From Methylocystis sp. B8 (GTDB taxonomy: Bacteria > Pseudomonadota > Alphaproteobacteria > Rhizobiales > Beijerinckiaceae): DNA of 64,000 bases. The position numbers and the translations under genes were made by a program. A model generated the notes under the pieces. It was not told the origin of the DNA and did no database searches. It saw only the letters and a list, made by a program, of their open reading frames with translations. The stretch spans positions 620,001 to 684,000 of the forward strand of contig NZ_VBTZ01000001.1 of NCBI RefSeq assembly GCF_005771425.1, written 5' to 3'. Shown in pieces: positions 1 to 64,000 of the stretch (positions are counted from its first letter, which is position 1; each line of letters begins with the position of its first letter).

Positions 1-1
1 C

Positions 2-973
2 GAAGCGGGCGTGCCCTTATGGTTGCCCGGGCAGCGGGACGCCTTTGAAGGGACGGTCACGACCGGACTCTTCGAAGTTGAAGAGAAATTGGCGCTGCGC
101 AGGCTCGAAGTCGCCGGCGCGTTGCGCGACGCGTGGTGGAACGCGCAACGCGCGGCGCGCGACGTCTCAGTTGCGCGCTCGCGCGTCGAAACAGCGCGCG
201 ACATCGGCGCCGACATGACCCGCCGAGTCGAACTTGGCGAGGCGGCGCAAACCGACGCGCTGCTTGCAAAGAACGAAACGCTCGCCGCGGAAACCGAGCT
301 GGCGCAGACCGAAGGCGTCGTGAAGGTGGCGCGCATCAACTACATGGCCCTGACCGGCGGAGCGCCGCCTGATGGGACCCTCGAGTCCGTGCGGCCGCCG
401 GTCGATATAGAAGATCATCCGGCGTTGCGCACGCCGCGCGCCGCGCTCGAGCGTGCGCACGCACAGGCGCAGCTTGTCGACGCCACGCCGATCGACAGTC
501 CGGAGATCGGCGTCTTTGGCCGGCAGGAACATAATCGACAATATTCGACGGACCCCTGGCAGCAGATCTCGGATCAACGCACTGATTCGACGACGATCGG
601 CGTGCGCCTAAGGATCCCACTCCCGACCCCCGGACGAAACGAACCAAGACGCGCCGAGGCGCTCGCCGAGATGGACCGCGCGACAGCCGAATACGAGCGC
701 GCGAAGCGAATGGTATTGGCGGAGATCAAGGCGTCGCGCGAAGCGCTGGCGGCCGCGCAGCGCGCAGCGAAACTCGCCGACAACCGTCTTGCCGTCGCGA
801 ATGATCAGTTTGAATTGTCGCGAAAGGCGTTCAAGCTCGGCGAGCTCAGCGCGTTCGATCTTTATCGTGTGCGTCAGATCCAGCTTGACGCCCAGCGCAT
901 GCAGGCGAATGCGACAATCGCTGTCGGCGCCGCGATCTCGCGAGTTAATCAGGCTCAGGGATGCGCGCCATAG
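2..973 (+). CDS. Outer membrane efflux protein, TolC/CzcC type (5' end cut by the window)
   Basis: This is the C-terminal part (about 323 residues) of a TolC-like outer membrane factor, the exit duct of a tripartite RND or metal efflux pump. The frame is open from base 2, so the true start lies outside the window. The visible protein begins with a GVPLWLPGQR-like segment seen inside CzcC-type proteins. Two long Ala/Glu/Arg-rich helical stretches flank a short beta region with RIPLPTPGRN, matching the TolC repeat pattern of paired coiled-coil helices and beta strands. Its stop codon is the first TAG of an interspersed repeat. The partner pump and periplasmic adaptor would be expected upstream, outside the window. 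The substrate cannot be inferred. Confidence 0.85.
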   Translation, partial: EAGVPLWLPGQRDAFEGTVTTGLFEVEEKLALRRLEVAGALRDAWWNAQRAARDVSVARSRVETARDIGADMTRRVELGEAAQTDALLAKNETLAAETELAQTEGVVKVARINYMALTGGAPPDGTLESVRPPVDIEDHPALRTPRAALERAHAQAQLVDATPIDSPEIGVFGRQEHNRQYSTDPWQQISDQRTDSTTIGVRLRIPLPTPGRNEPRRAEALAEMDRATAEYERAKRMVLAEIKASREALAAAQRAAKLADNRLAVANDQFELSRKAFKLGELSAFDLYRVRQIQLDAQRMQANATIAVGAAISRVNQAQGCAP

Positions 974-1088
974 AGCGCGGCTCGCGAAAAGTGGAGCCCG
1001 GTTTTTCGCTTGAGGCCCGCTCTATGCTTTTGGAGCCGATCACGCTGTTTGCATTTGGGCGATTACGCCCTATTGCAGCGTGATCTAG
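971..1088. repeat. Interspersed 118-bp double-hairpin repeat, copy 1
   Basis: The element starts with TAGAGCGCGGCTCGCGAAAA and ends with GCAGCGTGATCTAG. It folds as two hairpins. The first is AGAGCG...CGCTCT with an inner arm GCGAAAA/TTTTCGC. The second is GATCACGCTG...CAGCGTGATC. A second copy lies at 28250-28368 with the same order of motifs. Its first three bases are the stop codon of the efflux gene. Between two convergent genes it could act as a terminator or RNA-processing site; that role is inferred. Confidence 0.85.
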
Positions 1089-1109
1089 CGATCGGCGCGG
1101 CCCGCCATT

Positions 1110-1991
1110 TTATGGACATTTGCGGATAAAATCGGCGATGCGCAGAATCGTCGATTGATCGAGCAGCAACGGCGCATGACCCTGGCCTTCGACTAAGGCC
1201 TGCTCCAGACGAGGCGCGCGTCGCGCCATCTCCTCGAAAACCTCTGGCGAGAGAATATCCGAATTTGCGCCGCGGATGGCGAGAATGGGAACATGCGACA
1301 ACGCGTCGAAGTCGTCCCAATGTTCTTCTGGCGTGACGTCAGGTTTTACGCCATCGAGCGTATGCGACAATTCCGGATCGTAGCGCAGCAGAACTTTGCC
1401 GTCTTTCTCGACGAAGGTGAGGCGCGCATAATCCTCCCACTCCTTCGCCGACACGCCGGAAAAATCGACGCCGGCGGTCATTCGCATCAAGGCGATCGCT
1501 TCGCGCATGGAGGGGATCGGCGGCAGCTTGCCGACGTAGCGCTTGATGCGAAGCAAGCCGGCATGCTCGATCTTCGGTCCAATGTCATTGAGCACGGCGC
1601 CGCCCACGACGTCCGGCCGCCGCGCCGCAATGCGCATTGTGTGAAGACCGCCGCGCGAGGTGCCAATGAACACAGCTTGCTCGACGCCGGCGTCAGAAAG
1701 CTGAGCCGCGATGTCGTCCTGCTCGACGTCGAAGTCATAGCGCCGCCAATCCTGATCCCAATCGGATCGGCCGCGCCCACGGTAGTCGAGAGCCAGCACG
1801 CGTCGGCCGTCGGCTTGCAGCGCTTTGGCGATGCGGTCGAAATCATCGGCCGAGCGGGCCAACCCCGGTAGACAAACGACGGGCAGCAATCCTCTCTCGC
1901 CGTCGGTTGGCGCGGGATAGTCGAAATAGTGCAAGCGCAGGCCATCGGCAGCGCGGATAAAGCGGCTAATCGGCTCTTGCGCAGACGCCAT
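1110..1991 (-). CDS. Alpha/beta hydrolase fold protein
   Basis: A 293-residue soluble alpha/beta hydrolase. The nucleophile elbow is GTSRGG (Ser about residue 110), the acid is probably the Asp in RGANSDILS, and the His is in GQGHAPLL near the C-terminus. The DYRGRGRSD segment is the usual strand-loop before the elbow. Length and order match small esterases and hydrolases of the MhpC/epoxide-hydrolase-like group. There is no signal peptide. It ends next to the first double-hairpin repeat and is divergent from accA. The substrate is unknown. The ATG start is the first Met of the open frame and gives a normal N-terminus. Confidence 0.85.
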   Translation of the reverse strand: MASAQEPISRFIRAADGLRLHYFDYPAPTDGERGLLPVVCLPGLARSADDFDRIAKALQADGRRVLALDYRGRGRSDWDQDWRRYDFDVEQDDIAAQLSDAGVEQAVFIGTSRGGLHTMRIAARRPDVVGGAVLNDIGPKIEHAGLLRIKRYVGKLPPIPSMREAIALMRMTAGVDFSGVSAKEWEDYARLTFVEKDGKVLLRYDPELSHTLDGVKPDVTPEEHWDDFDALSHVPILAIRGANSDILSPEVFEEMARRAPRLEQALVEGQGHAPLLLDQSTILRIADFIRKCP

Positions 1992-2164
1992 GGAGTGACC
2001 ATTCCTGCATTACGATGCCCGCCCGTTCGCCCGCGACAGTTACGCCCCCAATCGCGTTCCGCAACTGCGCCGTGGGCGCTCCGGGTTCCTTGACTTAAAG
2101 GCTGGTTGCGGCGAGTTTGCGCCCGCCTGTAAAGGGCCTCTCTCCTAGGGAAATCGCCCTCTCA

Positions 2165-3130
2165 ATGCGTTCCTATCTCGATTTTGAAAAGCCCGTCGCG
2201 GAACTCGAAACCAAGGTGGACGAGCTGCGCGCGCTGGCAGAAAACGGCGAGGCTGTATCAATTGGCGAGGAGCTGAGCAAACTCCAGGCCAAGGCCGCCA
2301 AGGCGCTCGCCGATCTTTACGCCGGCCTCACCCCCTGGCAGAAGATTCAGGTCGCGCGGCATCCGCAGCGTCCGCATTTTTCTGACTATGTGCAGCAGCT
2401 TATCGATGAGTTCACGCCGCTCGCGGGCGACAGGCTTTTCGGCGAGGACGCTGCGATTGTCGGCGGCTTCGGGCGCTTCCGGGGAGAGCCGATTTGCGTG
2501 ATCGGTCAGGAGAAGGGCTCGGACACGGCGAGCCGGCTGCATCACAATTTCGGCATGGCGCGGCCGGAGGGCTATCGCAAGGCCGTCCGCTTAATGGAGC
2601 TTGCCGACCGCTTCGGCCTGCCGGTCGTCTCGCTCGTCGACACGGCCGGCGCTTTTCCTGGAATCGACGCCGAAGAGCGCGGTCAGGCGGAGGCGATCGC
2701 CCGCTCCACCGACGTGTCGCTCTCGCTCGGCGTGCCGAATGTCGCCGTTGTGGTGGGGGAGGGGGGCTCCGGCGGCGCAATCGCCATCGCCGCCGCGAAT
2801 AAGGTGCTGATGCTCGAGCACTCCGTCTATACGGTCGCGTCGCCTGAGGCCTCGGCCTCGATCCTGTGGCGCGACTCCGCCAAGGCGCAAGAAGCCGCGA
2901 CGAGCATGAAGATCACGGCGCAGGATCTCTTAAAGTTCGGCATCATCGATCTGATCGTGACGGAGCCGCCGGGCGGCGCTCATCGCGATCCAGAGGCGGC
3001 CATCGGCGCGGTGGGGGAGGCGCTCGCCAAGGAGCTTGCGGACTTGGCGAATTTTTCGCGAGAGCAGCTGAGAAACGCCCGCGCTGAGAAATTCATGGCC
3101 ATGGGCCGGAAGCTGGAAGAAAAGCGTTAA
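2165..3130 (+). CDS. accA: Acetyl-CoA carboxylase carboxyltransferase subunit alpha
   Basis: AccA forms, with AccD, the carboxyltransferase that moves CO2 from carboxybiotin to acetyl-CoA, the first step of fatty acid synthesis. The 321-residue product has the family N-terminus (YLDFEKPVAELE), the conserved IGQEKGSDT and HNFGMARPEGYRKA segments, the VDTAGAFPG motif and the GEGGSGGAIA oxyanion loop. Length agrees with the usual 317-325. The start is placed at Met 2165 rather than an upstream in-frame codon because family proteins begin at this MxxYLDFE. accD is not nearby, as is common. Confidence 0.96.
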   Translation: MRSYLDFEKPVAELETKVDELRALAENGEAVSIGEELSKLQAKAAKALADLYAGLTPWQKIQVARHPQRPHFSDYVQQLIDEFTPLAGDRLFGEDAAIVGGFGRFRGEPICVIGQEKGSDTASRLHHNFGMARPEGYRKAVRLMELADRFGLPVVSLVDTAGAFPGIDAEERGQAEAIARSTDVSLSLGVPNVAVVVGEGGSGGAIAIAAANKVLMLEHSVYTVASPEASASILWRDSAKAQEAATSMKITAQDLLKFGIIDLIVTEPPGGAHRDPEAAIGAVGEALAKELADLANFSREQLRNARAEKFMAMGRKLEEKR

Positions 3131-3285
3131 CGCAAATCTCGAAAGATTCGCCTTGAAAGGCGCAGAGGCGCCAATTTCTGGGTGATTCGGACACGTTCTC
3201 GTCCCAATGTTCCTTTTTTGTGGTCATCGCGACAGCCTCGCTTTTTGAGCCATCGCGAGGCGACGGCGCCGCTAGAGGGGACAAG

Positions 3286-4530
3286 ATGAAGATTCAAGGC
3301 ACAGCGCCGGCTCTTGGGCTTGCCGCCTTGGGCGCCTTCGGACTTTCCGGCTGCGATCAGGGCGGTCTCGCGCACCGCTCGCTTGCGCCGATCCCCTCCG
3401 AGACTGTCGCCTTGATGGACCAGGTCGGGACGTCTAAGGAAGCGCCGATGCTGATCCGCGCTTACAAGAAAGAAGCGGAGTTCGAAATCTGGAAGATGCG
3501 GTCAGATGGCCGCTACGTTCATCTGAAGACCTATCCGATGTGCCGCTGGTCGGGTCAGCTCGGTCCCAAGCGCCAACAGGGCGATCGCCAGGTGCCGGAA
3601 GGCTTCTACGCCATCGGCCCGGCGCAGATGAATCCTAATTCGAACTATTATCTTTCCTTCAACGTCGGCTATCCGAACGCCCTCGACCGCGCGCTGGGCC
3701 ACACAGGCGGCGATATCATGGTGCATGGCGCCTGCTCGTCGGCGGGCTGCTTCTCCATGACCGACAAGCAGATCGCTGAGATTTACGCGATCGCCCGCTC
3801 GTCGCTTAACGGCGGCCAGCGCGCGATTCAGATGCAGTCCTTCCCATTCAAGATGACGGCGGAAAATCTCGCCAAGCATCGGCTCGATCCGAACATCGGT
3901 TTCTGGAAGCAGCTGAAGGAAGGTTCCGATCATTTCGAAGTGACCTTGCAGGAGCCGCAGGTCGCCTTCTGCAATCGGCGCTATGTATTCAACGCGACCA
4001 GCGCCGCTCCTCTCGACCCCAACGCCGCCTGTCCGGCGCTCAAGCAGGATCCCGAAATTGCACAGGCGGTGGCCGAGAAGTCAGCGCGTGACGACGCTAA
4101 AATTGCTGAGCTTGTCCAAAGCGGCGTAAAGCCGGTGCGCGTCGTCTATCAGGACGGCGGTCAGCACCCGAGCTTCGCTTCGCGTATTTCTGAAGTCAGC
4201 CGGCCTGAAACGATCGTTCCGCCGACCGAAATCGCGCTCGACGACAAGCCAGGCCTTGGCGGTGGCGTTGGCGCTGGACAGCCGGCCGCCAAACTTGCCG
4301 GCGCATCGCCAGCCGTGACTTTGGCGGGCGCGAAGGCCGCTGACGAAAGCAAGCGCACGCATGTCGCAATGGCGCCGACGCACGGCGATCGCCGCGAAAT
4401 GTCCGCGCTCGCCGCTTCAGAGCCGGTCCTCGCGAACAAAAAAATCTTGCGCCCGAAAGACGCATCTGGGGAGGACGCGCCTATCCCGCCCGCCTCCATC
4501 GGCATCAGGAAATCCACCACAGTTCATTAG
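3286..4530 (+). CDS. YafK-type L,D-transpeptidase lipoprotein
   Basis: A 414-residue probable lipoprotein. The signal peptide ends in a lipobox LSGC (Cys about 23). The YkuD/YafK catalytic motif is VHGACSSAGCFSM, with His147 and nucleophile Cys155. Family members act on peptidoglycan L,D-crosslinks or hydrolyse protein-murein links in the periplasm. The ATG is chosen because AGGGG sits 5-10 bases upstream and it opens directly into the signal peptide; an upstream GTG at 3220 would bury that signal. The tail after about residue 270 is long, low-complexity (Ala/Pro/Lys) and without recognisable domain. A strong terminator follows. Confidence 0.88.
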   Translation: MKIQGTAPALGLAALGAFGLSGCDQGGLAHRSLAPIPSETVALMDQVGTSKEAPMLIRAYKKEAEFEIWKMRSDGRYVHLKTYPMCRWSGQLGPKRQQGDRQVPEGFYAIGPAQMNPNSNYYLSFNVGYPNALDRALGHTGGDIMVHGACSSAGCFSMTDKQIAEIYAIARSSLNGGQRAIQMQSFPFKMTAENLAKHRLDPNIGFWKQLKEGSDHFEVTLQEPQVAFCNRRYVFNATSAAPLDPNAACPALKQDPEIAQAVAEKSARDDAKIAELVQSGVKPVRVVYQDGGQHPSFASRISEVSRPETIVPPTEIALDDKPGLGGGVGAGQPAAKLAGASPAVTLAGAKAADESKRTHVAMAPTHGDRREMSALAASEPVLANKKILRPKDASGEDAPIPPASIGIRKSTTVH

Positions 4531-4570
4531 TCGCAATCTTTTCGAATTCTTGATAATCCAAGCAGACTTA

Positions 4571-4600
4571 AAGCCGCGTCCTGACGCGGCTTTTCTTTTG
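4571..4600 (+). terminator. Rho-independent terminator of the L,D-transpeptidase gene
   Basis: AAAGCCGCGT and ACGCGGCTTT form a 10-bp stem around a CCTG loop, followed by TTTTCTTTT. It lies 40 bases after the stop codon. Confidence 0.9.
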
Positions 4601-4647
4601 TGCGCGGTGAAATTACGGCCACGGCTCAGTCACGTGACAAAAAATCC

Positions 4648-4676
4648 TTGACTCTTGTGCGGCGCAGCAATATAAC
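4648..4676 (+). promoter_or_regulatory. Sigma70-type promoter of the candidate small RNA
   Basis: TTGACT (4648-4653) and TATAAC (4671-4676) are separated by exactly 17 bases. No coding sequence starts downstream before the terminator at 4740-4770, so the promoter appears to serve a short non-coding transcript starting near 4683. Confidence 0.75.
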
Positions 4677-4682
4677 AGTGCG

Positions 4683-4770
4683 ACGCAGCGAGAGCTGTCT
4701 CGCTTCGTAGCCCTCCTTGGGCGTTTCCTCCCTTGACTTGGGCCGCTGGTTCTTCCGGCGGCCCTTTTTT
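4683..4770 (+). ncRNA. Candidate trans-acting small RNA with anti-Shine-Dalgarno loop
   Basis: A transcript of roughly 88 bases is predicted between a good promoter and a clear terminator. Three hairpins are visible. Hairpin 1 is GCGAGA-GCTG-TCTCGC (4688-4703). Hairpin 2 is GCCC-TCCTT-GGGC (4710-4722), which presents CTCCTT. A single-stranded TTTCCTCCCTT follows. The last hairpin is GGGCCGC...GCGGCCC (4740-4764) with TTTTTT. CU-rich anti-Shine-Dalgarno motifs in loops are a known feature of alphaproteobacterial sRNA families such as alpha-r14 and the cuckoo RNAs; membership here is inferred. The T-tract overlaps the stop codon of the convergent cobB gene. No ORF of sensible length lies within it. 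Confidence 0.6.
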
Positions 4771-6085
4771 ACGCCATGAGGTGGAAAAAGGAGCCGGAAA
4801 CGCCGTTGCGCGTCAGCCCGGCGGGGCGCTCATCCTCGCTATAGGCGTCCTGCGCCAGCGCGAAAGGCGCGCCCTCTTCGCGCAGAACAGTCGCATAGTG
4901 GAACTCATGCCCGCGCAGTCGGAATCCGAGGACGCCCAACGGGTGATCTGCCGCCAGTCTCGCGTGGCGATAGCCGAGATGCAGCTTCCGCTTGGCGAAG
5001 CTCGTTTCCAGTTCGAGCAGTCCCGCCATTTCATGCGCCTCGCCAGCCGCATCGATCAGGGAGCGGCCCAAAACCATGTAGCCGCCGCATTCGCCGTGGA
5101 CCCAGCGTGCTTCAGCGAAACGCCGCAACCCGCTCATGAAATTTTGAGCCGCCGCCAGCCGCCCGGCGTGCAACTCCGGATAACCGCCGGGCAGCCAGCA
5201 GAGATCGCAATCATTGGGCGGCGCCTCGTCGGCGAGCGGCGAAAAGAAAAAGAGATCTGCGCCGGCGTCGCGCCAACTCTGTGCGAGATGCGGATAAAAG
5301 AAGGAAAAGGCGTCGTCGCGCGCGACCGCGATGCGCTGGGCGGGGGGCGGAAACGCCCGCTCCCTGTCCCTCTCCTGCCTAGCGGCGCGAGATGTGACGC
5401 TGCGCACGCCCTCGATCACCGCCGTGACATCCACATGCGTTTCGACGAAATCAGCGAGAGCGTCGAGACGTTGATCGAGATCTTGTGTCTCGCCAGCCTG
5501 CACCAGGCCGAGATGGCGTTCGGGCAGTATGATCTTCTCGTCGCGCGGCAGCGCGCCAAGCACTTTTATGCCGAGCGCCTCTATTGCTTCAGCAGCGAGT
5601 CTGCGATGGCGCTCTGAGGCGACGCGGTTCAACACGACGCCTGCGACTTTCACGCGCGCGTCATGCGCAGCAATTCCGCGCACGATCGCCGCCGCCGTCT
5701 GCGCCTGGCCGGAAACGTCATGGATCAGCACCACTGGCCAGCCGAGCATGGCGGCGATGTCGGCGCTGGCGCCGACGCCAGCCGCTCCACCTGGCGCGCC
5801 GTCGAAAAGCCCCATGGCGCCTTCGGCGATCACGATGTCCGCGCCTTCGCTTGTGCGCGCGGCGAGGCGCGTGATCAAATCCGCATCCATCGCCCAGGAA
5901 TCGAGATTGACGCTGGCGCGGCCGGTCGCCGCTGCGTGAAAAGCGGGGTCGATATAATCCGGCCCGCATTTGACGGGCGCGACGCACGAGCCGCGCCGCG
6001 TCAGCGCTCGCATCAGACCGAGCGTCAGCGTCGTCTTGCCCGACGAGGAGCGGGCGGCGCCGATCAGCAGGCCGGGCGCGTTCAC
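4769..6085 (-). CDS. cobB: Hydrogenobyrinic/cobyrinic acid a,c-diamide synthase
   Basis: CobB amidates the a and c side chains of (hydrogeno)byrinic acid using glutamine and ATP. The 438-residue protein starts with a dethiobiotin-synthetase-like P-loop ([11 protein letters not shown]) and KCGPDYIDP. It ends in a class I glutamine amidotransferase domain with the nucleophile Cys in [11 protein letters not shown]. Length fits the family. It is the last gene of the operon and overlaps cobM by ATGA. In the aerobic pathway its product is the substrate of CobN, encoded upstream in the same operon. Confidence 0.95.
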
Positions 6086-6846
6086 CTTTCGCCTCTGGGC
6101 CGGAAGCGCCGATCATAACCCGCGTCATAGAGCGCGCTTTCGCGAAAATCTTCGCTCGCGAGCGCGCGCCCGACAAGAATGAGCGCGGTGCGGTCCATCG
6201 GCGTTTCGGCTGCGCGCGCGTCGATGTCTGCGAGGGTTGCGCGCACGATGCGTTCATCCGGCCATGAGGCGCGATAGACGAGCGCGACCGGACAGTCGGC
6301 GCCGTAAAAAGGAGTCAGTTCGTCCACGACTCGCGCGAGAACATGAATCGAAAGATGGATCGCGAGCGTTGCGCCCGATTGCGCGAAAGTCGCAAGCTTT
6401 TCATTCTCTGGCATCGACGATGCGCGACCTGACGTGCGCGTCAGCACCAGAGATTGCGCGACTTCGGGCAGGGTGAATTCGCGTTTCAACGCAGCGCTCG
6501 CCGCCGCAAAGGCTGGGACGCCCGGCGTCATCGTGTAAGAGATGCCGAGCGCGTCGAGGCGTCGCATCTGTTCCCCGACTGCGCTCCAAATCGAAAGGTC
6601 GCCGGAATGCAGCCGCGCGACGTCAAGCCCGGCGTCATGCGCCTCTTTCATTTGAGCGACGATATCGTCGAGCGACAGCGGCGCCGTATCGACGATGCGC
6701 GCGTCGGCTGGACAATGCGCAAGCACCCCCGCAGGCACGAGCGAGCCGGCGTAAAGGCACACCGGACATCGCGCGATGAGATCGCGCCCGCGCAAGGTGA
6801 GGAGATCGGCGGCGCCAGGACCGGCGCCGATGAAGTGCACGGTCAT
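6082..6846 (-). CDS. cobM: Precorrin-4 C11-methyltransferase
   Basis: CobM transfers a methyl group from S-adenosylmethionine to C11 of precorrin-4. The 254-residue protein has the tetrapyrrole methylase fold signatures: [13 protein letters not shown] at the N-terminus, [16 protein letters not shown] and [13 protein letters not shown]. Its start codon overlaps the cobE stop (ATGA), so translation is probably coupled. Length is normal (about 250-260). Confidence 0.95.
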
Positions 6847-7241
6847 GAGTTTTCCTCTTCGCCGCGTTTCGCAAGAGCGCAGGCGGCGACCGGCGTCGTC
6901 ACGCGCGGCGCGACGAGGCGGCTGTTCGCGCCGGCGCCGACGAGCGCCGCGGCCTCGGCGACGCTGCCGACTCCAAAGAGCGCCTGCACGCGTGGCGAAT
7001 GCGTCGCCGCGGGGGCCTTGCGCGCGCGCAGCGCCGCGAGCGGCAGAAAGACGAGTTCGACGCCGAGTTCGCGCGCGGCCTCGTGCAGCCCGGCTTCCTC
7101 CGCCTTGCTTTCGAGCGCATATAGCCTCGCCTCGCGCAGATCGACATTATGCGTCTCAGCAACTCGGCGCACGAGTTCGACGATATCCTGCGCGGCGACG
7201 CCCCGTCGTGCGCCGAGGCCGAAGGCATAGAGCGCGTTCAT
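6843..7241 (-). CDS. cobE: Cobalamin biosynthesis protein CobE (CbiG C-terminal domain)
   Basis: A 132-residue protein equal to the C-terminal domain of CbiG. It has the family features [12 protein letters not shown] near the start, [18 protein letters not shown] in the middle and [19 protein letters not shown] at the end. Its exact biochemical step in the aerobic pathway is not settled; it is repeatedly found between cobL and cobM. The frame is open upstream, with an alternative Met at 7259. The start at 7241 is chosen because it gives the same ATGA overlap with cobL seen at neighbouring junctions. Confidence 0.88.
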
Positions 7242-8440
7242 CTCTTCACTGCGCGCCATTGCATCACCGCCATCGCCGGATCGAGCGTGTGAAAGCGGCC
7301 GATCGGGCGCGCATGCGCAATTTGCAGATGCAACAGCTCGCCGCCCTTTTCGTGATAAGCGCCAGCGAGAAGCGACTGTGTCTCTATCGTAACGGCGTTG
7401 ACGACGATGCGCCCGAAGCGGGGCAGAGCGATCCATGCGGCGTCGAGCGTGGCGGCGTCTGCGCCGCCGCCGATGAAGATCGCCTGCGGCGGTTCGAGTT
7501 CCGCGAGCGCCTCCGGCGCTTCGCCATCAACGACGCGCAAATCTGGAACGCCGAGCGACAGCGCGTTGCGCGCGATGCGCGCCGCGCGCGCGTCGTCACG
7601 CTCAATCGCGATGGCGCGATTTGAGGGGTCGCTCAGCATCCATTCGATGGCGATGGAGCCCGCGCCTGCGCCCACATCCCACAGCAATTCGCCCTTGCGC
7701 GGCGCGAGCGCCGAGAGCGTCACGGCGCGAATGTCGCGCTTGGTGAGCTGTCCGTCATGCTCGAACCACTCGTCGGGCAGGCCCGGCGCAAGTGGAACGA
7801 CCTGCGCGCCATCCTCGGCCTCGACTTCAACGGCGACGGTGTTGAGCGGCGCAATGTCGTTGAGAGCGAACGCGTCCGCGCGCGCATCGCGCATGCGCTC
7901 ATGCGGACCGCCAAGACGTTCGAGCACATAGAGGCGCGATCCGCCCATCCCGCGCTCGACAAGGCATTGCGCGAGGCGCGCTGGCGTCGTCTCGTCCCAT
8001 GAAAGCGCGATGATCCGCGCGCGCGGCTGCAAATGCGGCGTCACGCGCTCAAAGGCGCGGCCGTGCAGCGAAAGAAGCGCGCAATCCTGCTGGCTCCATT
8101 TGAGCCGCGCGGCTGCGAGCGAAAAGGCCGAAGGCGCCGGAACGCAGAAAATCTCATCGCGCGCGACATGACGCGCGATGAGATCGCCGACGCCATAGAA
8201 AAAAGGATCGCCTGAGGCGAGGATGACCGTCGGCTTGCCGCGTCGAGCAAGGATGTACGGCAATGCATCAGTCAGCGGCGAAGGCCACTGCAGATGTTCC
8301 GCTGGCGAGTCGACCATGGCGAGATGCCGCGCGCCGCCGACAATCAGCGAGGCTTGCGCGACGAGCGCGCGCGCCGCTGGCGTCAGCGCGTCGGCGCCAT
8401 CTTCGCCAAGCCCGATCAGCGACAACCACGGCGCGCTCAT
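7238..8440 (-). CDS. cobL: Precorrin-6Y C5,15-methyltransferase (decarboxylating)
   Basis: CobL methylates C5 and C15 of precorrin-6Y and decarboxylates the acetate at C12. The 400-residue fusion has an N-terminal CbiE-type methylase domain (LIGLGEDGADALTPAAR, LASGDPFFYGVG) and a C-terminal CbiT-type Rossmann domain with the SAM loop WDVGAGAGSIAIEWM. The start at 8440 is chosen for the ATGA overlap with cobJ; an upstream in-frame start would extend into cobJ. cobK, which often lies beside cobL, is absent here. Confidence 0.94.
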   Translation of the reverse strand: MSAPWLSLIGLGEDGADALTPAARALVAQASLIVGGARHLAMVDSPAEHLQWPSPLTDALPYILARRGKPTVILASGDPFFYGVGDLIARHVARDEIFCVPAPSAFSLAAARLKWSQQDCALLSLHGRAFERVTPHLQPRARIIALSWDETTPARLAQCLVERGMGGSRLYVLERLGGPHERMRDARADAFALNDIAPLNTVAVEVEAEDGAQVVPLAPGLPDEWFEHDGQLTKRDIRAVTLSALAPRKGELLWDVGAGAGSIAIEWMLSDPSNRAIAIERDDARAARIARNALSLGVPDLRVVDGEAPEALAELEPPQAIFIGGGADAATLDAAWIALPRFGRIVVNAVTIETQSLLAGAYHEKGGELLHLQIAHARPIGRFHTLDPAMAVMQWRAVKR

Positions 8441-9189
8441 GTCGCTTTCCGCGACGTATAGACCCAATCGCGGGCGCCCTCGCGCGCAACGCGGCGCGTG
8501 CCGCTCGCGCCGATCACGACAAGCGTCGACATGTCGACCTTGTCGCCCTCGGCTTCGTCGAGCCGCGTCAGAATGATCTCCTCATTCTCGCGGCCCACAG
8601 ATTTTGCGAGGCCGACGAAGGTGTCGCCGGGAAGGTGACGACGGAGCAGCGCGAAAGCGTCATTAATGCGCGTGGGTCGAGCGCGCGACGCCGGATTGTA
8701 AAGCGCGATGACGAAGTCGCCTTGCGCCGCATGTTCGAGCCGCTTGGCGATGACGTCCCAGGGCTTGAGATTATCGGACAGCGAGATCGCGCAAAAGTCA
8801 TGGCCGAGCGGGGCGCCGAGCCGCGCCGCCGCGGCTTGCATCGCAGAGACGCCGGGAAGCACGCGAATGTCGAGATCGCGCCACTCGCGCGGGCCGCAAT
8901 CGACCGCTTCGAACACCGCCGCAGCCATGGCGAAAACGCCGGGGTCGCCGCCCGAAACGACGGCGACGCGGCGACCTTGCGCGGCGCGCGCGAGCGCTTC
9001 CTGCGCGCGATCAATTTCGACGCGATTGTCGCTTGCAAGCCGAGTCTGACCCGCGCGTTCGGGCACGCGCGCGACATAGGGCGCATAGCCGATAATGTCC
9101 TGCGCCCCGTCGAGCGCCTCTTGCGCCTCGTGAGTCAGCCACCGGGCGTCGGCCGGACCGAGGCCGACGATGTCAAGCGCGCCGCTCAA
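8437..9189 (-). CDS. cobJ: Precorrin-3B C17-methyltransferase
   Basis: CobJ methylates C17 of precorrin-3B with ring contraction, giving precorrin-4. The 250-residue protein shows the family motifs IVGLGPADARWLT, IIGYAPYV, VVSGGDPGVFAMA and LPGVSAMQAAAARLGAP. It overlaps cobI and cobL by ATGA on both sides. Length is normal for the single-domain form. Confidence 0.95.
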   Translation of the reverse strand: MSGALDIVGLGPADARWLTHEAQEALDGAQDIIGYAPYVARVPERAGQTRLASDNRVEIDRAQEALARAAQGRRVAVVSGGDPGVFAMAAAVFEAVDCGPREWRDLDIRVLPGVSAMQAAAARLGAPLGHDFCAISLSDNLKPWDVIAKRLEHAAQGDFVIALYNPASRARPTRINDAFALLRRHLPGDTFVGLAKSVGRENEEIILTRLDEAEGDKVDMSTLVVIGASGTRRVAREGARDWVYTSRKAT

Positions 9190-9950
9190 GGGCGCCGACC
9201 TCGCCCTGGCACAAGCGCCATCGAGAAATAGGGCGCCTCATCATCGCGCTTGTCCTCGAAGCGCATGATTTTCTCGCCGGGCATCGCGCCGCGCTCGACG
9301 TAGATTGCGCGATCGATGACGCCGGCGCGGGCCATTGCGCGACGCAGCTTGGCGAAATTGCCGCCGAGTTTCATCACCACGGCGGCATCCGTTTCGGCGA
9401 GACGCGATGCAAGTCTGTCTTCATCGAGCGTCGCCGGTAAAACGGTGAGAATGTCGTCGCCCCAGGCCATCGGCTGGCGCGCCGCGGCGAAACATCCCGA
9501 CATGCCGGAGACGCCAGCGCAAATTTCGATGCGGAAGCGCGAGTCGAGCCGCGCGAACATATGCATGAAGGAGCCGTAAAGCAGCGGATCGCCTTCGCAG
9601 AGCAGCGTCACGTCGCGGCCCGCTTCAAGCACGGCGCGAATGCGCATGACGCAGTCTTCGTAGAATCGCTGAAGCGATTCGACATATTCCGGCCGATCGA
9701 ATGGGATTTCCGTCGTCACCGGATAATCGAGCGCAATCTCTTCGCAGTCCGCTGCGAGATAGGGGGCGGCGATGGCGCGCGCCTGGCTCGCGCGTCCGCG
9801 CTTGGCGAAAAAAGCGACGACTTTCGCCGCGCCAATGAGGCGCGCGGCCTTTACCGTCACAAGCTCCGGATCGCCGGGGCCGAGGCCGACGCCGATCAGC
9901 GCGCCGAGCGCGGCGACGCCTTCCTGAGATGTTGACGCAAGCGCGTTCAT
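9186..9950 (-). CDS. cobI: Precorrin-2 C20-methyltransferase
   Basis: CobI methylates C20 of precorrin-2, making precorrin-3A, the substrate of CobG. The 254-residue protein has GVGLGPGDPELVTVKA at the N-terminus, LCEGDPLLYGSFMHM and CAGVSGMSGCFAAARQP, the tetrapyrrole methylase motifs of the CobI/CbiL group. It overlaps cobH and cobJ by ATGA. Confidence 0.95.
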   Translation of the reverse strand: MNALASTSQEGVAALGALIGVGLGPGDPELVTVKAARLIGAAKVVAFFAKRGRASQARAIAAPYLAADCEEIALDYPVTTEIPFDRPEYVESLQRFYEDCVMRIRAVLEAGRDVTLLCEGDPLLYGSFMHMFARLDSRFRIEICAGVSGMSGCFAAARQPMAWGDDILTVLPATLDEDRLASRLAETDAAVVMKLGGNFAKLRRAMARAGVIDRAIYVERGAMPGEKIMRFEDKRDDEAPYFSMALVPGRGRRP

Positions 9951-10579
9951 TCCTTTTCGCTCGCGAGCGCGTTGATGGCGGCGGCGGCCATGGCGCTACC
10001 GCCCTTGCGGCCTTTCACGATGACGAACGGAATGCGGCCGTCTTCGCGCAGCGCTTCCTTTGATTCCGCCGCGCCGACAAAACCGACAGGCATGCCGATG
10101 ATGGCGGCTGGCGGCGGCGCGCCTTCGTCGATCATCTCGAGCAGGCGGAACAAGGCCGTCGGCGCATTGCCGATCGCGACCACAGCGCCGTCCAAGCGAT
10201 TGCGCCACAACTCCAGCGCAGCGGCGCTGCGCGTATTGCCGATCTCGGCGGCGAGCGCCGGCACGCTCGGTTCGAGCAGCGTGCAGACGACCTGGTTTTC
10301 CGCTGGCAACCGCGAGCGCGTGACCCCATGCGCGACCATGTTGGAGTCGCACAAAATCGGCGCGCCTCTTTGCAGCGCATCGCGCGCCGCCGCGACGAAT
10401 TCGGGCGAGAACTCGATATCGTCGGCGAGCTCCACCATGCCGCAGGCGTGGATCATGCGCACCGCGACCTTTTCCTGCTCGGGCGTGAAACGCGTGAGAT
10501 TTGACTCGGCGCGAATGGTCGCAAAGGAGCGCGCGTAAATCTCTCCGCCGTCGTGGATATAGTCGAAGCGGAGGGTCAT
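9947..10579 (-). CDS. cobH: Precorrin-8X methylmutase
   Basis: CobH moves the methyl group from C11 to C12 of precorrin-8X, giving hydrogenobyrinic acid. The 210-residue protein carries the catalytic motif IHACGMVE, with His44 at the position equivalent to the known active-site histidine, and CDSNMVAHGVTRSRLP further on. The C-terminal segment GMPVGFVGAAESKEAL is conserved in the family. It overlaps cobG and cobI by ATGA. Confidence 0.95.
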   Translation of the reverse strand: MTLRFDYIHDGGEIYARSFATIRAESNLTRFTPEQEKVAVRMIHACGMVELADDIEFSPEFVAAARDALQRGAPILCDSNMVAHGVTRSRLPAENQVVCTLLEPSVPALAAEIGNTRSAAALELWRNRLDGAVVAIGNAPTALFRLLEMIDEGAPPPAAIIGMPVGFVGAAESKEALREDGRIPFVIVKGRKGGSAMAAAAINALASEKE

Positions 10580-11883
10580 TGCGGCCGTCCGGCCGCGCGC
10601 GCGGAAAGTTCGCGCATCACCGCTTCGAACGTCAGCGATCTGAAACGCGGCGCGCCGTCAGCGCCGCCGTTCTCGATGAGATCGAAACCCTCGGCGCAGG
10701 CAAGCAGCGTGATCGGCGACGCGCTCTGGCGCGCACAGCCCTTTGCGCAGCCCGAAAGATGCAGGCCGACGCCGTCAGCGCCGACAATTTTTTGCGCAAG
10801 CGGCGCCAGCTCCATGACATGCGCGCGGGTCTCAGCGAGCGCCTGCGGGCATTCTGGCGCGCCGGGACAGGCGATGACCGCGAGGCGCTGGTCATTGGAC
10901 GATGTGATGAGATCATGATCTTGCGCGCGCGAAATGACGCGTCGCGCGGCCTCATTATCGGGCGTGACGATCAGCAAGGCGCGCCATGGCGTAAGACGCA
11001 ACTCGCCCGTTCCCTCGTCTTGCGCAAATTCTGCAACAGCCGCGAGTTCGTCTGCACGCCAGCGGCCGAAAGGCGCGCCGACGCCCGCGTAAGCGACGGC
11101 GCCACAGCGTTGCGGACCAAAAATGCGCGCGCGAGGTGCAATCGTCCGCGATTCCTTAGAGACGCGCATCGTCAGCCCAGCCGCGTCGGGCAGCGCTTCG
11201 GCGCCTAGCGCCTCAACCAGCGTGCGGACGCGTTTGAAGGCATAAGCGTGTTGCGCGCGCAGCTCAACGAAGGCGCGCGCAAAACGCAACCCAACGTCGA
11301 GCGCTTCGTCGGCGGCGACGAATACTGCGCGATCGGGAACGCCGGCGATGCGGATCGCGACTTCTCCGTTTGCAATCGCTTCGATCCGAATGTCGGCCTC
11401 GACGTCGGCAAGCGACAGCGCCCCGCCGTCATCAAGCATGAACAGGAATTTCGGCGGCAGCGCGCGCAGCGTCGCATCGCGTTGCAGTTCGCCGGCGAGG
11501 ACAGCGGCCATCTGGTTGGCGTCGAAGGCGCCCGGCGCGAGCCCGGCGAGCGGCGACGCGATGATATTCGTGACGCGCTCCGCGTCAGCATTCGGCGCAA
11601 GCATGCCGATCGCATCGAGCCGGCGCAGAGCTTCGGCGATCGTCGCCTCGCTGATGCCGCGCAACTGAAGTTGTGCGCGCTGCGAGAGGTCGATCAATCC
11701 ATTGCCGCAGGCTTTGGCGATCTTCGCGATCCCTTGCGCCTGGGCCGCGCTCATGCACGAGCCGACCGCCTTGGCGCGGATCAGCAAACCATCGCCGCTC
11801 GGCATCGGCGCGAAGGCTCCAGGACACCAGCCTTTGATCTCAGGCCTCGGCTGCAAAACGCCCTCCCTCTTGGCGTTCGACAT
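10576..11883 (-). CDS. cobG: Precorrin-3B synthase
   Basis: CobG is the oxygen-using monooxygenase that marks the aerobic cobalamin route, converting precorrin-3A to precorrin-3B. The 435-residue protein resembles nitrite/sulfite reductases. The N-terminal half has a ferredoxin-like repeat (PMPSGDGLLIRAKAVG). The C-terminal half has the 4Fe-4S cysteines in CPGAPEC and GCAKGCA. The first Met overlaps the cobN end by 44 bases. A later start is possible, but the N-terminal CPGAFAPMPSGDG region is conserved, so little could be removed. Confidence 0.9.
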   Translation of the reverse strand: MSNAKREGVLQPRPEIKGWCPGAFAPMPSGDGLLIRAKAVGSCMSAAQAQGIAKIAKACGNGLIDLSQRAQLQLRGISEATIAEALRRLDAIGMLAPNADAERVTNIIASPLAGLAPGAFDANQMAAVLAGELQRDATLRALPPKFLFMLDDGGALSLADVEADIRIEAIANGEVAIRIAGVPDRAVFVAADEALDVGLRFARAFVELRAQHAYAFKRVRTLVEALGAEALPDAAGLTMRVSKESRTIAPRARIFGPQRCGAVAYAGVGAPFGRWRADELAAVAEFAQDEGTGELRLTPWRALLIVTPDNEAARRVISRAQDHDLITSSNDQRLAVIACPGAPECPQALAETRAHVMELAPLAQKIVGADGVGLHLSGCAKGCARQSASPITLLACAEGFDLIENGGADGAPRFRSLTFEAVMRELSARAAGRPQ

Positions 11884-14800
11884 TGCTTAAGGCGTCGCGC
11901 ACGCTGTTGCGTTGCGTATTCCACATGCCGCGCGCGAGCGCTTCGCTAAAAACGCGCGCGATCGCCGTGAGCGCGCGGGGATTTTCTGCGGCGAGAAAAT
12001 CGCAGATCGCATCATCGCCCAAGGTGGCGTCAAAAGCGAGATCGAATTGCGCGTCGCTTATGAGACTGCTTGTCGCGGCGAAAGCATAGAGATTGTCGAT
12101 CGTTTCGGCAATTTCGCCCGCGCCGCGATGACCGTGCCGCATCTGGCCTTGCAGCCATCGTGGATTTGCGAGCCGCATGCGCAAGATGCGCGCAATCTCG
12201 TCTTTCAAAGCGCGTGTCCGCAGTCGCTCGGGCCGAGTCGAATCGAGATGCAACAGATCGGCGTCGCCGCCGAGCATCGCGTTGGCGGCGGCGAAACCGC
12301 CTTCAAAATCGGCGAATGCGGGTCCGATCAAAACGTCGACCTCCGCCATGTCCTGAACATGGACATGCGCATCAGCCGCGGCGACGCGTTCGCAGAACGC
12401 CGCGACAGCTTCGTTGCTCTCTCCCGCGCGATCATAAGCGTGACCCGCTGCGGACAAATAGGCGCGCGCAAGATCATCGCGATTCGACCATTCGCCATGA
12501 ACGACGCGGTCGCTGACGCCAAGGCCGTATGTTCCGTCAGCGGCGCCGAAGACACGGCGCAGATCGTCGGCCGTTTTCAGCGGATTGAACTCGGCGTCTT
12601 CATCGAGCGTGGCGACAGCGCGCACGGCGTCGTCGAACAGCGCGATGAGCCCCGGGAACATGTCGCGAAACAGTCCCGATACCTGCAGCGTCACGTCGAC
12701 GCGCGGAAAGTCGAGCCGCGCTTGCGGCAGAATTTCAAAGCCAATGACGCGCGCGCTTGCGGCGTCCCAATGCGGCGCGACGCCGAGCAGCGCGAGCGCC
12801 TGCGCGAAATCTTCTCCGCCCGTGCGGATCGTCGCGCTGCCCCAGAGATCGAGCATGATGTGGCGCGGGAATTCGCCATGCTGTTGCGCGTGACGCGTCA
12901 TCACTTCGGCGGCGGCGCGCCGGCCGATGTCGTGAGCTGTCTGCGTCGGCGCATGACGCGGATCGATGCAATAGAGATTGCGACCCGTGGGCAGGACGTC
13001 GGCGCGTCCGCGTGATGGCGCGCCGGCAGGTCCGGGTTCAATGAAACGCCCCGAAAGGGCAGCGATGAGCGCTTCACGTTCGGCGCTGGCGCTGGCGTCG
13101 CGCGCAGGATCGCGATCGGGGCGGCCGAAGACATGCAGTCCGTCGCCGATGCGCATTTCTTTCAGATCGCACATCCAGGCGTCGAGTCGAGTCAAAGTCT
13201 CGGCGATGTCCATGTCGCGCGAGACGCCGCATTCCGCTGTGAGACCATTGCGCTCGGCTTCGTCGATGATGGCGCCGGCGATGAGTTTCGCGCGTCGCGA
13301 ATCGAGCGCGCTCGCCGTCGCATATTCATCGAGCAGCGTTTCAATCTTCGCCGCCGAGTCAAACAGTTCGGCGTCGACGAGCGGCGGGGTCAGATGGCCG
13401 ATCGTCACCGCGCAGGTGCGGCGCTTCGCCTGCGCGGCTTCGCCGGGATCGTTGACGATGAAAGGATAGATGAGCGGCGTCGGGCCGAGCACGGCTTCCG
13501 GCGCGCATGTCTCAGACAGCATGACCGACTTGCCTGGAAGCCATTCGAGCGTGCCATGCGCGCCGAGATGAATGAGCGCGTCGATCTTTCGCACATGCCG
13601 CAGCCAGAGATAGAAGGCGACATAGGCGTGGCGCGGCGGGCGCTGAATGTCGTGATAGGTCTCGTAACGCTCAGTGCGCGCGCCACGATCATGCTGCAGC
13701 GCGATGACGAGCTTGCCAGCTTCGAGGCAGGAGAAGCGGAACGCTCCGTCGATAACAGCAGGGTCGTCCTGAGGCGCGCCCCAAGCGTCGTTGACGCCCA
13801 TGACGAAATCAGCGGGAAGCGCGGTGAGCCAGTCGCGGTAATCGGAGAGCGAAATGTCGACGGTTTGCATCCCCTCTTCAAGGGCGCGGACCATCCTCAA
13901 CGGACGGCTAAGGACTGGATCGACGTGATATCCTTCGTCGATCAGCGCCGAGATGATCTCATACACGCTCGCTTCGGCATCCAATCCGATGGCGTAGCCG
14001 CCGCGGCCGCGTCGCGCCGGATAATCCGAAAGAATAAGCGCGAGACCCTTCTCTTTGTTGGGCTTGCGCCGCAACCGCGCCCAGTTCAGCGCAAGATCAG
14101 CGACGAAATCGATGCGCGAGCGTTCCGGCCCATGGCGCGTTTCGCTGAATTCCGCCGCCAGACGCAGCGGCGCTTCTTCCTTGAAGGAAATCGCGCGCGT
14201 GAAAATACGTCCGTCAACTTCCGGCAAAACGACATTCATCGCGAGATCGGCGCCGTTCGCGCCGCGCGTCGATGACGCCCAGGTTTCGCGCGATGACGTC
14301 GCAAGAGCGACTTGCAGCACTGGCGCTTCGGCGAGGTCGAGAATGCTTCCCGCGTCGCGACGCGCCGAAAAGGCTGTGGCGTTCACTATGACGTCGGGCG
14401 CGAATGTTTCGAGCGAGCGCGATACGAAGACTTCGCTCTCGGCCTCTTTCAGGCTCGCGACATAGATCGCTTCGACGGCAAACCCGCGCTCAGCCAGAGC
14501 ATCTGCGAGCGCGACGATCGGCGCGGAATCATCGGCGAGGAACATCGCGCGATAGAAGACGATTGTCGCGCGCAACGCGCCGCCAGCGCGGCATGCGGCG
14601 TCAAAACGCCCGGCGTTGGCGACCGGCGCGCTCTCGCGCCACTGCGTTGGATGGCCGGCGAGAGTCGATGCGTAACAGAGGAATGAATGCAAATTGTCAG
14701 GACCGCCGTCCTGAAAAAAGCGCCAGATCCGATTGAGCGCCTCTGCGTCGAGCGTTGAAGCCTGTTTCAGCCGCGCATCGTCATGTGCATCGCCGGGCAC

Positions 14801-15139
14801 GATCGCGAGCGAGATTGAATTCGCGCGCGCGAGCGCTGCGAGCTGCTCGACGCCGTACACCCAATAATCCTTGCCGCCGAGCAGGCGTACGATAATGAGC
14901 CGTGCATGTCGCGCGACGGACTCGAGATAGAGATCGACGGAGTAGGGGTGCGTCAATTGCGCAAGCGACGCGCAGCGCAGGCTCGGAAGAGTCGGGGCTC
15001 CTTGTTCATAGAGCCGCGCAATCAACCGCAACTCCGAGTCCGAAAAAGATAGAAACACAATTTCCGCGGGAGATTGTCCAAGGTCGACCGCCGCGCCGGC
15101 GTCGTCGAGATTATGGAGATCGCGTGGGAGGAGATGCAT
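11840..15139 (-). CDS. cobN: Aerobic cobaltochelatase subunit CobN
   Basis: CobN is the large subunit of the ATP-dependent cobaltochelatase (CobNST), which inserts Co(II) into hydrogenobyrinic acid a,c-diamide. The 1099-residue protein is shorter than the best-studied homologue (1275 in Pseudomonas denitrificans). It keeps the core: DIQRPPRHAYVAFYLWL, the LIHLGAHGTLEWLPGK motif with conserved His residues, and GPTPLIYPFIVNDPGEA. It begins 6 bases after cobW. cobS and cobT, the AAA+ partners, are not in the window. Confidence 0.94.
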   Translation of the reverse strand: MHLLPRDLHNLDDAGAAVDLGQSPAEIVFLSFSDSELRLIARLYEQGAPTLPSLRCASLAQLTHPYSVDLYLESVARHARLIIVRLLGGKDYWVYGVEQLAALARANSISLAIVPGDAHDDARLKQASTLDAEALNRIWRFFQDGGPDNLHSFLCYASTLAGHPTQWRESAPVANAGRFDAACRAGGALRATIVFYRAMFLADDSAPIVALADALAERGFAVEAIYVASLKEAESEVFVSRSLETFAPDVIVNATAFSARRDAGSILDLAEAPVLQVALATSSRETWASSTRGANGADLAMNVVLPEVDGRIFTRAISFKEEAPLRLAAEFSETRHGPERSRIDFVADLALNWARLRRKPNKEKGLALILSDYPARRGRGGYAIGLDAEASVYEIISALIDEGYHVDPVLSRPLRMVRALEEGMQTVDISLSDYRDWLTALPADFVMGVNDAWGAPQDDPAVIDGAFRFSCLEAGKLVIALQHDRGARTERYETYHDIQRPPRHAYVAFYLWLRHVRKIDALIHLGAHGTLEWLPGKSVMLSETCAPEAVLGPTPLIYPFIVNDPGEAAQAKRRTCAVTIGHLTPPLVDAELFDSAAKIETLLDEYATASALDSRRAKLIAGAIIDEAERNGLTAECGVSRDMDIAETLTRLDAWMCDLKEMRIGDGLHVFGRPDRDPARDASASAEREALIAALSGRFIEPGPAGAPSRGRADVLPTGRNLYCIDPRHAPTQTAHDIGRRAAAEVMTRHAQQHGEFPRHIMLDLWGSATIRTGGEDFAQALALLGVAPHWDAASARVIGFEILPQARLDFPRVDVTLQVSGLFRDMFPGLIALFDDAVRAVATLDEDAEFNPLKTADDLRRVFGAADGTYGLGVSDRVVHGEWSNRDDLARAYLSAAGHAYDRAGESNEAVAAFCERVAAADAHVHVQDMAEVDVLIGPAFADFEGGFAAANAMLGGDADLLHLDSTRPERLRTRALKDEIARILRMRLANPRWLQGQMRHGHRGAGEIAETIDNLYAFAATSSLISDAQFDLAFDATLGDDAICDFLAAENPRALTAIARVFSEALARGMWNTQRNSVRDALSNVERQEGGRFAAEA

Positions 15140-15145
15140 CGCGCC

Positions 15146-16180
15146 TCACGGCTGCGCCAGCGTCGCAATAACGGCGTCGCGATTGAGGCCTTTCTCGCCG
15201 ATGATCACGACGCGACTCATGCGCTGCTCGTCGGGCTTCCAGGCGCGATCAAAATGATGCTCGACGCGCGCGCCGACGCCCTGCACGAGCAGCCGCATGG
15301 GCTTCCCGACGACTTCAACGAAACCTTTGATGCGCAGCACGTCGTGCATGCGCGCCGTTTCGGCGAGTCTTGAAACGAGCGTCGCCGGATCGTTCACGGG
15401 CGAGAGAGACACGACGAAACTATCAAAGTCGTCGTGATCGTGTTCCGGTTCGGCGTCATGATGCGACGGACGGTTCGCAATATCATCCTCGGCTGCTGCG
15501 GAAAGGCCGAGCAACACGAGCGGATCGACTCGCCCGCTGCTGGCGCGCACGACCTTCGCCGCTTGACGCGCGCCTTGCGTCAGACGGCTGGCGACTTCTC
15601 GCTCTTCGTCGTCGTCGAGCAGATCGGTTTTGTTGAGGATGATGAGATCGGCGCAGGCGAGCTGATCTTCGAAGACCTCTTCAAGCGGATTGTCGTGATC
15701 GATGGTCCGCGCATCTTCACGCTCCTGCGCGATCGCCTCGAGATCATCGGCAAAACGGCCTTCCGCGACGGCCTTGCCGTCGATCACGGCAATAACGCCG
15801 TCGACGGTGAGCTTGGAGCGGATCGCCGGCCAGTCGAACGCCTTGACGAGCGGCTTTGGCAGAGCAAGCCCAGACGTTTCGATGATGATGTGGTCGGGAC
15901 GCTTCTCATGCGCGAGCAGCGCTTCGATCGCCGGGACGAAATCATCGGCGACGGTGCAGCAGAGGCAGCCGTTGGCGAGTTCGACGATGTTCTCTTCGGG
16001 GCAGTTTTCGACGCCGCAGGCGCGCAGGATGTCGCCGTCGACGCCGACATCGCCGAATTCATTGATGACGAGCGCGAGGCGCCGATCTTTGGCGTTTTCG
16101 AGCACATGGCGAATGAGCGTCGTCTTTCCCGCGCCGAGAAAGCCGGTGACGATCGTTGCGGGAATTTTGGCGCCGCTCAT
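15146..16180 (-). CDS. cobW: COG0523-family GTPase CobW
   Basis: A 344-residue G3E GTPase of the COG0523 metallochaperone family. It has Walker A GFLGAGKTT (residues 13-21), the metal-binding GCLCC motif, NKTD for guanine recognition, a His/Asp-rich linker (HHDAEPEHDHDD) and a C-terminal CobW domain. Position between cbtA and cobN argues for a role in cobalt delivery to the chelatase; that is inference from context and family. The start at 16180 is chosen because it overlaps the cbtA stop (TGATG). The longer open frame upstream reads through cbtA and lacks family similarity. Confidence 0.93.
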   Translation of the reverse strand: MSGAKIPATIVTGFLGAGKTTLIRHVLENAKDRRLALVINEFGDVGVDGDILRACGVENCPEENIVELANGCLCCTVADDFVPAIEALLAHEKRPDHIIIETSGLALPKPLVKAFDWPAIRSKLTVDGVIAVIDGKAVAEGRFADDLEAIAQEREDARTIDHDNPLEEVFEDQLACADLIILNKTDLLDDDEEREVASRLTQGARQAAKVVRASSGRVDPLVLLGLSAAAEDDIANRPSHHDAEPEHDHDDFDSFVVSLSPVNDPATLVSRLAETARMHDVLRIKGFVEVVGKPMRLLVQGVGARVEHHFDRAWKPDEQRMSRVVIIGEKGLNRDAVIATLAQP

Positions 16181-16839
16181 CACGCCTCCTGTTCGCGCGA
16201 CAAGAGCCGCCAGACGAGACCGACAAGCGCGCCTGCGAGCGCCCAGCTGATCGCCTGAACGGCAAGCGAGGAGGCCGCAAAGCGCGCGGCGAGTTCCGCC
16301 GGCGCCGTGCTTTCCGGAGTAGCGGGCTGCGGCGCGAAGAACTGCGGCGCGACGATCAATGCGACTCCGGCGATCTTCGCCGCCGTCGAGTCGAGCCGCA
16401 ATAGGGCGAAGAGTCCGGCGCCGGTCGAAACCGCCGTCGCAATCCACCAGATTTGCCTCGCGGCGAGTTCCGTTTCCGCCATGCCAGGAAGCTGCGGCGC
16501 GAGGCCGAGAGCCGTCGCCAGTCCAGTCGCCGCGAATGCGCAGGCGCCCCACAGAGCAGCGCGTCGCGGCGCGATGGCGTCGCCCGAGAGAAGCATCGCG
16601 GCGAGCAGAATAAGAGCGTAGCCGATCGAGACGGCGATCGTCGCGACGCTGGTCGCCGCCGTGCGGCTTAGGCCTGATAGCGCAAGGCTTGCGTCGGCGC
16701 CCTCATGCGCATGCTGCGCTGTCTCATAAACCTCGGCGGCGAGGATGAGCGGCGTCGTCGTGAAATGCTGCAGGGCTGCGACCGCAAGCCCTGCGACAAG
16801 GCCGGCGATGACGCCGGTCGTCAATACGCGCGCGATCAA
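16180..16839 (-). CDS. cbtA: Cobalt transporter subunit CbtA
   Basis: A 219-residue hydrophobic protein with about five to six membrane segments. It begins MIARVLTTGVIAGLVAGLAV and has QHAHEGADAS after the first helix. This is the CbtA family, a predicted cobalt transporter recognised by its association with B12 riboswitches and with CbtB. It lies 12 bases after cbtB, behind the cobalamin riboswitch, so repression by cobalamin is expected. Transport itself is a family-level prediction. Confidence 0.9.
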   Translation of the reverse strand: MIARVLTTGVIAGLVAGLAVAALQHFTTTPLILAAEVYETAQHAHEGADASLALSGLSRTAATSVATIAVSIGYALILLAAMLLSGDAIAPRRAALWGACAFAATGLATALGLAPQLPGMAETELAARQIWWIATAVSTGAGLFALLRLDSTAAKIAGVALIVAPQFFAPQPATPESTAPAELAARFAASSLAVQAISWALAGALVGLVWRLLSREQEA

Positions 16840-16851
16840 GCGCGTTACGGC

Positions 16852-17037
16852 CTAGTGGCAGGGGAAGGAGAGCGCGTGGCGCGTGTCATGCGCCGCGTCG
16901 TGCACGCTTTCGGGATAGGCGAAGCCGGCAAGCCAAACGAGGCCGAAGCCCAGAACGAGCGCGACGGCGGCGGCCTTTAGCGCCTCGAGCCTTGAAGGCG
17001 CGAGGACGGTGGAATTGACGGACGACTTGGCGTTCAT
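16852..17037 (-). CDS. cbtB: Cobalt transporter subunit CbtB
   Basis: A 61-residue protein with one membrane helix (about residues 22-42) followed by a His-rich tail. His46, His50, His54 and His61, together with Cys60, could bind metal. CbtB is the small partner of CbtA. The ATG at 17037 is supported by AAGGAG 6 bases upstream; the longer open frame would read into the riboswitch. It is the first gene behind the riboswitch. Confidence 0.9.
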   Translation of the reverse strand: MNAKSSVNSTVLAPSRLEALKAAAVALVLGFGLVWLAGFAYPESVHDAAHDTRHALSFPCH

Positions 17038-17100
17038 ATCGGTCTCCTTGCCGCCCCACCGGCGGCGATGCGATGCGCGGAGCGATCTAAAAGATCGCCA

Positions 17101-17268
17101 TGACGGCAGGTCTCCTGGCTCCCGGGTCGTCGAACCGCGCCGCCTTCCCAAGCGTCACGCTCAGTGGCCGATGGCGCGGACCTTGCCGGCTACAGTTGCG
17201 GGGGCAGCCGCGGAAATGGGCTAACGCCCGCGCCGCGTTCCCTTTTCACTTCTTGCGAAGGACCGTCC
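17101..17268 (-). promoter_or_regulatory. Cobalamin riboswitch (B12 element) of the cbt-cob operon
   Basis: Read on the minus strand, the hallmarks come in order: GACGGT (P1 5' strand), AAAAGGGAAC, GCTGCCCCCGCAACTGTA, CCACTG, GGGAAGG, and the B12 box GAGCCAGGAGACCTGCC closing with GCCGTC, which pairs with P1. It lies 63 bases upstream of cbtB. No U-tract terminator follows. A 6-bp hairpin GCCGCC/GGCGGC abuts the cbtB Shine-Dalgarno sequence, so translational control is plausible; that is inferred. Confidence 0.95.
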
Positions 17269-17274
17269 CGACTA

Positions 17275-17303
17275 GTCATATGCGCGGCTCTTGCTTCCGT
17301 CAA
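17275..17303 (-). promoter_or_regulatory. Promoter of the cbt-cob operon
   Basis: On the minus strand TTGACG (17303-17298) and TATGAC (17280-17275) are 17 bases apart. Transcription would begin near 17268, exactly at the 5' strand of riboswitch helix P1, which supports both calls. Confidence 0.8.
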
Positions 17304-17322
17304 ACGGGCAAAGGAGCGCCTT

Positions 17323-17952
17323 GTGGCCGAAATGAACGAGGACGACGAGGCGCGGCGGCATCGTCTCAAAATGGAGAAGCGCAAGGCGGTTCAGGACGCA
17401 GAGGTCGCCGGCAAGACTATTGCGCGCAAGGGCCTGCTGATGGTCCACACCGGCGCCGGCAAGGGCAAGTCGACCGCGGCCTTCGGACTGGCGCTGCGCG
17501 CGCTCGGCCATGGCTGGAAAGTCGGCGTCGTTCAATTCGGCAAGGGCCAATGGCGCACGGGCGAGCGCAACATGCTGGAGAAGCTCGGCCAAGAGTTCGG
17601 TCAAGTTTCCTGGCACACGCTCGGCGAGGGGTTCACCTGGGAGACCCAGGACTGCGCCCGCGACGAAGCGGCGGCGCGGCGCGCCTGGGACAAGGCGCGC
17701 GAACTGATGGACGATCCCGAGGTTCGTTTGCTCGTGCTCGACGAACTGAACATTTCCTTACGCTATGAGCATTTGCCGCTGGACGAGGTGCTGGACGCGC
17801 TCACCGCGCGCCGCGACGACCTCAACGTCGTCGTGACGGGGCGCAACGCCAAGCCGGAGCTCATTGCAGCGGCCGATCTCGTCACGGAGATGACGCTGGT
17901 CAAGCATCACTTCGCGGCGGGGGTTAAAGCGCAGGAAGGGATTGAATTCTAG
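17323..17952 (+). CDS. cobO: Cob(I)yrinic acid a,c-diamide adenosyltransferase
   Basis: CobO (BtuR/CobA type) adds the adenosyl group from ATP to the reduced cobalt corrinoid. The 209-residue protein has the P-loop HTGAGKGKSTAAFG, the VQFGKGQW segment and LVLDELN, all typical. A GTG start at 17323 is chosen because AAGGAG lies 6 bases upstream; an ATG at 17332 would be 15 bases away. It is divergent from the riboswitch-controlled operon. Its leader would carry only the complement of the riboswitch, so it should escape that control. Confidence 0.93.
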   Translation: MAEMNEDDEARRHRLKMEKRKAVQDAEVAGKTIARKGLLMVHTGAGKGKSTAAFGLALRALGHGWKVGVVQFGKGQWRTGERNMLEKLGQEFGQVSWHTLGEGFTWETQDCARDEAAARRAWDKARELMDDPEVRLLVLDELNISLRYEHLPLDEVLDALTARRDDLNVVVTGRNAKPELIAAADLVTEMTLVKHHFAAGVKAQEGIEF

Positions 17953-18150
17953 TCTCGAGCGTGAGCGCCAAGCCTGACGGCGCGTCGCTCTTGGCAGCGG
18001 CTCGGGTAGCGAATACGCTTTGCAGGCAGGCGGTCGCGTGATCAAAGGGGGCGCGCGCCGGCGCCGCGCAAGCGCTGGACGAGAAAGAGGCTGCCCAGGC
18101 GCGTTAGAATCCCTGCCGAATTCTCAAAGTCGTCTGGACCGAAAAGCTCG

Positions 18151-19194
18151 ATGGACATTAACGACGCGCTCCGCTTTTCCGTTGCGAGGATATCCAACGA
18201 GTTGTTTTCGGCGGGCTCGATTTTTTCGGTCTATTCCCTGGCGACGACATTTCTCATCGCCGTTTGCGCGCTAGCCTATCAGCGCAAGATGCGCCGCGGA
18301 CGCGTCAATCTAAGGGTTATCGCTCGCGCAATCTTCAACAAGAGAATCCTGCTCACGAAGTCGTCTGCTGCGGACGTTAAGCTCTTCTTCCTCAGCGTCG
18401 TTCTCATGCCGGTCGTGGTGGGCGCTCTCGTCATATCGACGAACGCCGTCGCCATCGTGGTCAGCGGGGCGTTGAACGGTTTGGTTGGCGCGCGCGCGCC
18501 GATTGCGTGCTGTGATCTGTCGATAAAAGTCTTTTCCACCGTCGTGTTGTTTCTGGCGTATGAGATCGGCTATTGGGTCGATCACTATCTCAAGCACCGG
18601 ATCCCGTTTTTATGGGAGTTCCACAAGGTGCATCACACGGCGGAGGTGCTCACGCCGGTCACGAACTTTCGCAACCATCCGATCGACAACATATTTTTTG
18701 GCTACATGCTGGCGACATTCATTGGCGCGGCGTCGGGCGTATTGGCCTGGGTCTTCGGGCGAACCACAGAGTCGTTCACGGTCGACGGGAAGAACATCCT
18801 TTTCATCTTCTTCCTTTGGACGATCGGACATCTTCAGCATTCGCAGTTCTGGATTCCGTTTCGCGGCGTCCTGGGAAACATCATCTTGAGCCCCGCGCAT
18901 CACCAGATTCATCATTCGACGGACCCTAAGCATTTCAATCGCAATTTCGGCAGCGTCCTTGCTATTTGGGATTGGATGTTCGGATCGCTCGAGATTCCCT
19001 CGACGACGAACCCGCGCCTTAAATATGGAGTCGTGGAAGAAGGCGCGGATCCGCACTCGGTGGTCGGCATATTAGCGACCCCGATTGTTAGAGCCGCTGC
19101 GGCGCTCTGGCGCGCGCCCGCTGAAATAGGGAATGCCTGGATGGAGCGAATGGAACAGCGTCGTCAGGAGTCCAAGAGCACAAGCATATCATGA
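18151..19194 (+). CDS. Fatty acid hydroxylase / sterol desaturase family membrane protein
   Basis: A 347-residue integral membrane di-iron enzyme of the fatty acid hydroxylase superfamily. The histidine boxes are HYLKH (145-149), HKVHH (158-162) and HHQIHH (250-255), with NH at 175-176. At least four hydrophobic segments are visible (about 24-42, 78-105, 125-142 and 185-225). Such enzymes hydroxylate or desaturate lipids, sterols or carotenoids; the substrate here is unknown. It stands alone downstream of cobO. Base composition is slightly less GC-rich than the cob genes. Confidence 0.85.
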   Translation: MDINDALRFSVARISNELFSAGSIFSVYSLATTFLIAVCALAYQRKMRRGRVNLRVIARAIFNKRILLTKSSAADVKLFFLSVVLMPVVVGALVISTNAVAIVVSGALNGLVGARAPIACCDLSIKVFSTVVLFLAYEIGYWVDHYLKHRIPFLWEFHKVHHTAEVLTPVTNFRNHPIDNIFFGYMLATFIGAASGVLAWVFGRTTESFTVDGKNILFIFFLWTIGHLQHSQFWIPFRGVLGNIILSPAHHQIHHSTDPKHFNRNFGSVLAIWDWMFGSLEIPSTTNPRLKYGVVEEGADPHSVVGILATPIVRAAAALWRAPAEIGNAWMERMEQRRQESKSTSIS

Positions 19195-19339
19195 GCCGCC
19201 TCCGCGCCTGCTGCTCGTGCTGGCCGCGCTGATTTGGGGCGCGGCCTTCATCACTCAGAAAAATGCTGGCGAACTTATGGGTCCGATCAGCTTCGTCGGC
19301 GTGCGATTTTTGCTGTCGTGGATCGCTAAGGCGCGTTAG
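19193..19339 (+). pseudogene. Remnant of a DMT-superfamily (EamA) permease
   Basis: The frame encodes PPPRLLLVLAALIWGAAF, then ITQKNAGELMGPISFVG and VRFLLS, the first membrane helix and following loop of EamA-type drug/metabolite transporters. After about 48 residues it ends in a stop, while intact members have about 300. There is no start codon at the expected place; the ATG at 19191 is in another frame. No later part of the gene was found downstream. Confidence 0.7.
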
Positions 19340-19485
19340 CAGTCCAAAAAGGCGGAAGCCGACGCTCGATCATGTCGAGAACGTCGGCTCCAAAATGATC
19401 TGCGCCGTCGCCGGGCCGATCGTCCTCCCTAACAGACAAGGCCGGGAGCTCGCGCGCCCGGCAAGTCGTTCGGCAGGGGTATTTC

Positions 19486-19677
19486 TTACTGAATCATGCG
19501 GGCAGTAGAGCCAACGCCTTCGCCTTGCATGCCGTTGCGGTTACCCGTGCCGTTGGTTCCTTCGGGAGAAATCCAGTCCGGAACCCAGGTCAGAGCGACG
19601 ATGACGAAAGCGACGAAAGCGGCGACCCAAAGCAGCATCTTGCCGATATCGCCGGAGTTGTGAACGTTGACGGCCAT
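19486..19677 (-). CDS. Small single-pass membrane protein, unknown function
   Basis: A 63-residue protein with one hydrophobic helix (about residues 11-30: IGKMLLWVAAFVAFVIVALT) and a Gly/Asn-rich tail with NGTGNRNG. The ATG at 19677 follows a CAGGGGG Shine-Dalgarno-like sequence; the longer frame upstream has no such support. No family is recognised. It stands alone, divergent from rpsB. One-helix accessory subunits of respiratory complexes look similar, but nothing here proves that. Confidence 0.6.
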   Translation of the reverse strand: MAVNVHNSGDIGKMLLWVAAFVAFVIVALTWVPDWISPEGTNGTGNRNGMQGEGVGSTARMIQ

Positions 19678-19946
19678 GCGTTTTCCCCCTGTTCTTGATT
19701 TTACGTGAATGCTTGCCGCATCGAGAGTGAGCCTAGCTTGTTTCCAGGCGGATGGCAATGCGCCCCTGAGCGGCCTGAAACGCGGGTCAAAAAATCTATA
19801 TTTCTATTTGCATACAAAATGTTAACATGCGACAACTGGTCGCGGACAGCTGTAAGAATATTAGTCTCTTTTCGTCGGTTCGAAGACCCGCGCAAGCGCC
19901 GCCTGAGTCGGCTTGAACTGTTGCGTGGGCTTGGCTGTTACAGCCC

Positions 19947-20089
19947 TTGCCGAACTTAGGCGCATCGCCTATAAGCGCGCCATTCCACAGGCGAGAGTTA
20001 TGCGGCGTCTGCCTCAAGACGTCGCTCCGGTGGCCGGTTCTCCGGCCTCTTTCATCTTTCGCCGAGGCTCAACCGGAGAAACGACAAAA
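19947..20089 (+). promoter_or_regulatory. rpsB promoter and leader
   Basis: The 412-base gap between the small membrane gene and rpsB is mostly unfeatured. It contains TTGCCG (19947-19952) and TATAAG (19970-19975), 17 bases apart, giving a leader of about 108 bases. The leader holds a GGCCGG-TTCT-CCGGCC hairpin followed by a C/T-rich stretch shortly before the ribosome-binding site (GGAGA). This could be a place for ribosomal-protein autoregulation, which is inferred. Confidence 0.6.
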
Positions 20090-21145
20090 ATGGCTCTGCC
20101 CGATTTCACTATGCGCGGCCTGCTCGAGGCCGGCGCCCACTTCGGCCATCAGGCGCATCGCTGGAACCCGAAGATGGCGCCCTATATTTTCGGCGCCCGC
20201 AACAACATCCACATTATCGATCTCGCCCAGACGGTGCCGCTGCTGCATCAAGCGCTGAAGACGGTTTCGGACACCGTCTCCAAGGGCGGACGCGTGCTGT
20301 TCGTCGGCACCAAGCGCCAGGCGCAGGAGCAGATCGCCGACGCCGCCAAGCGCAGCGCGCAATATTACATCAACTCCCGCTGGTTGGGCGGCACGCTCAC
20401 CAATTGGAAGACGATCTCTGGATCGATCAACCGGCTGCGCAAGCTCGATGAACAGCTTTCGGCCGGCGCTTCGGGCATCACCAAGAAAGAGCGGCTGCTC
20501 TTAACCCGCGAGCGCGACAAGCTCGAAAAGGCGCTGGGCGGCATCAAGGATATGGGCGGCACGCCGGATCTGATCTTTGTGATCGACACGAACAAAGAGC
20601 AACTCGCGATCAAGGAAGCTAATCGCCTCAAGATCCCGGTCGTCGCGGTGCTCGACACCAATTGCGACCCCGACGGCGTCAGCCATCCGATCCCGGGCAA
20701 TGACGACGCCGGCCGCGCCATCGCGCTCTACTGCGATCTCGTGGCGCGAGCCGCCATCGACGGCATTTCGCGCAGCCAAGGCGCGATGGGCGTCGACATT
20801 GGCGCGGCGGAGACCCCGGAAGTCGAGCCGGCCGTCGAAGCGGGCCCGGTCATCCGCGAAGATTTGCGCACGGCCGAGGAGGTCGCCGCCGGCGATGTGG
20901 AGGCGCCCAGCGAGGCGTTCGAACTTCTGTCGGCGCCGCGCGGCGCTCCGGACGATCTCGCCAAGCTGCACGGCGTCGGCCCGCAGCTTGTCAAGAAACT
21001 GAACGACGCCGGCGTTTATCATTATTGGCAGCTTGCCGCGATGACTCCGGCGGATGTCGAAAAGCTCGACGGCGAATTGAAGTTGAACGGCCGCATTGCG
21101 CGCGACGGCTGGGTCGATCAGGCGAAGGCGCTGCTCGCCGCGTAA
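20090..21145 (+). CDS. rpsB: 30S ribosomal protein S2 with C-terminal HhH-like extension
   Basis: S2 joins the small ribosomal subunit late and helps bind S1. The first about 240 residues are standard S2 ([61 protein letters not shown]). The protein is 351 residues against about 240 in E. coli. The extra part has an acidic Ala-rich linker and then a helix-hairpin-helix-like module, [22 protein letters not shown]. The start is at the ATG preceding ALPDF, behind GGAGA. Confidence 0.96.
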
Positions 21146-21234
21146 TTCGATCTATCACGTCCGATGCTTAAGACGCGCGCGCCGGTCCAATGGGCCGGCG
21201 TCGTCGCATGACCCCTTGAGAAGGAATTTCGACC

Positions 21235-22161
21235 ATGGCTACGATCACCGCCGCTCTTGTGAAGGAACTGCGCGAGAGCACCGGCGCGGGCATGATGGAT
21301 TGCAAGGCGGCGCTCACGCAGACAGACGGCGACTTCGACGCTGCGGTCGACTGGCTGCGCAAGAAGGGCCTTTCCAAAGCCGCGAAGAAGGCCGATCGCG
21401 TCGCCGCCGAAGGTCTCGTCGCCGCGGTTGTCGCGGACAAGAAGGGCGTCGTCGTTGAGGTGAATTCGGAGACCGATTTCGTCGCCCGCAACGGCGACTT
21501 CCAGACGCTCGTCAAGAACATCGCCGAAGTCGCGCTCAAAAGCGGCAAGACCGACGTCGAAGCGCTCGGCAAGGAAGCCTATCCCGGCGGTGGAACGGTG
21601 AGCGAAGCGATCACCAACGCCATTGCGAGCATCGGCGAGAACCTGACGCTACGTCGCGCCGCCGCGCTCAGCGTCGGCGAGGGCGTCGTCGGCCGCTATG
21701 TGCATTCGCAGGTCGTCGATGGCCAGGGCAAGATCGCGGTGATCGTCGCGCTCGAGTCGAAAGGCGACAAGGAGGTGCTGGCGACGCTCGCGCGTCAGCT
21801 CGCGATGCATGTCGCCTCGGCCAATCCGCTGGCGCTCGACGCATCCGGCCTCGATCCGGCGACGGTCGAGCGCGAGAAGAAGCTCCTTGCCGAGAAGAAC
21901 GCCGGCAAGCCGGAGAACGTGCTGCAGAAGATCATCGATTCAGGCCTCAAGACCTACGCCAAGGAGGTCTGCATGGTCGATCAGGTCTCCAACCATCCTG
22001 ATCACAACAGCAAGACTGTCGCGCAGGCGGTCAAGGAGTTAGAGGGCAAGGCGGGCGCGCCGATCGCCATCAAGGGCTTCGAGCGTTACGCGCTCGGCGA
22101 AGGCATCGAGAAGCAGACGAGCGACTTCGCCGCCGAGGTCGCGGCCGCCGTGAAGGGGTGA
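21235..22161 (+). CDS. tsf: Translation elongation factor Ts
   Basis: EF-Ts catalyses GDP release from EF-Tu. The 308-residue protein starts with the UBA-like domain ([19 protein letters not shown]) and contains [11 protein letters not shown] and the dimerisation core ([18 protein letters not shown]). GAAGGAA lies 9 bases before the ATG. It follows rpsB after 89 bases. Downstream lies a terminator-like hairpin, and the pyrH gene that normally follows is 4.6 kb away. Confidence 0.97.
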
Positions 22162-22173
22162 TTTTTCTGAGCG

Positions 22174-22208
22174 CGATCCTCTCACACGAGAGAGGATCGG
22201 CTAATTTT
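22174..22208 (+). terminator. Terminator-like hairpin after tsf
   Basis: CGATCCTCTC and GAGAGGATCG form a 10-bp stem with a six-base loop, followed by GCTAATTTT. The U-tract is short, so it is a moderate call. It separates tsf from the convergent TPR gene. Confidence 0.55.
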
Positions 22209-23737
22209 CAGCGCTTAAGACGTTTGGTCTGCTGAGCGGTACCAATCGGTTTGTTTTGATTGTGCTTTTTGACAAGGGCGTCTTTAAATTTGGACCGAAA
22301 CTCAGAATTAAGCGGCTCCAACTCGACCGCCCTTCTGAATTCGGCGATGGCCTCTTCGTGCTTGTCTGCATCAGTAAGAGCATTGCCAAGAATAATGTAG
22401 AGCCATGTATATTTCGGGTTGAGCACGATAGCCTTTTTATATTCGCCGATGGCCTCCCCGAGTTTCTTTTGTATTTGGAGAACGACGCCGAGTTTGTAGT
22501 GAAAATCAGCGTCTTTCGGAAGGAGCTTGATTGCCTTCTTTATTTCGATAGTGGCTTCGCCGAAGTTCTCTTGGCTCGCCAGAGAAACGCCGAGGTTATA
22601 GTACGCAGCGTCATTGCTCGGATTAAGCTCGATGGCCTTCTTGAATTGCACGACGGCGTCACTGAACTTCTCTTGTTGTTGCAAAGCATTGCCAAGGTTG
22701 TTGTAGTAGGCGGCAACTTTAGGAGCGAGTTCAATCGCCTTCTTAAATTCGACAATAGCCTCGTCAAGTTTTTCTAGATCCGCGAGAACAATGCCGAGCA
22801 TGTTACGGGGCAAAGCGGATTTTGAATCACTCCAGCCACCAAATATCCCCGCAATTAATGCCGGGACCTCGAACGGGAACTGCCGCTTTCTTTCGAAAGC
22901 GATCGCTTTTTCGCACTCCAAGAGCGCTTCGTTAAAGTCGCGTTTTTTCTCCACGAGATCACACAATAAAGTATGCGCCCAAAAACCCCCTACTTCGCTG
23001 TTCGGTTCGCGTTCTATGATTTTGTTCGCCAATTCTATGCTCTTATTTGGATCAGAGTCATAATATGAGGCTGCTAACAAATAGGTATCCGCAGCATCCA
23101 AAATTTCGCGCGCTGCTGTGTCCATTATCCTAGAAATTTCTTTATGCCCCGATGGAGCGCTCACGACTAGAGACGTCTTGTCGTTAGCAATTTTCAATTG
23201 CAGTTTATATTGATCGCCCTCGATGCTTATCCCGCCTGTGGCTTGCCAGCGATTCGTCAGTCCAAACAGTTTGCGGACCTGAGCAGCAATGGTTTCCACC
23301 GACAGCCCGGTGCGAGGCACGACAATGTCCGGGATATCGGATCGTCCTGCTACATCCGCAGACTTTTTGGCAGACTTCGCGTCTGCGACGACCTTGTTAA
23401 GAGCCGCTCGCAATTCATTCGCCGCGATCTCGCTCGTATAACCGCTTTTCTCCAATGTTTCAGGAACGGATATCGGAGAGATGGCGATGGTCGGTTGCAT
23501 GACCCCATCATAAAGTAACATACTGGCGCCGATAAAGATCGCGGTGCCGACAACGTTAAGTAGCAAATTCCTTAAGCTCGTCCACCAGCCGACTACGCGG
23601 GCCAATAGAGAAGGTTTGGTTGGTGCGACGGGTGGCTCAGTCTCTGGCTTTGTCGTGAGTCGCGCCGCCCACTCAACCCGGCGCTTGGCTTCCATTCGTG
23701 CAACGAATGGATCAACAGGCCGAAAACGCCTATTCAT
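22208..23737 (-). CDS. TPR-repeat membrane protein, unknown function
   Basis: A 509-residue protein with a short basic cytoplasmic N-terminus, one membrane helix (about residues 57-77) and a large C-terminal part. From about residue 310 to 490 there are roughly five 34-residue tetratricopeptide repeats. Consensus fragments include YYNNLGNALQQQEKFSDAVV and AYYNLGVSLASQENFGEATI. The middle region (about 85-300) has no recognised domain. TPR proteins mediate protein contacts. The gene is clearly poorer in GC than rpsB, tsf or pyrH, which suggests horizontal origin. It is convergent with tsf. Confidence 0.8.
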   Translation of the reverse strand: MNRRFRPVDPFVARMEAKRRVEWAARLTTKPETEPPVAPTKPSLLARVVGWWTSLRNLLLNVVGTAIFIGASMLLYDGVMQPTIAISPISVPETLEKSGYTSEIAANELRAALNKVVADAKSAKKSADVAGRSDIPDIVVPRTGLSVETIAAQVRKLFGLTNRWQATGGISIEGDQYKLQLKIANDKTSLVVSAPSGHKEISRIMDTAAREILDAADTYLLAASYYDSDPNKSIELANKIIEREPNSEVGGFWAHTLLCDLVEKKRDFNEALLECEKAIAFERKRQFPFEVPALIAGIFGGWSDSKSALPRNMLGIVLADLEKLDEAIVEFKKAIELAPKVAAYYNNLGNALQQQEKFSDAVVQFKKAIELNPSNDAAYYNLGVSLASQENFGEATIEIKKAIKLLPKDADFHYKLGVVLQIQKKLGEAIGEYKKAIVLNPKYTWLYIILGNALTDADKHEEAIAEFRRAVELEPLNSEFRSKFKDALVKKHNQNKPIGTAQQTKRLKR

Positions 23738-23918
23738 GAAACGATTTCCAACTCAGCAGTATAAATTGCTACTACGTTAGCGCTCGGAGGATCATTGGAC
23801 AATATGGAGCCTTTGCGGGGTCGCGGCCGCAGCGCAGGGGTAAGTCATTCCTTCTCCGCTCTCCGCGCTCGTTGGACTCCGTTGAACCCGGCCTTTTTTA
23901 TTCCGCGAAATCTCTCCG

Positions 23919-24004
23919 CGTCATGCCCGGCCTTGCGCCGGGCATCCACGCCGGGTCTACGCAACGGCGTCGCGTGGATGGCCGGGACAAGCCCGGCCAT
24001 GACG
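23919..24004. repeat. Palindromic intergenic element (REP/RIP-like)
   Basis: The 334-base gap 23738-24071 holds an element with inverted ends CGTCATGCCCGG...CCGGCCATGACG. Each arm forms its own hairpin (GCCCGGC.../...GCCGGGC), with GCATCCACG facing CGTGGATG. Elements with a CGTCATGGCCGGG core are widely dispersed in Hyphomicrobiales genomes. The rest of the gap shows no gene. Confidence 0.75.
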
Positions 24005-24071
24005 CCCAAAAGTCCGGCGAGCAAGCCATTCGTTCTCGGCGGCGCACGCTAAAGAGTGAACGAACGCGCCG

Positions 24072-24548
24072 TCACCCCTGATATTTGTAAAGCCCGCGGC
24101 CGGTGCGCTGAATCGCGCGGGCTTGCGTCATGCGCGACAGGATCACGGAGAGATTGCCGGGCGAGACGTCGATGCCGTGATCTTCTAAGGTGATCTGCAA
24201 TTCGCGCACGGAAGCCTCGCGCTCGCGCAGCGTGGCCAGGATCAGCTCCTGCGCCGCGGCGGCGCCCGAGTCCCGCGGTCCGGCGTCGCCGACGCGGGAG
24301 GGGAAGTCTACAACAACATTAGAGGGCCCGGCGCCGCGCAGCTGCGCCGAGAGCGTGCGCGCGGCTTCCATGATGTAGCCCTCGACCTGATCGGGATAGT
24401 AAGCATTTTCCAGTTTGGCGATGGCGGTCGCAAGGGCGTAGGGTTGCTCCAGAGCCTTGGCCAGCTCTTGTTTGAGCATTGAAACCATACGCTGTTCGCT
24501 GAAGTCTGTTGTAGACATCACCGGCTCTTCGTCGCTTTGAGGCGACAT
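24072..24548 (-). CDS. Small helical protein with winged-helix-like C-terminus, unknown
   Basis: A 158-residue protein. The N-terminal half is helical and acidic (QELAKALEQPYALATAIAKL). An Ala/Gly-rich linker follows. Residues about 95-158 look like a winged-helix unit: AQELILATLREREASVRELQ, then VSPGNLSVILSRMTQARAI and a short wing ending GRGLYKY. A DNA-binding or regulatory role is a guess from that pattern. The ATG at 24548 has AAGAG nearby; a TTG three codons earlier and two later Mets are alternatives. Composition matches the host, unlike the TPR gene beside it. Confidence 0.65.
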   Translation of the reverse strand: MSPQSDEEPVMSTTDFSEQRMVSMLKQELAKALEQPYALATAIAKLENAYYPDQVEGYIMEAARTLSAQLRGAGPSNVVVDFPSRVGDAGPRDSGAAAAQELILATLREREASVRELQITLEDHGIDVSPGNLSVILSRMTQARAIQRTGRGLYKYQG

Positions 24549-24657
24549 TGTTGGCAACTCTTAACAAAACCTTACGACCTAAGGACCAACGAATCAATAT
24601 TTCCGAGGGTTGAACGTCGAATTGCCGACAAAAATGGTTAATGGAAGCTTTCTTGGA

Positions 24658-24685
24658 TTGACGGCATTCGCATTTGTTGTAATGT
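24658..24685 (+). promoter_or_regulatory. Possible promoter of the 98-residue ORF
   Basis: TTGACG (24658-24663) and TAATGT (24680-24685) are 16 bases apart, about 60 bases before the ATG at 24748. The -10 is weak, so this is tentative. Confidence 0.35.
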
Positions 24686-24747
24686 AATGTTTGGATGGCG
24701 GTCTTGTTGAAATGTTCAATCGGCGCCGCCCGACAGGAGTAAGCGTC

Positions 24748-25044
24748 ATGAGCGCCTCGACCGAAGCCTCCTTTCATCGTGTGTCGTCCCGAACCGCCAT
24801 GGACCTGCTGAGCTCTCTCACGCCGCGTCTGCGCCTCGCCGGCCGCCGACAGCGCGTCGGCGCCGTCACCGTCTGGGACGGTCAGGCCGGCTTTCGCCTG
24901 CCGTCGGCGGGCCGCAACTGCTTCCGCCTCGGCGTCTATGTGACGTTCCGGCGCGGCCCTGACGATGACGATCCCGACGGCCGCCCGCCCGCCGCGGCCG
25001 CGCGGCCGGCGCCGCCCGGGGTTGGGGACGGTGGCGGCGATTAA
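24748..25044 (+). CDS. Hypothetical 98-residue protein
   Basis: A short protein with no recognised family. The ATG at 24748 is preceded by AGGAG with an 8-base gap, which supports real translation. The N-terminal about 70 residues could be a compact beta-rich domain (VGAVTVWDGQAGFRLP, NCFRLGVYVTFRRG). The C-terminus is Asp/Pro/Ala/Gly-rich and probably unstructured. It is divergent from the winged-helix-like gene and followed by a broken SDR gene. Confidence 0.55.
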   Translation: MSASTEASFHRVSSRTAMDLLSSLTPRLRLAGRRQRVGAVTVWDGQAGFRLPSAGRNCFRLGVYVTFRRGPDDDDPDGRPPAAAARPAPPGVGDGGGD

Positions 25045-25076
25045 CTTGAGGAGAGCAGACGCCTCGAAGGCGCGGG

Positions 25077-25344
25077 ACCAATCTTTACGCGCTGTTCTTG
25101 ATTACCAAAGCGGCCCTGCCGTACCTACGCCCGGGTTCGTCGATCATCAATACGAGTTCGATCGCCGCCGCCGAGCGGCGGGCAGTTCCCGGATCACCTT
25201 GCCGACTTAGGCGCCGACACGCCGCTCGGCCCGCTGGGCCAGCCAGCGGAGATTGCTCCCCTTTGTGTTCTGCTCGCGTCAAGCGAAGCGAGCTTCGTGA
25301 CAGGTCAGGTGTTTGGCGCGCCGGGTAGAGACGTCGGGCCTTAA
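25077..25344 (+). pseudogene. Decayed short-chain dehydrogenase/reductase (SDR)
   Basis: Two pieces of an SDR are readable in different frames. From 25077: TNLYALFLITKAALPYLRPG then SSIINTSS, the strand and active-site Ser region. Near the end: DTPLGPLGQPAEIAPLCVLL then ASSEASFVTGQVFGAPG, the conserved C-terminal segment, stopping at 25344. The YxxxK region and the N-terminal NAD-binding fold are missing, so a large internal deletion and a frame change are present. Intact relatives have about 250-300 residues. Confidence 0.8.
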
Positions 25345-25451
25345 GTTAGCCGAATGGCGCGTTCACTGCGAAGTGCGCACATGTTGAAGGCGGGTGTCGC
25401 CAAAACCTCTGCCTTTTGCAAGACACGCAACTCATTATGGGACTTTGTGGT

Positions 25452-26420
25452 TCATACTGCCTTGTAAGGAATTTTTGAATGAAACGGTTCAAAGACCGTG
25501 TCATGAAAAGAACGGAGACAGTCCGCCGCAAACTGAAAAGCCTTTTCGCGATCAGCCGCAGGCCCGATGACAATTTCTTTGAGCGCCCCTGCCGCTGCGC
25601 TCCGCCAGTCAAATTCCCTATACTTGACCAATGAATAGGGACGACTCCTTAATTTTACCTCTGGAGGGGGCACGTCCGCCCTGTGTATTTGCAAGAACCT
25701 GTATTCGGTCTCGTTTTTGTAAGCTTCATGTTTAAAAAAAAGCACAGAACGCAAAGCGTGGATAGCAAACAAAACATAAAGCTCGCTGATGTATTCACGA
25801 ATGCCTTCCGACGACAAGCCCCTGCCGTACGGCAGAGATAGCAAAGGGAACATTCTTTCAACAAGCTGCATGTGCAACTCGACAAGCTTACTGTCGTCAT
25901 AGGTGATCGGAAATGTGCAATTGTTTGGGATCGGCACATCGCTTTCTTTCGTGAAGGCTTTTTCTAGCTCTTTGGCATCAAAGCCGAGTGCGTAGCCTCG
26001 CCCGTTGTCAGCGTAAGCTCGCCACTGCCCCAGATCGTCGCCAGTCGAACTGAACGAACTGACAAAATAATGAGCGGCGGCTTGGATTCCGCCTTGCACA
26101 AGGAGCGCCTCAATTTGCTGAGCGAATAGCTTGCTTGGCGGAGGACCATCAACCGCCTTGCTGTTCAGAATCTTGACCACATGTGAAAAACCGTAGCTCA
26201 ATTCTGATGGGTCATTGAGATTGAAAATATCTGTGAGCCAAATATTCCCAGTTTCCAAAATACCTCTTAAACCAACATCATTTGTATAGTGATAGATGAT
26301 TGACGGCGGTGGTGAAGCCTCTATTGTTCCAACAAATGAAGCGATGATTTGACCTGCTTCATGGTCAAACTTTTGAAGCTTCGCTCTCATGTCGGGCGGC
26401 ACAAAGTCTAGATCAGTCAT
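25452..26420 (-). CDS. DUF2971 family protein
   Basis: A 322-residue protein of the DUF2971 family. The hallmarks are IYHYTNDVGLRGILETGNIW, LTDIFNLNDPSELSYG and FSSTGDDLGQWRAYADNGRG followed by YALGFD. The family has no settled biochemical function; members are often found in variable genomic regions. The gene is markedly poorer in GC than its surroundings. Its ATG at 26420 overlaps the stop of a 54-residue helix-turn-helix ORF by ATGA. The frame stays open upstream to 26588, but that extension has no family similarity and runs through the small ORF, so the internal ATG is preferred. Confidence 0.82.
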   Translation of the reverse strand: MTDLDFVPPDMRAKLQKFDHEAGQIIASFVGTIEASPPPSIIYHYTNDVGLRGILETGNIWLTDIFNLNDPSELSYGFSHVVKILNSKAVDGPPPSKLFAQQIEALLVQGGIQAAAHYFVSSFSSTGDDLGQWRAYADNGRGYALGFDAKELEKAFTKESDVPIPNNCTFPITYDDSKLVELHMQLVERMFPLLSLPYGRGLSSEGIREYISELYVLFAIHALRSVLFFKHEAYKNETEYRFLQIHRADVPPPEVKLRSRPYSLVKYREFDWRSAAAGALKEIVIGPAADREKAFQFAADCLRSFHDTVFEPFHSKIPYKAV

Positions 26421-26581
26421 CGTTGTCCAAACCTCGAAATCGTACTCTGCGAAACATTGAACCGCCGCGCAAGGTCGGCTTGCGCGGCTGCGCCATGTGT
26501 AAGAGCTTTGCGCGCCTCCTCGCGCTGCTTTCGGGTGAGAGCAGAGGGTGTGAATCGCGCAGCAGCCCTGCGCATGGTCAA
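26417..26581 (-). CDS. 54-residue resolvase-type helix-turn-helix ORF (possible recombinase remnant)
   Basis: This frame encodes SALTRKQREEARKALTHG followed by AQADLARRFNVSQSTISRFG, matching the C-terminal DNA-binding helix-turn-helix of serine resolvases/invertases. The catalytic N-terminal domain (about 130 residues) is absent. A TTG start at 26581 sits 6 bases after AGGAG; the ATG at 26575 is the alternative. Its TGA overlaps the DUF2971 start (ATGA), suggesting coupled translation. It is either a free-standing small regulator of the DUF2971 gene or the scar of a lost recombinase. The sequence alone does not decide. Confidence 0.5.
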   Translation of the reverse strand: MTMRRAAARFTPSALTRKQREEARKALTHGAAAQADLARRFNVSQSTISRFGQR

Positions 26582-26805
26582 GGCACACTCCTGCTAAGCA
26601 GTATCAACGACCCGCGGCCGCGGTCGGCGCAGACATCGCGATGGCAGGTTCGATAGGTTCGCGCGGCTGACCGGCATGTTGCAGCAAGCCGATGATCGCT
26701 CCTCCTGCGCCACTTGGTGCCTGAGCGCCACGACCCCTCACTTGCCGGCGCGGCGCGGCGTCCCTATGAAGATTGCGCTCCGCCTCAGCCAGCGAGATTC
26801 GCCTC

Positions 26806-27534
26806 ATGTCCGACCAAACGTCGACGCGAAAATTCAAGCGCGTGATCGTCAAGCTGTCCGGGGAGGCGCTTCAGGGCGCGGCCCCGCATGGTCTCGACGC
26901 AACGACGCTGGCCCGCATCGCCGCCGATCTCGCGACAGCCGCGGCGGCAGGACATGAGATCGCCGTCGTCGTCGGCGGCGGCAATTTCTTTCGCGGCATC
27001 AAAGGCGCGGACACCGGCATCGAACGCGCGCGCGCCGATTCGATCGGCATGCTGGCGACGGTGATGAACGGCTTAGCGCTCGAGCAGGCGGTCGAAGGGC
27101 AGGGCCGTCCGGCGCGCTGCCTATCTTCAGTGCCGATGCCGTCCGTATGCGAATCCTTTTCGCGCCGCGCGGCCTTGCATCATCTCGCGAAGGGGCGGGT
27201 CGTCATCGCGGCCGGCGGCACCGGCAATCCGTTCTTCACCACGGACACCGGCGCTGTGCTGCGCGCCGCGGAGCTCTCGGCCGACGCCGTGCTCAAGGCC
27301 ACTCAGGTCGACGGCGTCTATACGGCCGATCCAAAACGCGATCCGAGCGCAAAGCGTTACGATCGGTTGCGCCATGACGAGGCGATCGCCCGCAATCTGG
27401 CGGTGATGGACACCGCAGCCTTCGCGCTCGCCCGCGAGAACAAGATTCCGATTCTTGTCTTTTCGATCGCCGAGGCGGGCGCAATTGACGCGGCGCTTTC
27501 CGGCAAAGGGCGCGCTACCCTCGTCGCGCCGTAA
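26806..27534 (+). CDS. pyrH: UMP kinase
   Basis: PyrH phosphorylates UMP to UDP as a hexamer. The 242-residue protein has VIVKLSGEAL at the N-terminus, VVGGGNFFRG, GTGNPFFTTDT and KATQVDGVYTADP, all diagnostic of the bacterial UMP kinase/amino-acid kinase fold. The ATG at 26806 is chosen to match family length (about 235-245). It heads the run pyrH-frr-uppS-cdsA-dxr-rseP-bamA. Its usual upstream neighbour tsf is separated by the accessory island, so it probably has its own promoter; none is obvious in 26582-26805. Confidence 0.96.
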   Translation: MSDQTSTRKFKRVIVKLSGEALQGAAPHGLDATTLARIAADLATAAAAGHEIAVVVGGGNFFRGIKGADTGIERARADSIGMLATVMNGLALEQAVEGQGRPARCLSSVPMPSVCESFSRRAALHHLAKGRVVIAAGGTGNPFFTTDTGAVLRAAELSADAVLKATQVDGVYTADPKRDPSAKRYDRLRHDEAIARNLAVMDTAAFALARENKIPILVFSIAEAGAIDAALSGKGRATLVAP

Positions 27535-27691
27535 GGCCCTTTCGCGCGCGGCGGGAAATCGTGCAATAAATCCTGCGCCGCCGAGCCGAAGGCGGAGGCG
27601 TGCGCCGCTTTCGCTACGCCAAGTTTGAAAGCATCAAGAAGCCGCGCCGCGTTGGGCGACAGCGGCGAGAGATCAAAGACAGGTTGCACAT

Positions 27692-28252
27692 ATGACGGAA
27701 ACTTTTGACCTTGCGGATTTGAAGCGCCGCATGCAGGGCGCGATCGCGACGCTCAAACACGAATTTGGCGGGCTTCGCACCGGACGGGCGTCGACGAGCC
27801 TGCTCGATCCGGTTCATGTCGACGCTTATGGGCAGGTTTCGCCGCTCAATCAGGTGGCCACCGTCAGCGTGCCCGAGCCCCGCCTTATTTCAGTTCAGGT
27901 TTGGGACAAGGCGCTGGTCATCGCCGTTGACAAGGCGATCCGCGAAGCCAATCTCGGTCTTCAGCCGACGGTCGAAGGACAGATCCTGCGCATACGCATG
28001 CCGGAACTAAATGAGCAGCGGCGCAAGGAACTTGTCAAAGTCGCGCATAAATACGCCGAGGAGGCGCGGGTCGCCGTGCGCCATGTGCGCCGCGACGGCC
28101 TCGACATTCTCAAGAAGTTGCTCAAGGATCACGCCATTCCCGAGGATGATGAGAAGCGCCACGAACAAGAGGTGCAGAAGGCGACTGACGAGATGGTGAA
28201 GGAGATCGACGCCGCGCTCGCCGCCAAGGAAAAGGAAATCATGCAGGTATAG
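27692..28252 (+). CDS. frr: Ribosome recycling factor
   Basis: RRF splits post-termination ribosomes together with EF-G. The 186-residue protein shows [20 protein letters not shown], the [14 protein letters not shown] segment and the long helical bundle typical of the family. Length is normal. The ATG at 27692 is the family start. Its stop codon TAG is the first triplet of the second double-hairpin repeat. Confidence 0.97.
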
Positions 28253-28368
28253 AGCGCGGCTCGCGAAAAAGTGGAACCCGGTTTTTCGCGTAAAGCGCGC
28301 TCTAAACTTTTGGAATCGATCACGTCATCTACATTTGGGCGATTCCGCCCAAATGCAGCGTGATCTAG
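28250..28368. repeat. Interspersed 119-bp double-hairpin repeat, copy 2
   Basis: Same layout as copy 1 at 971-1088. TAGAGCGCGGCTCGCGAAAA opens it. The first hairpin has arms GCGAAAAA/TTTTTCGC within AGAGCGCG.../CGCGCTCT. The second has CATTTGGGCG/CGCCCAAATG within GATCACG/CGTGATC. It sits between frr and uppS and supplies the frr stop codon. It may modulate readthrough between the two genes; that is inferred. Confidence 0.88.
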
Positions 28369-28419
28369 GACGCTGCGGCGTCGCCAGCTGCAGGTCCGAC
28401 GGCCGTTCGGAACCCGAGT

Positions 28420-29199
28420 ATGACGGAAAGCGACATTTTGGAGGAGGAGACGAACGCGCGGAACGCGCGCGCGGCGCCGCGTCATGTCGCGCTGATCATG
28501 GACGGCAACGGCCGTTGGGCGGCCAAGCGCGGCCTGCCACGCTTCGAAGGGCATCGGCGCGGCGTCGAAGCTTTGCGCCGGGCCGTGCGGGCATCGACCA
28601 AGCTTGGTATCGGCTATCTGACCGTTTATTCCTTTTCTGCGGAAAACTGGACGCGCCCGCGCGAGGAGGTCGAAAGCCTTCTCACGCTGCTGCATCGATT
28701 TATCCGTAACGATCTTGCGGAGTTGCACGCCAATAACGTTCGCGTGCGCGTCATCGGGGCGCGCGCCGACCTCGCGCCGGACATCTCAGATCTGCTGCGC
28801 GAGGCCGAGCAGGTGACGCAGGCGAACACGGGGCTCACCCTCGTCGTTGCGTTCAACTATGGCGCACGGCAGGAGATTGCGGCGGCCGCGCGCGCGCTTG
28901 CGGAAATGGTAGCGCAAGGCCGGCTGTCGCCCGAAGAGATCGACGCCGACGCGATTGCGCGGCGGCTCGACACTGCGGACATTCCCGATCCCGACCTCAT
29001 CATCCGCACGTCGGGCGAGCAGCGGCTGTCGAATTTTCTGCTGTGGCAGGCGGCTTATGCTGAATTCGTCTTCCTGCCGATTCTCTGGCCGGACTTCGAC
29101 GAAGCGGCGCTTGCCGCCGCGATCGCCGAATACGCGCATCGCGATCGCCGTTTTGGCGGACTTGAGGCTGCTGCGCGCAGCGCTAAGACCGCTTCATGA
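28420..29199 (+). CDS. uppS: Undecaprenyl diphosphate synthase (di-trans, poly-cis)
   Basis: UppS condenses isopentenyl diphosphate onto farnesyl diphosphate to give the C55 carrier for peptidoglycan and polysaccharide export. The 259-residue protein has the catalytic IMDGNGRWA motif, [22 protein letters not shown] and [20 protein letters not shown], all canonical for cis-prenyltransferases. Its stop overlaps the cdsA start (ATGA). Confidence 0.96.
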
Positions 29200-30074
29200 C
29201 GGCGAATCCCAGGGAACGGATCGTTGGCAAAGCGGAACGGTCGCTCGGGCCCGCCGGAGGCTTCGGCGATCTTGGACCGCGCGTCGGCTCTGCTGCGGCG
29301 ATGGTCATCGCGGCGCTTGGAACGCTCTATGTCGGCGGCGATATCTTCGCGCTTTTCTGGCTCGCCGCCGCCTTCGCCGTGAGCTGGGAGTGGCAAAATC
29401 TCATAGGCGGCGAGGGCCGCGCGGCTCGAATTGCCATTGGCGGCGCGGCGGTCGCCGCGGCCACGGCGTTCGGGCGCGCTTCAATGCCCGGCGCCGCCGC
29501 CCTTGCGATTGCGGTTCTCGCCCTGGCGGGCGCGGCCGTCGCGGGCGCTGAACGTCGACTCTGGGCGGCCGCCGGCGTCGTCTACGCCAGCGCGCTCGCC
29601 TTTTCAGTATGCCTTTTGCGCGAATCTCCTGCTGTCGGCGCGCTCGCCATCGCATTTCTATTCGCCGTGGTGTGGGGAACCGATATTTTTGCCTATTTCG
29701 GCGGCAGGCTGATCGGCGGACCCAAGCTTTGGCCGCGCGTATCGGCGGGAAAGACCTGGTCGGGCTCGATCACCGGCGTCGTTTCTGGCGCATTGTTTGG
29801 CGTCGCCGCAGTCTATTTCGGCGGTGGTCCACAACTTGCGAGTTGGCGTGTCTTCTTGGTGGGTCTCGCCGCCGCCGCTTTTTCCCAAGTCGGCGATCTT
29901 TTTGAATCTTCGGTCAAACGCCGCTTCGGCGTAAAGGATTCGAGCCGGCTCATTCCGGGCCATGGCGGCATGATGGATCGGCTCGACGGCTTCATCTTCG
30001 CCAGCGTCTTCGCGGCGATGGTAGGGTTGTTGCGCGGCGCGCCGTCGGTGGCCGCGGGTCTTTTCTTCTGGTAG
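29196..30074 (+). CDS. cdsA: Phosphatidate cytidylyltransferase
   Basis: CdsA makes CDP-diacylglycerol from phosphatidate and CTP in the inner membrane. The 292-residue protein has many Ala/Gly/Leu-rich membrane helices and the family signature near the C-terminus: [20 protein letters not shown] then GMMDRLDG. The sequence [16 protein letters not shown] is also conserved. It is translationally coupled to uppS. Confidence 0.95.
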
Positions 30075-30084
30075 GGCGGAGCGG

Positions 30085-31335
30085 ATGGCATCAGGAAACG
30101 GACAGGTCCACGCTCACGCCCCGGCGCAATCGCGTGCGCGCGCTCCGCGTCGCATCGTTCTTTTGGGCGCGACGGGCTCGATTGGCCGTTCGACGGTCGA
30201 TCTGCTCGAGCGCGATCCGGAAGGATTTTCGGTTTCGGCCGTGGCCGGCGGACGCGACGTCGAGGCGCTCGCACGGGTCGCCCGTGCCGTGAAGGCCGAA
30301 TTCGCGGCGATCCGCGACGAGAGCGCCTATGTGGCTCTCAAAGAGGCGCTCGTCGGGACCAACACTCAGGTCGCTGCGGGACGAGAGGCGGTCATCGAGG
30401 CCGCGCTGCGCGACGCCGACCTCGTCGTCTCCGCCATCGTCGGCGCCGCCGGCGTGGAGCCAACCTACGCCGCGCTCGCCGCGGGCCGTGACGTGGCGCT
30501 CGCCAACAAGGAATGCCTTGTTTGCGCCGGCGGGCCCTTCATGCGAATGGCGGCGGAGATGGGCGTGCGGCTGCTGCCGATGGACAGCGAACACAACGCC
30601 ATCTTCCAGGCGCTTGGCGGCGAGGATCCATCCCGCATCGAGCGCATGATCATCACAGCCTCCGGCGGCCCTTTCCGCACCTGGAGCAAGGAGCGCATCG
30701 CCGCGGCGAGCGTCGAGGAGGCGCTCAATCATCCCAATTGGGCCATGGGCCCGAAAATCACCGTCGATTCCGCTGGCATGATGAACAAGGGCCTCGAACT
30801 CATCGAAGCTCACCATCTCTTTGGCGTGCCAACCGAAAAGCTCGAAGTCGTCGTCCATCCGCAATCGATTGTGCATGGCCTTGTCGCCTTTTCCGACGGC
30901 TCGGTGACGGCGGGAATGGCCGCGCCGGACATGCGCACGCCGATCGCCCATTGTCTCGGCTATCCCGATCGGTTAACGACGCCGACGCCGCGCCTCGATC
31001 TGGCGAAAATCGCCACGCTGACGTTTGAAGCGCCTGATTTCGATCGTTTTCCGGCGCTGAGACTGGCGCTTGACGCTTTGCGCATGGGCGGCGGGTTGCC
31101 GACCGTGCTCAACGCCGCCAACGAAATCGCCGTTGAAGCTTTCCTCGATCGGCGAATTTCCTTCGACGGGATTTCTCGCCACGTAGCGGAGGCTTGCGAG
31201 GCGGCGCTACGCGACGGAAGCGCAAATGCGCCCGAAAGCGTTGAGGACGCCCTCGCCGTGGACCATATTGTCAGAGAGCGATCACGATTGGCCTTGGCCG
31301 GGCGCGTCGCCTCGGGCATGCTGACGCTTCAGTGA
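30085..31335 (+). CDS. dxr: 1-deoxy-D-xylulose 5-phosphate reductoisomerase
   Basis: Dxr makes MEP, the committed step of the non-mevalonate isoprenoid route that feeds UppS. The 416-residue protein has the NADPH-binding LLGATGSIGRST, ANKECLVCAGG, the metal-binding PMDSEHNAIFQ, ITASGGPFR and the conserved HPQSIVHGLVAFSDGS. It has an N-terminal extension of about 20 residues relative to many homologues. It begins 10 bases after cdsA. Confidence 0.96.
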   Translation: MASGNGQVHAHAPAQSRARAPRRIVLLGATGSIGRSTVDLLERDPEGFSVSAVAGGRDVEALARVARAVKAEFAAIRDESAYVALKEALVGTNTQVAAGREAVIEAALRDADLVVSAIVGAAGVEPTYAALAAGRDVALANKECLVCAGGPFMRMAAEMGVRLLPMDSEHNAIFQALGGEDPSRIERMIITASGGPFRTWSKERIAAASVEEALNHPNWAMGPKITVDSAGMMNKGLELIEAHHLFGVPTEKLEVVVHPQSIVHGLVAFSDGSVTAGMAAPDMRTPIAHCLGYPDRLTTPTPRLDLAKIATLTFEAPDFDRFPALRLALDALRMGGGLPTVLNAANEIAVEAFLDRRISFDGISRHVAEACEAALRDGSANAPESVEDALAVDHIVRERSRLALAGRVASGMLTLQ

Positions 31336-31384
31336 ACGTGGCGTGCGCCGCAGATGGCGCAAGCGAGACCCGTGAGACAGCGCT

Positions 31385-32539
31385 TTGCTAAACCTCCTGA
31401 CGACCTTCGCCTTCTACCTCATCCCCTTCGTGCTGGTCCTGACGCTGGTGGTGTTTGTGCACGAATTCGGGCACTTCATCGTCGGCCGCTGGTGCGGCGT
31501 GAAAGTGGACGCTTTCTCGATCGGCTTCGGTCCTGAACTCTGGTCCCGGGTGGATCGCCTCGGCACGCGCTGGCGCATCGCCGGCATCCCGCTTGGCGGC
31601 TATGTCACCTTCCATGGAGACGCAAACGCGGCGAGCGCGCCGGACCCCGCTGCCGTGCGCGCGATGCCGGAGGCCGAGCGCAAGGTCACCTTCGCCGCCC
31701 AGTCGGTTGGGAAGCGCGCCGCCATCGTATTCGCAGGGCCTTTCGCGAATTTCGTCCTAGCGATCGCGATTTTCGCAATTCTTTTTGGCGTTTACGGGCG
31801 CACTGTCTACGCGCCGCGCGTTGGCTCGCTTACGCCCGGCGGCGCCGGCGCCGCGGCCGGCTTCATGCCTGGGGACCTGGTGCTCACTGTGGACGCCGAG
31901 CCGATCGATTCCTTCTCGAAACTACAGGAAATCGTTTCAGGCTCAGCGGATAAGAAGCTCGTCTTCGTGGTTCAACGCGGCGATCAGGAACTGACCATTC
32001 CCGCCGTTCCCGCTTTGCGGGAAGTCGAAAGCGCGATCGGCAAAGTCCGTATCGGGATGCTGGGCATTCAGGCGTCGAAGGCCGCCGCCGACATTCGCCA
32101 GGAACGCTACGGACCTGCCGACGCAGTGGCGATGGGCGTGCAGGAAACCTGGACGGTCGTGCGCCGCACGGGCTCTTACATCGGCGGACTTGTTACGGGT
32201 CGCGAAAGCGCCGATCAGCTTTCGGGGCCGATCGGCATTGCGCAAGTCTCGGGACAAATGGCTCAGGCGGCTTCCAAGGTCGGCATGGCGCCCCTGCTGA
32301 GCCTCATCGCGATTCTCTCCGTGTCGATCGGCCTGCTCAATCTTATGCCGGTGCCGCTGCTTGACGGCGGCCATTTGCTGTTCTTCGCGATTGAAGCGGC
32401 GCGCGGTCGAGCGCTTAACGAGCGCGCGCAGGAAGTCGCATTCCGAGTGGGCCTCGCCATGGTGGGCGCGCTGATGATTTTCTCGACTTACAACGACATC
32501 GCGCGGCTCATTCACAAGCTCACGGGCTCCGGCTCCTAA
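31385..32539 (+). CDS. rseP: RIP metalloprotease RseP (site-2 protease)
   Basis: RseP cleaves membrane-embedded anti-sigma factors and signal-peptide remnants. The 384-residue protein has the zinc-binding HEFGH motif in its first membrane helix (about residues 22-26). A PDZ domain (about 120-200) includes AAGFMPGDLVLTVD. The second catalytic motif LMPVPLLDGGHLL and a last helix lie near the C-terminus. It starts with TTG at 31385, the first available codon; no ATG fits the family N-terminus. It lies between dxr and bamA, the usual order. Confidence 0.93.
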   Translation: MLNLLTTFAFYLIPFVLVLTLVVFVHEFGHFIVGRWCGVKVDAFSIGFGPELWSRVDRLGTRWRIAGIPLGGYVTFHGDANAASAPDPAAVRAMPEAERKVTFAAQSVGKRAAIVFAGPFANFVLAIAIFAILFGVYGRTVYAPRVGSLTPGGAGAAAGFMPGDLVLTVDAEPIDSFSKLQEIVSGSADKKLVFVVQRGDQELTIPAVPALREVESAIGKVRIGMLGIQASKAAADIRQERYGPADAVAMGVQETWTVVRRTGSYIGGLVTGRESADQLSGPIGIAQVSGQMAQAASKVGMAPLLSLIAILSVSIGLLNLMPVPLLDGGHLLFFAIEAARGRALNERAQEVAFRVGLAMVGALMIFSTYNDIARLIHKLTGSGS

Positions 32540-32752
32540 TCGCAGCGGCTGCCGCTGACGCGGCGCACACGCGCCGCCACGGAAGGGCGCGGCTCCCGAC
32601 TCAATTTGGACATGTTCTCAGTTGCGCGCCACGTCTTAACCATGCGCTGACCATGAATCGTGGCTTTAACGTCACGCCTTCGACAAATCGCGGAAACCAC
32701 ATTTATTCTGCATTTGCAGGGTGGGTTAAACCCTGTAGAAGGAATCGCATAA

Positions 32753-32785
32753 CGCTGGCGAGGCGCGCGCGTCGCCAGCGGTTTT
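32753..32785 (+). terminator. Terminator-like hairpin between rseP and bamA
   Basis: CGCTGGCGA and TCGCCAGCG form a 9-bp stem, followed by GTTTTA. The 309-base gap 32540-32848 also contains a smaller hairpin (CAGGGT...ACCCTG, near 32717-32735) and no gene. The hairpin could end rseP transcripts or attenuate bamA; no promoter was confidently located after it. Confidence 0.55.
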
Positions 32786-32848
32786 ACGATGAAGTTTGCG
32801 CCGCGGTGTGGGCGGCGACATTGCGACGAGGACGAGGACCTGCTTTAC

Positions 32849-35167
32849 ATGCGCTCAATCGGCGGCATTTGGAAATCTTCGTTCTTTTTTGCGGTTCTTG
32901 CCGCCATGCTGGTCCTAAGCGTTCCGGCATTCGCCGCGCCCGATATCAATCGCGTCGCATTCGAGGGCAACAGCAAGGTCAAGACGGACGTCCTGCAGGA
33001 GCAGGTGCGCTCGCGCGCTCACGCCGCCTTCAATCCGCAGGTCGCTGATTCTGACGTCGCGCGGTTGATGGAAGTTTATCGCCGGTCTGGCCGCGCCGCC
33101 GCGAAGATAAGCTACCGCACCGTGGAGCTGCCGAACGGACGAGTCGACCTCGTCTTCACTATCGTCGAAGGCGACAAAACCGGCGTCAAGGAAATCCGAT
33201 TCGTCGGCAATGAAGTTTATTCTACGCGTCGTCTCGTCGGCATGATGGAGACGACGGAGATGAACTTCCTGTCGTTCATCAAGACGAGCGACGTTTACGA
33301 TCCGGACCGCATCGCCGCGGACCTCGAACTGATTCGCCGCTTCTATCTCAAGAACGGCTACGCCGATTTCCGCGTGATCAGCTCTGATGCGCAGTTCGAT
33401 CCGTCGGTCGGCGGTTACATCATCACCATCGTTGTGCACGAAGGGCCGCAGTATCGTGTGTCCGCCGTCAGCGTCGAATCTCATCTGCCGGACGTGGACG
33501 GGGCCGCGTTAACCGATTACCTGCGCATTGGGCCGGGCGACGTCTACAACGGCGACGCGGTGGAGAAAACCGTCGAGGCGCTGACGCGCGAGATCGCCAG
33601 GAAAGGATACGCCTTCACCCAGGCGCGCCCGCGCGGCGAGCGCAATCCTGCGGATCAGACGGTGGCGATCCAATTCCTTCTTGAGGAAGGGCCGCGCGTC
33701 TACATTGAGCGGATCAACATCCGCGGGAACACGCGCACGCGCGACTACGTCATCCGCCGCGAATTCGATATTGGCGAGGGCGACGCCTATAATCGCGTGC
33801 TCATCGATCGGGCTGAGCGTCGATTGAACGGCCTCGGCTACTTCAAGAAGGTGAAGATCACGAATGAGCCGGGCTCCGCGCCTGACCGCGTGATTCTGAA
33901 CGTCGATGTTGAAGATCAGCCGACTGGCAACTTCGGCATCTCGGGCGGCTATTCGACGAACCAGGGCTTCATCGCCGAAGTGTCGGTGTCGGAAAGCAAC
34001 TTCATGGGCCGCGGCCAAGCGGTTCGCCTTTCGGTGCAGGAAGGCCAGATCGCTCGCGGCGTCACGTTCAGCTTCACCGAGCCCTATTTCCTCGACCAGC
34101 GCATCGCCGCCGGATTCGACGTCTTCGCGCGCCGTCAGGACGCTTATAGCTACTCGATCTACAGCTCGACCTCGGTCGGCGGCACGGTGCGCTTCGGCGT
34201 TCCGATCACTGAGGAGCTCTCCTTCTCGCCGCACTATTCAATCTACCAGACGACGATCTCGATCCCGAACGACTCTAGGCGCCCGTACAACGACTGTTTG
34301 ATCCCGGTGCCTGGGTATACGCCGGGATTCAGCCCATTCTTCCCGCAACCGGGTTATCCGAACCTGCTCGTGAACTGTCAGTCGAACGGTGAAGCCTCGC
34401 TCGCGATCAAGACTTCGCAGGGCACGTTGCTGACCTCGCTTATCGGCTACCAGCTGAATTACAACTCAATCGATAACTTCAAGAATCCTCATAACGGCTG
34501 GCTGGCGACGTTCGGCCAGGACGCGGCGGGCCTTGGCGGCGGCGCGCATTATCTGCGCACGACCGGCGACATCCGCTACTTCCGTGAGATTCCCTATCTC
34601 GATGACGTCGTCGGCATCGCTCGTCTGCAGGGCGGCGATCTGTCGACCTTCGGCGGCTACAAGGCCCGTATTCAGGACAATTTCAATCTCGGCCCGAGTC
34701 TGGTGCGCGGCTTTGCGCCGGGCGGCATTGGCCCGCGCGACTCCAATATCCTGACGAACTTCACCAACAACCGCGGCAATTCTCTCGGCGGCTCCGACTA
34801 TGTCGGCGGGTCGCTCGAAGTTCAGTTCCCGATCTGGGGCTTGCCGAAGGATCTCGGGCTGAGGGGCGCCCTCTTCGCCGACGCCGGTTCGCTGTGGAAT
34901 TTTCGCGGACGGACGAATTACGCCAATAACCTTCCGACCATTCCGGGCGTGACCTGCATCGGCGCCTATACGCCTCAGGCGGGCTTCGGCCAGGGCAACT
35001 GCGTTGTGCCGATCGCGAACAGGTTCGCGCTGCGCTCGTCAGTCGGCGCTTCGGTTCTATGGAATTCGCCCATGGGACCGATTCGCTTCGACTATGCGGT
35101 CGTGACCTCGAAGGTCTATGGCGACATCACACAGGCCTTCCGCTTTAGCGGCGGCACTAACTTCTGA
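32849..35167 (+). CDS. bamA: Outer membrane protein assembly factor BamA
   Basis: BamA inserts beta-barrel proteins into the outer membrane. The 772-residue protein has a signal peptide ending in VPAFAAPDI, five POTRA domains (about residues 25-400, beginning VAFEGNSKVKTDVLQ) and a C-terminal 16-strand barrel (from about 430). The conserved VRGF-type loop is LVRGFAPGGIGPRD. The start at 32849 is chosen because it opens the signal peptide directly; an ATG at 32789 would add 20 charged residues. Two predicted surface loops contain pairs of cysteines (NDCLIP...VNCQS and GVTCIGA...GNCVVP). Confidence 0.95.
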   Translation: MRSIGGIWKSSFFFAVLAAMLVLSVPAFAAPDINRVAFEGNSKVKTDVLQEQVRSRAHAAFNPQVADSDVARLMEVYRRSGRAAAKISYRTVELPNGRVDLVFTIVEGDKTGVKEIRFVGNEVYSTRRLVGMMETTEMNFLSFIKTSDVYDPDRIAADLELIRRFYLKNGYADFRVISSDAQFDPSVGGYIITIVVHEGPQYRVSAVSVESHLPDVDGAALTDYLRIGPGDVYNGDAVEKTVEALTREIARKGYAFTQARPRGERNPADQTVAIQFLLEEGPRVYIERINIRGNTRTRDYVIRREFDIGEGDAYNRVLIDRAERRLNGLGYFKKVKITNEPGSAPDRVILNVDVEDQPTGNFGISGGYSTNQGFIAEVSVSESNFMGRGQAVRLSVQEGQIARGVTFSFTEPYFLDQRIAAGFDVFARRQDAYSYSIYSSTSVGGTVRFGVPITEELSFSPHYSIYQTTISIPNDSRRPYNDCLIPVPGYTPGFSPFFPQPGYPNLLVNCQSNGEASLAIKTSQGTLLTSLIGYQLNYNSIDNFKNPHNGWLATFGQDAAGLGGGAHYLRTTGDIRYFREIPYLDDVVGIARLQGGDLSTFGGYKARIQDNFNLGPSLVRGFAPGGIGPRDSNILTNFTNNRGNSLGGSDYVGGSLEVQFPIWGLPKDLGLRGALFADAGSLWNFRGRTNYANNLPTIPGVTCIGAYTPQAGFGQGNCVVPIANRFALRSSVGASVLWNSPMGPIRFDYAVVTSKVYGDITQAFRFSGGTNF

Positions 35168-35249
35168 TGGGTGAACAGGATCGCCGGGCGAGTTGCGCCC
35201 GGCGGATGGTTGAACGCTTGGCTGGCGTCGTCGCTCAGGGCGTCGGATA

Positions 35250-36308
35250 GTGAGCGCGGCGGCTTTCTTTCCTTTGGCGCGTCCCACCCACTTGAGCCAG
35301 ATTGCTCAGATCGCGGGGGCCGAAATTCGCGGACGCGAATCCGTGTCGGGCGAGGCTGCGCCGCCCGTCATCATCGGCGTCGCGCCGCTCGATTGGAGCA
35401 GGCCGGGCGATCTTTGCTTTTACGACAATCCGCGCTATCGCAACGCGCTGTCGGAATGCCGCGCGACCGCATGTTTCCTGCGCGAGCGGCATCTTGCGCT
35501 GCTTCCTAAGTCCGTCATCGCGCTCGTCGTCGACGATCCGCAACGCGCCATGACGCTGGCGACGGCGCATCTCTTTCCGGAGGCGCTGCGACCCGAGTCT
35601 CTGTTTCAATCCAGCGGCGTTTCTCCAGGCGCCGCCGTGCACCCTGAGGCGCGACTCGAACCTGGCGTCATTGTCGATCCGGGCGCCGTAATCGGGCCAG
35701 GCGCTGAGATCGGCGCGGGAACGATCGTCGGACCTCAGGCGGTGATCGGCCCCTATGTGCGCATCGGGCGCGACTGTTCGATCGGCGCGCATGTGAGCCT
35801 CACTCATGCGCTGATCGGCGATCGTGTCGTGATCCATCCTGGCGCGCGGCTAGGGCAGGACGGCTTCGGTTTTGCGCCGACGCGGCAAGGCTATCTCAAA
35901 ACGCCGCAGATCGGTCGCGTCATCGTGCAGGACGACGTCGAGATCGGCGCCAATACGACGATCGACCGCGGCGCCTCGCGCGACACGATCATCGGCGAGG
36001 GAACCAAGATCGACAATCTCGTGCAGATCGGCCACAACGTGGTGATCGGCCGGTTTTGCGCGATCGTCGCTCAGTCCGGCGTCGCCGGTTCTTGCGAAAT
36101 TGGCGATTTCGTCCAGCTTGGCGGACAGTCCGCTGTCGCGGGCCACATCACAATCGGAGAAGGCGCCGCGGTCGCGGCCAAATCCGGGGTGATGCGCGAC
36201 GTGGCGGCTGGAGAACGGGTCGGCGGCGCCCCCGCGCGACCCCTGCGGCGGTTTCTGCGCGGCGCGGCGCTGCTTGACCGACTCGCGCGCAAGGACAAGC
36301 CGACGTAA
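35250..36308 (+). CDS. lpxD: UDP-3-O-(3-hydroxyacyl)glucosamine N-acyltransferase
   Basis: LpxD adds the second hydroxyacyl chain in lipid A synthesis. The 352-residue protein has the N-terminal uridine-binding domain and then a long left-handed beta helix of hexapeptide repeats ([18 protein letters not shown]). The catalytic His region is [14 protein letters not shown], and [13 protein letters not shown] is conserved. It uses a GTG start. It lies in the standard bamA-lpxD-fabZ-lpxA-lpxB order. Confidence 0.95.
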
Positions 36309-36361
36309 GACAATCGAAGAAAACAAGCATGGCGATCGCCTTGCTTCAGAAGGAGGAAACA

Positions 36362-36826
36362 ATGGTCGAGGCCGCGGCCGGCGCGACTCTCGAGAGCGCC
36401 GACATTTTGCAGATCATGCGGTGTCTGCCGCATCGCTATCCGTTCTTGCTGATAGATCGTATCATCGACATCCGCGGCGACGAATCGTGCATCGGCGTAA
36501 AAAACGTCACGATCAACGAACCGCAATTCCAGGGGCATTTTCCCGAGCGGCCGGTGATGCCAGGCGTGCTGCTGATCGAAGCAATGGCGCAGACGGCGGG
36601 CGTTATCGCGGCGCGCGCGCAAGGCGAAGTCGATCGTCCGCGGCTCGTCTATTTCGCGACGATTGACAGCGCCAAGTTTCGCAAGCCGGTCACGCCCGGA
36701 GATCGCGTCGAATTCCACATGACGAAGACCGCGCAGAAGCGAAACATCTGGTGGTATTCCGGGCGGGCCCTCGTCGAGGGAACCCTCGTCTGCGAGGCGC
36801 AAATCAGCGCCATGATGAGCGTGTGA
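36362..36826 (+). CDS. fabZ: 3-hydroxyacyl-ACP dehydratase FabZ
   Basis: FabZ dehydrates 3-hydroxyacyl-ACP in fatty acid elongation and competes with LpxA and LpxD for substrate. The 154-residue protein shows the hot-dog fold motifs [13 protein letters not shown] (catalytic His) and [18 protein letters not shown] (catalytic Glu). The start at 36362 is fixed by AAGGAGG 5 bases upstream; an in-frame ATG at 36329 lacks this. Confidence 0.96.
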
Positions 36827-36848
36827 CGTCGCTGCGGCGAATGCGACA

Positions 36849-37640
36849 ATGAACCCTTCGGTTCATCCGTCCTCTGTCGTCGAAGAAGGCGCGCGGCTCG
36901 GCGCCGACGTGACCGTCGGTCCCTTCTGCCATATCGGCGCCGGCGTCGAGATCGGCGCCGGCTCGACTCTCCGGTCCCACGTGGTCGTTGGCGGTCGGAC
37001 GCGCATCGGCGCCGGCGCCCGAATCTTCCCCTTCGCCGCGATCGGGCTGCCGTCGCAGGACATCAAGGCGGCGCTGGCGGACGGCGAACTGACGATAGGC
37101 GAAGACTGCGTCATTCGCGAAGGCGTAACCATCAACGCCGGCGTGGGCGAAGGCACGCGCATCGGCGCGCGTTGCGTATTTCTCGCTTCCTCGCATATTG
37201 CGCATGACTGCCGGCTTGGCGACGACGTGATATTATCCAACCAGGTTCTGCTTGGCGGCCATGTCGAGATCGGCGATTGCGCAATGATTGGCGGCGCGAC
37301 GGCGATACATCAGAATGTGCGCATCGGCGCGCATGCCTTTGTCGGCGGCCTCGCAGGTGTCGAAGGCGACGTCATTCCCTTCGCGATCGCTTCGGGAAAC
37401 CGGGCGCATCTTTTCGGCCTCAATGTTGTCGGCCTGCAGCGGCGCGGCTTTGCGACGGCGCGCATCGAGCGGCTGCGTCGCGCCTACCGCTTGCTCTTTG
37501 CGCGAGAAGATGCGCGCGTGCTCAGCGAACGCATTGAAATCTTATCGCGAGATTTTGCTGGCGATGCGGATGTCGCCGCGATGCTCGATTTTCTGCGCGC
37601 GCCTTCGACGCGCCCGCTGTGCGCGCCTCGGGCGCGCTGA
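36849..37640 (+). CDS. lpxA: UDP-N-acetylglucosamine O-acyltransferase
   Basis: LpxA starts lipid A synthesis by acylating UDP-GlcNAc at O-3. The 263-residue protein is a left-handed beta helix (GADVTVGPFCHIGAGVEIGA) with the catalytic His in SSHIAHDCRLGDDVILSN. It ends in a short alpha-helical domain (RIERLRRAYRLLF). Length is normal. It is followed after 6 bases by lpxB, without the lpxI gene often found between them. Confidence 0.95.
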   Translation: MNPSVHPSSVVEEGARLGADVTVGPFCHIGAGVEIGAGSTLRSHVVVGGRTRIGAGARIFPFAAIGLPSQDIKAALADGELTIGEDCVIREGVTINAGVGEGTRIGARCVFLASSHIAHDCRLGDDVILSNQVLLGGHVEIGDCAMIGGATAIHQNVRIGAHAFVGGLAGVEGDVIPFAIASGNRAHLFGLNVVGLQRRGFATARIERLRRAYRLLFAREDARVLSERIEILSRDFAGDADVAAMLDFLRAPSTRPLCAPRAR

Positions 37641-37646
37641 AGTCTT

Positions 37647-38789
37647 ATGAAAGCGCCACGCATCTTTCTTGTCGCGGGCGAAGCCTCTGGCGATCAGCTT
37701 GGCGCAGCCTTGATGCGCGCGTTGCGCGCCGCGCGTCCGGAAATCGTTTTTGCGGGCGTCGGCGGCGAGGCGATGGCGAACGAGGGTCTCGCTTCGCTCT
37801 TTCCGCTTGCGGACATCTCGGTGATGGGCCTCATTCCAGTCCTGGCGCGTCTGCCGCGGCTCATGAGACGCATCGATGAGGCGGCGCGCGCGGTCGCTGA
37901 TTGGGCGCCGGACTGTCTTGTCATTATTGACGCGCCAGATTTCACCCATCGCGTCGCGCGCCGCGTACGCGCCGCCCGACCGGATCTGCCCATCATCGAC
38001 TATGTCAGCCCAACCGTCTGGGCGTGGCGACCGGGTCGAGCGCGCGCGATGCGGGATTATGTTGATTGCGTTCTGGCGTTGCTGCCATTCGAACCGCTCG
38101 CGCATGCGCGACTTGGAGGACCGAGATGCGTCTATGTCGGGCATCCGCTCGTCGAGCGGCTCAATGAGTTGACTACGCATGCTCCTGACCGAGATGGCGC
38201 TCGATCGCTGCTCGTTCTGCCGGGGTCACGCCTTGCCGAGGTGCGACGCATGACGCCAATCTATGGCGAGACGCTGGCGCTTCTTCTCCGCGAACGCGCT
38301 GATTTCGACGTCGTCATCCCCGTCGCGCCGAATATGAAGCGGGCGTTGCGCCACGAATTACGCGGCTGGCCGGTGACGCCGCGTCTTATCGGCCAGTCTG
38401 AGAAATTCGACGCATTTCGAAAGGCGAGCGCCGCGCTCGTCACGTCCGGTGCGGCCACGCTGGAATTGGCGCTCGCCGAAGTTCCAATGGCGGTCGCCTA
38501 TAAGGTCTCGCGCGCTGAATCATTGTTGCGCTTTCTCATCAAGGTCGATTCGATCGTGCTTCCCAATCTTATCGTCGGCGAAAAAATCGTGCCGGAATTT
38601 CTGCAGGAGGCGGCGACTCCGCGCGCGCTTGCCCAGACCTTGCGGCCGCTGTTGCAGGAGAGCGCCGCGCGCGAGGCGCAACTCGCTGCATTCGAACGCG
38701 TTCGCGCGCGCCTGCTGGAAGCAGGCCGAACGCCCAGCGCTCGGGCGGCTGAGATCGTCCTTGAATATGCGTCGCGCTGTCGCGTGTAA
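37647..38789 (+). CDS. lpxB: Lipid-A-disaccharide synthase
   Basis: LpxB joins lipid X and UDP-diacylglucosamine to give the lipid A disaccharide. The 380-residue GT-B glycosyltransferase has LVAGEASGDQLGAALM at the N-terminus, DAPDFTHRVARRVR, YVSPTVWAWRPGRA, LLVLPGSRLAEVRR and SGAATLELALAEVPMAVAYK. These are all family-specific. It is the last gene of the block and is convergent with ssb. Confidence 0.95.
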   Translation: MKAPRIFLVAGEASGDQLGAALMRALRAARPEIVFAGVGGEAMANEGLASLFPLADISVMGLIPVLARLPRLMRRIDEAARAVADWAPDCLVIIDAPDFTHRVARRVRAARPDLPIIDYVSPTVWAWRPGRARAMRDYVDCVLALLPFEPLAHARLGGPRCVYVGHPLVERLNELTTHAPDRDGARSLLVLPGSRLAEVRRMTPIYGETLALLLRERADFDVVIPVAPNMKRALRHELRGWPVTPRLIGQSEKFDAFRKASAALVTSGAATLELALAEVPMAVAYKVSRAESLLRFLIKVDSIVLPNLIVGEKIVPEFLQEAATPRALAQTLRPLLQESAAREAQLAAFERVRARLLEAGRTPSARAAEIVLEYASRCRV

Positions 38790-38807
38790 GACGCCGCCGC
38801 ACTCGGA

Positions 38808-39311
38808 TCAGAACGGAATATCGTCGTCGAGTTCGTCGGAGAGTTTGCCGGCGGGCGCGGGACGCCTTTCGACGGGCCCGCGCTCCATGGGCGAGGAGCG
38901 GCCAAACGATCCGCCGCTCTGGCCGTAGCCGCTGTCGTAATCGCCTTCGCCGCGTCCGCCTTTACTGTCGAGTAAGGTCAACTCGCCGCGAAAACGCTGC
39001 AACACGACGTCGGTCGCCTTGCGCTGATTGCCGTCCTTATCCGTGTATTCCCGGGTCTGCAACTGGCCTTCGAGATAGACCTTGGAGCCCTTGCGGCAGT
39101 ATTGCTCGGCGATCTTGCCGAGATTCTCGTTAAAGATCGAGATATTGTGCCACTCGGTCCGGTCCTTGCGCTCGCCGGTATTGCGGTCGCGCCAAGACTC
39201 GGTCGTCGCCAGCGAGAAGGAGACGACGCGATCGCCCGACGGCAGCGTTCGCACTTCTGGATCGCGGCCGAGATTGCCGATCAGGATCACCTTGTTGACG
39301 CTGCCCGCCAT
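38808..39311 (-). CDS. ssb: Single-stranded DNA-binding protein
   Basis: SSB coats single-stranded DNA in replication, repair and recombination. The 167-residue protein has the OB fold (VNKVILIGNLGRDPEVRTL, TEWHNISIFNENLGKIAEQY), a Gly/Ser/Arg-rich linker and the acidic tail DDDIPF that recruits partner proteins. The start is the ATG before AGSVNKV, behind GGAGAG; the longer open frame upstream covers the promoter. A LexA-type box overlaps its -10 region. Confidence 0.96.
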   Translation of the reverse strand: MAGSVNKVILIGNLGRDPEVRTLPSGDRVVSFSLATTESWRDRNTGERKDRTEWHNISIFNENLGKIAEQYCRKGSKVYLEGQLQTREYTDKDGNQRKATDVVLQRFRGELTLLDSKGGRGEGDYDSGYGQSGGSFGRSSPMERGPVERRPAPAGKLSDELDDDIPF

Positions 39312-39421
39312 GTCGCTCTCCACTTGCTCAAAACGCTGGCACTCTAGTGCAAAGGCCCGTCCGCTGGCGCGCTGGCGCGGCTTGTCCACAGATGATGTAG
39401 TCCCGCCGCGGCGCTCGGAAC

Positions 39422-39461
39422 GTTCGACGTTTGTTCTAGCATTGCCGCCAACATCGTGCAA
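39422..39461 (-). promoter_or_regulatory. ssb promoter with overlapping LexA (SOS) box
   Basis: GTTC-GACGTTT-GTTC (39422-39436) matches the alphaproteobacterial LexA consensus GTTC-N7-GTTC exactly. On the minus strand it overlaps a promoter with TTGCAC (39461-39456), a 17-base spacer and TAGAAC (39438-39433). LexA bound there would block RNA polymerase. The box is about 110 bases upstream of the ssb start codon. Confidence 0.85.
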
Positions 39462-39523
39462 GCAAAGGGGAATTTTGTTCCGCTTTTCCGAAGCTTAGCT
39501 GTTACGTGATCTCGCGCCTCGCC

Positions 39524-40840
39524 TCACTCTGTCGCGACGCCCGTCTCGACATCGGACACATCGATTTTACGGGCGAGCCCCGCGGTCAGTCTTGCGCGGT
39601 CGAGTTCGCCCTCCCAGGCGGCGATGACGATTGTCGCGACGCCGTTGCCGATGAAATTCGTCAGCGCGCGACACTCGCTCATGAATTTGTCGACGCCAAG
39701 CACGAGCGACATGCCGGGCGCGAGTTGCGGATCGACCGCCATCAAGGTGGCGGCGAGCGTGATGAAGCCTGCGCCGGAAACGCCGCTCGCGCCCTTCGAG
39801 GTCAGCATCGCGACGATGAGGATCGTCGCCTGATGCGAGAAGTCGAGCTCGACGCCCATGGCGCGCGCGATGAACAGCGTGGCGAGCGTCATATAAATGT
39901 TGGTGCCGTCGAGATTGAAGGAATAGCCCGTCGGCACGACGAGTCCGACGACAGACTTCGAGCAGCCGAGCCATTGCAACTTCTCCATCAAAGCGGGCAG
40001 GGCGCTTTCCGAAGACGAGGTGCCGAGCACGATCAGCAGCTCGTCGCGCAGATAGGCGACAAGGCTGAAGATGTTGAAACCGGCCGCGCGCGCGATGGCG
40101 CCGAGCACGAAGACGATGAAGAGCGCAGCCGTGAGATAGAACAGGCCGACGAGTCCTGCGAGCGACAGTAGCGCGACGGAGCCGTATTTTCCGACCGTAT
40201 AGGCCATGGCGCCGAAAGCGCCGATCGGCGCCGCTTTCATGATGATGGCGATGACGCCGAACATGGCGTGGCCGACATCGTCGATAATCACCCGCAGCGC
40301 GCGGCCGCGTTCGCCGAGCGTCAGGAGCGCAAAGCCGAAGAGCAGCGAGAACAGCAGCACTTGTAGAATGTCGCCCTTGGCGAAAGCGCCGATCGCGCTG
40401 TCGGGAATGATGTCGAGAAGAAAATCGACGGCGCTGCGTTTCTCCGCGAGGGCCGTATATTTGGAGATCGCGGACGCGTCGGGCGTTCCCCCGAAACCAG
40501 CGCCGGCCTGTGAAAGATTGCCGACCAGCAGTCCAAGCGCGAGAGCAAATGTCGAGACGATCTCGAAATAGACAAGCGCTTTGAGACCGACGCGGCCTAC
40601 CTTGCGCGCGTCTTCGATATGAGAGACGCCGGAGACGACCGTGCAGAAGATGATCGGGGCGATCGCCATTTTGATGAGCTTGACGAATCCGTCGCCAATG
40701 GACTTCACCCAGTCTTGCGCGGCGGCCTCCGGCGCGAGCCAGCCGAACAGCGCTCCGAGCGCAATTGCCGCGAGCACCTGGACATAGAGATGGCGGTAGA
40801 GGGCTTTCCCCTCCTTAGGTCTAAGATTGTACTTCAACAC
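39524..40840 (-). CDS. dctA: C4-dicarboxylate transporter, DctA/DAACS family
   Basis: A 438-residue sodium- or proton-coupled symporter for succinate, fumarate and malate. It has multiple membrane helices and the family substrate-site motifs [31 protein letters not shown] and [15 protein letters not shown]. It starts with GTG and [19 protein letters not shown] follows soon after. A perfect AAGGAGG lies inside the coding region near residue 8, but no start codon follows at a useful distance. It lies between ssb and uvrA, which are often adjacent and divergent in other bacteria. Confidence 0.93.
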
Positions 40841-41053
40841 AGTCTTCGTCTAACGCTGATCGGAGATTGGGAATATGGCTGAGTTAACGCTTTTCGACAA
40901 AGCGCTTATTGTCTGGGCAGCGATTTTCCTGGTCACTCACGCAAATCCGTCGATTTTTTCAGCGGCTGCTTGTGATTTGCACAGCGCAGCGAGTGGCGTT
41001 TGACGGCGGTAGCGCCTAGATTAGCGTTTCTCGTTCCACGACCAACCCCGTCA

Positions 41054-44000
41054 ATGGCCAGCAACAACAGGAAATCCGCGCAGGCGGTGGAGAAGGTGTT
41101 TGACGCCCAGCGCGCCGACTCCAAGTCCATCACCATCCGCGGCGCGCGCGAACATAATCTCAAAAACATCGATCTGACGATCCCGCGCGACAAGCTCGTG
41201 GTGTTCACCGGTCTTTCCGGCTCCGGCAAATCGTCGCTCGCCTTCGACACGATCTACGCCGAGGGCCAGCGCCGCTATGTCGAATCGCTTTCGGCCTATG
41301 CGCGGCAATTTCTGGAGATGATGCAGAAGCCCGACGTCGATCAGATCGACGGGCTTTCGCCGGCGATCTCCATCGAACAGAAGACGACATCCAAGAATCC
41401 GCGCTCGACCGTCGGCACCGTCACCGAAATTCACGACTATATGCGCCTGCTCTGGGCGCGCGTCGGCATTCCCTATTCGCCGACGACAGGACTACCGATC
41501 GAGAGCCAGACGGTCTCGCAGATGGTCGATCGCGTGTTGGCGCTTCCCGAAGGCTCGCGGCTCTATTTGCTCGCGCCTGTCGTGCGCGGCCGCAAGGGCG
41601 AATACAGAAAGGAAATCGCCGAATATACGAAGAAGGGCTTCCAGCGTCTCAAGATCAATGGCGCCTATTATGAAATCGCCGACGCGCCGGCGCTCGACAA
41701 GAAATTGAAACACGACATCGACGTCGTCGTCGACCGTATCGTCGTGCGTCCCGACATGAGCGCGCGACTGGCCGACAGTTTCGAGACGGCGCTAGAACTG
41801 TCGGGGGGACTCGCCGTCGTCGAATTCGCTGATGCGCCGAAAGGCGAGAATGTTCTGATTGCTCCCGTGCAACCGGCGGCGAATGTTTCGACGCATTACG
41901 CCCCGCATCACATCTTGTTTTCTTCAAAATTCGCTTGCCCGGTGTCGGGCTTCACGATCCCTGAGATCGAGCCACGGCTGTTTTCCTTCAACAATCCTTT
42001 CGGCGCTTGTCCGGTCTGCGGCGGCATCGGCCATGAGCAGAAGGTCGACGCCGACCTCGTCGTGCCGAATCCGAAGCTGACGTTGCGCAAAGGCGCGATC
42101 GCGCCCTGGGCGCGGTCGACCTCGCCCTATTACCAGCAGACGCTCGAAGCGCTCGGCAGGCATTACAAATTTCGGCTCGACGCCCCGTGGGAGACGCTCT
42201 CCGATAAGGCGAGAAACGTCATTCTCTACGGCTCTGGCGACGATGAGATCCGCTTCTCCTATGACGACGGCTTTCGCGCCTATGACGTGAAGAAGCCGTT
42301 CGAAGGCGTCGTCATCAATCTCGAGCGGCGTTATCTCGAAACCGACAGCGAATGGGCGCGCGAAGAGATCGGCCGTTATATGTCGGCGACGCCCTGTCTC
42401 GCCTGCGAAGGCTTTCGGTTAAAGCCCGAAGCGCTCGCCGTCAAAGTCGCCGGCAAACATATCGGCGAAGTTTCGGAACTTTCCGTGCGCGCCGCGCTCG
42501 ACTGGTTTCGCGCGCTGCCCGATGCGCTCGACAAGAAGCGCAATGAGATCGCCTTCCGTATCCTGAAGGAAATTCGCGATCGCCTGACCTTTCTTGTCGA
42601 CGTCGGCCTCGACTATCTGACGCTCTCGCGTAACTCTGGCTCGCTCTCGGGCGGCGAGAGCCAGCGCATTCGCCTCGCGTCGCAGATCGGGTCGGGACTG
42701 ACCGGCGTTCTCTACGTGCTCGACGAACCGTCGATCGGTCTGCATCAGCGCGACAACGATCGGCTGCTCGATACGCTGCGGCGGCTGCGCAATCTCGGCA
42801 ACAGCGTCATCGTCGTCGAGCATGACGAGGACGCGATCCTCGCCGCAGATTATGTCGTCGACGTGGGACCCGGCGCCGGCATTCACGGCGGCAAAATCAT
42901 CGCGCAGGGGACGCCGCAGGAGATCATGGCCAATCCCGCTTCGCTCACCGGCAAATATCTGACCGGCGAGAAGCAGGTGATCCTGCGCCATAAGTTGCGC
43001 AAGCCAACGGCCGGCCGCTGGCTCAAGCTCTTCGGCGCGCGCGGCAATAATCTCAAAGATGTCACCGCGGAAGTGCCGCTCGGACTCTTCACTTGCATCA
43101 CCGGCGTGTCCGGCGGTGGCAAGTCGACGCTCATCATCGAGACGCTCTACAAGGCCATTGCGCGACGGCTCGCCGGCGCGCATGAGCACCCCGGGCCTTT
43201 CGATCGCCTCGAAGGTCTGGAGCAGATCGACAAGATCATCGACATCGACCAATCGCCGATTGGGCGCACGCCGCGCTCGAACCCGGCGACCTACACCGGC
43301 GCCTTCACGCCCATTCGCGAATGGTTCGCGGGTCTTCCCGAGGCAAAGGCGCGCGGCTATGCGCCCGGACGCTTCTCCTTCAACGTCAAGGGCGGACGCT
43401 GCGAAGCCTGTCAGGGCGACGGCGTCATCAAGATCGAGATGCACTTTCTCCCAGACGTCTATGTCACTTGCGACGTCTGCAAGGGCAAGCGTTACGATCG
43501 CGAGACACTCGAAGTGAAGTATCGCGAGAAGTCCATCGCCGACGTGCTCGACATGACGGTCGAGGAGGCGGCGAATCTCTTCAAGGCGGTGCCGTCGATC
43601 CGCGACAAGATGGAAACGTTAAAGCGCGTCGGCCTCGACTATATCCATGTCGGCCAACAGGCGACGACGCTGTCGGGCGGCGAGGCTCAGCGCGTGAAGC
43701 TCTCCAAGGAGCTCTCGCGCCGCTCGACAGGCCGCACGCTTTATATTCTCGACGAGCCGACGACGGGCCTGCATTTCCACGACGTCGCCAAGCTCCTCGA
43801 AGTGCTGCATGAGCTTGTCGAACAAGGCAACACCGTCGTCGTGATCGAGCATAATCTTGAAGTCATCAAGACTGCGGACTGGATCATCGATATGGGTCCG
43901 GAGGGTGGCGACGGCGGCGGCGAAATCGTCGCGGCGGGGCCGCCATCAGAGATCATCAAGGAGAAGCGCAGCCACACCGGCCGCTATCTCGCCGAAGCGA

Positions 44001-44062
44001 TGGCGCGGCGGCCGTCGGAAGCGGCGGAGCCGGCGAAGCCGAAGAAGGTGCGATCGCTTTAG
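41054..44062 (+). CDS. uvrA: Excinuclease ABC subunit A
   Basis: UvrA recognises bulky DNA lesions and loads UvrB. The 1002-residue protein has two ABC ATPase modules ([18 protein letters not shown] and [13 protein letters not shown]) and two signature motifs ([12 protein letters not shown] and [12 protein letters not shown]). Its zinc fingers include CPVCGGIGH and CEACQGDGV...CDVCKGKRY. It is somewhat longer than E. coli UvrA (940), mostly at both termini. The ATG at 41054 is preferred; an upstream start at 41000 is open. No perfect LexA box was found in its upstream region. Confidence 0.96.
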
Positions 44063-44074
44063 AGGCGTCGCGCG

Positions 44075-46513
44075 TCAGCCTTTCAGAGGGGCAGGACGTT
44101 CGTCGCGTTCCTCATCGGAATTGCGCAGCGCCTCGCCGCCGCCAGACGCGGCTTCTTCCGCAGCGCGCTTCTTGCCGGCTTCGAGGATGTCGCGCTCAGG
44201 CCGCGGCAGCACTGGCCCTTCCGGGAAGACGAAGCCCAGTGATTTCACCCCGTTGTCGTCGCCGACGACAACGACGCGCACCGCGCCGCCGTTCTTAAGG
44301 CGGCCGAACAGCACCTCGTCGGCGAGCGGCGTCTTGATGTGCTGGTGAATGACCCGCGACATCGGCCGCGCGCCCATCGATTCATCGTAGCCGTGCTCGA
44401 CGAGCCAGTCGCGCGCTTCGTCGGTGAGCTCGATGGTGACGTTCCGGTCGGCAAGCTGCGCTTCGAGCTGCATGATGAATTTGTCCACGACGCGCTTGAT
44501 CACGTCGACCGGCAAATGCCCGAACGGCACGATGGCGTCGAGACGATTGCGGAACTCCGGCGCGAACAGCCGGTTGATCGCCTCGCTGTCGTCGAGATCG
44601 CGCCGGCTGCGGGTGAAGCCGATCGGCGTGCGCGCAAGATCCTGCGCGCCCGCGTTCGTCGTCATGATGAGAATGACGTTACGGAAGTCGATCGTCTTGC
44701 CATTGTGATCGGTCAGCTTCCCGTGGTCCATCACCTGCAGCAGGATGTTGTAGAGATCGGGGTGCGCCTTCTCGATTTCGTCAAGCAACAGCACGCAATG
44801 CGGATGCTGGTCGATCGCGTCGGTTAAGAGGCCGCCCTGATCGAAGCCGACATAGCCGGGAGGCGCGCCGATCAGCCGGCTCACCGTGTGGCGCTCCATA
44901 TATTCCGACATGTCGAAGCGCACGAGCTCGATGCCGAGCGAGGTCGCGAGCTGGCGCGCGGCCTCCGTCTTGCCGACGCCGGTCGGTCCAGAGAAGAGAT
45001 AGCAGCCGATTGGCTTCTCATGGTCGCGCAGGCCGGCGCGCGCGAGCTTGATCGCCGAAGTGAGCGCCGAGATCGCCTTGTCCTGTCCGTAGACGACACG
45101 CCGCAGCGTCTCGTCGAGATGCGCGAGAACTTCGGCGTCGTCCTTGGAGACGGTCTTCGGCGGCACGCGCGCCATGGTGGCGATCGTCGTTTCGATCTCT
45201 TTCAGCCCGATCGTCTTCTTGCGCTTATTCTCAGCGACAAGCATCTGCGCCGCGCCGGTTTCATCGATCACGTCGATCGCCTTGTCCGGCAGCTTGCGGT
45301 CATGGATGTAGCGGGCCGAGAGCTCCACCGCCGCCTTCAACGCGTCATTGGTGTAGCGGATTTTGTGGAACTCCTCGAAATAGGGCTTGAGGCCCTTCAT
45401 GATTTCGATGGCGTCGGGGATCGAGGGCTCATTGACGTCGATCTTCTGGAAGCGGCGGACAAGCGCGCGGTCCTTTTCGAAATACTGGCGGTATTCCTTG
45501 TACGTCGTCGACCCGATGCAGCGCAGAACGCCTTGCGCCAACGCCGGCTTCAGCAGATTAGAGGCGTCCATCGCGCCGCCCGAGGTGGCGCCGGCGCCGA
45601 TGACGGTATGAATTTCGTCGATGAAGAGAATCGCGTTCTTGTGATTCTCAATTTCCTTCACGACTTGCTTCAGCCGTTCTTCGAAGTCGCCGCGATATCG
45701 CGTGCCGGCGAGCAGCGCGCCCATGTCGAGCGCGAAGACGGTGGCGCCGGCAAGCACGTCCGGCACATCGCCGGAGACGATCTTGCGGGCGAGACCTTCG
45801 GCAATCGCCGTCTTGCCGACCCCGGGATCGCCCACAAGCAGAGGATTGTTCTTTTGCCTACGGCATAGAACCTGAATCGTGCGCAGCACTTCAGGTTCGC
45901 GGCCGATCAGCGGGTCAATGCGGCCGTCGCGCGCCTTCTTGTTCAGGTTGACGCAATAAGCCTCCAGCGCGCCTTCCTTTTTGCGGCTCTCTCCGTCGCG
46001 ACCCTCTCGGCCTTCGCTGCGCTCGCCGTCATCCTCGACGCCGCGCGGCGTGCGGCTCGCGTCCGAAAGGCCAGGGCGCTTGGCGATGCCGTGGCTGATG
46101 AAATTGACCGCGTCGTAACGCGTCATATCCTGCTCCTGCAGGAAATAGACGGCGTGGCTCTCGCGCTCGGCGAAGAGCGCGACAAGAACATTGGCGCCGC
46201 TGACGTCTTCGCGGCCGGACGACTGAACGCTGATGATCGCTCGCTGCACGACCCGCTGAAACCCGGCGGTCGGCTTACATTCGTCAGCATCTTCATTGAC
46301 GAGATTGTCGAGCTCGCGATCGATGTAGTCGCGCAAATTCTTGGTCAGAACGTCAAGGTCGACGGAGCAGGCGCGCAGCACGGCCGAAGCGTCGACGTCC
46401 TCGACGAGGCTTAGCAATAGGTGCTCCAGCGTCGCATATTCATGGTGACGCTCGCGGGCGGAGGCCAGCGCGCGGTCCAAGGTCTGCTTCAGGTTGCGCG
46501 AGAAGGTCGGCAT
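44075..46513 (-). CDS. clpA: ATP-dependent Clp protease ATP-binding subunit ClpA
   Basis: ClpA unfolds proteins and feeds them to ClpP. The 812-residue protein has an N-terminal Clp repeat domain ([17 protein letters not shown]), two AAA+ modules (Walker [16 protein letters not shown] and [15 protein letters not shown]) and the ClpP-binding loop region. The C-terminal tail is Glu/Arg/Gly-rich. It follows clpS after 9 bases and is convergent with uvrA. Confidence 0.96.
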
Positions 46514-46522
46514 GCGCTCGTC

Positions 46523-46906
46523 CTATTTCTTTTCCATGATGCATTGCAGAGGATGCTGGTGCTTCCTTGCAAAATCCATGACCTGGGTGACTTTGGTCTC
46601 CGCGACCTCGTAAGTGTAGACGCCGCATTCGCCGACGCCGTGATTGTGTACATGGAGCATGATGCGGGTGGCTTCCTCCACGGACTTGTTAAAATATTTG
46701 CGCAGCACGATCACAACGAACTCCTGGGTCGTGTAATCATCGTTCAACAGCAGCACCCGATACATATTGGGCTTGCGCGTCTGAGGACGCGTTCGGGTGA
46801 CGAGCGCCGTGCCGGCGCCGGGACCGTCGCCTCCCTTTCGCGGCTCCCTGGCCGCACGCGGCGCCCAAACAGCCGCCGTCAAAAGAGCTAGATCCTCGGC
46901 CGCCAC
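46523..46906 (-). CDS. clpS: ATP-dependent Clp protease adaptor ClpS
   Basis: ClpS delivers N-degron substrates to ClpA. The protein has the family core [19 protein letters not shown] and then [20 protein letters not shown]. At 127 residues it carries a longer N-terminus than E. coli ClpS (106). The GTG start at 46906 is the first in frame; a later start near the [11 protein letters not shown] segment cannot be excluded. The pair clpS-clpA is a conserved operon. Confidence 0.93.
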
Positions 46907-47135
46907 GTCCTTACCTCTTCGATCCTTTTCATGTAGGTCGACACAGTGGTTCTTTTAGGGTCGCTTCGCAGAATTTGGGCCACTTCCACGGTGAGGGAAA
47001 TCAAGAACATCGACAGTTTTGAGCTTTCCCCCTGGCTTGGCAAGGGGTCGCCCGCGGCGTCGCCGTCGCACTCAGTGTAATGAAAAATTTACCCTGGAAA
47101 GGTTAGCGTCGACGCCGCTAACCTCAGGCCGGTAA

Positions 47136-47498
47136 GTGCGCGCAACTAACGAGCATCGCCGCTCAAGCCAACCCTGCGTCGGATTGCCCGCGGGCATGTG
47201 GAGCCTCGCGGCGCTCTCTGTCGCCGCTTGTTTGTGCAGCGTGCTGGGCGCGAAACTTCTTTCAAATATGTTCGAGCCGCCCGGAGCGCCAGCAGGAGCC
47301 CGCCCTCTTGGGGCTGCCTTTCCTGGGGCTACAAAGTCCGAATTGCGCGTCCCTGCCAAGTCGGCGCCGCACGTCGAGGCGCCGGCGCCTACAGAGCAGC
47401 GCAACGCCAATATTGACCCTTTACCAACGGGAACGATCTCCCCAATGCGGCAAGGGCATTCGGCGTTGACGCCCTGCGGCGCAGCCGCCGATCATTAG
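47136..47498 (+). CDS. Hypothetical protein with N-terminal membrane segment
   Basis: A 120-residue open frame with a hydrophobic segment (about residues 21-43, MWSLAALSVAACLCSVLGAK) that could be a signal anchor, followed by a Pro/Ala-rich stretch and no recognised domain. It starts with GTG; an ATG at 47196 directly before the hydrophobic segment is an equally good start. A 9-bp hairpin (AGGTTAGCG...CGCTAACCT, 47100-47124) lies just upstream. It has no family support, so it may not be a gene. Confidence 0.4.
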   Translation: MRATNEHRRSSQPCVGLPAGMWSLAALSVAACLCSVLGAKLLSNMFEPPGAPAGARPLGAAFPGATKSELRVPAKSAPHVEAPAPTEQRNANIDPLPTGTISPMRQGHSALTPCGAAADH

Positions 47499-47548
47499 CT
47501 TTTTTTCGGACGAGCCCTCGCGCGCCGCCGCATGGGCGCATATATTCA

Positions 47549-47576
47549 TTGACATTCCGGCAATTGCCCGTAAAGC
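47549..47576 (+). promoter_or_regulatory. Possible promoter of the DEAD-box helicase gene
   Basis: A perfect TTGACA (47549-47554) is followed after 16 bases by TAAAGC (47571-47576), a weak -10. It would give a leader of about 155 bases. Tentative. Confidence 0.35.
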
Positions 47577-47736
47577 ATTCCCGTGGCTATCGCCCGCGCT
47601 TCTTTGCGGCGGACCGTCGGCGGGCCGGACAGTCGTCGCAGCGGCGACGGAATTTTCTCTCAACATCCAGGCGCGCTTTTACGGCTGGCGCGCAAGCGGG
47701 CGATCCGCAAAAGGCAAGCCGTAATCAGGATAATTG

Positions 47737-49188
47737 ATGACATTCGAGGAACTGGGCCTTTCCCATAAGGTTCTCGAGGCTGTCCAAGCCTCCGGCTATA
47801 CGACCCCGACGCCAATTCAGGCGCAGGCCATTCCACCCGCCTTGCAGGGGCGCGACATTCTCGGCATCGCCCAGACGGGCACTGGGAAGACCGCAGCCTT
47901 CACCTTGCCGATGCTGAGCCGTTTGGAAAGCGGCCGCGCCCGCGCGAGGGTGCCGCGCACGCTCATTCTGGAGCCGACGCGCGAACTTGCCGCTCAGGTT
48001 GAAGAAAGCTTCGCTAAATACGGCAAAAACCATCGGCTCAATGTCGCGCTGCTGATTGGCGGCGTATCGTTCGGCGATCAAGAAGCCAAAATCATGCGCG
48101 GCGCCGACGTGCTGATCGCAACGCCGGGCCGCTTGCTCGATTTCTTCGATCGCGGCAAGCTGCTGCTCACCGGCATTGAAATACTTGTCATCGACGAGGC
48201 GGACCGTATGCTCGACATGGGCTTCATCCCCGACATCGAGCGCGTCTGCAAGCTGGTGCCGTTCACGCGGCAGACTCTTTTCTTCTCTGCGACGATGCCG
48301 CCGGAAATCACGCGGCTGACCGAAGCTTTCCTGCATAATCCGATCCGCTGCGAAGTGGCGCGCGCCGCCACCACGGCCTCGACCATCCGCCAGGTTCTCG
48401 TCGCCTCGCGCGGCCACGCCGACAAGCGGGAAACCTTGCGCAACCTCATTCGCAGCGCGGAGAACTTCAAGAACGCGATCATCTTCTGCAACCGCAAGCG
48501 CGATGTGGCGGTCCTTCACCGCTCGCTGCTCAAGCACGGCTTTTCCACCGGCGCGCTGCATGGCGACATGGACCAGCTCGCGCGCATGGCCTCGCTCGAC
48601 GCTTTCAAGAATGGCGAGGTCTCGCTCATCGTTTGCTCAGATGTGGCGGCACGCGGCCTCGACATTCCCGATGTGAGCCACGTGTTCAATTTCGACGTGC
48701 CGACGCATAGCGAAGACTACGTGCATCGCATCGGGCGCACGGGACGCGCCGGGCGGTCAGGCGTGGCGATGACGATCGTCACTGAAGATGACATGAAATA
48801 TGTCGATCAGATTCAGGGCCTCATCGGCAAGGCGATCGACTGGGAAGGGCCGGGCTTTGAGGCTTTGCCGCCGCCGATGGAGACGAGCCGTCCGCAGGAG
48901 CGCCGCGGCGAGCGCGGCGAACGCGGGCCGCGTCGGGAGCGCGGCCGCAGACCAACTGTTGAACGCGAAGCGCCCGTGAGCATGGGCCGGCCGCGCGGCG
49001 GCCGATCCCAGCCGGAAGCGGAGAGCTTCCGGTCTCCGGCTTGTGCGGCGTCGGCTTCAGATCGTCGGGAGCGTCGGCCGCGCCGCTATGAAGAGGACGG
49101 GCCGCCCGTCGTCGGGCTGGGCGATCATGTGCCGTCCTTCCTGCTACGCCCGGTGGCGTTGCGGCCGGCGAAGGTTGCGGAAGACTAG
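47737..49188 (+). CDS. DEAD-box ATP-dependent RNA helicase (RhlE-like)
   Basis: A 483-residue RNA helicase for RNA remodelling, likely in ribosome assembly or mRNA turnover. Motifs in order: Q motif (YTTPTPIQAQAIP), I (AQTGTGKT), Ia (PTRELAAQ), Ib (TPGRLLDF), II (DEAD), III (SAT), IV-V (IIFCNRKRDV, SDVAARGLDIPDV) and VI (HRIGRTGRAGR). The C-terminal tail from about residue 385 is Arg/Gly/Glu-rich, as in RhlE-type proteins that bind RNA non-specifically. A TTG immediately before the ATG was not used as start. Confidence 0.94.
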   Translation: MTFEELGLSHKVLEAVQASGYTTPTPIQAQAIPPALQGRDILGIAQTGTGKTAAFTLPMLSRLESGRARARVPRTLILEPTRELAAQVEESFAKYGKNHRLNVALLIGGVSFGDQEAKIMRGADVLIATPGRLLDFFDRGKLLLTGIEILVIDEADRMLDMGFIPDIERVCKLVPFTRQTLFFSATMPPEITRLTEAFLHNPIRCEVARAATTASTIRQVLVASRGHADKRETLRNLIRSAENFKNAIIFCNRKRDVAVLHRSLLKHGFSTGALHGDMDQLARMASLDAFKNGEVSLIVCSDVAARGLDIPDVSHVFNFDVPTHSEDYVHRIGRTGRAGRSGVAMTIVTEDDMKYVDQIQGLIGKAIDWEGPGFEALPPPMETSRPQERRGERGERGPRRERGRRPTVEREAPVSMGRPRGGRSQPEAESFRSPACAASASDRRERRPRRYEEDGPPVVGLGDHVPSFLLRPVALRPAKVAED

Positions 49189-49225
49189 TGTTTTCAGCAG
49201 AGCTTTCCGATGGGCAGGCCGCGGC

Positions 49226-49660
49226 TCAGTCCTCGAAAGGCTCCATCGCGTCGCGAATTTGCTTCGCCTGTTCGGCGAGCTTCGCGTCGTCCGCCATCGT
49301 TCCCGGCGGACGCAGGGCGACGCCATCCCAGCGCGGCAGCAGGTGGAAATGAAGGTGATAGATCACCTGGCCGCCGGCGCTCTCATTGAATTGATGCAGG
49401 GTTAGTCCGTCAGCGTCGAAGGCCCTTTCAATCGCCCTTGCGACATGCTGCACGCGCTTCATCAAGTCGCCGAGCGTTTGCGACGAAACGTCCAGCAGTC
49501 CGCGCGCGCCTTCTTTGGGGATCACCAGAACATGGCCTTCGGCGCGCGGCATGATGTCCATGAAAGCGAGCGCAACGTCGTCTTCATAAACTTTATGCGC
49601 GGGGATTTCGCCGCGTAAAATCTTGCCGAAAATGTTGTTTGGGTCGTAGACGGCGGCCAT
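49226..49660 (-). CDS. HIT family protein
   Basis: A 144-residue histidine-triad nucleotide-binding protein, similar to Hint/HinT-type purine nucleoside phosphoramidases. The triad motif is HLHFHLLP near residue 100, preceded by NESAGGQVIYH. The N-terminal segment DPNNIFGKILRGEIPAHKVY is conserved in the family. Its physiological substrate is not known. It is convergent with the helicase gene. Confidence 0.92.
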   Translation of the reverse strand: MAAVYDPNNIFGKILRGEIPAHKVYEDDVALAFMDIMPRAEGHVLVIPKEGARGLLDVSSQTLGDLMKRVQHVARAIERAFDADGLTLHQFNESAGGQVIYHLHFHLLPRWDGVALRPPGTMADDAKLAEQAKQIRDAMEPFED

Positions 49661-49827
49661 GGGTTGTTCCCTTCGAGCGCTTGCTCATGAATATCGTTTT
49701 GGCCGTTCCGACGTGCGCTTGCGTCTCAAGGGACGCGGCTCATGGCGCGAACGGATCGTCGCCGGGCGGCGATATTCCGGTTCCCGCTGAAAAGGCCGGC
49801 AAGGAAAGCAATTGCCTCCGCGGCCTG

Positions 49828-50691
49828 TCAATCCCCAAAGGCGAAGGCGCGGATATTCGTAATGCGGAAATCGCTCGCGGGATAAACCCCGAGGATCTCG
49901 ACTTCCTTCGAGAAAAACTGCAGTTCTTCAAGCGCGCGCGCCATCGCCGGCTGTTCCGGATGTCCATCGGCGTCGGCAAGAAAGCGCGTCGCGGCGAACT
50001 CGCCGTCGACCATGTAACTTTCGAGCTTCGTCATGTTGACGCCGTTCGTCGCGAAGCCGCCAAGCGCCTTGTAAAGCGCCGCCGGCACGTTGCGCACGCG
50101 GAAGATGAAGGTCGTGATGGTCGAACCTTCGTTCGCCGCCGCCCATTGCCTCGTCTTCGACAGCACGATGAAGCGCGTGGTGTTGTGCGCCTCATCCTCT
50201 ATGTTCTCAGCGAGCACGTCGAGATCATAGATCTCAGCGGCCAGCCGCGGCGCAATCGCCGCCTTGGCGAGATCTCCCCATTCGGCGATTTCGCGCGCTG
50301 CGCCTGCGGTGTCGCCGGCGGTATGCGCTTCTAGTCCAAACTGGCGGATGGCGCGCCGGCACTGGCCGAGCGCATGGACATGGCTGTAGACGCTCTTGAG
50401 CCCCTGTCGCGTAGCGCCTTTGGGCGCCATCAGATGGAAATGGATCGGCAGGAAATGTTCGCCGACGATATGCAGTCCGGAATGCGGCAGGAAATGATGA
50501 ATGTCCGCGACGCGCCCGGCGATCGAATTTTCAATCGGGATCATGCCGAGCGCGGCGCGCCCTTCGGTCACCGCCGCGAAGGCGTCCTCGAAGCTTGCGC
50601 AGGGCAGCGGCGTCAGATGTGGATAGGCCGTGCGGCAGACGAGGTCGGAGTTCGCGCCGGGTTCTCCCTGATAAGCGATATATTGCGTCAC
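49828..50691 (-). CDS. pheA: Prephenate dehydratase
   Basis: A monofunctional prephenate dehydratase of 287 residues, making phenylpyruvate for phenylalanine. It has AYQGEPGANSD, LPCASFEDAFAAV, the catalytic NTTRFIVL (Thr-Arg-Phe) and a C-terminal ACT regulatory domain (TKLESYMVDGEFAATRF). There is no chorismate mutase domain. The start overlaps the kdsB stop by ATGA. Confidence 0.95.
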   Translation of the reverse strand: MTQYIAYQGEPGANSDLVCRTAYPHLTPLPCASFEDAFAAVTEGRAALGMIPIENSIAGRVADIHHFLPHSGLHIVGEHFLPIHFHLMAPKGATRQGLKSVYSHVHALGQCRRAIRQFGLEAHTAGDTAGAAREIAEWGDLAKAAIAPRLAAEIYDLDVLAENIEDEAHNTTRFIVLSKTRQWAAANEGSTITTFIFRVRNVPAALYKALGGFATNGVNMTKLESYMVDGEFAATRFLADADGHPEQPAMARALEELQFFSKEVEILGVYPASDFRITNIRAFAFGD

Positions 50692-51434
50692 TTTGCGTCC
50701 TGTTCGCGCGCGACGGCGCGCAGCGCGGCCAAATCGCGTTCCGTATCCACCGACGGGGCCGCTTTGTCCAGCAGAACGGCGTCGATGCGCATGCCGGCCT
50801 CCAGCGCGCGCAACTGCTCTAGCCGCTCGCGCACTTCGAGCGGGGAGGGCGGCAGCGAGACAAATCGCTCCAAGGCCGCGCGGCGGAAGGCGTAGACGCC
50901 GATGTGCTTTAAACGCGGGCCATCGCCATAAGGCGCGGGCGCTCGCGTGAAGTAGAGCGCACGCAGCCGGTTGGGCGTAAGCGAGGCTCCGATGAGCTTC
51001 ACCGCGTTGGGATCGTCGGTCTCTTCCGCGCTCGCCGCACAGGCTAGCGTGCCGATGTCGACGGAAGAGTCATTGAGAAGCGCGAGCGCCGCTTTAAGGG
51101 CGCCGTCCGGAAGGAAAGGCTGGTCGCCCTGCAGGTTGATCACGGCGCCATGGCGGCCTTGCGGATCAAGCGTATTGAGCGCTTCGCCGATACGATCGCT
51201 GCCGCAGGCATGAGAGTCGCCCGTGAGCACGGCGTCTCCCCCGGCCGCCTCGACAGCGCGCGCGATTTCCGGCGCATCCGTCGCCACCACAACCGGTCCA
51301 AGCGCTGCTGCGCAGGCGCGCTCAAAGACGCGAACCACCATCGGCCGACCGTCGATTTCGGCGAGCGCCTTGCCGGGCAAACGCGTCGAGCCAAGGCGCG
51401 CCGGAATGACCACGATCGGCGCCAGCGTTCGCAC
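50688..51434 (-). CDS. kdsB: 3-deoxy-manno-octulosonate cytidylyltransferase
   Basis: KdsB activates KDO with CTP for addition to lipid A. The 248-residue nucleotidyltransferase has IPARLGSTRLPGKALAEI, VVATDAPEIA, VINLQGDQPF and KHIGVYAFRRAALERF. All are characteristic of the family. It pairs with pheA by a four-base overlap, an order seen in many alphaproteobacteria. It follows a lipoprotein gene by 7 bases. Confidence 0.95.
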   Translation of the reverse strand: MRTLAPIVVIPARLGSTRLPGKALAEIDGRPMVVRVFERACAAALGPVVVATDAPEIARAVEAAGGDAVLTGDSHACGSDRIGEALNTLDPQGRHGAVINLQGDQPFLPDGALKAALALLNDSSVDIGTLACAASAEETDDPNAVKLIGASLTPNRLRALYFTRAPAPYGDGPRLKHIGVYAFRRAALERFVSLPPSPLEVRERLEQLRALEAGMRIDAVLLDKAAPSVDTERDLAALRAVAREQDAK

Positions 51435-51441
51435 GATGGCG

Positions 51442-51855
51442 TCAATAGGCGTGATTATCCTCGGCCATCCATCCCTTTTCGCTTTTCACGAAATGCAGCG
51501 TGCCTTCGCTCGTGTGCACTTCGGCCTTCGCGAATGTCCGGTCGTCGTCGATGCCGAGGAACGCGCATTTTCCGCGTTCGCGCTCATCGGCGCATTTGGC
51601 TTCAAAACCCTCAGGAAACTGGATTTCGGCCTCATACATCAATTCATAGGCGTCAACATTTTCACGCTTCACTTCGCGCCCCTGCACCTTCTTGAAGGAG
51701 ACGAGCTTGGCGTCCACGCCATTCTTTTGCAGAAGATTGCGTAAGACCTTCGCGCCCGTAGCGTCGCCCGGCATATGTTCGCCGCAAGCAGAAAGGGTGA
51801 GGGCGAGACAAACGCCGGCCGCCATGCCAAGAACTAAGCGTAATCCAGATGCCAT
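51442..51855 (-). CDS. Putative lipoprotein, unknown function
   Basis: A 137-residue protein with a lipoprotein signal peptide ending in the lipobox LSAC (Cys24), so it is probably membrane-anchored in the periplasm. The rest is charged, with two further cysteines (AKCADERERGKCAF) spaced to form a disulfide. No family is recognised. It lies 7 bases upstream of kdsB in the same direction and may be its operon partner. Confidence 0.75.
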   Translation of the reverse strand: MASGLRLVLGMAAGVCLALTLSACGEHMPGDATGAKVLRNLLQKNGVDAKLVSFKKVQGREVKRENVDAYELMYEAEIQFPEGFEAKCADERERGKCAFLGIDDDRTFAKAEVHTSEGTLHFVKSEKGWMAEDNHAY

Positions 51856-52281
51856 CTACCCCTCCGGCGCCGCGTTCATCGCAGCGCATTGTTGTTCTTT
51901 ACGCTGCGCACAAACGCGTCACAGCTTCCGATGTGTGAAATTTCATATCAGATAGTTGCATTTTTGTGCAGCCGGAGTAACGTGACTGCGCCAAATGAGT
52001 TGCGCGTCTGGCGGCGTCGAAGGGCCTGAAACAAGACCCATGGCGCGCTTAAAGCGTTCGATGCGTATTCGGCACAACTTTGAATACCCTGCGGAGTGCT
52101 CAGGTCCGCCGCATCTCCTGGGTCCGTGGGGTTGGCCGACTGGCGGTGGTTGGAGTGGCCTCCTTGAAGCCATCGTCAGTCGGCCGCCTTGCTCCCGACG
52201 AACGTTGATCTTCCAACCGACGCGCGAACGCGCTCGGACCAACGAGCTCTCGCTACATCACGGTGGTCACGAAAGCGTCGT
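51856..52281. other. Gene-free stretch
   Basis: No supported gene was found here. Open frames on the plus strand continue antisense into rpmG and show no family features. An imperfect inverted repeat GGCCGACTG...CAGTCGGCC (52134-52185) is the only structure noticed, with a 34-base spacer. Confidence 0.5.
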
Positions 52282-52309
52282 AAAAAACCCGCGCGTTCTT
52301 CACGCGCGC
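52282..52309 (-). terminator. Rho-independent terminator of rpmG
   Basis: On the minus strand GCGCGCGT-GAAGA-ACGCGCGG is followed by TTTTTT. It begins directly after the rpmG stop codon. Confidence 0.9.
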
Positions 52310-52477
52310 TTACTTGATCTTGGTTTCCTTGAATTCGACGTGCTTGCGCGCGACGGGATCGTATTTCTTGAAAACGAGCTTTTCCGTCTTGGTGCGCGCG
52401 TTCTTCTTGGTGACGTAGAAATAGCCCGTATCCGCCGTGGACAGGAGCTTGATCTTGATCATGGCGGATTTGGCCAT
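52310..52477 (-). CDS. rpmG: 50S ribosomal protein L33
   Basis: A 55-residue L33 of the large ribosomal subunit. It has [20 protein letters not shown] and ends in [18 protein letters not shown], without the zinc-binding cysteines of the CXXC form. The ATG at 52477 gives the standard N-terminus MAKSAMIKI. It is a single-gene unit ending at a strong terminator. Confidence 0.96.
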
Positions 52478-52849
52478 CTCTCGTTCCAGTCTATCAGAGA
52501 AAGAAAATCGCCCCGGCCGCGGGGCGCGCCGGGAGCGAATTTGCGCGCAACATACGTGCGGCGCACACGATGTCAAGAAGGCGCGGGCGGCGTCGAGCGC
52601 TGGATAAAGCGCCGCTGGGCCACATTGCTCAGAATCGGCAAAGTACAGCCATAATTTTATTGGCTAATCTTAAAGAGCAGCGGCGCGTGTCCGGGCCCTG
52701 CCTGGCTAATTGCGCAGCAATATTCCGGCAGGGAGAAATATCTCCCAAGAAGCCGACGGTTTGCGCGAGTTAAGCGCTGAAATCCGCATGTATCGACGTG
52801 GGAGAACTTCTACCTCGTGCATTATGCGGCGGCGCTCGGAGTGAGTAAT
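52478..52849. other. Gene-free stretch with structured segment
   Basis: This gap separates rpmG from the divergent membrane protein gene. Around 52696-52746 there is a long hairpin (CCCTGCC...GGCAGGG with an inner ATTGC-GCA-GCAAT). It abuts a perfect GGGAGA-AATA-TCTCCC palindrome. It may be part of the 5' leader of the downstream gene. No Rfam-type element was recognised. Confidence 0.4.
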
Positions 52850-53824
52850 ATGAGCGTAATAGTCGAGAAACGACGAAAAGTCGCGGAGTTAGAGAACTTC
52901 GAACGGAAGGTCCTTCAAGAGAAGCGGCGCTTGATGCGTGAGCTGGAAAGCTTGGAGAGACCCTTCCGCAAGACGCGCGCGATAGACTGGATCAAGGATT
53001 TCGTAAGCGACCTCATTGGCGAATGGCGCGCGATGCAGGACTCAGCGTCCTCGAAAGCGCCCCTCTGGTTTTTCGTCGTAGGGGCGATCATCCTGCTCGG
53101 CGGCGGCGTCCTCGTCGCGCATTTGGCGCTGAAAGGCGCGCCGCAGCAGCGCAATGACGTGACGGCGCTGCGCAGCAACGAGACGCCGCCGACCCAACCC
53201 GCCGCGCCGGCGCCTGAGACCCAAGCCGCCCAAATCGCCGAAGCGGCGCCGGTTGCGACGGCTCCCGCGAGCGCAGAGCAGGAAGCGATTGCGCCGCCCG
53301 CGCAGCAGGCGGCCGGTGTGACGGCTCTGCGCGAGCGACTCATAGAGGCCCAGTCGGCGACGGAGCCCTTGCCCGAGCCGCTGCCGCCGCCAACGGCAAA
53401 AGCCGAAGCGCCGGCCTCGCCGCCGTCTCTGGACGCTGCGCCGGCTTCCCCGCTCGACGAGGCGCAATCAAAAACCGCATTCGACGGCGCGCCGCCAGTC
53501 GACGCGGCGGGGCCGGCGGAGCCGGAAAGCGTCGCCCCGGTTCGCGAAGTTGAGCGTCAGCAACAACCGGCCGACGAAGGCCGCCCTGTGCAATGTTTCG
53601 TCAAGGTCGACGGACGCGTGCTCTTCGAGAAGAGTTGCTTGCTTCGCCAGGCCGGACGCTCGTCCTTCACGCTCATTGCGGGGAAAAATTCGGTCGTTTT
53701 AAAGCTCGATCATGGAAGGTCGTGGACCGCGACTCTCGGCGGCGAAAGTCTTGGCCCGGTCTATCGAACGGGGCAATGCTGGGGCCGGCGCCGAGAGGTC
53801 TACATCTGCGCGAAAGGCGCGTGA
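52850..53824 (+). CDS. Membrane-anchored protein with cysteine-containing C-terminal domain, unknown
   Basis: A 324-residue protein with four parts. A charged coiled coil fills about residues 5-40. A membrane helix follows (71-93). Then comes a long Pro/Ala/Glu-rich linker (about 95-245), and last a compact C-terminal domain (about 248-324) with four cysteines (VQCF, KSCL, GQCW, YICAKGA). The linker and cysteines suggest the C-terminal domain lies in the periplasm with disulfides. No family is recognised. The ATG at 52850 follows GGAG; a GTG at 52817 would add 11 residues. It is convergent with rnr. Confidence 0.7.
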   Translation: MSVIVEKRRKVAELENFERKVLQEKRRLMRELESLERPFRKTRAIDWIKDFVSDLIGEWRAMQDSASSKAPLWFFVVGAIILLGGGVLVAHLALKGAPQQRNDVTALRSNETPPTQPAAPAPETQAAQIAEAAPVATAPASAEQEAIAPPAQQAAGVTALRERLIEAQSATEPLPEPLPPPTAKAEAPASPPSLDAAPASPLDEAQSKTAFDGAPPVDAAGPAEPESVAPVREVERQQQPADEGRPVQCFVKVDGRVLFEKSCLLRQAGRSSFTLIAGKNSVVLKLDHGRSWTATLGGESLGPVYRTGQCWGRRREVYICAKGA

Positions 53825-53834
53825 GTCGCGCTCT

Positions 53835-56123
53835 TTATCGCTTCTTCCTGCGCGCAGACGGGCGACGTTCCTTCGATCTCGCGCTCGCCCGTGGCGGCGG
53901 CGCACGGCGTTCGCCGCCGCTCACGACCTCGAAACGCAAGGCGCCGGCGATCGGCGCCGCCTCGATGAGCCGCACCTCGATGACATCCGCGAGCCGGTAG
54001 CTGACGCCGGAGCGCGAGGTGAGCGCATGCGCCGCTTCGTCATAGGCGTAATATTCGCGGCCCAAAGTCGCCGCCGGGACGAAGCCGTCGGCGCCAGTCT
54101 CAGCGAGACGCACGAAGAGCCCCGATCTTGTCACGCCGGAAATGCGCGCCTGAAAGCGCGCGCCGATCTGGTCGGCGAGATGATGCGCGATGAGCCGGTC
54201 GACCGTCTCGCGCTCCGCCGCCATGGCGCGCCGCTCCGCGGCGGAAATGCGCGCGGCGATTTCCGCAAGTTCGCCAACGGGCATTTCCGGAAGCGCGCCT
54301 TCGCCAAGCTTCAAGGCGCGAATGAGCGCGCGATGCACGATCAGATCGGCATAGCGGCGAATGGGCGAGGTGAAATGCGCGTAGCGCCGCAGATTGAGGC
54401 CGAAGTGCCCGTAATTTTCATGGGTATATTCGGCCTGCGCCTGCGTGCGGAGAATGATCTCATTGACGATGTTCTCATGCTCCATGCCCTTCACGCGATC
54501 TAGGATCACGTTGAAATGCGCGGCGCGCAGCGTCTGACCCTTGGCGAGCTTGACGCCGATCGTCGCGAGGAACTCCGAGAGCGCCGAGACCTTTTCGCGC
54601 GAAGGTTCATCATGGGCGCGATAGATCAGCTGCTGACGATGCTGCTCCAAGGTTTCGGCGGCGGCGACATTGGCCAGGATCATGAACTCTTCGATCAGGC
54701 GATGCGCTTCGAGGCGCGGCGGAATGACGACGCGGTCGAAGGAGCCGTCTTTCTTCAAAAGAATTTTGCGCTCGGGCAGGTCGAGATCGAGCGGCGCGCG
54801 TAGATTGCGCGCGTGCTGCAGCGCCTCATGCGCGGCGTAAAGTGGCTTGAGCACGGGGGCGAGCAACGGCTTCGTGATTTCATCCGTGCGGCCCTCGATC
54901 GCGTCCTGCGCCTGCGCATAGGCGAGCTTCGCGTGCGAGCGCATCATCACGCGATGAAATTTGTGGTCGATCTTCTTGCCATTGCTCGTGACGCGCATGC
55001 GCACGGCGAGGGCGGGCCGGTCTTCGCCGGGACGCAATGAGCAAAGGTCATTGGAGATGCGCTCGGGCAGCATCGGCACGACGCGGTCCGGAAAATAGAC
55101 CGAATTGCCGCGCTCCAACGCGTCGCGATCGAGCGCAGAGCGCGGCATCACATAATGCGCGACGTCGGCGATTGCGACCGTAAGGATAAAGCCGCCGTCA
55201 TTGTCCGGCGCATCGTCTCGCGTGGCATGCACCGCGTCGTCGTGGTCCTTGGCGTCGGGCGGATCGATCGTGACGAGCGGCAAGTCGCGCCAGTCCTCAC
55301 GTCCGTGCAACGTCGCGGGCTGCGCGCGCTCGGCTTCCGCCGTCGCTTCGAGGCGAAACACGTCGGGAATATCATGCGCGCGCAGCGCGATAAGGCTCAC
55401 CGCCTTCTCGCCAGTCACCGAGCCGAGCGTTTCCCGCACGCGGGCGCGCGGCGCGCCGAAGCGCGTCTTGCCGACGAGATCGACTGACACGAGGTCGCCA
55501 TGCTTGCCTTCGCCGATGTCGGACGCCGCGACGGCGAGTTCGCGTCCTGCCTGTTTCTTGTCGATCGGTTCGATACGGCCGGCGCCATTCGCTTCGACAT
55601 GCAGCACGCCGAGCACGCGCTGGCGCTGGCGCGACAAGAGCTTGACGACGCGCCCGACGTAGGGCGGCTCATCTGGCGCCGCGTCGCGATCGGGTTCGGC
55701 GCGAACCAGCGCGCGGTCGCCGACGCCGGGCAGGGGTTCGCCGGGCCGCGCGCGGCGCGGCGCATGTATCCGGATGCGCGGCGCCGGCCCCAGCTCGTCC
55801 TCGTCCCATTCGACCGGCGCGGCGATCATCTCTCCATCGCGGTCGCGCGCGACGATGTCGACGAGTGCGACGGGCGGCAGAGCGCCCTTGCGCGTCACGC
55901 GGCGGCCGCGTTTCTCAAGAACGCCTTCCTCGGCGAGCCCCGCGAGCATGCGCTTGATGGCGATGCGATCGTCGCCAGTGAGGCCGAAGGCGCGGGCGAT
56001 TTCGCGCACGCCGATCTTGCGCGGGCCGCCCGCCTCGGTTTCGCGGGAGATGAAGGCGAGGATATCTTCGCGAGAGGGCGGGCGCTTTTCTCTAGTGTCT
56101 TTTTTCGCCAAGGGTTCGCTCAA
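53835..56123 (-). CDS. rnr: Ribonuclease R
   Basis: RNase R is a processive 3'-5' exoribonuclease that degrades structured RNA. The 762-residue protein has an N-terminal winged-helix region (SREDILAFISRETEAGG), cold-shock domains, the RNB catalytic core with the acidic cluster IDPPDAKDHDDAVHA, and a C-terminal S1 domain (ARISGVTRSGLFVRLAETG). A basic tail ends the protein. Length is close to other alphaproteobacterial RNase R proteins. Confidence 0.95.
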   Translation of the reverse strand: MSEPLAKKDTREKRPPSREDILAFISRETEAGGPRKIGVREIARAFGLTGDDRIAIKRMLAGLAEEGVLEKRGRRVTRKGALPPVALVDIVARDRDGEMIAAPVEWDEDELGPAPRIRIHAPRRARPGEPLPGVGDRALVRAEPDRDAAPDEPPYVGRVVKLLSRQRQRVLGVLHVEANGAGRIEPIDKKQAGRELAVAASDIGEGKHGDLVSVDLVGKTRFGAPRARVRETLGSVTGEKAVSLIALRAHDIPDVFRLEATAEAERAQPATLHGREDWRDLPLVTIDPPDAKDHDDAVHATRDDAPDNDGGFILTVAIADVAHYVMPRSALDRDALERGNSVYFPDRVVPMLPERISNDLCSLRPGEDRPALAVRMRVTSNGKKIDHKFHRVMMRSHAKLAYAQAQDAIEGRTDEITKPLLAPVLKPLYAAHEALQHARNLRAPLDLDLPERKILLKKDGSFDRVVIPPRLEAHRLIEEFMILANVAAAETLEQHRQQLIYRAHDEPSREKVSALSEFLATIGVKLAKGQTLRAAHFNVILDRVKGMEHENIVNEIILRTQAQAEYTHENYGHFGLNLRRYAHFTSPIRRYADLIVHRALIRALKLGEGALPEMPVGELAEIAARISAAERRAMAAERETVDRLIAHHLADQIGARFQARISGVTRSGLFVRLAETGADGFVPAATLGREYYAYDEAAHALTSRSGVSYRLADVIEVRLIEAAPIAGALRFEVVSGGERRAPPPRASARSKERRPSARRKKR

Positions 56124-56252
56124 AAAGAGGCGGGATCGCCAATCAACGCGGCGGCATACAGTTCAATTGAACTCGGCATCCCACATATATGAAGCGCGCG
56201 GCGAAGTTGAAGCGCGCCTCCAGAATCAGCGCAACTTAAGAGCGCCCTCCTT

Positions 56253-59183
56253 TTAGTTTGTGGCGGCCTTCTTCGCCTTCGCAGGGACGAGTTTCTTCGC
56301 CGCCGGCTTTTTTGCAGGCGGTTTTTTCGTTGCCGTTTGCTTTGCGGTCGCCTTCAGGTCTTGTTTCACAGGCCGCGAATCGTCGAAGGGCATCTCATCG
56401 CTGTCTTCGATTTTCTTCTTGGCTTTGGCCGGCGCCTTCTTCGCTGATTTCCTCGGCGCGGCCTTCTTCGGCGCGCCGACCTTGGCTTCAATCAGGCGTA
56501 GCGCCTCTTCGAGAGTCACCTCTTCCGGCGAAGCCCCCTTGGCGAGCGTCGCGTTGATCTTGCCCCAGTTCACGTACGGGCCGAAGCGGCCGGCGCGCAC
56601 CGTGATCTTGCCGCCGTCTGGATGGTCGCCGAGCGCGCGTCCGCCAGTCGACCCACCGCCGCCGCCCGCCGCCTTCTCGGCAAGAAGTTCGAGCGCCTGT
56701 TCGAGCGTCAGTGACGCGGGGTCGACGGCCCTCGGTATCGTCGCGTTGACCTTGCCCCAGTTCACATAAGGACCGAAGCGGCCGGATTTGACGCTGACAG
56801 ATCCGCCTTCCGGGTGATCGCCGAGCACGCGCGCCGGCTCCGCCGCCCCGCGCGAGAAGCGCGAGCCGCCGCCCGATTCCTTCTGCACGATGAGGTCGAT
56901 GGCGCGGTTTGCGCCGATGCTCAGCACATCGTCGTCGCGGCCGATATTTGCGTAGGTCTTGCCGTGTTGGACATAGGGGCCGAAACGCCCGATGCCGGCA
57001 ACGATCGGCTCGCCGCTCGTCGGATGTTTCGCGACTTCGCGCGGCAGAGAGAGCAGGGCGATGGCCTGGGCGAGCGTGAGATCGTCGGGCCTGATGTTTT
57101 TGGGCAGCGAGGCGCGTTTGGGCTTCTCGCCGCCCTCCTCCTGTTCGCCTTCCTGCACATAGGCGCCGAAGCGGCCTTCCCGCAGCGTGACTTCCGCGCC
57201 GCTTTCGGGATTGACGCCCAGGACTTTCACGCCCGGTCTCGCCGCGTCGGCGGCGTCGCCCGTTGGCGGCGAGAGCGTTCGCGTGTAGCGGCACTCGGGA
57301 TAGTTCGAGCATCCGACAAAGGCGCCGAATTTGCCGATCTTCAGCGAGAGTTGGCCGCTGTTACAGGACGGGCAGAGCCGCGGATCGCTACCGTCCTCCT
57401 TTGGCGGAAAGACATGCGGGCCGAGCAGCTCGTTGAGGCTGTCGAGCACCTCGCTGACGCGCAAATCCTTGGTGCCGTCGACGGCCGCCGAGAAGTCGCG
57501 CCAGAAGTCGCGCAACACCTCTTTCCAGTCGATCTCATTATTCGAAACGAGATCGAGCTTTTCTTCAAGGTCGGCGGTGAAGTCGAACTCGACATAGCGC
57601 GTGAAGAAGCTCTCAAGAAAGGCGACGACGAGGCGTCCCTTGTCCTCGGGCACGAGCCGCTTCTTGTCGAGCCGCACATAGTCGCGGTCCCGCAGCACGG
57701 CGAGCGTCGAGGCGTAGGTCGATGGCCGCCCGATGCCGAGCTCCTCCATGCGCTTGACGAGCGTCGCTTCGGTGTAGCGCGGCGGCGGTTCGGTGAAATG
57801 CTGGGTCGCGTCGATCTTCTCGCGCGTGACCGGTTCGCCCTGCGCCATGGCGGGCAGGCGGCCGCCGTCCTCATCGGCGTCGTCGTCGCGGCCTTCCTGA
57901 TAGAGCTCCAGGAAGCCCGAAAAGCGGACGACCTGGCCCGTTGCGCGGAGTTCGAGCGCTCGCGCGCCTGCTTTGGCGTCGATGTCGATCGTGGTGCGCT
58001 CCAGTTCGGCCGACTCCATCTGGCTGGCGATGGTGCGCGTCCAGATCAGCTCATAGAGCTTGGCCTGTTCCGGCTCGAGATATTTCGCCACATGCTTCGG
58101 CAAGCGGCCAGGGTCGGTCGGGCGGATCGCCTCATGCGCTTCCTGGGCATTCTTGGCTTTCGTCGTGTATTTGCGCGGAACTGAGGGAACGAAGCGGTCA
58201 CCGTATTCCTTTCCGATCACGCGGCGCACGCTGGCGACCGCCTCTGGCGCCATGTCGACGCCGTCGGTTCGCATGTAAGTAATGAGACCCGCCGTCTCGC
58301 CGCCGATGTCGACGCCCTCGTAGAGCCGCTGGGCGATGCGCATGGTGATCGCCGGCGCGAGCCCGAGCTTCCGCGACGCCTCCTGCTGCAAGGTGGAGGT
58401 CGTGAACGGCGCATAGGGGTGACGCTTGACGGGTTTCGCTTCGACCGAGCGCACGACGAAGGCGGCGCTCTCAAGCGCCTTTTTGAAGTCCTCGGCCTCC
58501 TGACCGGCGCCGATGTCGAGCCGCTGGATCTTCTTTCCGTCCGCGCCGACGAGGCGGGCCGTGAAGGGCTCGCCCGCCTTGGTCTTCAGATGCGCGACGA
58601 GCGACCAATATTCGCGCGGGACGAATTTTTCGATTTCGAGCTCGCGGTCGCAGACGAGGCGTAGCGCCACCGACTGCACGCGGCCGGCTGAACGCGCGCC
58701 GGGGAGCTTGCGCCACAGCACCGGCGACAAAGTGAAGCCGACGAGGTAGTCGAGCGCGCGGCGGGCGAGATAGGCGTCGACCAGCGCCTGATCGATCTGG
58801 CGCGGATGCGCCATCGCCTCCTTGATCGCGTCCTTGGTGACGGCGTTGAAGACGACGCGCTCGATCTTCTTATCCTTGAGCACGCGCTTCTTGTTCAAAA
58901 TGTCCAGCAGATGCCAGGAGATGGCTTCGCCCTCGCGGTCCGGGTCGGTCGCGAGGATGACCGTGTCGGCGCCTTTCACCGCGTCGGCGATGGCCGAGAC
59001 GCGCTTTGCGCCCTTGGCGTCCATTTCCCAGACCATGGAGAAATCCTGGTCGGGATCGACCGAGCCATCCTTGGCGGGGAGGTCACGAACATGGCCGTAG
59101 CACGCTAACACATTGAAATTTTTGCCTAAATATTTGTTGATCGTCTGCGCTTTGGCGGCTGACTCGACGATAACGACGTTCAT
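56253..59183 (-). CDS. topA: DNA topoisomerase I
   Basis: TopA relaxes negative supercoils by a type IA mechanism. The 976-residue protein has the Toprim domain (VVIVESAAKAQTI, ATDPDREGEAISWH) and the active-site Tyr in GLITYMRTDG. One zinc ribbon follows (CPSCNSG...GCSNYPEC), then four Topo C-terminal repeats of the form GRFGPYVNWGK. A Lys/Ala-rich tail ends it. The ATG at 59183 starts MNVVIVESAAKA, the family N-terminus. Confidence 0.96.
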   Translation of the reverse strand: MNVVIVESAAKAQTINKYLGKNFNVLACYGHVRDLPAKDGSVDPDQDFSMVWEMDAKGAKRVSAIADAVKGADTVILATDPDREGEAISWHLLDILNKKRVLKDKKIERVVFNAVTKDAIKEAMAHPRQIDQALVDAYLARRALDYLVGFTLSPVLWRKLPGARSAGRVQSVALRLVCDRELEIEKFVPREYWSLVAHLKTKAGEPFTARLVGADGKKIQRLDIGAGQEAEDFKKALESAAFVVRSVEAKPVKRHPYAPFTTSTLQQEASRKLGLAPAITMRIAQRLYEGVDIGGETAGLITYMRTDGVDMAPEAVASVRRVIGKEYGDRFVPSVPRKYTTKAKNAQEAHEAIRPTDPGRLPKHVAKYLEPEQAKLYELIWTRTIASQMESAELERTTIDIDAKAGARALELRATGQVVRFSGFLELYQEGRDDDADEDGGRLPAMAQGEPVTREKIDATQHFTEPPPRYTEATLVKRMEELGIGRPSTYASTLAVLRDRDYVRLDKKRLVPEDKGRLVVAFLESFFTRYVEFDFTADLEEKLDLVSNNEIDWKEVLRDFWRDFSAAVDGTKDLRVSEVLDSLNELLGPHVFPPKEDGSDPRLCPSCNSGQLSLKIGKFGAFVGCSNYPECRYTRTLSPPTGDAADAARPGVKVLGVNPESGAEVTLREGRFGAYVQEGEQEEGGEKPKRASLPKNIRPDDLTLAQAIALLSLPREVAKHPTSGEPIVAGIGRFGPYVQHGKTYANIGRDDDVLSIGANRAIDLIVQKESGGGSRFSRGAAEPARVLGDHPEGGSVSVKSGRFGPYVNWGKVNATIPRAVDPASLTLEQALELLAEKAAGGGGGSTGGRALGDHPDGGKITVRAGRFGPYVNWGKINATLAKGASPEEVTLEEALRLIEAKVGAPKKAAPRKSAKKAPAKAKKKIEDSDEMPFDDSRPVKQDLKATAKQTATKKPPAKKPAAKKLVPAKAKKAATN

Positions 59184-59291
59184 TCGCGACAATTCCAGCA
59201 AGTGCGCCGGCTCGGCGCGAGGGGCGGAAGATGGTCAAAATGGGCGCTGCCTGTCAAATTGGCCACCCTCGGGCCTTAGGGAAGCTGCGCC

Positions 59292-59778
59292 ATGGAAAAG
59301 TCTGTTCCGCGCCGGCCGGCCGCGGTCGAGGCGGCCAATGTCGCGCCGCGCGCCAAGCCGTCGAGCTATCCAGAACCCTTCGCGACGCGGGTGCGTGGGC
59401 GCGAAAAGCGGACCCTCGGCGACCTTTTTGGCCTGACCAATTTCGGCGTTAACCTCACGAGGCTCGCGCCCGGCGCGCAGTCCGCGCTGAAGCATCGCCA
59501 TAGTCGGCAGGACGAGTTCGTCTTTATTCTGGAAGGCGAGCCAACCCTCCTATTTGACAACGACGAGGTCGTGTTGCGCCCAGGCATGTGCGCGGGGTTC
59601 CCGGCTGGGGGCGCCCGCCCACTGTCTTATCAACCGGACTGATCGCGACGTCGTCTATCTCGAAATCGGCGACAGATTGCCCGGCGATGAGGCGAGCTAT
59701 CCTGATGACGACCTAAAGGCCGCGCTTGGCGTCGATGGCCGCTGGATCATGACCCATAAGGACGGTCGTCCGTATTGA
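59292..59778 (+). pseudogene. Cupin-domain protein, frameshifted
   Basis: The first frame (59292-59642) encodes a cupin with the metal-binding motif HRHSRQDEFVFILEGEPTL and then LRPGMCAGFPAGG. At a run of five G (59607-59611) the frame is lost. The +1 frame continues with PAHCLINRTDRDVVYLEIGD and ends MTHKDGRPY at 59778. Removing one G restores a protein of about 161 residues. It is therefore a recent frameshift or a base-calling error. Function in intact relatives is unassigned. Confidence 0.8.
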
Positions 59779-59860
59779 GGCGCTGATATCTTCTCGCCTT
59801 GGCTTGCTCGCCCTTATGCCCTCCTGTATGAGCGAGCGCACGCGGCGCGCGCCGCGTTAA

Positions 59861-59934
59861 GGCCTCGTGGCGGAGTGGCTACGCAGAGGACTGCAAATCC
59901 TTGTACGGGGGTTCGATTCCCTCCGAGGCCTCCA
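59861..59934 (+). tRNA. tRNA-Cys (GCA)
   Basis: A complete cloverleaf is visible. The acceptor stem GGCCTCG/CGAGGCC is followed by T and an encoded CCA. The anticodon stem is AGGA...TCCT with CTGCAAA as the loop, giving anticodon GCA. The T arm contains GGTTCGATTCC. Total length including CCA is 74 bases. Confidence 0.95.
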
Positions 59935-60210
59935 GATAAGCGAATGCTTGCCAAGAAAAACAGAAGCCGAAGCTGCTCATCGATTTGATAAAAATCGGCG
60001 ATGGGCTTGAATGCGCTTCTATGGGGTCTCTTACCGGGTAACCCATTTTCCTGTTTTGATTTTGGACGCGACCTACACGGCTGCGTCTCTATATGGCGCC
60101 GACGATTTGATCAGCCGCGCTCATGAAGGCGCTCGCCTGTCGACGGAACAACAAAACAACGCGTGCGTTAGACGGGCGGCCGGGGGGTCACAAGGACCTG
60201 GAGGTTCGCC

Positions 60211-60522
60211 ATGAAGAACCTACGCAAGCTGCTTACCGGCGCGCTCGCTGCAACCATGCTCGTGGGCGCAGTATCGGTTTCGACCCCGGCCGCCGCGTGG
60301 CACCGTTGGGGCTGGGGGCCCGGTACTTACTGGGGCTACGGCGGCGCGTGGCGGCGCCCCGGTTATTGGGGATATGGCGCGGGCCTTGCCACTGGCCTGG
60401 CGCTTGGCGCCTCGTCCTACCCATATGGCTACGGCTATTGGGGCTCCGCTTCTCCTGGCTACTATGGCTATAGCGGCTATGGCGGCTATGGCGGCTATAG
60501 CGGCTGCGGCTGCGACTGGTAA
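60211..60522 (+). CDS. Secreted Gly/Tyr/Trp-rich protein
   Basis: A 103-residue protein with a typical signal peptide (KKL-type basic start, hydrophobic core, AAA at about 27-29). The mature part is very rich in Gly, Tyr and Trp (WHRWGWGPGTYWGYGG, YGGYGGYSG) and ends CGCDW. GGAGG precedes the ATG by 7 bases. Such small glycine/tyrosine-rich exported proteins are common and poorly characterised in Hyphomicrobiales; a surface or envelope role is a guess. Confidence 0.75.
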   Translation: MKNLRKLLTGALAATMLVGAVSVSTPAAAWHRWGWGPGTYWGYGGAWRRPGYWGYGAGLATGLALGASSYPYGYGYWGSASPGYYGYSGYGGYGGYSGCGCDW

Positions 60523-60574
60523 CGGCATCCGTCATAGGCCAGCCTAAGGCGCGCAGCCTGGAGCGTCGAACGAA

Positions 60575-60599
60575 GGCGCAACCGCTATGCGGTTGCGCC
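60575..60599. terminator. Strong hairpin without T-tract
   Basis: GGCGCAACCGC-TAT-GCGGTTGCGCC is a perfect 11-bp stem with a three-base loop, 52 bases after the Gly/Tyr-rich gene. No T-run follows on either strand, so it may be a 3' stabiliser or a factor-assisted terminator. Confidence 0.5.
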
Positions 60600-60702
60600 A
60601 GAAGCGTAACGCGATGTGATTTCTTCGATCCCTGCGCGTAAGTCTCAGCATTCCTTCGCAGCTGCGGTATAGTCCTCCGCGATATCACCATCGACGAGGG
60701 TT

Positions 60703-60909
60703 ATGATGCTGAATGCGTTGATTGCGGATGCGCAGGCGCGGCTGGATCAGGCGCGGCGCGAGTTGAGATCCGCCGTGCTCGATTTTGACGTATCCGATGA
60801 AAAGCTCTTGGAAATACGGGCCGCCGCGCGTCAAGTCTACGATGAGCTCCGCGATCTTGACCGCAAGAAGCTGAAGAGGGGCTTCTTCGGTTTTTTGAAA
60901 TTCCGCTGA
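60703..60909 (+). CDS. Small helical protein, unknown
   Basis: A 68-residue protein, mostly one or two charged helices (DAQARLDQARRELRSAVLDF, VSDEKLLEIRAAARQVYDEL) ending in a basic KKLKRGFFGFLKFR. No signal peptide or known domain. GAGG lies just before two adjacent ATG codons at 60703 and 60706; either may be used. Confidence 0.55.
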   Translation: MMLNALIADAQARLDQARRELRSAVLDFDVSDEKLLEIRAAARQVYDELRDLDRKKLKRGFFGFLKFR

Positions 60910-61004
60910 CCTCAATGCGGCGTGTCCGGCTCTTTCGCCGGCCGACGCGCGCTCCATAATGATTGAGGAGCGCGCGTTCATCGCGCAGCAGAACGAGGTC
61001 GCCA

Positions 61005-61298
61005 ATGATTAGTCCCGAAACGCCTCCTGGCGCCGAGGTTGTCTGCGTTGACGCGACTGCGGGGCCCTATGGACGTTGCAACGGTTTGGCCCGCGGCGCG
61101 ATTTACACGGTGGCGCGGATCGCTCGCGGCATCGACGGCGGTCATGTCGTGATTCTAGCCGAAGTCTCGCCCTGGCGGACCTATGCGCCGCCCTGGGGCG
61201 TGATCGAAGTTGGTTTTGAACTTCGCCGCTTCCGCTATCTCGACATCCCCGACGAGTTGACCAGGCTGTTGCACGAAACGCAGCTTGAGGAGGTCTAG
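61005..61298 (+). CDS. Conserved-looking 97-residue hypothetical protein
   Basis: A small soluble protein containing AEVVCVDATAGPYGRCNGLA and GAIYTVARIARGIDGGHVVI, a pattern resembling short beta-rich proteins seen in alphaproteobacterial genomes and prophages. The assignment is only by appearance. The ATG at 61005 follows GAGG by 7 bases. It is convergent with the AsmA-like gene, with an 11-base gap. Confidence 0.6.
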   Translation: MISPETPPGAEVVCVDATAGPYGRCNGLARGAIYTVARIARGIDGGHVVILAEVSPWRTYAPPWGVIEVGFELRRFRYLDIPDELTRLLHETQLEEV

Positions 61299-61308
61299 CG
61301 GTCCTCAA

Positions 61309-63267
61309 TCATTGCCGCGGGGGGCCGCGATCAGCCGGCGCGCCTTGTGGCGTCAGCAGCGGCGCGGCGGCGTCCGAGCGTCGGATGAACGCTTGCGTAT
61401 CCAACCCTAGCGACAAGTCGTCCCAGCGGCCGACCACATCGAAGGCGATGCTGGGCGCAGACGGGTCTGTCTTGTCGGCGCTGGCCGTCTTACGCGCGAT
61501 GGCTTTGAGAGCAAGACGGCGATCCGTCAGCGGCGCATAGCCGCCGAAGGCGACTGAGAAATCCGGGCCACGCGCGTCTCCTTCGGAAATCTCGGCGAGG
61601 CCATTCTCAATTTTAATCGCGGCGCTCGCGGCGTCGAGCGTCGAGCGGCCCGAGCGGATGTCGAAGGCGCTCGACAATGGGCGCTTCTCCAATCCCTGCA
61701 ACGCCTTCTCCAAATCGATGCCGGAAATCTCTCCGTCCACGAGAGCGAGGTTCGCCCGGCCGTTCAGGCTTTGCATGAGCGTCGACATCCGATCGCCAAA
61801 GCCGTCGAATGCAAGAGTGGCGTTAAGGGCCCCGGCAAGCACTGGTTTGCCGTAGGCGTCCCAAAATAGCGGGCCTGCCTCCACCGCCGTCGCTTGCGCA
61901 TTGGCCCGCAACGCGAGTCCGTCTGTTCCTGGCGTGATCGACGCTCGAACTTTAAGGCCGCCGCGATAGGCTCGCGCCTGGGTTATCGCGAATTCCGCAG
62001 CGCCGTCGCGTAGCGTGACTGCGATCGCCGCGTCTTCAATTTTGAGGCGGCCCAGTCGGGCGTGTCCAACCGCGATGTTAAGATCGACGTCGGCGCCAGC
62101 GAGATCGGGCAGTTCGAAGGGCTGCGTGCTCCACTGTCCGTCAGAGTCGACAAGGGGCGGCGCGTCGGCGAGAAGCGGCCTGAGCGAAAGAAAATCGCTC
62201 TGGAGCGCCGCCGTCACCGTCGGTCGGCCGCCAACTTTCCGAAAGTCGAGATCGCCGCGGAACTCGTTTCCGTCGACAAAAACGCGCGCGCCGCTGAAGT
62301 GCGCTTCGTCAGTTGCGAGCGTCGCCTGCGCGGAGAATTGCGCGTCATTGAAAGGGCCAGGCAAGGGCGCCGCGACGCCGAACAACTTAAGCGCCTCTCG
62401 TACGGAATCGGCGGCGGCGGCGGCGCGCCCCTCGAAGCGCGCGTTGGCGCCGAGTTGGGCCAATCCCTGCCCCTCGAAATGGAAGAGTGAGCCGTCAAGC
62501 CGCGAGGTGACGACGGATTGTTCGCCGCGCAGCAGCGCGCCCGGACGCGCGACCCACAGGATGCTCTCGAGCCGTTCTCCATTGAGATCGAAGGCGGCTG
62601 TCAGAGCGGCCGCCTCGCCAATGCGACGCCAGTCGAAGTTCGCGTTGACTTTCTGCAGCCTGTATAGCCGGCCGCGATAGGCGATCTTCACGTCGCCGTC
62701 GACGATCGACACGGTTCCAAATCGCACATTGTCCGCAGCCGCGGCTTCGAGCGTCGCCGGTTTTGCCGCGGCCGCCCGGGCTGCCGCCGCCGGCGGGCCG
62801 ACTGGCCTCTTATCAAAATCGATGAGCGCGCGCGGCCGGACCAGCTTTGCCGCCGCAACCTTGAGCCGTCCCGCTAGCAGCGCCAAGACGTCGACGTCGC
62901 CATGGAGCTCGTTCGATTCGATCAGCAGCGCGCCGTTGCGATCCGCGAAGACAACGCCTTCGACGGCGATGCTGGGGCGTGGCAAGAGCGAAAAGCTCGT
63001 GCGTCCGCGGGCGACGACATAAAGCCCAGAAGAGCCTTGAAGCTGATCGGCGACAGCGTCGATCAGGGCCGCAGGCGAGAACAGCCAAGGCGCTATCGCG
63101 GCGGAGATCGCGACAAAAGCCACGGCGGTCGCCAACGCCGCTCCTAGGGCGCGCGCCGCTGCGCTCGAAAAGCGAAGTTTAGCTGACGATGGCTTGTCGC
63201 TTACGGCGGATGGCTGCAACCAGCAATGCTCCTGAGCGAGTCTTTGGACTTCGCTTGTCGCGGGCAA
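61309..63267 (-). CDS. AsmA family protein
   Basis: A 652-residue envelope protein of the AsmA/YhdP type, now linked to lipid transport between membranes in related bacteria. A membrane helix lies near residues 38-62 (AALATAVAFVAISAAIAPWL). The AsmA domain follows (ARGRTSFSLLPRPSIAVEGV) and the C-terminal AsmA_2 segment contains MQSLNGRANLALVDGEISGI. Length is normal for the COG2982 group. The N-terminal about 35 residues may be shorter in reality. Confidence 0.85.
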   Translation of the reverse strand: MPATSEVQRLAQEHCWLQPSAVSDKPSSAKLRFSSAAARALGAALATAVAFVAISAAIAPWLFSPAALIDAVADQLQGSSGLYVVARGRTSFSLLPRPSIAVEGVVFADRNGALLIESNELHGDVDVLALLAGRLKVAAAKLVRPRALIDFDKRPVGPPAAAARAAAAKPATLEAAAADNVRFGTVSIVDGDVKIAYRGRLYRLQKVNANFDWRRIGEAAALTAAFDLNGERLESILWVARPGALLRGEQSVVTSRLDGSLFHFEGQGLAQLGANARFEGRAAAAADSVREALKLFGVAAPLPGPFNDAQFSAQATLATDEAHFSGARVFVDGNEFRGDLDFRKVGGRPTVTAALQSDFLSLRPLLADAPPLVDSDGQWSTQPFELPDLAGADVDLNIAVGHARLGRLKIEDAAIAVTLRDGAAEFAITQARAYRGGLKVRASITPGTDGLALRANAQATAVEAGPLFWDAYGKPVLAGALNATLAFDGFGDRMSTLMQSLNGRANLALVDGEISGIDLEKALQGLEKRPLSSAFDIRSGRSTLDAASAAIKIENGLAEISEGDARGPDFSVAFGGYAPLTDRRLALKAIARKTASADKTDPSAPSIAFDVVGRWDDLSLGLDTQAFIRRSDAAAPLLTPQGAPADRGPPRQ

Positions 63268-63299
63268 GCGCGGCGATAAAGTGGCGAAAATCCGAGAGT

Positions 63300-63737
63300 C
63301 TAACGCTCTTCTGCGCGTGCGAGCTCGGCGCGTAGCGCGGCCAGAATCTCCTCGACATAAAATGGCTTTTCGACCATGGCGCGCTCGAGATGCGCCTCGG
63401 GCAATCCAGCCCGCCCACAGCCCGTCGTAAAGATGAAGGGGCAGCCGCGGGCGGCGAGCGCGTCGGCCACGGGATCGATCTTTTCGTGACCGATGTTGAC
63501 GTCGAGTAGGGCGAGATCGACGCCGTCTCCGCGCGAAAGTCGAACCGCCTCTTCGAGGCTGCGCGCCATCCCCGCGATAATTAAGCCAAATTCCGAAAGG
63601 GTCTCTTCCAGGGCGAGCGCAATGTAAGGATCGTCTTCGACAATGAGCAGCCTTCGCCCGAGCAATGGATCGCTCGCGCGCTGGGAGTCATCGCTCGGCG
63701 AGGCCGAGGACGAAAGGTCGGAATTGGAGACCGACAT
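63300..63737 (-). CDS. Single-domain response regulator receiver
   Basis: A 145-residue CheY-like protein. The acidic pocket is VEDD (33-36), the phospho-acceptor is Asp79 in LLDVNIG, Thr104 follows, and Lys124 is in VEKPF. There is no output domain, so it probably acts by protein contact or within a phosphorelay. An N-terminal Ser/Asp-rich stretch of about 25 residues precedes the domain. The ATG at 63737 is used; the longer open frame upstream overlaps the neighbouring DUF423 gene and is not conserved. No kinase gene is adjacent. Confidence 0.85.
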   Translation of the reverse strand: MSVSNSDLSSSASPSDDSQRASDPLLGRRLLIVEDDPYIALALEETLSEFGLIIAGMARSLEEAVRLSRGDGVDLALLDVNIGHEKIDPVADALAARGCPFIFTTGCGRAGLPEAHLERAMVEKPFYVEEILAALRAELARAEER

Positions 63738-63769
63738 AAATGAATGGTGGGGCGCTTTGCCACAGATGT

Positions 63770-64000
63770 CTAGCTTTCGGGCGGGGTCTGCAGCGAATTT
63801 GCACGCAACATGGCGAACGCCGCCCACACGGCCAGAGCGCACCAGCTTACGATCGTCAGCCCGCCGCCGATCGGCGCGGCGAGAGGGAAAAGTTTCCCGT
63901 TCAAAACGACGCGCGCCGTAAGGTCGCCTGCGAAAAGCGTAACCCCTGCCTGGAGCGCCAAGGCGATAAAGGCGAGCCAATTCGCCGCGCGCCGCGGCGT
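63770..64000 (-). CDS. DUF423 family membrane protein (start beyond window)
   Basis: The last 76 residues of a small membrane protein are visible. The motif LQAGVTLFAGDLTARVVLNG and then APIGGGLTIVSWCALAVWA match the C-terminal half of DUF423 proteins (YgdD-like), which have about 120 residues and four helices. The frame is open to the window edge, so the start is outside. Function unknown. Confidence 0.75.
   Translation of the reverse strand, partial: TPRRAANWLAFIALALQAGVTLFAGDLTARVVLNGKLFPLAAPIGGGLTIVSWCALAVWAAFAMLRANSLQTPPES

Follow-up and report, generated by a model that had tools for sequence, protein, structure and literature searches.

What kind of element occupies the DNA between the converging YkuD-domain and cobB-like genes of Methylocystis sp. 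B8? Methylocystis is a type II methanotroph, and type II methanotrophs are of interest for the production of PHB from methane. The element lies at plus-strand positions 4648–4770 of the window, i.e., the whole 64,000-nucleotide stretch analysed here, to which all coordinates refer unless otherwise indicated. The first-pass annotation had proposed a stand-alone small RNA (sRNA) that blocks ribosome-binding sites. Upstream, on the same strand, is the YkuD-domain gene (3286–4530; Pfam PF03734), and the separate terminator proposed to insulate it was found at 4570–4593 (plus strand, terminator scan), between this gene and the sRNA promoter. Downstream, the cobB-like gene (4769–6085, minus strand; Pfam PF07685 CobB/CobQ-like GATase and PF01656) stands tail-to-tail with the sRNA. 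A T-tract does overlap the cobB stop codon (4769–4771, minus strand), as had been noticed; it is the T-tract of the sRNA itself (4765–4770) and not that of the terminator at 4570–4593. This layout would allow interference with the cobalamin operon.

The arrangement of promoter, hairpins, and terminator at 4648–4770 was confirmed. The promoter consists of a −35 element TTGACT (4648–4653), a 17-base spacer, and a −10 element TATAAC (4671–4676), and matches the consensus at 10 of 12 positions. Promoter elements were present in most sister loci of the alignment, with TTGAC- kept at −35. The promoter scan called no promoters in either 3000–7500 or 4400–4900, because it accepts only −10 boxes that end in T. 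With the start placed by the −10 element, the transcript would be approximately 87 nt long (4684–4770, plus strand). Its predicted fold had an energy of −42.9 kcal/mol (z −5.49), which none of 200 shuffles equalled. Both hairpins claimed between promoter and terminator were recovered in this fold, alongside an exposed TTTCCTCCCT. The 5′ hairpin (4684–4707) lies mostly upstream of the Rfam model and is conserved in the genus with a variable loop; the weak hairpin GCCC-UCCUU-GGGC (4710–4722) is a helix of the model. The latter had been described as exposing CTCCTT. An exposed loop is indeed predicted, and it reads UCCUU, the first C of CUCCUU being paired. The single-stranded C/T motif expected after the hairpins is the 10-mer UUUCCUCCCU at 4724–4733, within the unpaired stretch 4723–4739 that precedes the terminator. 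From fold and conservation, and from the role given in the available part of PMC12559287, it is the anti-Shine-Dalgarno pairing site of the family. The intrinsic terminator (4740–4770) has a 10-pair stem (4740–4764, 9 G–C pairs) followed by six T (4765–4770). Terminator-like sites numbered 3 in 4400–4900 vs. 0.6 in shuffles; over 3000–7500, the count of 5 vs. 4.6 was at chance level.

Covariance-model search placed the element in Rfam family RF00519 (suhB = MmgR = alphaR8), with a match at 4703–4778 that scored 67.5 bits, where the gathering cut-off is 41 (window-wide E 9.2e-12), and spanned the full model (1–77). The genome contained one copy only at E ≤ 0.001. A second match at 4529–4606 (19.7 bits) fell below the cut-off and was disregarded. 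Cuckoo RNAs and alpha-r14 have anti-Shine-Dalgarno loops rich in C and U and in this respect resemble the Methylocystis sRNA; both had been suggested as its family. Among the 16 Rfam matches obtained at E up to 5 in 4500–4900, alpha-r14 was absent and no cuckoo name occurred, which bears on cuckoo RNAs only as far as Rfam has a model for them. The initial idea of a stand-alone sRNA of the ribosome-binding-site-blocking kind is supported by the RF00519 score and by the 10-mer work in Caulobacter (PMC12559287, available part); the families named for it were not borne out. Elsewhere in the window, an EcpR1 sRNA (Rfam RF02500) was detected at 52084–52190 (plus strand; 97.1 bits vs. a cut-off of 60).

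According to the available part of the same paper, alphaR8 RNAs are found throughout the Alphaproteobacteria with the exception of Rickettsiales, usually as a single copy adjoining an FGase gene; shared features are a terminator and, following a weak hairpin, the unpaired 10-mer UUUCCUCCCU (PMC12559287). The Methylocystis sRNA has the covariance score, the single-stranded 10-mer after the weak hairpin, and the 3′ Rho-independent terminator. The FGase linkage, usual and not obligatory in RF00519, was absent: the one FGase match is located on contig C24 and the sRNA on contig C1. This linkage is not defining for the family, since it holds for “most species” only. The element is a real sRNA gene, found from raw sequence, with predicted expression; its sequence and structure are those of an ordinary family member. 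The genome carries hfq, and binding of the sRNA by Hfq is predicted.

Of 41 genomes, namely that of Methylocystis sp. B8 and those of 40 relatives, 37 had an RF00519 match, which was over the cut-off in 33; across the taxonomic family, 58 of 60 genomes had one (56 over the cut-off; 57/57 among good-quality genomes). The number of matches per positive genome varied from 1 to 14, some below the cut-off; 14 were counted in G059 and 12 in G099, and five lay within approximately 1.5 kb in G090. An exact 43-nt core was present in 24 records titled Methylocystis, Methylosinus, Methylocystaceae, or unclassified Alphaproteobacteria/Hyphomicrobiales. Absence of conservation in related genomes had been named as an observation that would speak against the sRNA; conservation was observed instead. 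Among loci obtained with the covariance model, the 24-nt block GCCCTCCTTGGGCGTTTCCTCCCT was exact in 21 of 23 from the genus and 4 of 7 from other families, the genus exceptions (L029 and L030) being divergent copies. These data also bear on the reading that the locus holds chance hairpins or a decayed, silent copy. Transcription at this place is predicted from the DNA, which leaves some room for such a reading; the intact promoter, hairpins, and terminator and the exact 24-nt core in the genus make it extremely improbable.

In the alignment, GCCCTCCTTGGGCGTTTCCTCCCT was invariant over 25 genus and near-genus sequences, of which 11 had been fetched by an exact match containing the core and are identical there by construction. 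These 25 were taken from 36 distinct sequences, with the 7 other-family loci, L029, L030, and the near-duplicates L014 and L017 omitted. In the 5′ hairpin (4684–4707), 95.4% of cells were paired and both-side changes occurred in 1 of 9 pairs; in the terminator stem, both-side changes occurred in 2 of 10 pairs. Over the whole structure, 98.1% of cells could pair vs. 39–55% when the structure was slid along the alignment. The observed value was reached by 1 of 500 shuffles for cells paired, by none for both-side-changed pairs, by 1 for both-side-changed cells, and by 8 for the score. Further pair types were at shuffle level (475/500 shuffles reached it), and the covariation score of 0.051 was exceeded by slides of +2 and +3 (0.061 and 0.052), so the support from covariation is weak. 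Sequence conservation is strong.

The position of the gene differs between the genus and its relatives. RF00519 was matched in 12 of 16 genomes from other families of the order; in all seven loci fetched, the sRNA adjoined FGase, located downstream on the opposite strand with cpdR beyond, and in six of the seven suhB was its other neighbour. Among the 29 loci from other genera of the same family, 20 showed FGase, CpdR, or SuhB, none CobB, and 9 none of these genes. Within the genus (23 of 25 genomes gave a locus), 20 of 23 loci have an opposite-strand CobB whose match edge lies 49–126 nt beyond the core; in one the distance is 1,070 nt, and two (L029 and L030) lack CobB. CobB also adjoined the sRNA in 23 of 24 named records, which overlap the genus genomes (exception L065). 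Contig C24 of the Methylocystis genome carries FGase, suhB, and cpdR as a group, with a suhB–FGase gap of 32 bp, and the covariance-model search detected no sRNA at this locus. Because this gap is closed without the sRNA and the genus position is beside cobB, the sRNA unit has changed place, and the simplest reading is a move from the suhB–FGase gap to the YkuD–cobB gap. The origin of a second copy followed by loss of the first is equally possible. At the new place promoter, operator, and terminator are intact, and the genes flanking the sRNA in other families are closely spaced here in its absence.

The place beside cobB allows another explanation, by which read-through from cobB would yield a perfect antisense RNA that titrates the sRNA and couples it to the cobalamin operon. 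The minus strand has no T-tract after the sRNA hairpin, and in the scan for intrinsic terminators its only terminator-like site in 4400–4900 is at 4464–4448, beyond the sRNA. A cobalamin riboswitch (RF00174, 125.3 bits) lies upstream at 17088–17282 (minus strand), on the same strand as the cob genes, of which cobB is the last. The gene's own antisense was also the only genome site with at most one mismatch to the 16-nt seed complement, and neighbours in other families are likewise on the opposite strand (downstream 7/7, upstream 6/7). Set against this, tail-to-tail layouts are common, and the distance to the CobB edge varies among the genus loci as described above. We therefore regard such titration as improbable. 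A separate sponge RNA was sought and rejected: own antisense aside, no genome site had 0–1 mismatches to the 16-nt seed complement, and with up to 3 mismatches 54 matches were obtained vs. 36 for the reversed control, with no clear sponge candidate.

The promoter contains a putative PhaR/AniA-type operator, a 21-mer (4652–4672) located between the −35 and −10 elements with the palindrome core TGCGGCGCA at 4658–4666. On a matrix built from 9 Sinorhizobium PhaR sites, with the mmgR site left out, it was the top-scoring position of the window (13.8 bits, compared to 15.6 for the Sinorhizobium mmgR site). The site reads CTCTTGTGCGGCGCAGCAATA, and its Sinorhizobium mmgR counterpart CAATTGTGCACCGCAGCATTA. 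A second palindrome, TGCGACGCA (4679–4687), covers the predicted start 21 bases from the first and scores poorly on the Sinorhizobium matrix, with 6.2 bits and the 20th rank among window positions. The best PhaR-type site of the locus fell in the sRNA promoter (30–110 nt before the core) in 49 of 59 sRNA loci (L001–L030 and L098–L126), which are related and do not make 59 independent tests; it did so in 21 of 23 loci of the genus and 28 of 36 outside it, and lay elsewhere in 10. With 200 core-permuted matrices that kept the AT arms, the mean was 11.6 and the maximum 46, and none reached 49. A PhaR/AniA operator in the sRNA promoter is a feature of the PHB regulator MmgR, and at the sequence level the Methylocystis gene has it.

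Besides hfq, the genome carries phaR and five Phasin_2 matches. PhaR-type sites precede three phasin-family genes: L043 (24.8 and 17.3 bits), L044 (21.3 bits), and L045 (25.8 and 15.7 bits). In the matrix scan, L047 had no good PhaR site upstream, and L046, which follows L045 on the same strand, had none of its own. A double PhaR palindrome was tried as a regulon marker and rejected; it occurred at 3 places in the genome, one of which (L032) scored only 2.9 bits on the matrix and was dropped. At 1379–1536 of L033 (around G000:C24:94726), PhaR-type sites of 17.9 and 14.9 bits precede a gene that may be another PhaR target and encodes a small protein, probably secreted.

Family membership, the 10-mer, the PhaR-type operator, the phaR, hfq, and phasin genes, the strong PhaR-type sites before three of the latter, and the genus-typical position beside cobB are established at the sequence level. 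Taken with them, we consider it highly probable that 4684–4770 encodes the Methylocystis member of alphaR8 (RF00519, MmgR/SisA) and that it acts through a PhaR–Hfq–UUUCCUCCCU repression mechanism, as one joint explanation. By this mechanism, PhaR would repress the sRNA gene while PHB is scarce. At carbon excess, PHB granules would draw off PhaR and the sRNA would accumulate and bind Hfq. The UUUCCUCCCU 10-mer would then pair with purine-rich ribosome-binding sites, and translation of a set of mRNAs would fall. Among candidate targets, mxaI is the best conserved one found, and phasins are plausible only by analogy with Sinorhizobium.

A search of the Methylocystis genome with GGGAGGAA-N3-10-ATG gave 8 places vs. 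2 for the control. These were rejected as targets: five of the eight lead into reading frames shorter than 90 aa, and L036/L041, an identical pair, is the only one to recur in the genome. The members of this pair encode identical 189-aa proteins on different contigs, with CGGGAGGAACTCC before both starts. Genus-wide, GGGAGGAAAC-N1-8-ATG was matched at 25 places, two of which overlap, spread over 17 of 31 genomes, and the control at 3. Four of the 25 precede mxaI and two precede genes that we take to be carbonic-anhydrase-like; the rest are mutually unlike except for the overlapping pair. From the seed-complement searches, mxaI (methanol dehydrogenase small subunit, Pfam PF02315) was the one recurrent gene of clear function.

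The mxaI gene was present in 22 of the 31 genus genomes searched, and in all 22 an exact seed complement of 7–12 nt precedes its start (14 reach at least 9 nt, and four have 12 nt); this comparison used the sRNA letters of the window, the sRNA having been searched for in only some of these genomes. In Methylocystis sp. B8 (L152, G000:C18:343766–344011), the complement is the 9-nt GGAGGAAAC (−16.1 kcal/mol). Among 147 distinct Shine-Dalgarno-bearing starts from the genus loci, 13 reached at least 9 nt and 11 of these were mxaI, which shows uniformity and not enrichment, as the mxaI loci were fetched on purpose. In the Methylocystis genome, at least 9 nt was reached by mxaI and by 1 of 56 Shine-Dalgarno-bearing starts from loci not chosen by seed (85 minus mxaI and the seed-pattern loci L035–L042 and L127–L138). 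That one belongs to a presumably FabZ-like gene at 36362 of the window (plus strand), with AAGGAGGAAACA before its start; a presumably RdgB-like gene of the genome also has a 9-nt complement. Phasin pairing looked strong against 45 window ORFs, whose starts are uncertain, but was ordinary against Shine-Dalgarno-bearing starts: values of −10.1 to −12.5 kcal/mol are unremarkable next to the 56 (median −9.6, lower quartile −12.1).

These counts bear on whether the same family member could be wired otherwise, i.e., not controlled by PhaR or not a PHB regulator, with a role in nutrient uptake as for SisA or in C1 metabolism through mxaI. The promoters of Caulobacter SisA–D are unrelated, and TonB-dependent receptors, transporters, and metabolic factors are frequent among the targets of SisA, according to the available part of PMC12559287. 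The mxaI complement in every genome that has the gene, and the rarity of 9-nt complements among starts not chosen by seed, point the same way. However, the PhaR-type site is the best of its locus in nearly all genus loci, and a strong Shine-Dalgarno is expected for the abundant MxaI anyway, which is a sufficient alternative explanation of its seed complement; the FabZ-like and RdgB-like genes reach 9 nt as well. We judge other wiring unlikely, though clearly less so than titration by antisense, and treat mxaI as a lead suggested by the complement. A bolder combination is that the PhaR–MmgR switch of type II methanotrophs has been rewired to methane metabolism, where PHB frees the promoter of PhaR, MmgR trims mxaI, and cobB read-through brakes MmgR; this is as doubtful as the antisense titration itself. 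If true, the switch would trim methanol dehydrogenase at carbon excess, by a 9-nt pairing at the mxaI ribosome-binding site here and a 12-nt one in four sisters. Relatives of the sRNA restrict carbon storage or the uptake of nutrients; one studied case works by occlusion of ribosome-binding sites on mRNAs. A PhaR-controlled sRNA with a ready-made seed would offer a handle on carbon flux.

We found no report of the Methylocystis sRNA or its PhaR site in open-licence PMC papers; the sequence may well be listed already in Lagares 2017 (MmgR) or Lagares 2016 (family survey). This analysis adds the PhaR-type site seen across the order, the location next to cobB, and mxaI as a lead. The record of Methylosinus sporium DSM 17706 holds the exact 43-nt core (L057). 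In the available part of the transcript-map paper on M. sporium 5, “suhB” is absent from the main text; six Rfam families are reported, with EcpR1, alpha-r45, and two riboswitches among those named, which counts against the joint explanation given above.

Of the characterized relatives, Caulobacter crescentus SisA–D share with the Methylocystis sRNA the UUUCCUCCCU 10-mer after a weak hairpin and the Rho-independent terminator. They differ in number (four copies vs. one) and in the FGase link, which sisA has. As described in the available part of PMC12559287, SisA is a repressor of mRNAs; for one target, compensatory mutations showed that the 10-mer acts by pairing upstream of the start codon. 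SisA is itself sponged by CrfA with the help of Hfq, whereas in the Methylocystis genome no CrfA-like long complement was found besides the antisense of the sRNA gene. The Sinorhizobium meliloti MmgR is a 77-nt, Hfq-dependent RNA, whose mutant has more PHB and more phasin protein (PMC8401924, available part). PhaR (AniA) binds the mmgR promoter in EMSA at CAATTGTGCACCGCAGCATTA, and also phasin and other promoters at the palindrome (PMC12542648, available part). Control by NtrC and the PHB phenotype are features of S. meliloti MmgR, with which the Methylocystis sRNA is compared here by its letters. The latter differs from MmgR by its probable length of approximately 87 nt, by the extra 5′ hairpin, and by adjoining cobB, and it shares with MmgR the Rfam family, the 10-mer, the PhaR/AniA-type promoter site, and the terminator.
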